NCBI GenBank assembly: GCA_003152225.1
Contig: PLZQ01000456.1
Location: 1 to 32,474 of the forward strand
Source: Limisphaerales bacterium
Lineage (GTDB): Bacteria > Verrucomicrobiota > Verrucomicrobiia > Limisphaerales > UBA8199
Direction of reading: 5' to 3'
DNA length: 32,474 nucleotides
Position numbers and translations under genes: made by a program. This document shows positions 1 to 32,474 of this stretch, one piece after another. The notes under the pieces are model-generated. The model was not told the DNA's origin, did not search any database, and saw only the letters and a program-made list of their open reading frames with translations. How positions within the stretch are numbered: the stretch's first letter is position 1; every line of letters begins with the position of its first letter.

Positions 1-154
1 CAAAATGAAAAGGTGCGTCCTACCCATAGATTGGCTCAATAAATTAGTGCTTTCCTTCCCCCCGCGCGGCGCTAACATCGCGGCCGATAACAGAGTTGGG
101 ATTGCGGGACTCAGCATCCTGAATCGAACAGCCCGAGGGCGGCGGTAATCAGGC

Positions 155-658
155 GTGAACACAACGATCGACGACAACCCGGAATCGGCCCGTGTGGAAG
201 CTGCGCAGCAGTTGCTTTTCCCGGCCAATCCGCGCGCGGTCTGCGAACAGATGGGGCTCAACTGGTGGGCCGCGCTGAAACTCCACGAGGATGGCTGGTT
301 GAGCTTCTCCCCCGCTAGCACCCCACGCCTGGATGAAGCGCAGGAAGCCGAATTGCGCTTCATCGGATCGCTGGTCATTGCCGGCTGTGACCGCGACATG
401 CTGGCGATCTTGCTGGACAAGTTGCCCAAACCCTATGCCTACGATGCGACCCGTCTGTATTACGATTGGTCCCTGCGCCGCTGGCGCCCTCTGCCAGATC
501 CGCATGCTCACCCGGAAGCTATTTTCACCGATTGGCTGGAGACACTGGTTGAATGCGGCGACGTCAACTCCCTGACCGGCGTCCTCGAGCTTGGCCAGGA
601 TGCCCTATCCCGGGTCCGCGTGGACGCCTCGCAAACAGAATTGGATCGACAGTTGTGA
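155..658 (+). CDS. hypothetical protein, 167 aa
   Basis: I do not recognise the family. The start is a GTG with no clear Shine-Dalgarno; an internal ATG near 250 is an alternative. The protein is soluble, with no signal peptide or membrane segment. Residues about 27-100 (ANPRAVCEQMGLNWWAALKL, then LRFIGSLVIAGCDRDMLAIL) look like a helical region with a possible winged-helix or MerR-like DNA-binding layout, rich in Trp and Leu. That reading is tentative. The C-terminal third (about residues 110-167) is acidic and probably helical. It lies 86 bp upstream of a same-strand lipoprotein gene, so they may be co-transcribed. The reverse-strand frame over the same bases is a GC-rich shadow. Confidence 0.6.
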   Translation: MNTTIDDNPESARVEAAQQLLFPANPRAVCEQMGLNWWAALKLHEDGWLSFSPASTPRLDEAQEAELRFIGSLVIAGCDRDMLAILLDKLPKPYAYDATRLYYDWSLRRWRPLPDPHAHPEAIFTDWLETLVECGDVNSLTGVLELGQDALSRVRVDASQTELDRQL

Positions 659-744
659 GCAGGAGATTGGGCCGGCCGATGACTGGCAGAGGGGGTGAAC
701 CATTGAAGGAGTTCGGGTGTCGTAACGTCCAACAGCAAAGGAAA

Positions 745-1329
745 ATGATGCGTAGATTCATGGCCATATTTATTGCCGTGGCGGGCGGGTCCTTGCTGGC
801 CTGCTCAGCTCGTGCCCGGGAGACGAACGCTTGCTTGCCGGTGCCGGCGACCAGACTGGAGGCTTTTGATACGAACACCGACACGGTCATCGTCAAGGCC
901 ACGGCCCCCATTGGCACGGTGGCCGCCCATGGTGGCGAGGTCTCGGTGCGCTGCCGCGAGATCACCGACGCCGGCAGCGGGCGCCGCGAGAGTGGCATCA
1001 TTGTCGATATCGCCTACGGTGCGCAATTGGAGGGCACGACGCTGATCGACTACGACGAGCTGGATTCTCTGCTGGATGGCCTGGATTACCTCGGCAAGCT
1101 CGATTGGTCGGTGACCCCCTTGCCCGACTTCAGCGCGGCCTATACCACCAAAGGCGGCTTCCGGGCGGAAGCCCATGGGAGCCGGCGCACCGGCAATATC
1201 GAGTTCGCCGTGCGCAGCACCCGCATAATCGCCCCCCGGTTCGTACTTTCACGGGACCAGCTCGGCCAGTTGCGGAGCCTGGTCGAGCAGGCCAAGGCCA
1301 AGCTCGATTCGCTGCGCAAAGGGAAATAG
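745..1329 (+). CDS. putative lipoprotein of unknown function, 194 aa
   Basis: The reading frame is open from further upstream (553), but I place the start at the ATG at 745. An AAAGGA Shine-Dalgarno lies just before it, and from there the protein begins with a classical export signal: Met-Met-Arg-Arg, a hydrophobic stretch, then a lipobox Leu-Leu-Ala-Cys with Cys at residue 20. The mature part has an acidic middle (about 95-120) and a Lys-rich C-terminal helix. No enzymatic motif is visible. It probably sits on the periplasmic face of a membrane. It is convergent with the reverse-strand gene that ends at 1340, leaving only 10 bp between stops. Confidence 0.65.
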   Translation: MMRRFMAIFIAVAGGSLLACSARARETNACLPVPATRLEAFDTNTDTVIVKATAPIGTVAAHGGEVSVRCREITDAGSGRRESGIIVDIAYGAQLEGTTLIDYDELDSLLDGLDYLGKLDWSVTPLPDFSAAYTTKGGFRAEAHGSRRTGNIEFAVRSTRIIAPRFVLSRDQLGQLRSLVEQAKAKLDSLRKGK

Positions 1330-1339
1330 AAGGATCGCC

Positions 1340-2191
1340 TCATCGCTTCGCTTCCAGCTTCTGGAAGCTGCTGCATTCTTCCTTAGTGCGGAAGCGCAGA
1401 GTCGTCGCCAGCTTCCTGAACTGGATAAGCAAGATCTGCTTGGTGTTGATCCACACCCCATCCGGCATCCGCTGACGCTCCAGGGACAGCTCACACCGGT
1501 TCAGCGAACCCAGCAACCCGAACCACCCCAAGGGGGCTGGTGCTACCAGTCTTACCTCCAGCCGGGCGGTGTCAGCGTCCGCCTCATCGATCCAAACCTT
1601 TCCTGCCATGCTGTTTAAAAGCTTGTCCTGGACAGAACTTGACGGAAGGTCTCCTTCCTTAGGCTTGAACGTCAGCACCAGCGTAGGGCGGTTGCTCAGC
1701 ACCACCCGTTGCTCGACGGAAAACTGATACCGGTCCAGCAGCTCGGGCGTTACCAAGCCCTCCTTCTGCGCAGCCAGCTTCTTCGCATCGGCTGAGACGA
1801 ATCTCCGCCGGAACCTTTCCGCCCGGGCGTCCTCGCGTCTCAATTCCTCGCCGCTCAACTCCCGTCCCTGGATTTTGACCAGCCGGTTGGACGGCAGCCC
1901 GCCGGCCAGCGTCACCTGGTAAACCCTCTCTTCCGAATTCATCGGGCGCCCCGTGGCATCCAGGCGTTCGAGCAAAGAGCGCTTCTCATACATGTACTGC
2001 GGCCCGGGCACGGCGCCCGCCACCGCCTGAGAGCGTTCGATCATGCGCCGGGTCACGTCGGAGGCTTCGGGAAGCTGCTCCGCGCTGCTGCCGCGGCAAG
2101 CCATACCAAGCAATCCCGCGATGCACAACATCAAGAGCGCACCCATGCGCCGCCGCGAAGCGGTGAGGCTGGCCAATGGATCCGTGTTCAT
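1340..2191 (-). CDS. exported hypothetical protein, 283 aa
   Basis: The N-terminus has a basic stretch (SRRRMG), a hydrophobic segment (about residues 17-31) and a Gly-Met-Ala-Cys that could be a weak lipobox, so export is likely. The remainder has beta-rich segments such as RYQFSVEQRVVLSNRPTLVL and KVWIDEADADTARLEVRLVA, which resemble the LolA/LolB-like or outer-membrane lipoprotein-sorting fold common in Verrucomicrobiota and Acidobacteriota hypotheticals. That resemblance is impressionistic. It is followed in the same direction by no close gene and is convergent with the lipoprotein gene ending at 1329. Confidence 0.6.
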   Translation of the reverse strand: MNTDPLASLTASRRRMGALLMLCIAGLLGMACRGSSAEQLPEASDVTRRMIERSQAVAGAVPGPQYMYEKRSLLERLDATGRPMNSEERVYQVTLAGGLPSNRLVKIQGRELSGEELRREDARAERFRRRFVSADAKKLAAQKEGLVTPELLDRYQFSVEQRVVLSNRPTLVLTFKPKEGDLPSSSVQDKLLNSMAGKVWIDEADADTARLEVRLVAPAPLGWFGLLGSLNRCELSLERQRMPDGVWINTKQILLIQFRKLATTLRFRTKEECSSFQKLEAKR

Positions 2192-2457
2192 CGCACCACC
2201 ATATCTACGAAGATCACGGTAATCGCAAGCTCTGGCTGGAAACCCTTATGAATAAGTTGGCCTGATCAAAAAAGGCCTTGGGAGGGAGTTCTATGGGTAT
2301 AGGGTATGTCCAGGGTGGTACCAGACCGGTGCCAGGGCACCCCGAGGCGGGTGGGACAGGGGGGATGGATTCGGGTTGCTTATGGGTTTTCAGGGGGCTT
2401 CAACGCGAGGACGAACGCAATGATCATTCCCGGGTCTTTGAACTGCCGAGCGCGGGT
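2192..2457. other. intergenic gap, no gene seen
   Basis: This 266-bp G-rich gap separates two reverse-strand genes. The only forward frame spanning it (2278-2562) runs into the DUF192 gene and has no family resemblance or ribosome site. I see no strong hairpin, promoter or repeat. Confidence 0.4.
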
Positions 2458-2988
2458 TCAGCGCTTGATGTAGTAAAGGTCCATCAGCGTGCCGCGCTCG
2501 GTGCGGACCACCGTGCCGGGGGTAACATGGTGGCGCTGGAACCACCCCTGGTTCGTCTCTAGCACGAATTGGACGCGATCGGAAGCCGCCACGACTGAGT
2601 TCGTGTTGTGGGGCTGCAGGTCGTGGATCTCCAGGATCACGCCGTCGGGATCGATGTACGCCGCGGACAGGGGCAGGGGACAGTTCAGCATCCAGAATGA
2701 GGCGCGCTGCGGCATTGGGAGAGCGAACAGCATTCCGGCGTTCTCCGCGAGGTTGGTGCGAAACATCATGCCGGTCTGCATTTGCTCGCCGGTCAGCGCC
2801 AGTTCGGCGATCATCTCCTCAGCTCCCAGCCACAGTTTCATAGTTTGCAGTTTCGGTTGCGCCGCCGTGGGCAGATTAAGGACCGCCGGCGTGGTGGATG
2901 TCGGCGACGCCGGTTTGCTGCAGCCGCCAGCGCAGCCACTGCATATGACAACCGCCAGCAGCAGCGTCGGAATGTGCAATCGGTTCAT
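2458..2988 (-). CDS. DUF192 family exported protein
   Basis: The mature region matches the DUF192 (PF02643) pattern: IAELALTGEQMQTGMMFRTN, then GMLFALPMPQRASFWMLNC, then SAAYIDPDGVILEIHDLQP, ending with a strand carrying the Gly-Thr-Val-Val motif. Family function is unknown, but members are small, usually exported beta-barrel-like domains. I start at the ATG at 2988 (residue 8 of the open frame) because it gives a normal signal sequence (MNRLHIPTLLLAVVICSGC) with a possible lipidated Cys at residue 19. Length, 176 aa, is normal for an exported DUF192 protein. It is divergent from the Gfo/Idh gene at 3081, sharing a 92-bp control region. Confidence 0.8.
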   Translation of the reverse strand: MNRLHIPTLLLAVVICSGCAGGCSKPASPTSTTPAVLNLPTAAQPKLQTMKLWLGAEEMIAELALTGEQMQTGMMFRTNLAENAGMLFALPMPQRASFWMLNCPLPLSAAYIDPDGVILEIHDLQPHNTNSVVAASDRVQFVLETNQGWFQRHHVTPGTVVRTERGTLMDLYYIKR

Positions 2989-3080
2989 TGCCCAAGAGTG
3001 TGGGAACACCGCGGGGTTTTCAACTCGGATCCGTTATCGAAAGGCTTGAAATCGTCCCGCCTGTCGCGCAGTCTGCCGGC

Positions 3081-4520
3081 ATGAATAACTGCAACATTTC
3101 TTCTCACCCCGAGGCTCGTGATACTTCCCATTCCGCTCCGCCGCGCTGGTCACGCCGCCAGTTCTTGCGGACGGCTGCTGCGGCCGGACTCGCGGCGCCG
3201 TTCGTGGTGTCGTGCAGCACCGCGCAGCCGGGGCCGAGAGCTATTCCCGCCAACGGTAAGTTGAATCATGCCTGTATCGGGGTGGGCGGCATGGGCTGGG
3301 TTGACCTGCAAAACTTCCTTCAGCACAACCGGGCGCAGATTGTGGCGCTGTGCGACGTGGACGCCAACAACCTCGACAAGGCGGCCAAAGCAGTGCCCGG
3401 CGCGCGCTTGTATGCGGACTGGCGCGAGTTGCTGGAGAAGGAACGGGACCGGATCGACTCCGTCAACGTGGCGGTGCCCGACCACACGCACTTCTCCGCC
3501 GCCTACAGCGCGATTCAGAAAGGCAAGCACGTCTATTGTCAAAAGCCGCTCTGCCACGATGTGGCCGAAGTGCGCGCCCTCTCCCAAGCCGCGGTTAAGC
3601 AGGGCGTGGTCACCCAGCTCGGCACCCAGGTCGCCGCGACCATCCACGACCGCACCGGAGTTCAGTGGTTGAAGGAGGGGCGGATTGGCAAGGTCACCCA
3701 TGCCTATCTCTGCTCGAATCGGCCCGGGGCCATCGAGACCTACCGCCTCAAAGGCCCGCGTCCGGCGGTCGGCCAGACGCCGCCTGCGTATTTGAACTGG
3801 AATTTGTGGATTGGCACCGCTCCCACGCGGCCCTACGCTCCCGAGATATACCACCAGACCAAATGGCGCGCCTGGCAGGACTTCGGAACGGGCTGGTCGG
3901 GTGACATTGGCTGCCACATATTCGATCCCGTCTGGAAAGGACTCGGTCTGCGACCACCGCTGACGGTTTCCGCGGAGGTACAGGAATCGTGGAAGAACTC
4001 TCCCGAGCGCCGCGCCGACAACTGGCCCCAGAGCGACCACATCACTTGGACCTTCCCGGGCAACGATCGGACCGGCGGCGAAGAACTGGTGCTGGAATGG
4101 TTCGATGGCGAGTACTACCCGCCGGAGCGCATCCGCAAGCTGTATTCCGAGGATCTGAAGGAATACCCGTCGGAATCTTCGATCCTGATCGGGACGGAAG
4201 GCGCGTTGCTCATCCCGCATGACGCACCTCCGCAGTTGCTGCCGGAGGCAAAGTTTAGCAGTGTGCAACGGCCCAAGTTCCCGCCCCTCAACCACTACCA
4301 TCAATTCGTGGACGCTTGCCTTGGCGGCGAGAAGACCGCGTCACACTTCGCACAGACTGGCCCCATGACGGAAGCTATCCTTCTCGGCACCGTGGCGATC
4401 CGGGTCCCGGGGCAGAAACTGGAGTGGGACAGCGCCCGCCTGAAAGTGGCCAACCACCCGGAAGCCAATCGTTATTTGCAACGCAAGTACCGTGATGGCT
4501 GGCACGTGGCGCGGTTCTGA
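3081..4520 (+). CDS. Gfo/Idh/MocA family oxidoreductase with Tat signal
   Basis: NAD(P)-dependent sugar or polyol dehydrogenase-like protein, probably exported folded. I use the ATG at 3081, which gives a twin-arginine signal (SRRQFLRTAAAAGLAAPFVV) followed by Ser-Cys (Cys45), so it may be a Tat lipoprotein. The Rossmann region follows (HACIGVGGMGWVDL, about 57-70), then the LCDVDANNLDKA strand-helix, and the family EKP motif in the variant form CQKPLCHD. The C-terminal half contains the WNLWIGTAPTRPY and WSGDIGCHIFDPVWKGLGL segments typical of the Verrucomicrobiota/Planctomycetota subfamily. Substrate is unknown. The stop abuts, with no gap, the reverse-strand gene that follows. Confidence 0.9.
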   Translation: MNNCNISSHPEARDTSHSAPPRWSRRQFLRTAAAAGLAAPFVVSCSTAQPGPRAIPANGKLNHACIGVGGMGWVDLQNFLQHNRAQIVALCDVDANNLDKAAKAVPGARLYADWRELLEKERDRIDSVNVAVPDHTHFSAAYSAIQKGKHVYCQKPLCHDVAEVRALSQAAVKQGVVTQLGTQVAATIHDRTGVQWLKEGRIGKVTHAYLCSNRPGAIETYRLKGPRPAVGQTPPAYLNWNLWIGTAPTRPYAPEIYHQTKWRAWQDFGTGWSGDIGCHIFDPVWKGLGLRPPLTVSAEVQESWKNSPERRADNWPQSDHITWTFPGNDRTGGEELVLEWFDGEYYPPERIRKLYSEDLKEYPSESSILIGTEGALLIPHDAPPQLLPEAKFSSVQRPKFPPLNHYHQFVDACLGGEKTASHFAQTGPMTEAILLGTVAIRVPGQKLEWDSARLKVANHPEANRYLQRKYRDGWHVARF

Positions 4521-5765
4521 TTAGAATTTCAGGAACCACTTGCGCCGATACATGGCGTAGGCGACGAGGTATAGCCCCGTCACGTACATGAGCGCCCACA
4601 TCAGCGAGACGTTCTTCGGGCTAGCCAGGAAGCCGAAGAACGGCGCGGTGTCGGCGCTGGCAAAGGGAGCGAAGAGGTTGTCGTAGAGATAGCTCTGGAG
4701 CCCGATCTTCTTTCCAGCGGCGCTCGCCACCTTGATGGTCGGCAGTATCCGCCCCAGCAAGCCCGCCATCATGAACACGGCGATGGCGTTCATGCCGTAA
4801 ATGGCGAACGGCTTGGCCCATTTGCGCCAGCCCTGCACATCCACGAGCCAATAGCAGACCGCGAAGCAGTTCATCGCCATGCCAGCCATAAACACCGAGT
4901 AGGAGCTGGTCCAGAGCTTCTTATTGATCGGCAGCCAGACATCCATCACCACTCCCGCGAAGAGCAGCAGGCTGCCGCCCACGAACAGCCACGCTGTCTT
5001 GGTTTCCGGCGTTTGCTTGGATCGGATCAAGTGACCGGTCATAATGCCAAACAGGCAGGTCGCAATTGCCGGGACGGTGCTGAAGATGCCCTCGGGGTCC
5101 CAGGTCTTCCCACCCTTCCAAACGTGCATGCCAATGACCTTCCCGTTCAGCACCAGGTTGTCGATGTATTCCGAGAAATTGCCGTTCTGCTCCAGGCCGC
5201 CGCTGCCCCAGCCGAACAAGTGCCCCACGAACATCAGCACCCAATACGCGGTCAGCAGCCCCGCAATCCAGATGATCTGCCCTCGGATGCCGGTGCTAAG
5301 GAAGATCATCGTCGCAATGAAATAACAAATCCCGATGCGCTGCAGCACGCCCGGCACCCTGACCGTTGTCGCATAATTGTGGAACCAGGCTGAAAAGCCA
5401 TCGCGGAAGAGCGAGCCGTCGATCAAATACAAGAAAGAGTTCAGGAAGAAGCCCAGCGCAAAGATAATCAGCGCGCGGCGAAACGCGTGCAGCAACAGTT
5501 GGCGGCGGCTCTGACCCTGCTCCAGCCGGCGCGCCGTCGAAAGCGGAATGGCCACCCCAACAATCCAGATGAAGAAGGGGAAGATCAAATCCGTGAACGT
5601 CCACCCGTGCCACTCCGCATGATCCAGCGGTTTATAAATGGCGCCCCAGTTGCCAGGGTTGTTCACCAGAATCATCGAAGCAATCGTCGCCCCGCGGAAG
5701 ACATCGAGCGACATCAGGCGGGCGGGGCTGGGGGTGCTCATCTGGGGCAGCGCGGCGGCGTTCAT
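4521..5765 (-). CDS. DUF5009 / HGSNAT-like membrane acyltransferase
   Basis: Polytopic membrane protein of about 414 aa, of the family that includes eukaryotic heparan-alpha-glucosaminide N-acetyltransferase and bacterial NagX/YeiB-like proteins. The N-terminus has the diagnostic LMSLDVFRGATIASMILVNN, then HAEWHGWTFTDLIFPFFIW, where the His is the likely acetyl-transfer residue by analogy to HGSNAT. About ten hydrophobic helices follow, down to the basic tail RRKWFLKF. In this family the role is transfer of acyl groups to sugars across the membrane; the substrate here is unknown. The frame is open to 5861, but a promoter-like sequence for rpsT at 5845-5872 favours a start at 5765 or at 5741. 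Neither has a good Shine-Dalgarno. Confidence 0.85.
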   Translation of the reverse strand: MNAAALPQMSTPSPARLMSLDVFRGATIASMILVNNPGNWGAIYKPLDHAEWHGWTFTDLIFPFFIWIVGVAIPLSTARRLEQGQSRRQLLLHAFRRALIIFALGFFLNSFLYLIDGSLFRDGFSAWFHNYATTVRVPGVLQRIGICYFIATMIFLSTGIRGQIIWIAGLLTAYWVLMFVGHLFGWGSGGLEQNGNFSEYIDNLVLNGKVIGMHVWKGGKTWDPEGIFSTVPAIATCLFGIMTGHLIRSKQTPETKTAWLFVGGSLLLFAGVVMDVWLPINKKLWTSSYSVFMAGMAMNCFAVCYWLVDVQGWRKWAKPFAIYGMNAIAVFMMAGLLGRILPTIKVASAAGKKIGLQSYLYDNLFAPFASADTAPFFGFLASPKNVSLMWALMYVTGLYLVAYAMYRRKWFLKF

Positions 5766-5844
5766 GATTCGTTGGGCGCTGAGGCTACGAGGCCGGTGCG
5801 CACAAAGGAAGGAGCAAAGCGACGCAGCCGCCATAACGTCGCCG

Positions 5845-5872
5845 TTGACATTAGCTGGCATTCGGCTACCCT
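5845..5872 (+). promoter_or_regulatory. candidate sigma-70 type promoter for rpsT
   Basis: A perfect TTGACA (5845-5850) is followed after 16 bp by TACCCT (5867-5872, 3 of 6 to the -10 consensus). Transcription would start near 5879, about 28 bp ahead of the rpsT ATG. The -10 match is weak, and promoter consensus in this phylum is not well known. Confidence 0.4.
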
Positions 5873-5906
5873 AGCGCGCTCTGAATAACTGATTGGACCT
5901 TGATTT

Positions 5907-6170
5907 ATGCCGAATACGAAGTCAGCCGAACGCCGCATGCGAAACAGTGCCCGCAAGAACTTGCACAATCGCAGCATCAAGTCGCGTCTCCACACGCTCG
6001 AAAAGAGCTACCTCGAATTCCTCGCCGCCGGCAAGAAGGATGACGCGGCCAAAGGACTGCGGACACTCAGCTCCGCTTTTGACAAGGCCGCCAAGTCGGG
6101 CACCGTCCACCGCGCCACCGCTGACCGCAAGAAATCCCGCCTGGCCCTTCGTCTGGCCAAGGCGAAGTAA
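5907..6170 (+). CDS. rpsT: 30S ribosomal protein S20
   Basis: The 87-residue, Lys/Arg-rich, all-helical protein has the S20 signature from its start: MPNTKSAERRMRNSARKN, then a middle Lys-Ser-Arg helix and the C-terminal segment GTVHRATADRKKSRLALRLA. It binds 16S rRNA early in assembly of the small subunit. Length is normal. It is a single gene; the ATG at 5907 has no obvious Shine-Dalgarno. A long inverted repeat follows 22 bp after the stop and may act as its terminator. Confidence 0.97.
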   Translation: MPNTKSAERRMRNSARKNLHNRSIKSRLHTLEKSYLEFLAAGKKDDAAKGLRTLSSAFDKAAKSGTVHRATADRKKSRLALRLAKAK

Positions 6171-6191
6171 GCGGTCGCAAGCCGAATTGAA

Positions 6192-6294
6192 GGTAAGGCG
6201 CGCTGTCCTCGGCGCGACGCGGGAGATCGCTAACACCTGCACCTTCCGGACAGGTTCGGACGTTCACCGCGCGCCGAGGACAGAGCGCCTCACC
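6192..6294. repeat. long imperfect inverted repeat after rpsT (element A)
   Basis: The arms are 6192-6216 and 6270-6294, 25 nt each, matching at 23 of 25 positions. The arm core is CTGTCCTCGGCGCG. The 53-bp centre has a minor 5-bp hairpin (acctg/caggt). There is no T-run after it, so it is not a textbook intrinsic terminator. Its build resembles element B at 12125-12210: outer GCG, middle C/T-rich, inner GCGCG, and a position right after a stop codon. Confidence 0.8.
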
Positions 6295-6399
6295 ACTTAT
6301 TGCTTGGAGCGACGCGTCCTCCCATTCTCATTCCCGTCGTGACTGGTCTTTATCGGCGCGAGGGGAAGTGGCGCCAGCCGCGTTGAAATTTGGGTTGTT

Positions 6400-7203
6400 T
6401 TAAACCCCCACCGGCGGGAACAGCTTGCACCCGACCAGTCCCATCCGGGCCAAACGAAACCGCAACCCCGTTGTCAGGCAACCTAAGCCATACCGAATGC
6501 TTCGACGCAGATTGATGGAGGATGCCTCGGAAAAGTATTTAGTCGGGCAGCTTACCTCGGCGATCGTGAAGCCGTGCCAGAGGATCTGCGCCAGCATCTG
6601 GTTGTCGAACACGAAATCATCCGAGTTGCCCGCCAGGTGCAGCTTCTGCAGGATTTCCCGCGAGAACGCGCGATAGCCGGTGTGATACTCGGACAGCTTG
6701 GCGCCTAGCAGAATATTCTCCGCCAAGGTCAGGCAGCGGTTCGACACATATTTCCATAGCGGCATCCCACCGCGCAACGCGTACCCGCCCAGGATCCGGC
6801 TGCCCAGCACACACGGATGCAGCCCATTGGCAATGATCGATACCATCGCCGGAATCAGCTTAGGAGTATATTGGTAATCGGGGTGGATCATGATGACGAT
6901 GTCCGCCCCGGACTCCAGCGCCAGCCGGTAACAGGTTTTCTGGTTGGCGCCGTAGCCCTTGTTCAACTCGTGGACATGGACTTGCATTCCTTCCAGACTT
7001 CGGGCGACGGCCACGGTGTCATCCCGGCTGCCGTCATCCACGAGGATGATGCCATCCACTAACTGCTGTTCCTGCACCTCGGCATAAGTTTGGCGGAGCG
7101 TTCGTGCCGCATTATAGGCCGGCATCACCACCACTACTTTCTTGTCCCGATACATAGCGCTTATCGGGGAAAGTGCCTGAGCCTGCACCTGCTTGAGAAG
7201 CAT
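6400..7203 (-). CDS. glycosyltransferase family 2
   Basis: Soluble GT-A fold glycosyltransferase of 267 aa, close to the dolichyl- or polyprenyl-phosphate mannosyltransferase-like group. Visible motifs are KVVVVMPAYNAARTL (about residues 22-36), the nucleotide-binding IILVDDGSRDDT, the metal-site region IVIMIHPDYQYTPKLI, GSRILGG, and YHTGYRAFSREIL. It would transfer a sugar from a nucleotide donor, probably to a lipid carrier for cell-envelope glycans. There is no C-terminal membrane segment. A later start at the internal Met (7155) would still keep the whole domain. It shares a 243-bp divergent region with the gene at 7447. Confidence 0.9.
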   Translation of the reverse strand: MLLKQVQAQALSPISAMYRDKKVVVVMPAYNAARTLRQTYAEVQEQQLVDGIILVDDGSRDDTVAVARSLEGMQVHVHELNKGYGANQKTCYRLALESGADIVIMIHPDYQYTPKLIPAMVSIIANGLHPCVLGSRILGGYALRGGMPLWKYVSNRCLTLAENILLGAKLSEYHTGYRAFSREILQKLHLAGNSDDFVFDNQMLAQILWHGFTIAEVSCPTKYFSEASSINLRRSIRYGLGCLTTGLRFRLARMGLVGCKLFPPVGV

Positions 7204-7446
7204 AATCTATCGTTGCTCATGAGGAAGATCATAACCAACTCAGCCAGCCAACGCACGGTGGGTCATCCAATAGCAAATCTCTGCCTTCCACTTTCGCTCT
7301 CGCTCGATTCGGACACCGGCGCAACATAAGCATGTGGAATAGCGGAAACAGCGGCCCGCACTTGCCTTCTCCCCGCACTGCACTGTACCTGCCCTGGACA
7401 TACCGAAACGGCTTGCCCGCAGGTAGGGGGAGATTACTTTGGGAGC

Positions 7447-8229
7447 GTGAAACTGTTGTTCATCGCGGACATCGTAGGGCAACCGGGCCGGCGGGCGGTT
7501 ACGGAACTCGTCCCCCAATTGCGGCACCGACATGGCCTGAGCCTGGTGGTGGCCAATGGCGAGAACGCCGCCGGCGGTTCGGGCATCACGGTGAATACGG
7601 CGGAGGAAATCTTCGCGGCGGGCGTAGACATCATCACGAGCGGCGATCATCTCTGGGACCAGAAGGAAGTCATGGGGTTGCTCGATGGAGAACGCCGGTT
7701 TGTGCGGCCACTGAACTATCCGGCCGGGACGCCGGGGCAGGGGAGCGTCATCTTCCAGGGGCCAGGGCTCCCGCCGGTGGCGATCATGAACTTGCAGGGC
7801 CGCACATTCATGGCGGCATTGGAGAATCCGTTCCATGCCGCGCTGGCCGAAGTGGAGCGTCTGCGCCGGACGACCAAGGTCATCTTTATTGATTTCCATG
7901 CGGAGGCGACGTCGGAAAAGGTGGCGATGGCGCGGATGCTGGATGGCCGGGTGAGCGCCATCGTGGGCACGCATACACATGTGCAGACGGCGGACGAGCA
8001 GATCTTCCCCGGCGGGACGGCGTTTCTGTGCGATGGCGGCTTCACTGGTCCGCATGAGAGCGTTATTGGCCGTGAGATCGAGCCGGTGATCCGGCGTTTC
8101 ATGACGAACATGCCGCAGAAGTTTGAGGTGGCGAGGGGGCGCGTCCTATTGCAAGGGGCGGTGGTGGAGATTGATGACTCGAGCGGAAGGGCAGTAAAGA
8201 TCCAACGGGTATCGGATGGCGTGGAGTAG
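7447..8229 (+). CDS. YmdB/TIGR00282-family metallophosphoesterase
   Basis: Length of 260 aa and motif order match the YmdB family of di-metal 2',3'-cyclic-nucleotide phosphodiesterases. Metal and active-site motifs are visible: FIADIVGQPGRRAV (Asp8), VANGENAAGGSGIT, ITSGDHLWDQKE, IDFHAEATSEK and VGTHTHVQTADEQ. In Bacillus the homologue affects biofilm and RNA turnover; the role here is inferred only. The start is GTG at 7447, with a GGGAG just upstream. It is the first gene of a forward cluster; xseA starts 17 bp after its stop, and the pairing of YmdB with exonuclease VII or RNase Y genes is common. Confidence 0.92.
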   Translation: MKLLFIADIVGQPGRRAVTELVPQLRHRHGLSLVVANGENAAGGSGITVNTAEEIFAAGVDIITSGDHLWDQKEVMGLLDGERRFVRPLNYPAGTPGQGSVIFQGPGLPPVAIMNLQGRTFMAALENPFHAALAEVERLRRTTKVIFIDFHAEATSEKVAMARMLDGRVSAIVGTHTHVQTADEQIFPGGTAFLCDGGFTGPHESVIGREIEPVIRRFMTNMPQKFEVARGRVLLQGAVVEIDDSSGRAVKIQRVSDGVE

Positions 8230-8236
8230 ATGGCAG

Positions 8237-8251
8237 TTTAGGCCACATGCC
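8237..8251 (+). repeat. heptamer remnant containing the xseA start codon
   Basis: TTTAGGCCACATGCC, with the xseA ATG at 8247-8249. The same 15-mer, with one change (TTTACGCCACATGCC), contains the start of the ABC ATPase gene at 19163, where it ends a five-unit heptamer array. No Shine-Dalgarno precedes either start. Confidence 0.55.
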
Positions 8252-9665
8252 ACGCCCCGTCAAATCACAATGGGAGTTCGGCGAGCTGTTCCCCCGGGAA
8301 CAAGCGCGCAAAGTGTTGTCCGTCACTGAACTGACGTGGCAGATCAAGCGGCTGTTGGAACAGCAGGTCGGCGAGATTTGGGTGACGGGCGAAGTGACGA
8401 ACCTGCGCAGCCAAAGCTCCGGGCACATCTATTTCACGCTCAAGGACGTCGGGGCGCAGTTGAACTGCGTGCTGTTTCGAGGGGAAGCGCAAGTGGATCG
8501 TTCGCTGCTGCAAGACGGGCGGAAGGTTACGCTGCAAGGCGACGTGACGGTGTATGAGTCGCGCGGGCAATACCAGTTGCGCGTGACGAAGGTCGAGCTG
8601 CAAGGGATCGGGGCGCTCCAGGCGGCGTTCGAGACGCTGAAGCAAAAGCTCAAGGCCGAAGAGCTCTTCGCCCAGGAACGCAAACGCCCGCTGCCCCGCT
8701 ACCCGCAGCGCCTCGGCCTGGTCACTTCACCCACTGGCGCGGCCATTCGCGACGTGCTGCATGTGGTCGAGCGCCGCAACCCCGCGTTGGAGATCATTCT
8801 GGCGCCGTGCCGCGTGCAAGGGGAAGGGGCGGCGGAGGAAATCGCGGCGGCAATTCAGTTGCTCAATGAGTTCAGCTCCGCGCAGGCGGACGGCGGCGAC
8901 GGGGGAATGGCAATCGACCTGATCCTGGTTACCCGCGGGGGCGGCAGCCTGGAGGATTTGTGGGCCTTTAACGAAGAGGTGGTGGCGCGCGCAATCTTTG
9001 ACTCGGCTTTGCCGGTCGTGTCGGCGGTTGGACACGAGATTGACTTCACGATCAGTGATTTTGTGGCCGACGTACGGGCCGCCACGCCCAGCGCGGCGGC
9101 GGAAATTATCACGGAAGGTGTGTTTTCGAGCTGCCAGTTCCTGTCCGAGGCGGCCCAACGCATCGGCCAATTGGCGCGGCACCTGGTGGAAGACAAGCGT
9201 TACAGCCTGGAACAAGCCACGCAGCGCCTCGCCCGGGTCCATCCGCGGCGCCGGCTCAACGACTGGTTGCAACGGTTGGATGAGGCGCAAACGAGCTTAC
9301 TGCGTTGCGTAAACCAGGGCGCGCGCCGGCAGCGCCTGGCCTGGCAGAACCTCTCGGAACGGTTGGGGCGTGTGAGACCGGCAGTCCTCTTGAAGCAGAA
9401 GCGCGAGGTTTACGGTCAGATCGAGCGCCGGTTGCACGAACAGATGCGCCAGCAACTGGAGAGGCGGCGAACCGGGTTGGGCGCGCTCGAAGCCCGCCTG
9501 CGCCTGTTAGGCCCGGAGCAGGTCCTGGCCCGCGGCTACTCGATCACGACAGACGCGGCGACCGGGAAGGTCTTGCGCCAGGCAAAGGAAGTCAAAGCCG
9601 GCCAGCTCTTAAAGACGCGCTTGAAAGCGGGCGAGGTGTTCAGTGCGGTTGAGAAACAGGGCTGA
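8247..9665 (+). CDS. xseA: exodeoxyribonuclease VII large subunit
   Basis: Catalytic subunit of exonuclease VII, which degrades single-stranded DNA into oligonucleotides together with XseB. The 472-aa protein starts with an OB-fold nucleic-acid-binding domain (about residues 25-125: LLEQQVGEIWVTGEVTNLRS, HIYFTLKD, LQGDVTVYESRGQYQL). The nuclease domain follows: LPRYPQRLGLVTSPTGAAIRD, LILVTRGGGSLEDLWAFNEE and VVSAVGHEIDFTISDFVADV, and then a long Arg/Gln-rich coiled coil. The end has the conserved RGYSITTDAATGKVL. xseB lies 74 bp downstream on the same strand, as expected for a complex. The ATG sits in a repeat shared with another gene start and lacks a Shine-Dalgarno. Confidence 0.97.
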   Translation: MPRPVKSQWEFGELFPREQARKVLSVTELTWQIKRLLEQQVGEIWVTGEVTNLRSQSSGHIYFTLKDVGAQLNCVLFRGEAQVDRSLLQDGRKVTLQGDVTVYESRGQYQLRVTKVELQGIGALQAAFETLKQKLKAEELFAQERKRPLPRYPQRLGLVTSPTGAAIRDVLHVVERRNPALEIILAPCRVQGEGAAEEIAAAIQLLNEFSSAQADGGDGGMAIDLILVTRGGGSLEDLWAFNEEVVARAIFDSALPVVSAVGHEIDFTISDFVADVRAATPSAAAEIITEGVFSSCQFLSEAAQRIGQLARHLVEDKRYSLEQATQRLARVHPRRRLNDWLQRLDEAQTSLLRCVNQGARRQRLAWQNLSERLGRVRPAVLLKQKREVYGQIERRLHEQMRQQLERRRTGLGALEARLRLLGPEQVLARGYSITTDAATGKVLRQAKEVKAGQLLKTRLKAGEVFSAVEKQG

Positions 9666-9670
9666 GAACA

Positions 9671-9706
9671 TCAGTGATTTCCAGACTGTCAGTGATTTCC
9701 AGACTG
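9671..9706. repeat. perfect 18-bp tandem duplication
   Basis: The word TCAGTGATTTCCAGACTG occurs twice head to tail (9671-9688 and 9689-9706) in the xseA-xseB gap, 6 bp after the xseA stop. The copies are identical, which suggests a recent duplication. Confidence 0.95.
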
Positions 9707-9739
9707 GACGGGGGTTAGCTTTCATCATAGTCTGCCATT

Positions 9740-10024
9740 GTGCCGAGTGCTCCGAAGAACGCGGGACAGAACAACCCCGCCAAAGCTGCCAGTCTGCCCT
9801 TTGAAGAGGCTTTGAAGAAGCTGGAGACCATTGTTACGACAATGGAGGGGGAGGATTTGCCGCTGGAATCGTTGCTGGCCAAATACGAAGAAGGCACGCG
9901 CCTGGCCAAAGCCTGCCAAGAGAAGTTGGCGGAAGCGGAGTTGAAGATTCAGCAGTTGGAGAAGACCGCGGCGGGTGAGATCAAGCTGAAGCCAGTCACG
10001 CTGCCGGAGGGCTCGGGCGAATAG
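9740..10024 (+). CDS. xseB: exodeoxyribonuclease VII small subunit
   Basis: The 94-aa protein carries the XseB helical hairpin: LPFEEALKKLETIVTTMEGE, then LPLESLLAKYEEGTRLAKAC and a third helix AEAELKIQQLE. XseB packs several copies per large subunit in exonuclease VII. The start is GTG at 9740. The first ~17 residues (Pro/Ala/Lys/Asn) are a disordered extension. It follows xseA and precedes dxs, the common xseAB-(ispA)-dxs order, here without ispA. Confidence 0.95.
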   Translation: MPSAPKNAGQNNPAKAASLPFEEALKKLETIVTTMEGEDLPLESLLAKYEEGTRLAKACQEKLAEAELKIQQLEKTAAGEIKLKPVTLPEGSGE

Positions 10025-10030
10025 AACAAG

Positions 10031-10102
10031 GGAGCGTCAGGGCAGGGGAGTGTTGACTCCCGCGCTCCAATACCCCATCACTCAGACATCCCTATTCCCA
10101 TT
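10031..10102. repeat. octamer microrepeats and nested hairpin abutting the dxs start
   Basis: The gap holds a nested hairpin: outer ggagcg/cgctcc (10031-10036 with 10063-10068) and inner gggagt/actccc (10046-10051 with 10056-10061, loop gttg). From 10056 the sequence reads in 8-bp steps with a shared C-rich core: ACTCCCGC, GCTCCAAT, ACCCCATC, ACTCAGAC, ATCCCTAT, TCCCATTA, ending at the dxs ATG. The 12-mer ACCCCATCACTC also occurs in the permease gap at 21405-21416. There is no Shine-Dalgarno and no T-run. Confidence 0.6.
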
Positions 10103-12094
10103 ATGAGCCGATATCTTGAGATGGTGGACAGCCCGATGCATGTCAAGAAGCTGACGCTGGAGCAATTGCAGCAGTTAGCGGAGGAGATCCGCCATGAGCT
10201 TATCACTGTCCTGGCCAAGAACGGTGGGCATCTGGGACCGAATCTCGGGGTGGTGGAGTTGACGCTGGCGCTGCATCGGGTCTTTGATACGCCCAAGGAC
10301 AAGTTTCTCTGGGATGTGAGCCACCAGGTTTATGTTCACAAGCTGCTGACTGGCCGCAAAAGCCGCTTCAACACGATCCGCAGCACAGGCGGCCTCAGCG
10401 GGTTTGCCTTGCGCACGGAGAGCGAGCACGATTGCTACGGCGCCGCGCACGCCGGCACCGCTTTGTCCGCCGCGCTGGGCATTTGCGCGGCCCGCGACCA
10501 GCACGGCAGCGACGAGAACGTCGTGGCGATTTTCGGCGACGCGGCGCTGACCAACGGCATTTCGTTCGAGGCGATGAACAACATCGCGAACACAACCAAG
10601 AAGTTCATCGGCATCCTCAACGACAACGAATGGGGCATCGCGAAGAACGTTGGCGCCATTTCCACCTACCTCAACCGGCTGATTACGCATCCCTCGTATA
10701 ACAAGCTAGCCCGGGATTTTGAGCGCTGGATACGGCGCTTACCGAAGGGCGAACTGGCCTTGAAGCTGGCGCACAAAGCGGAGGAAGGGTTTAAAGGCGC
10801 GCTGACCGATGTCGGGCTTCAGCCCAGCCCCGGCGGAATGGAGATCGATGGCCGCGGCGGGTACGGCAGCAGCCTGATTTTCGAGGAGATGGGCTTGCGG
10901 TATCTGGGGCCGATCGACGGCCACGATCTCCCCTTGCTGATCAGCACGCTGGAGTTTGCCAAGACGTGCGACCGGCCTATTGTTATCCATGTGCTGACCC
11001 AGAAGGGTAAAGGCTACGAGGCCGCGCTCAAGAACCCTGAGAAGTTCCACGGCCTGGGCCCGTACGATGTCGCCACCGGGGCCACCGTGCCGGCTAAGCC
11101 CGGCACCCCGCCAAACTGGCAGGATGTGTTCGGCCAGGCTCTGGTCAAGCTTTGCCAGAAAGACAATTCCATCGTCGGCATTACCGCCGCCATGCCCAGC
11201 GGCACCGGGTTGAAGCTGTTGGAAAAGATGATGCCCAATCGCTACTACGATGTGGGTATCGCGGAGGAACACGCCGTCCTGTTCGCCTGCGGCATGGCGA
11301 CCATGGGCTTTCACCCCGTGTGCGCGATCTACTCGACCTTCCTCCAGCGCGCCTATGACTGCATCGTGCACGATGCCGCGCTGCAGGATTTGTCGGTGAT
11401 CTTCTGCATGGACCGCGCGGGACTATCCGCGCAAGACGGCCCCACGCATCATGGCCTCTTCGATATCTCTTATGTCCGCTCCGTGCCGAACTGCATTGCC
11501 ATGGCGCCGAAGGACGAAGACGAATTGGTGGATATGATGTTCACCGCGACGCACGAGCGGCATCCGACGTTCATCCGCTACCCGCGCGGCCCGGCTATGG
11601 GTGTGCCCATCAAGGAGCAGCCCCGGTTGATCGAGATCGGCAAGGCCGAGGTGATCCAGAGCTTCTCGAACAACGGCGGGCACAAGGTTGCCCTGTTCCC
11701 GCTGGGCAACATGATGCCGCTCGGGAGCAAGGTGGCTGCGCAGTTGGCCACCGAGGGCTATGATGTCGCCGTCATCAATCCCCGCTTCATCAAGCCGCTC
11801 GATGCCGGAGTGACGGAATTCTACGCGCGGGCGGCGGACGTGGTCGTCACGATGGAAGACCATGTGCTGATGGGCGGCTACGGCAGCGCGATCTTGGAGT
11901 TGTTGAACGAGAAGCGGCTGCATGCGCCGGTCATACAAATCGGCTGGCCGGATCACTTCATTGAGCACGCCTCGACGGTCGAGGACTTGCGGCAGAAGTA
12001 TGGGCTAACGGTGGAGAACACGGTGGCGAAGGTGCGCGCCGAATTTGCCAATGCCGTTGCCGATCACCAGGATGTGGTGGCGCATTTCCGGTGA
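10103..12094 (+). CDS. dxs: 1-deoxy-D-xylulose-5-phosphate synthase, divergent type
   Basis: Thiamine-diphosphate enzyme that condenses pyruvate and glyceraldehyde 3-phosphate in the first step of the MEP isoprenoid pathway. The 663-aa length is slightly long. Family segments are clear: NGGHLGPNLGVVELTLALH, ILNDNEWGIAKNVGAI, YLGPIDGHD, the catalytic-Glu stretch VGIAEEHAVLFACGMA, AIYSTFLQRAYDCIVHD, DRAGLSAQDGPTHHG and RYPRGP. Several usually fixed glycines near the cofactor differ from E. coli Dxs: WDVSHQVYVHK for WDVGHQAYPHK, AHAGTALSAALG for GHSSTSISAG, and GDAALTNG (D146) for GDGAMTAG. The Mg-binding Asp and Asn (D146, N175) are kept. It is last in the ymdB-xseA-xseB cluster. There is no Shine-Dalgarno; an octamer array abuts the ATG. 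Confidence 0.93.
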   Translation: MSRYLEMVDSPMHVKKLTLEQLQQLAEEIRHELITVLAKNGGHLGPNLGVVELTLALHRVFDTPKDKFLWDVSHQVYVHKLLTGRKSRFNTIRSTGGLSGFALRTESEHDCYGAAHAGTALSAALGICAARDQHGSDENVVAIFGDAALTNGISFEAMNNIANTTKKFIGILNDNEWGIAKNVGAISTYLNRLITHPSYNKLARDFERWIRRLPKGELALKLAHKAEEGFKGALTDVGLQPSPGGMEIDGRGGYGSSLIFEEMGLRYLGPIDGHDLPLLISTLEFAKTCDRPIVIHVLTQKGKGYEAALKNPEKFHGLGPYDVATGATVPAKPGTPPNWQDVFGQALVKLCQKDNSIVGITAAMPSGTGLKLLEKMMPNRYYDVGIAEEHAVLFACGMATMGFHPVCAIYSTFLQRAYDCIVHDAALQDLSVIFCMDRAGLSAQDGPTHHGLFDISYVRSVPNCIAMAPKDEDELVDMMFTATHERHPTFIRYPRGPAMGVPIKEQPRLIEIGKAEVIQSFSNNGGHKVALFPLGNMMPLGSKVAAQLATEGYDVAVINPRFIKPLDAGVTEFYARAADVVVTMEDHVLMGGYGSAILELLNEKRLHAPVIQIGWPDHFIEHASTVEDLRQKYGLTVENTVAKVRAEFANAVADHQDVVAHFR

Positions 12095-12124
12095 CCGCCC
12101 CGCTGCCGCGGGCAATGAAGATAA

Positions 12125-12210
12125 GCGTCACTCCGTGCGCGCAGTCGGCCACACGGAACCGGCCTGAATCCTAGCGGTTTTGGACATTCGCGGCGCGCAC
12201 GGAGTGACGC
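12125..12210. repeat. inverted repeat after dxs (element B)
   Basis: Perfect 18-nt arms GCGTCACTCCGTGCGCGC (12125-12142) and the complement (12193-12210) flank a 50-bp centre. It begins 31 bp after the dxs stop. Like element A after rpsT, its arms run from a GCG-type outer end through a C/T-rich middle to GCGCGC inside. No T-run is present. It may be a REP- or MITE-like unit rather than a terminator. Confidence 0.85.
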
Positions 12211-12352
12211 GCCCGCCTCGACGGGGGGGCATATGGCGGGGCTACCAAGATGCACCCCCGCTGTGGAGGTGCGCTGTGTGATTTCTGCTCTTGAAATTCC
12301 TTCGCCCCTTCGTTACCTCTATGGATACAACAGATAAACGCAGCTAACGACC

Positions 12353-13606
12353 ATGCCCTACAAAGACATTGCCCCGCCTGCCGGCGGTAAGATCTCGATC
12401 AAGAACGGGAAACTGAACGTCCCCCACAACCCTATCCTCCCTTTCATCCGCGGGGACGGTACCGGCCCGGATATCTGGGCTGCGAGCGAACGCGTGTTCG
12501 ATGCGGCAGTGCAGAAGGCCTACGGCGGCAAGCGCAAAGTTGCCTGGTTTGAGGTGTATGCCGGCGAGACGGCGAAGAACAAGTTCGATAATTGGCTCCC
12601 GGACGACACCATTGACGCCTTCAAAGAGTTCCTGGTTGGCATAAAGGGCCCGTTGACCACGCCGGTGGGCGGCGGCATCCGTTCGCTAAACGTCGCCTTG
12701 CGGCAATTGCTGGATCTCTATGTCTGCTTGCGTCCCGTGCAGTACTTCAAAGGCGTGCCTTCACCCGTGAAACACCCAGAGAAGGTCAACATGGTCATCT
12801 TCCGCGAGAACACGGAAGACATCTATGCTGGCATCGACTACCAGGCTGGTAGCCCCGAGGCGATAAAGATCATGGACTTCTTGCAGCGGGAGCTGCCGGC
12901 GGCGCTCAAGAAGATCCGGTTCGGCAAAGAGGCAACCGACCAGATTGGCATTGGCATTAAGCCTGTCAGCAAGCCGGGCACGGAGCGCCTCGTACGCGCG
13001 GCCCTACAATACGCCGTGCGGCGCAAGAGCAAGAGCCTCACCATTGTCCACAAGGGCAACATCATGAAATACACCGAAGGCGCATTCCGCGACTGGGCCT
13101 ATGACCTGGCCAAACGCGAGTTCGGTGCCGTGGAAGTGGACGGCGGCCCCTGGTGCCGGATGCCGCAGGGGATTATGATTAAGGACGCGATTGCGGATAT
13201 CACCCTGCAGCAGGTGCTCACGCGGCCCGAGGAGTTTGATGTTATCGCCACGCTCAACCTGAACGGCGATTACCTTAGCGACGCATTGGCGGCCCAAGTC
13301 GGCGGCATCGGCATCGCGCCCGGCGGCAACATCAACTACGTCTCCGGCCACGCTATCTTTGAAGCGACGCATGGCACCGCGCCAAAATACGCGAACCAGG
13401 ACAAGGTGAATCCCGGCAGCCTCGTGTTGAGCGGCGAAATGATGTTCCGTTACCTGGGCTGGGACGAGGCAGCCGACCTAATCCTTAAAGGCCTGAACGG
13501 CGCAATTGGCTCCAAGCGGGTGACTTACGATTTTGCCCGCCAAATGGCCGGGGCCACGGAGATCAAGTGTTCCCAATTCGGGGACAACATAATCGAGCAC
13601 ATGTAG
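12353..13606 (+). CDS. icd: isocitrate dehydrogenase, NADP type
   Basis: TCA-cycle enzyme converting isocitrate to 2-oxoglutarate and CO2. The 417-aa protein matches the homodimeric E. coli-type class along its length: [14 protein letters not shown], the substrate loop [16 protein letters not shown] (Ser111, equivalent to the E. coli phosphorylation-site Ser113), [31 protein letters not shown]-like [17 protein letters not shown], and [17 protein letters not shown]. The Lys-Tyr pair in HGTAPKY is the NADP-specificity signature, so NADP use is expected. The ATG at 12353 has no strong Shine-Dalgarno. It is probably a single gene; a GU-containing 8-bp hairpin (13620-13628 with 13639-13646) follows the stop. 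Confidence 0.97.
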
Positions 13607-13619
13607 GCAAATTGGCGCA

Positions 13620-13646
13620 GCCGTCCGCATCAGATTGTCGGGCGGC
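13620..13646 (+). terminator. possible hairpin terminator after icd
   Basis: GCCGTCCG (13620-13628 region) pairs with CGGGCGGC (13639-13646) over 8 bp with one G-U pair, 14 bp after the stop. There is no T-run, so this is weak evidence. Confidence 0.25.
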
Positions 13647-13841
13647 CCACCCGGCTACTTCGTTCCGCGTCAACTCCAGCTCGCTGAGGCTGCCGTCACT
13701 GACCGCAGGCGTGCTTCTAGTTCTCCTGCTTGCTGCTTAGTGAACGGCCCGGGGGCCCGCATTCCCAGGCCAATAAATAAGTGGTGCAACTTCGCGTTTT
13801 GTGCTAAAACCAGCGTGCTTGACGACTGAATCATTGCTGCA

Positions 13842-14285
13842 ATGAAAATCACAGAGGCTCTACTGGCGGAACATCTGGTATTCCACAGCATGTTTGATCA
13901 CATCGAGGCCATGGCACCCCGATTGAAGACTCTGGTCGAGGTCAAATCACTGGCGGCGCTGCTGGAGTCGCTGCTCAAGGCGCATTCCGACACCGAGGAC
14001 GAGCTGTTCATCGGGCCGCTGGAGCATTGCTTCGAGCAGCTTGGTCAGCGCGACGCGTTTCTGGAGGAGCACCAGGAGATCGATGTCAGCCTGAAGCAGC
14101 TGCAGCAGGCCAAACAGTTCAAGCTTGCGCGGCAACTGCTGCTCGCAGCGGTGGCTTACTCGCGGAAACATTTTGACAAGGAAGAACGCATCGTCTTTCC
14201 CCTTGCCGAACGTGTCCTGAACGCTAAGACACTGACCGCTTTGGGACAGACTTGGATGGAGCAAAGAACCCGGGTCGCCCGGTAG
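13842..14285 (+). CDS. hemerythrin-like (HHE domain) protein
   Basis: The 147-aa four-helix-bundle protein has the spaced His and Glu ligands of the hemerythrin/HHE cation-binding family: LLAEHLVFHSMFDHIE (His11, His15, His20), AHSDTEDELFIGPLE, LEEHQEID and SRKHFDKEERIVFPLAE, the last being the HxxxEExxxFP motif. Such proteins bind a di-iron centre and sense or handle O2, NO or iron; which of these applies cannot be told. The upstream region has an extended -10-like TGTGCTAAAAC (13800-13810) but no good -35. It appears to be a single gene. Confidence 0.88.
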   Translation: MKITEALLAEHLVFHSMFDHIEAMAPRLKTLVEVKSLAALLESLLKAHSDTEDELFIGPLEHCFEQLGQRDAFLEEHQEIDVSLKQLQQAKQFKLARQLLLAAVAYSRKHFDKEERIVFPLAERVLNAKTLTALGQTWMEQRTRVAR

Positions 14286-14582
14286 GGACGCCTCGCTAAA
14301 ACCGTCTCCGTCAGAAGTGGCATGAACATGCGGTTCGCACCCGCACTCGTTGTCACGCCGCAATACACTAAATCTGGGGTCAGCGCTCTTTCCGATGGAA
14401 GGGTTACTGGGCTTGCCGGAAGGATCACGCGCCAAGCGATGCCCCGGCTCTGGCCCTTTACCCGTCTCCTGCGTCTCGGCGACCCATCCGAACCCAGCTT
14501 GGCACCCCAAACCGTCGAGCCGCTGGCCTCCGATTCCTCCAACCCTGCACCCGAACCTCCCGCGGGAGTCTCCCCGTAGTAC

Positions 14583-14601
14583 CTCTTATCGCCGATAAGA
14601 G
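14583..14601. repeat. 8-bp hairpin
   Basis: CTCTTATC (14583-14590) and GATAAGAG (14594-14601) pair perfectly around the loop GCC. Confidence 0.75.
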
Positions 14602-14606
14602 ATAAG

Positions 14607-14634
14607 CTTGTTCCCAGACTCCGCTGGGAACAAG
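14607..14634. repeat. 10-bp perfect hairpin, REP-like
   Basis: CTTGTTCCCA (14607-14616) pairs perfectly with TGGGAACAAG (14625-14634) around the 8-nt loop GACTCCGC. The layout (GTTCCCAG ... CTGGGAAC) recalls dispersed palindromes seen in many environmental bacterial genomes. That comparison is from memory. Confidence 0.8.
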
Positions 14635-14679
14635 GGGCGCTTCGCGCAGCCGACAGTACGGTTTCCCATTTTTGGGATT

Positions 14680-14700
14680 AACGACAACATGTTGGTCGTT
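14680..14700. repeat. hairpin with palindromic loop
   Basis: AACGAC (14680-14685) pairs with GTCGTT (14695-14700). The 9-nt loop contains AACATGTT, itself a perfect palindrome. Confidence 0.6.
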
Positions 14701-15041
14701 GTTTGGGGATTAGGGGTACTGCGGGGAGACCCCGGGGCGGCTCGGGTGGGGCTACAGAGGAATGACCGGGCGGTAGGGGACGCTGTTACCCCCATTCTAC
14801 CGAAGCGAAGAACCCGAGCTTGGCCCGCAAATGCTGCAACCGCAGGATGTTCCACGATCAACGTCGGGGACACACGGGGGCTTCGCCCCGGTAGCGCCGG
14901 CAATACACCGTCGGTGCGGGCAGGACGTGGCCGAGGCCGAGGCGGATGGATGCAGCAGAAGTGCTGCAACTGCAACAGGTTGCGCGATCAGCCACAGATG
15001 GAAAACCAGATTCCGGAACACAACCCGCGCTTCTCCCGCTT

Positions 15042-15857
15042 TTAGTGGGCGCGACGCTTTCCTGAAATGACCTCAAGGGCGGTGTTCACAGCCTCGGTCA
15101 GGGCCGCCACACGCACGGCGACAGGAAAATCCGACGGGGCCTCCAGTGTGTAGGACAGTCGGGTCTTGTGCATGATCAGGAAGAAAGCCTCCGGCCATTG
15201 CGGGCGGGTGCGCGGATCAAAGCTGGGGCGGATGATACCATTATGCGCTGGGCGACCTTCAATGATCTCCGAGCGGTCAATCGGGCAGACCTCGCCAATG
15301 CGCGCAATCATCACTTCAGTCAGGGAAGGACGGTGGTCCGGGTTCTGTTCATAAAGGTAGAAGCCGTCCGATTCCCAATCCTCGTGCAGGCACAAACACA
15401 AATCGAAGCTCGGCTGCCGTTTCAGCCACGCAATGTGCGCCAAAGTCTCCTCCGCCACGGGCCCGAGGTATTGGCGGTTCAGATCAATACCCTGGCTATT
15501 TTCCCGGCGGTTCAGAGTGAAGCCCGTCGGATTCAGGCACGGGCACAGCCATAAGTCCAGACCTCGCGGCCACGCATTCTCCCGCAAGAGCTGGCGCACC
15601 GCCAACGGTCCCGCCGGCTCATCGCCGTGGATACCGGTGGAAATGTAGATGCGCGCCGGGTGATTCGTGACACGTGATGCGTGATCTGTGACGCGAGAGG
15701 AGGGACGGGTAAAGCCGAGAATGAGGTTCGGCCCAGGGTGAATCGCCTCGCTGGCCCAGCCATAGGTTCGAGCCGCGGCGACGCAGTCACGCTGCACGGC
15801 GTCGATCTCAATCGTGTCGCCAGAGTAGCCCTTGATGTTCTTGCCCAGCCGTTGCAC
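15042..15857 (-). CDS. M14-family zinc carboxypeptidase-like protein
   Basis: The 271-aa protein keeps the zinc-peptidase layout of the M14/MpaA-AstE clan: IYISTGIHGDEPAG supplies zinc ligands His77 and Glu80, CLHEDW gives the third ligand His158, IDLNRQY holds the substrate-binding Asn-Arg, and YTLEAPSDF carries the likely catalytic Glu239. It may trim peptide or amino-acyl conjugates such as cell-wall peptides; there is no signal peptide, so it is cytoplasmic. The start is GTG, only 5 bp after the bioB stop, suggesting one transcript. Residues about 52-67 (SSRVTDHASRVTNH) look like an insertion and are encoded by a heptamer array at 15660-15694. Confidence 0.85.
   Translation of the reverse strand: MQRLGKNIKGYSGDTIEIDAVQRDCVAAARTYGWASEAIHPGPNLILGFTRPSSRVTDHASRVTNHPARIYISTGIHGDEPAGPLAVRQLLRENAWPRGLDLWLCPCLNPTGFTLNRRENSQGIDLNRQYLGPVAEETLAHIAWLKRQPSFDLCLCLHEDWESDGFYLYEQNPDHRPSLTEVMIARIGEVCPIDRSEIIEGRPAHNGIIRPSFDPRTRPQWPEAFFLIMHKTRLSYTLEAPSDFPVAVRVAALTEAVNTALEVISGKRRAH
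15660..15694. repeat. five degenerate heptamers inside the M14 peptidase gene
   Basis: On the plus strand the bases read GTGATTC, GTGACAC, GTGATGC, GTGATCT, GTGACGC: five adjacent 7-mers sharing GTGA. They are translated, on the reverse strand, as a Ser/Arg/Val/Thr/His repeat between two conserved strands of the peptidase. Seven-base units shift frame each time, so the peptide repeats only after 21 bp (RVTDHAS, RVTNH). Confidence 0.8.
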
Positions 15858-15862
15858 GCCGC

Positions 15863-16930
15863 TCAGTTGGCTCCGTTGTCGTCCTGATCGGAAAAGCCGT
15901 GACGATCCCAGTTCGGGTCCAGGCCGAGGTCCTTGATCATTTGCAGGTCCTTCTCGACGGGCTGGTTGAGCGTCGTGAGGTAATTCCCCACCATCAGCCC
16001 GCTGGCGCCAGCCATGAAGATCAGGCTTTGGAGGTCGCGCAGATTCACCGTTCGCCCGCCCGCCACGGTGATTTCCTGCTTCGGCAGAATAAACCGGAAG
16101 CAGGCAATGGACTTGAGAATCTCCAGCGGGGGCAGGGGCTCCCGTTGAGCGAAGGGCGTGCCCGCGATGGGATTGAGAAAGTTCATGGGCACAATATGCA
16201 CGCCGAGTGCCTTCAACGCAAAAGCCAGCTCACAGCGGTCCTCGCGCGTCTCCCCCATGCCCAGGATGCCCCCGGAACAGATCTTGATCCCCGCTTGCTT
16301 AAGGTGCTTGATCGTTTGAACCCGTTCCTCGTAGGTGTGCGTCGTACATACCTGCGGGAAGAACCTCCGTGAGGTCTCCAGGTTATGATTGTAGCATTCC
16401 AAACCTGACTGCCGGAGACGATCGGCGACCTTCTGGTTCTTAATCATGCCCAGCGAGGCATCCGGTCGAGCCTGGCCGCTCTGCTTCAACTCCTCCAGCT
16501 CGCGGCAGATCTGCTCCAGCACGGGACCTTCCTCCAGCCCGCGCCAGGCGGCGACCAGGCCCAGCGCGGTAACCCCGTTGGACTTGGCCTCCCTGGCCGC
16601 GGCCAGCACCTCCTCGCGCTTTACCAGGCCGTGGCGGGGCGAGTTGGTTTCATAGGAGGCGGATTGAGCGCAGAAGCGGCAATTCTCAGAGCAGCCGCCG
16701 GCCTTGACGTTTACGATCGAGCACAGATGGATCTTGTTCCCTTTGAAATGCTCGCGGATACGATTAGCCCAGGCAAGCAGATCGAAGATCTCCTCCCGGC
16801 TTTCGAGGTTAAACAGGCATTGGCCCTCGGCGGGGGTAATCTCCCCACCGCCCAGCACTCGCTGGCCTAGCTCGGCAATGCAGACCGTGGGACCGGCGTC
16901 AACTGGTTTCGCGTTCACGGTTGACAGCAT
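15863..16930 (-). CDS. bioB: biotin synthase
   Basis: Radical SAM enzyme that inserts sulphur into dethiobiotin, the last step of biotin synthesis. The frame is open upstream to 17179, but the family begins at the ATG at 16930 (355 aa). The 4Fe-4S cysteines are C80, C84 and C87 in GGCSENCRFCAQS. Further family motifs are ECYNHNLETS, ICSGGILGMGET, MNFLNPIAGTPF and ITVAGGRTVNLRDLQ, whose Arg is the 2Fe-2S cluster ligand. No other bio genes are in the window and no BirA-type operator is visible upstream. The next gene, the M14 peptidase, follows by 5 bp. Confidence 0.97.
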   Translation of the reverse strand: MLSTVNAKPVDAGPTVCIAELGQRVLGGGEITPAEGQCLFNLESREEIFDLLAWANRIREHFKGNKIHLCSIVNVKAGGCSENCRFCAQSASYETNSPRHGLVKREEVLAAAREAKSNGVTALGLVAAWRGLEEGPVLEQICRELEELKQSGQARPDASLGMIKNQKVADRLRQSGLECYNHNLETSRRFFPQVCTTHTYEERVQTIKHLKQAGIKICSGGILGMGETREDRCELAFALKALGVHIVPMNFLNPIAGTPFAQREPLPPLEILKSIACFRFILPKQEITVAGGRTVNLRDLQSLIFMAGASGLMVGNYLTTLNQPVEKDLQMIKDLGLDPNWDRHGFSDQDDNGAN

Positions 16931-17099
16931 ACGCGCTGGCCCTATTTGTGCAAGCCGCGACGGCGGTCGGGTGCTGGCGGGAACGATTCGTGTGGGGCTG
17001 AGCCCAGTGATCGACCGGGCGGTGGCAGGCACAAGGGAGGAACCGAATGGTCCGGCAGGCTCAGCGCGTCCCAACCGGCACCAAGGGGGTGCGCGATGT

Positions 17100-17342
17100 T
17101 TATGCCGATGCGCGTGGGCGGTTATCAGCCTGGGCTTGTGCCGCGCCAGCGGGCAAAACGATGTCGTACTTCTCGCCATCGAACTTCAACACCAGGTGCA
17201 CGCCCGCGAGCTTGTTGGACGCACAGAATTCGAGGGCCGCGGTGGAGCTGACGAAGTCCGCAGCCTCCGAACTGTCTGACGTCCATGAGTCAGTGTCTTT
17301 GTAGTAAAGACCGGTGTCCCTTTGCTGAAGGAGTATTCGCAT
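17100..17342 (-). CDS. small conserved-looking hypothetical protein, 80 aa
   Basis: The protein reads MRILLQQRDTGLYYKDTDSW, then EAADFVSSTAALEFCASNKL and GVHLVLKFDGEKYDIVLP, followed by an Ala/Gln-rich tail. The tidy alternation of strand and helix and the ATG start at 17342 make it look like a real small domain rather than noise. I recall similar short proteins in Verrucomicrobiota genomes but cannot name a family. It is cytoplasmic, with no signal. It lies 169 bp upstream of bioB on the same strand. Confidence 0.6.
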   Translation of the reverse strand: MRILLQQRDTGLYYKDTDSWTSDSSEAADFVSSTAALEFCASNKLAGVHLVLKFDGEKYDIVLPAGAAQAQADNRPRASA

Positions 17343-17589
17343 ACGCTGCTTCCTGCATCGTTTTTGCTGCCTCAGGCAACCCGGCGGCTGGCCCGGTGTG
17401 CCTTCGCTTTTCCAGTGATAAAACAGGCCCGGCTAACTCCGCCTAATTTGCTCCCAACTGTCTGCTCCGCGCAAGCAGGAAATGGCACCGGTGCGTGGAC
17501 GGTTGGAAGCACGAGCCGGGGATGTTCCGTGGCGGCGCCTTCGTTCCCGTCGATTGGCCCGGCGGCAAACGCCCCGGACAACGCGAAAA

Positions 17590-17633
17590 CTAGAGGAGTA
17601 CTAGAGGAACACCAGAGGAACACCACAGGGTGT
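17590..17633. repeat. degenerate 11-bp tandem repeats
   Basis: Four adjacent 11-mers: CTAGAGGAGTA, CTAGAGGAACA, CCAGAGGAACA, CCACAGGGTGT, each drifting by one or a few bases from the previous one. Confidence 0.7.
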
Positions 17634-17756
17634 CACGCGAATTACACCGAGGATACCCGCCCTGCACACGAGATACTCGTCAGCCTGGCGCGCGCGGCGT
17701 GAGGCACCCTGCCAGCCAGCCAGGGCGACCGCGATATACCTTCCGCGGTACACCGG

Positions 17757-17778
17757 ACCCAGAAAGGACCCAGAAAGG
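17757..17778. repeat. perfect 11-bp tandem duplication
   Basis: ACCCAGAAAGG occurs twice head to tail, just before the candidate promoter of the efflux operon. The period is the same as in the array at 17590. Confidence 0.8.
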
Positions 17779-17780
17779 CG

Positions 17781-17810
17781 TTTACACGACGCCCGCTTGG
17801 CGTCTAGTCT
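17781..17810 (+). promoter_or_regulatory. weak candidate promoter for the MacAB-like operon
   Basis: TTTACA (17781-17786, 5 of 6) and TAGTCT (17805-17810, 3 of 6) are spaced by 18 bp, about 18 bp ahead of the adaptor gene ATG. Confidence 0.25.
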
Positions 17811-17827
17811 GTGTAACTGCGATTTAA

Positions 17828-19126
17828 ATGAAGAAGCTTATTGTTTTAGTGGTGCTCGTCGGAATCGGCATCGGTGGCTATTACGGATGGAAGAATTGGC
17901 AGAAGGCCAATGCCGCTGCCACCGTGCCGGAACGCCCGACTACCGCCACGGTCGAACTGCGCGACATTAACTTCTCCGTCAATGCCGCCGGCGAGATGGC
18001 CCCCGCTGAGCAGGTGTCCGTTCGGCCCGAAATCAACGGCAAGGTGGATATCCTCCCCGTGGATCTTGGCGACCACCTCAAGAAGGGCGATCTGCTATTC
18101 AAGCTGGACGACAAGGAACTCCAGCAGCAGCGCGCCTCCAATGTCACCGACATCGAAAAGGCGAAGCTGAACCTGGAAAAGGCTGACCGCGACCACAAGC
18201 GGGCGCAGCAATTGCTGGCCGACAAGCTCATTTCCCAGGAACTCTACGACGATACCAAGACCATCTACGAATTGGCCAAGAACGCCTTGGAAAGTGCCGA
18301 GCGCGCGCTGGCGATCGTTGATGAGCACCTGACCAAAACGGAAGTACGTGCCCCCTTTAATTGCACGGTGCTGACCCGCCCAGTCTCAATCGGTCAGGCG
18401 GTCTCGGGGTCCGACGGTTTTAACGGTGGCACCGAAGTCCTCACCATCGCCGACCTCAACGCCATGATCATCAACGCCCAGGTCAACCAGGCCGATGTCC
18501 CGCGTCTTAAGGTCGGGGAGACGGTCGAAGTCACCGTCGAGGCTGTAGTCGGCTTGCACGCGACCGGCACCGTGGAGCGCATCTCGCCCCAGGCGATCAT
18601 CAAGAATAACATCAAGGGTTACCCGGCTCGCATCGTGCTCAAGAATGTGGACGAGCGTATCCGCCCGGGCATGACGGCCAACGTCAAAATCCCCGTCGCC
18701 TCGGCGGCAAACGTGACCGCCGTGCCGCTGGCGGCAGTGTTTACCGAGAAAAACCCGGACAGTGGGCTGATGGAGCGCTATGTCTATGTGCAGCAAGGCG
18801 AGAGCTTCGAGAAGCGCAACGTCAAGGTGGGTGTCTCCGATTACTCCAGTGCGGAGATTCAGGAGGGCCTCAAAGCCGGCGAGGTCGTTTCGCTCGTCAT
18901 GCCTAAAGAAGAGCTCGAGAAGAAGACGAAGCAATTGGCCGTCCAGAAGAAGGCTGGCGGCGAAACCGGCGCTGCGCCCCCAAAACCCACAGCCCCTGCC
19001 ACTAGTACCGGCACCAACAACACGAGAGCCTCTGCTACCAGCAGCGCGGCCTCCGATAGTGCCCCCAAGACCAGCACGGCCGCCATCAAGGTGTCGATCC
19101 CAGCCGCCATTACCACCCCACGCTGA
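17828..19126 (+). CDS. MacA/HlyD-family periplasmic adaptor
   Basis: Membrane-fusion protein of 432 aa linking an inner-membrane ABC transporter to an outer-membrane channel. The N-terminal anchor is MKKLIVLVVLVGIGIGGYYG. Then comes the barrel-sandwich half-motif (AEQVSVRPEINGKVDILPVD, GDHLKKGDLLFKLDD), a coiled-coil hairpin (about 95-160), the second half (VRAPFNCTVLTRPVSIGQAV) and a beta-barrel domain ending in RIRPGMTANVKIPV. The last ~60 residues are a Pro/Ala/Thr/Ser-rich low-complexity tail, unusual for MacA. It heads a four-gene operon with the ATPase and two permeases; no TolC gene is attached here. Confidence 0.92.
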   Translation: MKKLIVLVVLVGIGIGGYYGWKNWQKANAAATVPERPTTATVELRDINFSVNAAGEMAPAEQVSVRPEINGKVDILPVDLGDHLKKGDLLFKLDDKELQQQRASNVTDIEKAKLNLEKADRDHKRAQQLLADKLISQELYDDTKTIYELAKNALESAERALAIVDEHLTKTEVRAPFNCTVLTRPVSIGQAVSGSDGFNGGTEVLTIADLNAMIINAQVNQADVPRLKVGETVEVTVEAVVGLHATGTVERISPQAIIKNNIKGYPARIVLKNVDERIRPGMTANVKIPVASAANVTAVPLAAVFTEKNPDSGLMERYVYVQQGESFEKRNVKVGVSDYSSAEIQEGLKAGEVVSLVMPKEELEKKTKQLAVQKKAGGETGAAPPKPTAPATSTGTNNTRASATSSAASDSAPKTSTAAIKVSIPAAITTPR

Positions 19127-19131
19127 CCCGG

Positions 19132-19166
19132 CTCACGTTTCACGCCTCATGCTTTACGCCACATGC
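19132..19166. repeat. five heptamers whose last unit contains the ATPase start codon
   Basis: Adjacent 7-mers CTCACGT, TTCACGC, CTCATGC, TTTACGC, CACATGC fill the gap between the adaptor and the ATPase. The final unit carries the ATG at 19163-19165. On the opposite strand the core reads GCGTGA, which resembles the CGTGA heptamers inside the M14 gene. Confidence 0.75.
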
Positions 19167-19903
19167 CCCTTGTCGAACTTCGCAACGTCAGCAAGATCTA
19201 CCGCCTAGGCGAGGAGGAAATCCGCGCCCTGGATGATATCTCGTTGGACATCGGGGAGGGTGAGTTCATCTCCATCATCGGCCCGTCCGGGAGCGGCAAG
19301 TCAACGTTGATGCACATCCTCGGCTGCCTGGACTCGCCGAGCAAAGGGACCATCCGGCTCGACGGCGTGATGATCGAAAAGGCGTCCGCACGGCAGCTCG
19401 CCGCCATTCGCAACCGCAAGATTGGTTTCGTGTTCCAGTTCTTCAATCTGCTGCCCAAGCTCAATGTGGTGCAGAACGTGGAGTTGCCGATGATCTATAG
19501 CGGCGTCTCCGGCAAGGAGCGCCGTCAGCGTGCGTTGGCTGCCCTGGACGCGGTGGATTTGGCCAATCGCGCCAAACACCGGCCCAGCCAGCTTTCGGGC
19601 GGCCAGCAACAACGCGTTGCGATCGCCCGCGCCCTGGTCAATAGCCCGCGCATCGTCTTCGCCGACGAACCCACAGGGAACCTCGACTCCCACACTGGCG
19701 ATGCCATCCTCAGTCTCTTTCGCAAGCTCAGCCATGAGGGCCGTACCATCGTGCTCGTCACCCATGACCCTGAGATCGCCGCCGTGACGCCGCGCCGGAT
19801 TGAGATTCGGGACGGGAAGATTGCCACTAAAATCGATCTGACCCTGGCCGGCATGGACCGGCGCTCCGGGTCAGGCGAGGCTGCGGTGGTTGCCCAACCA
19901 TGA
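19163..19903 (+). CDS. MacB/LolD-type ABC transporter ATPase
   Basis: The 246-aa nucleotide-binding subunit has the Walker A motif [11 protein letters not shown] (about residues 38-48), the Q-loop [20 protein letters not shown], the signature [15 protein letters not shown], Walker [13 protein letters not shown] and the switch His in [10 protein letters not shown]. This is the LolD/MacB/FtsE subgroup, which drives mechanotransmission permeases rather than classic import. The stop overlaps the next gene by four bases (ATGA at 19900), so the subunits are translationally coupled. The ATG has no Shine-Dalgarno; it lies inside a heptamer repeat. Confidence 0.96.
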
Positions 19904-21357
19904 GCGCTGGGCCGTTGGCAGCCTCGCCGGAAGCCCTCCGCCATTCGTGGGCGCAGCTTGGCATATCCATCCTGGCCGGCATGCGCGAGATTTGGTCGCA
20001 CAAGTTCCGGTCTCTCCTGACGATGTTGGGCATTATCCTCGGCGTCTCCAGCCTGGTCGCGATGTCCGCCCTGGTCGCCGGGATGGAGAAAGGCGCCAAA
20101 GAGGCGCTCGTGGCCATCGGCGGGCTGGAAAAGGTGAGTATCACGCCCCAAGGCCTCCCCGTCGAGCAGCGGCACCTCTCCGACCAGGCCGTCGGCATTA
20201 CCATCAACGACGTGGAGGCGCTTAGGCAGAGCGCGCCGTTGGTAACGCTCTTTTCGCCGGAGATGCGCATGCCGGCGACCTTGTCGGCCAAGGGAAAGAC
20301 TTTCCGCCCCTGGAACTGCATGGGCGTGTGGCCTGCCGCGCTGGAGATGAATGAACACGTGATCGAATATGGCCGGATGTTCAACGAGTTGGATGATGAG
20401 ATTGCTCGAAACGTGTGCGTCATCGGGACCGCCACCCGCGATGAGCTCTGGGGCGCCCCCGAGAAGGTTGGCCAGGAAATCAACCCGGTCGGCGAAACGA
20501 TCTTCATCAACGGCGTGCCCTTTACGATCATCGGCATGTTCAAGCACTATGAGAGCGAAGAGGAACGCAAAGAACGCTTGCTTGCCCAGAGCAAGGCCGC
20601 GCAGCCACAGGCGGGCGGCGTGGTGCGCAACCAGGGTTGGGGCGGCAGCAAGCGTCGGTCTAACTTCGTCTTTTACCTCAAGAATGCCACTGTCTATCTA
20701 CCGCTGAACACGGTTTGGATGAAGTTTCGCGCCGGCGCGAGCCAGTTCTCCATCTCTTCCGGCGGCGGCGGCAGCCGCACCATCTCCGGCACGACCGGTG
20801 ATCCGCGGCTCTCGGGCTTATCAGTGAAGATCGCGACCGTGGACAAGCTGTCCGAGTCCTTGCAGCAAATCCACAATGTTCTCATGCACACGCACAAAGG
20901 GATCGAAGACTTCAGCTTCTTCACCCAGGAGGATTGGGCCGACCAGATCAACACCTTTATCCACAACGCCCGTTTGAGCGGCAGTCTCATTGCCGGCATT
21001 AGCCTGTTGGTGGGCGGCATTGGCATCATGAACATCATGCTCGCCAGTATCTCCGAGCGGGTGCGCGAAATCGGCATCCGCAAATCCGTCGGCGCGGCCA
21101 CGAGCGACATCTTTACCCAGATCCTCGTCGAGTCCGTCGTCATCGCCATCCTCGGTGGCCTGACCGGGCTGGCGACTTCCTTCGCGCTGGTCAACCTGAT
21201 CAGTTCTTTCTCGCCAACGGACAACGCGCCGATCATTAAGATTACCGCCCTCGCTATCGCCTTCGCCTTCAGCGTCCTGGTCGGGGTGGTCGCGGGTATC
21301 TTCCCCGCCATTAAGGCCGCGCGGCTCAATCCGATACAGGCGCTCAGATATGAGTAA
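19900..21357 (+). CDS. MacB-like ABC transporter permease 1
   Basis: The 485-aa inner-membrane protein has the MacB-PCD/FtsX layout. One transmembrane helix comes near the N-terminus ([20 protein letters not shown]). A large periplasmic domain follows (about 65-350), then three C-terminal helices ([60 protein letters not shown]), ending in [14 protein letters not shown] basic, Gly/Trp-rich insert (about 235-260, [18 protein letters not shown]) sits in the periplasmic domain. It overlaps the ATPase by 4 bp. It is a paralogue of the next gene. Confidence 0.94.
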
Positions 21358-21361
21358 GCGG

Positions 21362-21447
21362 GGAGTAATGGAGTGGTGGAGTAATGGAGTGCTGTCATCC
21401 CAACACCCCATCACTCCACCTCTCCATCACCCCATCCTCTCCTTCCC
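21362..21447. repeat. octamer-built inverted repeat in the permease 1-permease 2 gap
   Basis: The left arm (21362-21391) reads in octamers GGAGTAAT, GGAGTGGT, GGAGTAAT, GGAGTGCT. The right arm (21404-21433) reads ACCCCATC, ACTCCACC, TCTCCATC, ACCCCATC from 21405. The arms pair at 25 of 30 positions across a 12-nt loop, and the octamer phase continues (CTCTCCTT, CCCATGAC) into the permease 2 start codon at 21448. The element fills nearly the whole 90-bp gap. No Shine-Dalgarno is visible. Confidence 0.85.
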
Positions 21448-22803
21448 ATGACCCTCTCCAACACCCTCATCGTCGGTCTGAAGGAAGTATGGTCGCACAA
21501 GTTCCGCTCCGTGCTCACCATGCTGGGCATCATCCTCGGTGTCGCCAGCCTGGTCGGCATGGCCGCCATCATCAAAGGCATGGAGAACGGCATGAGAGAG
21601 ACCATGATCGCGATGGGCGGCGCGGATCGGGTCAACGTGGACGAACAGGAAGTGCCTGCCGAGCAGGAACACCTCGCGGACCAGGCGCCCGGCAACACCA
21701 TGGCCGACGTCGAAGCCTTGCGCGGCTGCGCCCCGCTCATGCGCCTGGTGTCGCCCAAGATGGACGTGGACGACATCGTCGTGACCCGGGGCGACAAGAC
21801 CTTCATGGTGTGGGATGCGGCCGGCGTGTGGCCAGCCGCGCTGGAGATGTACCTGCACACCCTCGAGCACGGACGCTTCTTCACCGACCTCGACGAGGAA
21901 AACGCCAACCCCGTGTGCGTCATCGGGACTGGCATCCGAGACGAACTGTTCGGGTCGCCGGAGCAGACCGGGCAGGAAATCATTCCGATCGGCGAGATTA
22001 TCAACCTTAACGGGCAACCCTTCACGATCGTGGGCATGTTCACCCACTACGAAAGCGAGCAGGATAGGAAGAAGCGGGAGCAGGCGAAAAAGCATCCCAA
22101 GGAAGCGCAGGCCGGTCCCGCCCGCCGGAAAGGGTGGGGCCGGGGCGGCAATTGGGCCTTCGAACGCAAGAATCTCACTCTCTATATGCCGCTCAACACC
22201 GCCTGGGTCCGTTTCCGTGCCGCGGGCGATGCCAACGGCATCCCGGACAACCGGCTCTCTGACATTGGCCTGAAGGTAACGAGCCTTGATCAAATGGAAC
22301 CCGCTCTGCAGCAAACGCGGAATGTCCTCATGTTCGTCCATCACGGCATCGAGGATTTCCGCTTCCGTACCCAGGAGAACCAAGTGGAGGCCATCAACAA
22401 GCAGATTCATAACGCCCGCATGAGCGGCGGGGTCATCGCCGCCATCAGCCTGCTGGTGGGCGGCATCGGCATTATGAACATCATGCTCGCCAGCATCAAC
22501 GAGCGCATCCGCGAGATTGGTATCTGCAAAGCCGTCGGCGCCACCGGACTCTCCATTTTCATCCAGGTTCTCATGGAAAGCATCGTCATCGCTCTCCTCG
22601 GCGCGGCCTTGGGCGTTGCCGCCTCCTATGGCTTTGTGCGTGTGCTGGAACAGATCAGTCCCACTGCCAACGCGCCGGTTATTACCCCTGCCGCGATGAG
22701 CATAGCCATCCTTTTTAGCGCTGCCGTAGGTGTGTTCGCCGGTCTCTTTCCGGCGTTGAAAGCCGCCCGGCTGCATCCGATTCAGGCGTTGAGGTACGAA
22801 TAG
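21448..22803 (+). CDS. MacB-like ABC transporter permease 2
   Basis: The 451-aa paralogue of the preceding gene has the same order: [20 protein letters not shown] near the N-terminus, a large periplasmic domain, then [20 protein letters not shown], a second and a third helix, and the end [13 protein letters not shown]. It also has a basic Gly/Trp insert (ARRKGWGRGGNWAF, about 227-240). Two different permeases with one ATPase suggest a heterodimeric transporter, unlike the MacB homodimer, in which ATPase and permease are fused. Substrate is unknown: a lipid, lipoprotein, peptide or drug is possible. It is the last gene of the operon. Confidence 0.94.
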   Translation: MTLSNTLIVGLKEVWSHKFRSVLTMLGIILGVASLVGMAAIIKGMENGMRETMIAMGGADRVNVDEQEVPAEQEHLADQAPGNTMADVEALRGCAPLMRLVSPKMDVDDIVVTRGDKTFMVWDAAGVWPAALEMYLHTLEHGRFFTDLDEENANPVCVIGTGIRDELFGSPEQTGQEIIPIGEIINLNGQPFTIVGMFTHYESEQDRKKREQAKKHPKEAQAGPARRKGWGRGGNWAFERKNLTLYMPLNTAWVRFRAAGDANGIPDNRLSDIGLKVTSLDQMEPALQQTRNVLMFVHHGIEDFRFRTQENQVEAINKQIHNARMSGGVIAAISLLVGGIGIMNIMLASINERIREIGICKAVGATGLSIFIQVLMESIVIALLGAALGVAASYGFVRVLEQISPTANAPVITPAAMSIAILFSAAVGVFAGLFPALKAARLHPIQALRYE

Positions 22804-22921
22804 AGTGCCACAGGGACACTGCGGCGAGGGCATCGGCCAGTATTCGGGTACACTTTCGCAGCCTGGTTCCAGCGCCGCTCTGACGGGTAAGCCGTTTTCT
22901 GCCGCGTCTCGGACAAGATTA

Positions 22922-22933
22922 GTTTATATAAAC
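22922..22933. promoter_or_regulatory. 12-bp perfect AT-rich palindrome
   Basis: GTTTATATAAAC lies in an AT-rich island (about 22918-22950) within an otherwise GC-rich 258-bp gap, about 130 bp ahead of the AraC-type gene. It could be an operator or part of a promoter; no -35 partner is convincing. Confidence 0.3.
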
Positions 22934-23061
22934 ATTACTATTTCCAACTCGAAAACGATCACCTCCCACAGCCGCTTTGGGTAGAGTATAGGGGATCAAC
23001 CTAGCGCAAAATAGGGCCGATACTGATTGAGTCTTGCCTGGGATTCTCGTAATTTGCTGCA

Positions 23062-24084
23062 ATGCAAACAACATTTGTTCGGCACGCGTCGGACGACGGC
23101 GGGCTCTCTGAAGCCTCCGATTCCGGGCCTGCCACACGGCGTGGCGGCCGGGTGGCCCGGGCAAAGGAACCCGCTTTCAAGGCGCGCAGCAACAGCGGCC
23201 CCAACTCTGAGCGGAACCTGATTGAGGCCTTAAGCAACTCCAAGGTATTTCAAGATTACGAGAGTGCTTTCACCGAGGCAACCGGATTGCCGGTGGCTTT
23301 GCGCGCGGTAGAATCCTGGCAGCTTCCGCATCATGGGCAGCGCAACGAAAGCCCCTTTTGTGCGTTGGTGCTGGAGACCAGCCGTGCCTGCGCTTCCTGC
23401 TTGCAGGTGCAGGAGAAGCTGGCGGCAGGCGCAACTGAGGAGCCGCACACCGTAAGTTGTCCGGCCGGTCTTTGCGATACCGCCGTGCCGGTGCGATTGG
23501 GTGACCGATTAATTGGTTTTTTGCAGACCGGTCAGGTCTTTCGCAAGACGCCGACCCAGGCGCAGTTCGAGCGCACGGCTCGTTTAGTGGCGGAGTGGGG
23601 TGTGAACGTGGACTCCGAGAAGTTGAAAGTGGCCTATTTTGCCACGCCTGTAGTACCGAGCAAACGGCACGAAGCCGTGATCAAATTGCTGGCCATTTTC
23701 GCCCAACACCTCTCGATGCTCAGCAACCAGGTAGTGCTCCAGCAGGATAACGCGGAACCGCCGGTCATCACCCGCGCCAAAGAGTTCATCCAAGAGCACC
23801 AGACTGAGAGCCTGCGGCTCGGTCACGTCGCCAAGGCGGTCAACACCAGCACTTTCTATTTCTGCAAGATGTTCAAGAAAGTGACCGGGATTAACTTCAC
23901 GGATTACCTTTCGCGCGTGCGCATCGAGAAATCCAAAAACCTGCTGCTCAATCCAAACTTGCGGGTAAGCGAGATTGCCTTCGAGGTCGGGTTCCAATCG
24001 TTGACGCATTTCAACCGTGTGTTTAAGAAGATTCTGGGACAATCGCCCACCGAGTATCGGTCGCAGTTGTTGGGCAATAGCTAA
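23062..24084 (+). CDS. AraC-family regulator with PocR sensory domain
   Basis: The 340-aa transcription regulator starts with a variable, basic tail (about 1-50). A PocR-type ligand-binding domain (about 52-225) follows, marked by its cysteine cluster: CALVLETSRACASCLQVQEK, then VSCPAGLCDTAVPV and RLIGFLQTGQVF. The C-terminal AraC double helix-turn-helix comes next (about 240-337: LGHVAKAVNTSTFYFCKMFK, SEIAFEVGFQSLTHFNRVFK, GQSPTEYRSQ). PocR domains are thought to bind small organic ligands; in Salmonella PocR controls propanediol use. The Cys residues could also bind metal. It may control the acyl-CoA synthetase gene 138 bp downstream on the same strand. Confidence 0.92.
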   Translation: MQTTFVRHASDDGGLSEASDSGPATRRGGRVARAKEPAFKARSNSGPNSERNLIEALSNSKVFQDYESAFTEATGLPVALRAVESWQLPHHGQRNESPFCALVLETSRACASCLQVQEKLAAGATEEPHTVSCPAGLCDTAVPVRLGDRLIGFLQTGQVFRKTPTQAQFERTARLVAEWGVNVDSEKLKVAYFATPVVPSKRHEAVIKLLAIFAQHLSMLSNQVVLQQDNAEPPVITRAKEFIQEHQTESLRLGHVAKAVNTSTFYFCKMFKKVTGINFTDYLSRVRIEKSKNLLLNPNLRVSEIAFEVGFQSLTHFNRVFKKILGQSPTEYRSQLLGNS

Positions 24085-24137
24085 GCAGATTCCTTCCCAC
24101 GCCGCTGCGCGGTTGTCGTGCAAAATATGGTGAACTA

Positions 24138-24166
24138 TTGCCAAAGCCGGTGAAGTCTGGCATAAG
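24138..24166 (+). promoter_or_regulatory. candidate promoter for the acyl-CoA synthetase/GNAT gene
   Basis: TTGCCA (24138-24143, 5 of 6) and CATAAG (24161-24166, 4 of 6) are separated by exactly 17 bp. Transcription would begin near 24173, about 50 bp ahead of the ATG. Confidence 0.45.
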
Positions 24167-24222
24167 GTCTCCCGGCACATTGGCACCGTTCAATTCGTTT
24201 CCCGAATGAGGACACGCAAATC

Positions 24223-27054
24223 ATGGCCCGAGATACTCGCGGACACCAAAGCCCGCGCGGCGAGGACTATGCCCGGAACCAACCTCGATCCTCTGACTCC
24301 CAAATAAACACTCCTATGCCTTCTACTATTCAAAAACCTTTCAGCGCCGCGGACCGTCAAATTGGCCGCCACCCTTTGGATGCCATCTTCTTGCCCAGAT
24401 CGGTCGCCGTGGTGGGCGCCACGGAAAAGCCCAACAGTGTCGGCCGCACCGTCCTCTGGAACCTGATGAACACCCCGTTCGGCGGCCCGGTTTATCCGGT
24501 CAACCCCACCCGGTCTAGCGTGCTCGGCATCAAGGCGTATCCCAAGCTCGCCGACCTGCCGGAAAGGCCCGACCTCATTGTCGTCACCACGCCTGCCGCG
24601 ATCATTCCCGGCCTGATGAGCGAAGCTGCGGACTTGGGCATCCCTGGCGCCATTATAATCTCTGCCGGCTTCAAGGAAGTCGGCCCCGCAGGCGCCGAAC
24701 TCGAACGCCAGGTTCTGGCCCAGGTCCGGCGCGGCAACATGCGCCTCATCGGCCCCAATTGCCTGGGGGTGCTGAGTCCGCTTCATGGCAGCAATCCAAG
24801 CTTTGCCCCCTCCATGGTCAGCAAAGGCTCGGTCGCTTTCCTGAGCCAATCCGGCGCCCTCGGCTGTGCGGTGCTCGATTGGTCCCTGCGCGAGGGCGTT
24901 GGCTTCAGCTCCTTCGTTTCCATCGGTTCCATGCTCGACGTCGGCTGGGGCGACCTGATCAGCTATTTCGGCGACGACCCGAACACCAAGAGCATCGTCA
25001 TCTACATGGAATCCATCGGCGATGCCCGATCCTTCCTGTCCGCCGCCCGCGAGGTCGCCCTGACCAAGCCCATCATTATCATCAAACCCGGCCGCACCGC
25101 CGGGGCGGCCAAGGCGGCTGCCTCCCATACCGGCTCCCTTACCGGGTCGGATGATGTTCTGGACGCCGCGTTCAAGCGCTGCGGCGTGCTGCGGGTCAAC
25201 GACATCTCCGAGGTTTTCGATATGTCCGAAGTGCTGGGCAAGCAACCTCGTCCCCAGGGCAACCGCCTCACCATTATCACCAACGCGGGGGGCCCCGGCG
25301 TCCTGGCCACCGACGCGCTGCTGACCACGGGCGGTACCCTGGCTGAGATCTCCAAAGAGACCATGGAAGAACTCAACAAGAACCTCCCGTCCGTCTGGAG
25401 CCATAACAACCCGATTGACGTCATTGGCGACGCCAGCCCCGAACTCTACGCCAAAGCGCTCGAAATCGCCGGACGCGACAAGAACAACGACGGCTTGCTG
25501 GTCATTCTGACGCCCCAGGCCATGACCAACTGCACCGGCACGGCGGAGAAACTCAAAGCCTTCGGGCATATCGAAGGCAAACCTGTGCTGGCAAGCTGGA
25601 TGGGGGGCAACATCGTGGCCGAGGGCGAAGTGCTGCTCAACAAGGCCAACATCCCCACGTTTGCTTATCCGGATACCGCCGCCCGGGCCTTCACCTTCAT
25701 GTATCAGTATTCGGAAAACCTGCGCGCCCTTTACGAGACGCCCGTGCCTTCCGCCGACCCCGCCGACCTCGAATCCGGTCGCGCCAAGGCCAACACCTTG
25801 ATCGCCTCGGTCAAGAAGACCGGCCGCACGATCCTCACCGAGGCCGAATCCAAGGACCTGCTCGGCTGTTACGGCATCCCCACGGTGATCACAAAGATCG
25901 CCAAGACCGAAGCCGCCGCAGCCAAAGTCGCGAAGGAGATTGGCTTTCCCATCGTGCTCAAGCTTTATTCCGAGACCATCACCCACAAGACTGACGTGGG
26001 CGGCGTCCAGTTGAACCTCAAGGACGAAGCCGATGTCCGCCGAGCCTTCAACGACATCAAGCAGGCCGTCACGGAGAAGAAGGGCGCCCAGCATTTCCAG
26101 GGCGTCACGGTGCAGAAGATGATCAAGCTCGGCGACGGCTACGAACTCATTCTGGGCAGCAGCATTGACCCGCAGTTTGGCCCCGTGCTGCTCTTCGGCA
26201 TGGGCGGCCAGCTCGTCGAGATATTCAAGGACAAGTCCCTGGCGCTCCCGCCCCTCAACACCACCCTGGCCCGGCGCATGATGGAGCGCACCAAGATCTA
26301 CCACGCCCTCAAAGGCGTGCGCGGCCGGAAGCCGGTGGACCTCGCCGCCCTCGAGAAGCTCATGGTCGGCTTCAGCCAGCTTGTCGCCGAACAGCGTTGG
26401 ATTAAGGAAATCGACATCAACCCGCTCTTTGCCTCCGGCGATGACCTGGTCGCCCTCGACGCTCGCGTCATCCTGCATGACCCCAAAACCGCCGAGGAGC
26501 AGTTGCCCAAGCTGTCCATCTGCCCGTATCCGACCCAATACGTCGGCGACTGGAAGATGAAAGACGCCACGAAGGTCACCATTCGCCCGATCCGTCCCGA
26601 GGACGAGCCGGTCATGGTGAACTTCCATGAAGGCCTCTCCGAGCGGAGCGTCTATCTGCGTTACTTTAGCCCGCTCAAGCTCTCGGAACGCGTCGCCCAC
26701 ACCCGCCTCATCCGCATCTGCTTCAACGACTACGACCGCGAGATCGCGCTCGTCGCCGAGCGCAAGGACGGCAAGGGAAAGTCTCAGATCATCGGCGTCG
26801 CCCGCCTCAGCAAGCTGCACGGCTCCAACGCCGGCGAGTTCGCCGTGGTGGTGACCGACCAATGGCAGCGCAAAGGGCTGGGCACGGAGTTGACCAAACG
26901 CTTGGTTCAAATCGCGAAGGACGAGAAGATGGCCCGCCTGGTCGCCTACACTCTGCGCGAGAACAAGGACATGCAGCAGATGTGCAAGAAGGTAGGCTTC
27001 AAAGTCCGTACCCCCGTCGGCGAGTCCGAATGCGTCATTGAGATGGAGCTTTAA
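24223..27054 (+). CDS. ADP-forming acyl-CoA synthetase fused to GNAT acetyltransferase
   Basis: The 943-aa protein has the Pat/PatZ-like layout: CoA-binding Rossmann domain (about 50-155, [20 protein letters not shown]), succinyl-CoA-ligase-like domains (about 180-490), ATP-grasp domain (about 525-760, [47 protein letters not shown]) and C-terminal GNAT domain (about 780-943, with acetyl-CoA loop QRKGLG). The synthetase half keeps His302 in ASHTGSLTG, the residue phosphorylated in active ADP-forming acetyl-CoA synthetases, so it may make or split acetyl-CoA as well as acetylate proteins. A GAGGA precedes the ATG at 24223; a later ATG at 24316 is possible. Its stop is 6 bp from the convergent TolC-like gene. 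Confidence 0.93.
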
Positions 27055-27060
27055 CTGTCT

Positions 27061-28449
27061 TCAGGGGTGCTGCCCAGAGGACGGTATTGTTTGATGGGCG
27101 GTCGGTGGCCCGGGTAGGCCGCCGACGGCTTTGTTGAGGCCATACTGCGCTTTATTGTATTCGGCCAGCGCCGTTAGATAGTCAGAACGCGCTTGCGTCA
27201 GTTCTTGCTGGGCCTGGATATCTTCCAGCACGACGCCCACGCCGTACTGTTTGCGCTCGCGCGTCATCCGCAAGGTTTCGTTGGCTGTCGCCAGGTTCCG
27301 CTGGGCGATGGCAATTTGCGCCCACAAGGATTGCATCCGGGTCAAGTTGACGACGACTTGTAAGATAATGGTATCCTTGAGCTTCGCCTCGCCCAGTCGG
27401 GCCGATGCCAGCCGGGCTTTGCCCGCATTGACGCGCCCGGAGTCAAACAGCCCGCCGGGTCCAATCCGCCAACTCACGCCCAAGAGGTAATCCCCTTCGG
27501 CGCCGAAGTTGCCGGAGCCGCCGTCCGGTCCGCCCCCCAGCCCGCCCCCAAACGCCTGAGCCCCTACCGAGGGAATAAGCGGACCATAGACCGCCCCATT
27601 CCTGGCCGCCCGCGCCGCCGAGACGAACGCTTGGCTTTGTTTCAGTTCGGGTCGCGTCCGCAGCGCCTGCTCCACCAGCCCATGCATCGAAGCATTGGTC
27701 TCGAAGAGCGTGATGGGTGCTAGCAAGGTGTCCTGCGGGACCAATTCCACCGTTGAATCCAAATGCAGAATCAGCGCCAGCTCCGCCGCGGCCACACGCT
27801 GCCGTTCCAGTGCCTGGCGGAGGGTAATCTCGTAGCGTTCCGTTTGGGTTTGGACGCGCAACTCGTCTCCTTTGAAGACAATGCCGGACGACACCGCTGC
27901 GTGCAGTTGTTGTTGATAATCACCGGATGTCTTCAGCGCTTCCCTGGCTACCTCAACCAGGGCGCCGGCCTTGGCCAGATCAAAGTATCCCTGCGCCGCG
28001 CTTAACGTGGAGTCCTGGCGTTGCGCCTCCAACGCCTGGTCTGATGCTTTGACAAGTTGCTTCGCTGCGAGCGACTTGTAGATGGCATCGCCGAGGTCCA
28101 TCTGCGCCGTGACCGCGCCGCCGGGGTTATAGGACTGAAAGTGGGCATCCGAGATGGTTCCAGCCGGGACGGCCTGGGCTACTCCATCGCGGCGGTGATA
28201 CGCGGCGCCCGCGGTAATCCATGGGAAGAACTGCTCCTGCGCGCTTCGGCGGTTGGCCTGCAATTCGTTAAGCCGCTCGCGCGCCAGTTGAATGTCGAGA
28301 TTTCGCGCCCCCGCCAGCCGTAGAGCGGTCGGTAAGTCAATCGGATACGACGTCTCGTTGGTCGGCTGCGCAGAGACCCATCCCAGGCTGGCCACCAGCA
28401 CACCCGCCGCGTAAATCGTAAATCGTAAATCGCAAATCTCACTTCTCAT
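27061..28449 (-). CDS. TolC-family outer membrane channel
   Basis: Outer-membrane efflux protein of 462 aa, third gene of an RND tripartite operon. It has a signal peptide, then two repeated long-helix regions typical of OEP: IDLPTALRLAGARNLDIQLA, ARERLNELQANRR, and late in the protein NLTRMQSLWAQIAIAQRNLA with AQQELTQARSDYLTALAEYN-KAQYGLNKAVG. A Gly-rich loop (FGGGLGGGPDGGSGNFG, about 300-316) lies between them. The ATG overlaps the adaptor stop by four bases (ATGA), which fixes the start. The first codons (IleCysAspLeuArgPheThrIleTyr) are encoded by a 7-bp tandem array, so the leader is repeat-derived. A helical channel through the outer membrane is expected. Confidence 0.92.
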   Translation of the reverse strand: MRSEICDLRFTIYAAGVLVASLGWVSAQPTNETSYPIDLPTALRLAGARNLDIQLARERLNELQANRRSAQEQFFPWITAGAAYHRRDGVAQAVPAGTISDAHFQSYNPGGAVTAQMDLGDAIYKSLAAKQLVKASDQALEAQRQDSTLSAAQGYFDLAKAGALVEVAREALKTSGDYQQQLHAAVSSGIVFKGDELRVQTQTERYEITLRQALERQRVAAAELALILHLDSTVELVPQDTLLAPITLFETNASMHGLVEQALRTRPELKQSQAFVSAARAARNGAVYGPLIPSVGAQAFGGGLGGGPDGGSGNFGAEGDYLLGVSWRIGPGGLFDSGRVNAGKARLASARLGEAKLKDTIILQVVVNLTRMQSLWAQIAIAQRNLATANETLRMTRERKQYGVGVVLEDIQAQQELTQARSDYLTALAEYNKAQYGLNKAVGGLPGPPTAHQTIPSSGQHP

Positions 28450-28451
28450 TT
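28410..28451. repeat. six-unit heptamer array spanning the adaptor-TolC gene junction
   Basis: Plus-strand 7-mers: CGTAAAT three times, CGCAAAT, CTCACTT, CTCATTT. The last unit contains, on the reverse strand, both the adaptor stop codon and the TolC-like ATG. The three perfect units are translated in all three phases into the signal-peptide n-region. Confidence 0.88.
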
Positions 28452-29603
28452 GGCCTCCACAGCGGTGATCGGCTGCCCATCCGTTAGAGTCTGTTTGCCA
28501 ACGAGAATCACCGGTTGGTCGAGCTTCGCGTTGAGTATCTCAACGTTTAAGCCGTCGTTGAAGCCGGTCTGGACCGGGGTCTTCTTTGCCTTGCCATCGG
28601 CCACCGTAAACACGGACGCGCCCGACTTCTCGACAACCAGCGCTTGTACCGGCACGAGCAGCGTATCCGGCTTGCGCTCGACCTCCAATCGTACACTGGC
28701 GTAAGCGCCAGGTCGCAAGTCGCCGGTCGGGTTGGGGATTTCGATCTCCGCCAGCATACTCTTGGTGGCCTCGTCCAGCGCGTGGGCGAAACGCGTGACG
28801 GCGCCAGGGAAAGGCCGATTGGGCAGTTCTTCCACCGTTACCTGCGCCGGCACACCGTTCTTGATGAACGGCACTTCGGTTTCGGGCACGAATACCTGGA
28901 CGCGCACGCGGCGGTAGTCCATGACCGTGACCAGCGCAGCGCGTTGTGGCGCGTTGCCGGCCGTGGCGGCAGGGATAAACGCGCCGGGATCAACAAAACG
29001 TGCTGTGATCACGCCCTCGAAAGGCGCAATGATCCGCGCATACTGCAGCAGCGTCTGCGTCCGCTGAAGTTTGGCCTGCGCGATTTCCCATTGGCCTCGC
29101 AGGTCGTCCACCGTCTGCGGGATGACCAGGTCCGGCGCTCTTGTGCGTGCCTCGGCCATCCGCTCGTAGTTGGTGCGGCTCACCGCCGTCTCGGCCCTGT
29201 ATTGCGTTTCGTCGGCCAGCAACTCGGGCACTTCAACCTCGGCCAGCAGTTGCCCTTGCTTGACCGCGTCGCCCTTATCGACAGTAAGCGTCTTGAGATA
29301 GCCTGATACCTTGGCGTAAAGCGTAGCTTCCTGATAAGCCAGGATACGGAAGGAGGGCAGGGTGATGGTGCGGGCGATCTCGCCGCGTCTGGGCAGTACG
29401 GTCTGCACGGCGACGGGAGTAACCGCCTTTTGTGGGGCCTCAGCCGGGGAACGTCCACAGCCGAAAAGCGATGCAAGACCGAGGAGGGTGGCAAAGAAGC
29501 AGAACGGCCAACCCTTCCATGCCTGCATTTCGGACTTCGGGTTTCGGCCTTCTTTCGGCCTTCCCTCCGTAAGTTGCCTGGAGTTCAAATTGTTCGCTCG
29601 CAT
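28446..29603 (-). CDS. RND efflux periplasmic adaptor (membrane fusion protein)
   Basis: Periplasmic adaptor of 385 aa between the RND pump and the TolC-like channel. I choose the ATG at 29603 because AGGAGA lies 7 bp upstream, overlapping the pump gene's end. The first ~30 residues are a hydrophilic, partly repeat-encoded leader. A hydrophobic stretch and lipobox (LLGLASLFGC, Cys49) follow, so it is probably a lipoprotein. Core motifs are the barrel-sandwich halves YAKVSGYLKTLTVDKGDAVK and ARIIAPFEGVITARFVDPGA, a coiled coil between, and the barrel segment LRPGAYASVRLEVE. An internal ATG at 29528 would give a normal-length signal but lacks a Shine-Dalgarno. Confidence 0.92.
   Translation of the reverse strand: MRANNLNSRQLTEGRPKEGRNPKSEMQAWKGWPFCFFATLLGLASLFGCGRSPAEAPQKAVTPVAVQTVLPRRGEIARTITLPSFRILAYQEATLYAKVSGYLKTLTVDKGDAVKQGQLLAEVEVPELLADETQYRAETAVSRTNYERMAEARTRAPDLVIPQTVDDLRGQWEIAQAKLQRTQTLLQYARIIAPFEGVITARFVDPGAFIPAATAGNAPQRAALVTVMDYRRVRVQVFVPETEVPFIKNGVPAQVTVEELPNRPFPGAVTRFAHALDEATKSMLAEIEIPNPTGDLRPGAYASVRLEVERKPDTLLVPVQALVVEKSGASVFTVADGKAKKTPVQTGFNDGLNVEILNAKLDQPVILVGKQTLTDGQPITAVEAK
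29527..29558. repeat. degenerate heptamers in the adaptor leader
   Basis: Plus-strand 7-mers ATTTCGG, ACTTCGG, GTTTCGG and, after a 4-bp spacer, CTTTCGG. On the reverse strand they read CCGAAAG, CCGAAAC, CCGAAGT, CCGAAAT and are translated as a Pro/Lys/Arg-rich leader of the adaptor. The internal ATG at 29526-29528 overlaps the terminal unit. Confidence 0.75.
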
Positions 29604-29615
29604 AGTCAATTCTCC

Positions 29616-32474
29616 TCACGCCGCGCCCGCAGCCGAGCCTTGGGCGTCATCCGGGTGCAGGGACGCCGATCGTCGGTGCGCCGGCCCTTGGATGAGCGCG
29701 AACGCTGCCGGCAAGACCAGCAGTGTCGCCATGGTAGCAAATGCCAATCCGCCGATTACGGCTTGGCCAAGCGGGGCTGTCTGCTCCCCACCCTCACCCA
29801 AGCCCAGCGCCAGCGGCACCATGCCCGCGATCATGGCCAGGCTCGTCATGAGAATCGGCCGCAACCGGCTACGTGCCCCCTCCACCGCGGCCTCCGCCGC
29901 CGAGAGTGGGGTAGGGGTCTCGCCTGCCTCCCCAGACACGGGCAGGCGAGACGCCTGCCCTAATCTGGCGCGCTCGGCAAAGGTCACCAGCAGGATAGCG
30001 TTCGCCACTGCCACCCCAATCGCCATGATGGCCCCCATGAACGATTGGATGTTAAGCGTCGTTCCGGTCGCCCACAGCATAACGACCACCCCCGCAATCA
30101 CCGCCGGCGTCGTCACCACCACCAGGAATGATAGTTTCAGAGACTGGAAGTTAGCCGCCAACAGAAGAAAGATCACCACTACAGCCAGCAGCAACCCGGC
30201 GCGCAAGCCGCCCAGCATCTGTTCCAATGGCACGATCTGCCCGCGCACGGCGACGTTCACGCCCGCCGGTGGCGTCCCGAGTTCCTTCACTCCAGCGATC
30301 ACCTGCCGTGCTACGGTGCCGAGATCTGCCCCGGCGATGTTGGCCGTCACGGTAATCATGCGCTGCATGTTGTAGCGTTGATACTGGCCGACGGCCGTGC
30401 CTTCGGTGACCTTGGCCACATTGCGCAGCAACGTTCCCTGGCCGTCGTGATTCATGACCGGCACGTTTCGTGCCTGCTCCAGCGAATCCATCTGCGCCTG
30501 CGGAATCTGCACCTGGATTTGGTAGGAAACGCCGCTGTTAGGGTCAGCCCAATAGTTGGGGACTACAAATCGGCTCGACCAGGTCGCCGTCACCAACGAC
30601 CGTGAGACGTCAGACATCTTCACCCCCAGCAACCCGGCCTTCTGGCGGTCCACAGTCACGTCCACGGTCGGATAATCGAGCGACTGGCCGAATTGCACGT
30701 CCCGCAGGTGCGGAAGCCGTTGCAACCGGTCTTTGATGGTTTGCGCGAACGCACGGTTGGACGCCAAGTTCGGGCCGCTCACCGCCACCTCGATCGGCGT
30801 CGGCGACCCGAGGCTCATCACGCGGCTCACGATATCGCTCGGCTCAAAGGAGAAGCTCACCTCCGGCATCTGCGCCGTGAACTTCCGGCGCAGGCGCTCC
30901 TTCAACGCCTCGATCCGAATGGGTGCGCCCTTCTTCAACTGCACCTGCAACACGCCCTCCTCCGGTCCGCCGTTCCACAAATAGATCAGGTTGATCGGGT
31001 AATTTGCCCCATGCACTCCCACAAAACCGAGTGTTATCTCCACGTTCTGCGGGCCGGCTTCCTGTTTAATCAATTCCAGCGCCCGCAGTGCGACGGCCTC
31101 CGTGCCATCGATCTGCGTGCCCGCCGGCGCGCGCAGCCGCACTTGGAGCTGCCCTGCCTCCACCCGCGGGAATATCTCGGTCCCAAGCCCGCGCCCGATG
31201 AACGCAATGATGACCCCTGTGATCACGAGATACGCTGCCGCCACCAGCAAACGCCACCCCACCACGCGACGCATTAGTCCGGCATAACCGCGCTGAAATC
31301 GCGCGAACCCACCTTTGCTGGCGTCTCGGCCTTCCACCGCCTGCTCGTGGCCGCGCAGCACCCAGACCGACAGGATCGGCACCAGGGTACTCGACAGCAG
31401 ATAAGAGGCGACCATGGAGAAGCCGACGGCCAGCGAGAGCGGAAGGAACATGGCCTTGGCCGCACCCACCATGAACAACGCGGGCGTGAACATCGCCAGG
31501 ATGCAGAGCATCGCCAACAAACGGGGCCCGGCGGTTTCAGTGGTCGCGTCCAACGCGGCGCGTCCTAGCGACTTGCCACGCGCGAGATGGACATGGATGT
31601 TCTCAATCGAGACCGTGGCCTCGTCCACCAGGATGCCCACCGCCAGGGCCAGACCGCCCAAGGTCATAATATTGACGGTCTGTTTAGTGATCCATAGCGC
31701 CAGCACCGCGCTCATCAACGAGAGGGGAATGTTGATCACCACGATGAATGCGCTGCGCCAATCCCGCAGAAAGAGCAGAATCATCAACCCGGTCAGCATA
31801 GCCCCCAGGGCGCCCTCCAGAGTCAACCCCCCGATCGCTCGCGTCACGTAGGGCGACTGGTCAAATTCGTAGCTCACCTTCACATCCGCCGGCAGCACGC
31901 TCTGGAACTTCCCCAGGTTCTGCTTCACCAGGTTGACCACCGACATCGTCGAGGCATCCGAGCGCTTGGTCACCGGGATATAGACCGTGCGCCGGCCATT
32001 CACGAGCGCGTAGCTGGTCAGGATGTCCGAGCCGTCCACTACCGTCCCGATGTCGCGCACGAACACCGTCGGATAGACGCCTGTGCGGATCGGCACGCTC
32101 GCCAGGTCCTGGATGTTCTTGACCACCGAATTCAACGGCACCATGGGATACTTGCCGCCGATGGGCATATTGCCGGACGGGCTGATAAGGTTCGCCGCCG
32201 TAATGGCCGAAACGATCTCATCCGGCGCCATGTTCAAGGCGCGCAGTCGCTCGGGCTTCACGTTGATCAAAATGCTCCGGGCGCTCCCGCCGAACGGCGG
32301 CGGCGCCGACACGCCCGGCAGCGTCGCAAACAGCGGCCGCACGCGGTTTAGCGCCAGGTCCTGCATCTCACCCACCGTCCGCGTCTCGCTCGAAAATACG
32401 AGGTCGCCCACCGGCACGCTCCCGGCGTCAAACCGCATCACGAACGGCGGCACCGTCCCGGGCGGCATGAACGC
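29616..32474 (-). CDS. RND-superfamily efflux pump, 5' end beyond the window
   Basis: Inner-membrane proton-driven pump, first gene of the tripartite operon. It is truncated by the right edge: the frame is open to 32474, and the visible 950+ residues begin inside the first porter domain ([15 protein letters not shown]), so about 100-130 N-terminal residues are missing. Visible features are [20 protein letters not shown] (TM4, where AcrB has Asp-Asp, here Asp-Glu), a TM block to residue ~430, a second porter domain, and the C-terminal TM block with [20 protein letters not shown]. About residues 830-855 ([20 protein letters not shown]) look like an insertion before that motif, encoded by a palindromic repeat. 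Substrate is unknown; this Asp-Glu subgroup is not AcrB-like in TM4. Confidence 0.93.
29917..29960. repeat. REP-like palindromes translated inside the RND pump
   Basis: GTCTCGCCTGCC (29917-29928) and GGCAGGCGAGAC (29941-29952) are perfect 12-nt inverted arms. The second arm also starts a tight hairpin, GGGCAGGCG-AGA-CGCCTGCCC (29940-29960), with 9 perfect pairs. The frame stays open and codes for an extra loop of roughly 20 residues. Confidence 0.85.

What the first reader, a model, noticed from the sequence alone, without database searches (positions are those of the whole stretch)
29917..29960. Palindromic element translated within the RND pump
A compact palindrome pair (perfect 12-nt arms plus a 9-bp hairpin) lies in frame in the pump gene just before the conserved [14 protein letters not shown] segment, adding about 20 residues compared with what I expect for RND pumps. 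This parallels Rickettsia palindromic elements, which insert in frame into protein genes. A pump that tolerates this at a cytoplasmic loop would be a natural insertion experiment.
Basis: partly seen in the sequence, partly recalled or inferred. Interest (0 to 1): 0.6.

Follow-up and report, generated by a model that had tools for sequence, protein, structure and literature searches.

The report
Mobile palindrome inside an efflux pump
A short repeated DNA palindrome (a REP doublet) has inserted in frame into the gene for a bacterial efflux pump and is translated as extra residues in a floppy inner loop; related bacteria carry other palindromes in that same loop, so the gene is a natural insertion experiment, although palindromes inside genes were already known.

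Summary
Window 29906-29963 holds two facing GTRG-tagged hairpins (GTGG-GGTAGGGGTCTCGCCTGCC, 12-nt spacer, GGCAGGCGAGACGCCTGCC-CTAA). They are read in frame on the minus strand as residues ~838-858 of an AcrB/CusA-type RND pump, a net +16 residues over the loop of most orthologues. The hairpin is a dispersed repeat: 97 matches (<=3 mismatches) in the 8.4-Mb draft genome against 9 for the reversed control. So this is a REP doublet (BIME/REPIN-like) of the GTAG superfamily, not a Rickettsia palindromic element, though it behaves like one. About half of the copies examined lie inside genes (DnaE, UvrA, Mfd, LigA, PheT, UbiD, HisC, RsmA). Intragenic GTAG REPs, notably in Verrucomicrobia, were reported in 2013 (PMC3733652), so the kind is known. 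New is the recurrence: in Limisphaerales about twelve orthologous pumps carry palindromic inserts of about five sequence families in the same TM10-TM11 loop; the tree needs 9 changes of state (at least 7 on well-supported branches). Seven inserts start at the same nucleotide, three 4 nt later. Likeliest cause: RAYT-type spread plus selective filtering to a disordered cytoplasmic loop. Target preference, or one old insertion followed by REP turnover, is not excluded.

The parts
29906..29928 (+). Left REP unit: GTGG head (29906-29909) plus hairpin GGTAGGGGTCTCGCCTGCC, 2 mismatches from the genome-wide hairpin
29929..29940 (.). 12-nt spacer between the two units (TCCCCAGACACG)
29941..29963 (-). 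Right REP unit: hairpin GGCAGGCGAGACGCCTGCC, an exact match to the family, then CTAA, a decayed CTAC (complement of the GTAG head)
29901..29963 (-). Codons translated from the element: [21 protein letters not shown] (residues 838-858), TM10-TM11 loop
29616..32474 (-). RND efflux permease carrying the insert (952 aa, 5' end missing at the contig edge)
28446..29609 (-). HlyD/CusB-type membrane fusion protein, next gene downstream of the pump
27061..28449 (-). Outer membrane efflux protein (OEP), third gene of the tripartite pump cluster

Best explanation
Shown: a two-unit GTRG-tagged REP (an inverted doublet, BIME/REPIN-like), one of a family dispersed in this Limisphaerales genome, sits in the reading frame of an RND pump gene, where orthologues have a shorter loop. 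The frame stays open and the pump has an added unstructured segment between TM10 and TM11. Shown: other members of the order carry palindromic inserts of other sequence families in the same loop, on separate branches of the pump tree. Inferred: REPs are spread by RAYT/TnpA-REP-type tyrosine transposases acting on single-stranded hairpins. Insertions that stop or shift the frame or break the fold are lost; those in disordered cytoplasmic loops, read in a frame without stops, survive as near-neutral passengers. The copy here is old, with two hairpin mismatches and a decayed right head. No regulatory or transport function of the insert is claimed.
For: Dispersed repeat: 97 matches at <=3 mismatches against 9 for the reversed control; 53 against 1 at <=2 mismatches. 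Paired, inverted copies with GTAG/GTGG heads are visible in aligned copies. Orthologues without the insert. Recurrence; 9 changes of state on the tree, at least 7 forced by starred branches; all insert-bearing rows as one clade rejected, p-AU 2.4e-59. Two pumps of one genus differ by a 42-residue insert (G145 has it, G143 lacks it) with flanks 95% and 93% identical in DNA. The other REP-like long inserts of the pump fall in the TM4-TM5 loop (residue ~299) and the TM6-TM7 linker (~376-396). Copies in the same genome lie in frame in DnaE, UvrA, Mfd, LigA, PheT, UbiD, HisC, RsmA, and PDB homologues of DnaE, HisC, RsmA and LigA show gaps at the REP-coded segment. The frames used are VGQASRLP and S(R/G)AGVSPA; the frame that gives a stop or WGRRLAC was not seen in genes with family support. 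Loop modelled as disordered.
Against: No RAYT gene next to this REP family was found: the one intact RAYT-like gene (C56, 374 aa) has about 40 remnants, none beside a copy. Seven inserts share the exact start nucleotide, more precise than tolerance alone needs. No expression or protein data. The assembly is a draft MAG (563 contigs, 89.8% complete, 5.9% contamination).
Confidence: 0.85

Rival explanations
1. Target preference: REP transposition favours a sequence or hairpin at this point of the pump gene, so that different REP families land at the same nucleotide.
For: Seven of ten inserts start at one nucleotide and three exactly 4 nt later, across about five sequence families.
Against: Loops without insert show no shared GTRG-like word at that point: 5 of 45 in the order, 6 of 63 elsewhere. 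REPs of this genome land in many unrelated genes. The G143/G145 pair differs by a local replacement of about 33 nt, not a clean insertion.
Confidence: 0.25
2. One old REP insertion in the pump of an ancestor, later replaced by other REP families through gene conversion or REP turnover, and lost in most lineages.
For: Explains the shared start nucleotide. G000 and its 87%-identical sister G011 seem to share a decayed version, and G054/G055 share one.
Against: The tree would then need many losses: 52 of 68 rows of the order have no insert; one clade is rejected, although that does not exclude one gain with many losses. No row outside the order carries the insert.
Confidence: 0.25
3. Horizontal exchange of pump gene segments spreads some of the inserts between lineages.
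For: G124 and G050, in different families and different places of the tree, carry nearly identical inserts whose hairpin occurs only once in each genome.
Against: Most other inserts differ in sequence between lineages and several belong to repeat families of their own genome.
Confidence: 0.3
4. The insert has been recruited for a function (for example regulating pump turnover or docking a partner).
For: The frame has stayed open although the copy is old.
Against: Inserts differ in sequence and length (28 to 70 residues in the loop segment) among orthologues and are predicted disordered.
Confidence: 0.05
5. It is a chance palindrome or a native loop.
For: High G+C sequence makes short hairpins common.
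Confidence: 0.01

Closest known systems
GTAG-tagged REPs and intragenic REPs (Di Nocera et al. 2013, PMC3733652)
   Same: GTRG head, short hairpin, inverted dimers, in-frame copies of about 20-30 codons, many in DNA replication and repair genes; [quoted passage not shown] The paper also reports different REPs at about the same site of recB in two Xanthomonas species.
   Different: Different hairpin sequences and order (Limisphaerales); host gene is an RND pump; the same loop is occupied in many more lineages than the recB case.
BIME / REPIN (inverted REP doublets) with RAYT/TnpA-REP (PMC8266576, PMC2817692, PMC3116915)
   Same: Two REPs facing each other; GTAG (or GTGG variant) next to the hairpin, the motif contacted by TnpA-REP.
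   Different: No cognate RAYT adjacent to this family was found; the copy lies in a coding region.
Rickettsia palindromic elements (RPE; Ogata 2000, as cited in PMC3767692) and Wolbachia WPE
   Same: Palindromes inserted in frame in protein genes; PMC3767692 notes RPE-4-type and WPE copies in the same region of the biotin ligase gene of Rickettsia and Wolbachia.
   Different: RPE-4/6 repeats are tagged CGTC (PMC3733652), RPEs were described as 100-150 bp (PMC3767692); this one is GTRG-tagged and 58 bp.
RND permeases CusA/ZneA/AcrB
   Same: Same fold and domain order.
   Different: Extra 16 residues in the TM10-TM11 loop; ZneA has a 15-residue gap there.

Membership tests
GTAG REP | short palindrome of about 20-40 bp next to a GTAG-type tetranucleotide | tested here: met
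   Family consensus GTRG + GGCAGGCGTCTCGCCTGCC over aligned copies; in the pump copy one head is GTGG and the other decayed to TTAG
GTAG REP | many dispersed copies in the genome | tested here: met
   97 matches against 9 in the control
GTAG REP | predominantly extragenic | tested here: inconclusive
   Of 37 stretches examined, 17 lie in ORFs with a family match; the rest intergenic or ambiguous. A simple coding score, not a gene caller, was used
BIME/REPIN | two REPs in inverted orientation | tested here: met
REPtron | REP flanks a RAYT gene of the same genome | tested here: not met
   RAYT-like genes and remnants present, none beside this REP; contig ends hide some flanks
GTAG REP | cleaved and joined by a TnpA-REP | not testable with these tools
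   needs biochemistry
Rickettsia palindromic element | in-frame insertion into protein genes | tested here: met
Rickettsia palindromic element | CGTC tag (RPE-4/6 type) | tested here: not met
   heads are GTAG/GTGG; the CGTC criterion is from PMC3733652
RND permease (HAE/HME) | full-length match to RND models and fold | tested here: met
   (5' end truncated by the contig edge)

The most novel reading that the evidence does not exclude
The TM10-TM11 loop codons of this pump are a preferred landing site for REP elements: different REP families, in at least seven lineages, insert at one nucleotide or 4 nt from it, making it a natural site-specific target in a protein gene.
Probability: 0.2. Interest if true: 0.7.

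Novelty: new member of a known kind. Interest (0 to 1): 0.5.

Why it matters
Palindromic elements read as protein are best known from Rickettsia, which has small, decaying genomes. Here the same behaviour appears in large genomes (up to about 8 Mb) of Limisphaerales, with several REP families and many essential genes. The pump gives a set of natural insertions of different sequence and length at one loop, with near-identical empty and filled pairs, so tolerance, target choice and REP turnover could be tested directly. It also warns that annotation may mistake REP-coded peptides (VGQASRLP, RAGVSPA, DRRDACPT) for conserved protein features.

Tried and rejected
A hairpin scan near RAYT-like genes found no GTRG hairpin. 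Three of the PF01797 hits (C519, C205, C18) have short ORFs of about 150 to 190 aa, the two read in full being 147 aa and IS200-like rather than RAYT-like. The idea that host codons supply the GTRG head was tested and not supported. The insert of G113 (L203) is long but not clearly a REP and was not counted as one. AU tests on two subsets of insert-bearing rows did not finish. The ORF calls in L005, L012, L026 and L046 were set aside as ambiguous.

Full report
What is there. Window 29906-29963 contains two hairpins facing each other: GTGG followed by GGTAGGGGTCTCGCCTGCC (29906-29928), a 12-nt spacer, and GGCAGGCGAGACGCCTGCC followed by CTAA (29941-29963). Chance is not an explanation: the hairpin matches three times in the window where 0.03 is expected, and in the whole 8.38-Mb draft genome 97 times at up to 3 mismatches against 9 for the reversed pattern, with 12 exact places. 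Aligned copies show the family's form: (A/G)(A/G)AGTRGGGCAGGCGTCTCGCCTGCC, spacer, and its inverse ending in CYACTTT or similar. This is a GTRG-tagged REP, mostly as inverted doublets.

Where it sits. The minus-strand ORF 29616-32474 is an RND permease, 952 aa with the 5' end lost at the contig edge, followed by a HlyD/CusB-type fusion protein and an outer membrane efflux protein. The element codes residues about 838-858. In an AlphaFold model made with 39 orthologues (mean pLDDT 75) residues 839-858 have no secondary structure and low confidence (38 for block 841-850), between helices 809-838 and 859-890. The model matches CusA and AcrB; from the known topology of those pumps this loop, TM10-TM11, is cytoplasmic. 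That last step is inference.

Orthologues. Pumps from 40 relatives and 80 named genome loci were collected, then the order was searched: 83 of 320 genomes have an orthologue at E <= 1e-75. From VTFAER to RLRP, 104 of 132 distinct sequences have 28 residues; the window has 44. So the insertion is real, net +16 residues, replacing a few ancestral codons.

Recurrence. Long inserts at the same place occur in other Limisphaerales: G011, G050, G053, G054, G055, G115, G124, G145, G157, G158, and a short single-hairpin one in G091. The DNA of most shows a GTRG head and hairpins, of about five families: GGCAGGCGTCTCGCCTGCC, GACAGGCTTCCAGCCTGTC, GGCTGGCTCTCCGAGCCAGCC, GGCGGGCTGTCCTCAGCCCGCC with GGCGCGCTGAGGACAGCGCGCC, and GGGAGGCATCCTGCCTGCC. 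In G054 and G011 only part of the pattern is recognisable. Several of these are repeats in their own genomes: GACAGGCTTCCAGCCTGTC has 58 matches in G053, 14 in G157, 8 in G115, none for the reversed controls; the GGCGCGCTGAGGACAGCGCGCC type has 32 in G055 and 17 in G054. The GGCTGGCTCTCCGAGCCAGCC element of G050 and G124 is single-copy in each, which fits an old copy or exchange between lineages.

Independence. On a tree of 139 pumps built without the loop columns, 11 long-insert rows need 9 changes of state, at least 7 forced by well-supported branches. One of these 11 (G113) is not clearly a REP. Holding the ten REP-bearing rows together as one clade is rejected, p-AU 2.4e-59; this does not by itself exclude one early gain with many losses. 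The window and its sister G011 probably share one insertion, as do G054 and G055. G143 and G145, of one genus, are the clearest pair: flanking DNA 95% and 93% identical, 42 residues more in G145. Outside the order, none of 68 rows whose phylum or lack of kinship code sets them apart carries a long insert except one Verrucomicrobiota row that is G011 under its public name.

Position. Seven inserts begin at the same nucleotide and three exactly 4 nt later. Other long inserts of the pump cluster in the TM4-TM5 loop (residue ~299) and the TM6-TM7 linker (~376-396), again loops on the cytoplasmic side by AcrB topology, plus a few in a periplasmic stretch near residue 680 that do not look like REPs. 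This pattern fits filtering by tolerance, but the exact shared start also fits target preference or turnover at an old site. A shared GTRG-like word in empty loops was looked for and not found.

The rest of the genome. Of 37 element stretches examined with a simple codon score, 23 lie wholly inside positive ORFs; four of those were set aside as ambiguous, and 17 lie in ORFs with a Pfam or NCBIfam match: NuoL, an N6-methylase ORF, a beta-propeller/phosphoesterase ORF, DnaE, a second DnaE-type polymerase, PheT, UbiD, UvrA, a glycoside hydrolase, Mfd, an MG2-domain protein, LigA, a second AcrB-type pump, HisC, a lipid A acyltransferase-type protein, RsmA and the window pump. Alignments with PDB homologues show the REP-coded segment as an insertion in DnaE, HisC and RsmA and a 3-residue one in LigA. 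Frames used are VGQASRLP or S(R/G)AGVSPA; the third frame, with a stop or Trp-Gly-Arg-Arg-Leu-Ala-Cys, was not seen in the supported genes.

What is known. Di Nocera and colleagues (PMC3733652) described GTAG- and CGTC-tagged repeats, with intragenic copies in several species, most GTAG ones in the verrucomicrobium Opitutus terrae, many in DNA replication and repair genes, and one case of different REPs at about the same site of recB. RPE-4/6 of Rickettsia belong to the CGTC group. TnpA-REP recognises GTAG beside a hairpin (PMC8266576). The finding is therefore a member of a known kind; what goes beyond it is the number of lineages and families at one loop. A cognate RAYT was not found: one intact RAYT-like gene and about 40 remnants exist, none beside a copy.

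Verdict. Observation confirmed; interpretation supported as an analogy, with the element filed as a GTAG REP doublet. Interest 0.5.

Noticed in passing
window 6193-6296: A second REP-like doublet of another family (GTAAGGCGCGCTGTCCTCGGCGCG ... CGCGCCGAGGACAGAGCGCCTCACC), apparently intergenic, just downstream of a reading frame ending near 6171; related to the palindromes in the pumps of G054 and G055.
   Followed up: partly
window 14576-14604: An isolated GTAG-headed hairpin (GTAGTACCTCTTATCGCCGATAAGAGATA); about 0.35 such hits are expected in shuffled sequence.
   Followed up: no
L034 77-1201 and about 39 other places in the genome: One intact 374-aa RAYT-like tyrosine transposase and about 40 matches, mostly short remnants, in the same genome.
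   Followed up: partly
L043 673-3039 (minus strand): A second AcrB-type pump of the same genome carries an in-frame palindrome coding VAAGKMPAAT.
   Followed up: partly
L199 and L205, TM6-TM7 and TM10-TM11 regions of the pump: Other repeat-like peptides in pump loops (for example PLSPHPMGGEELPS...PLSPLDGERAGVRG, and SPSQEGSSPVGGERQLPSREGAGVG), suggesting further palindromic elements of a different kind.
   Followed up: no
L102, L113, L116-L121 and similar loci: Close relatives of this pump (about 60-66% identity) occur in Bradyrhizobium and in records titled Klebsiella pneumoniae or Gammaproteobacteria; the latter titles may be misassigned MAGs.
   Followed up: no
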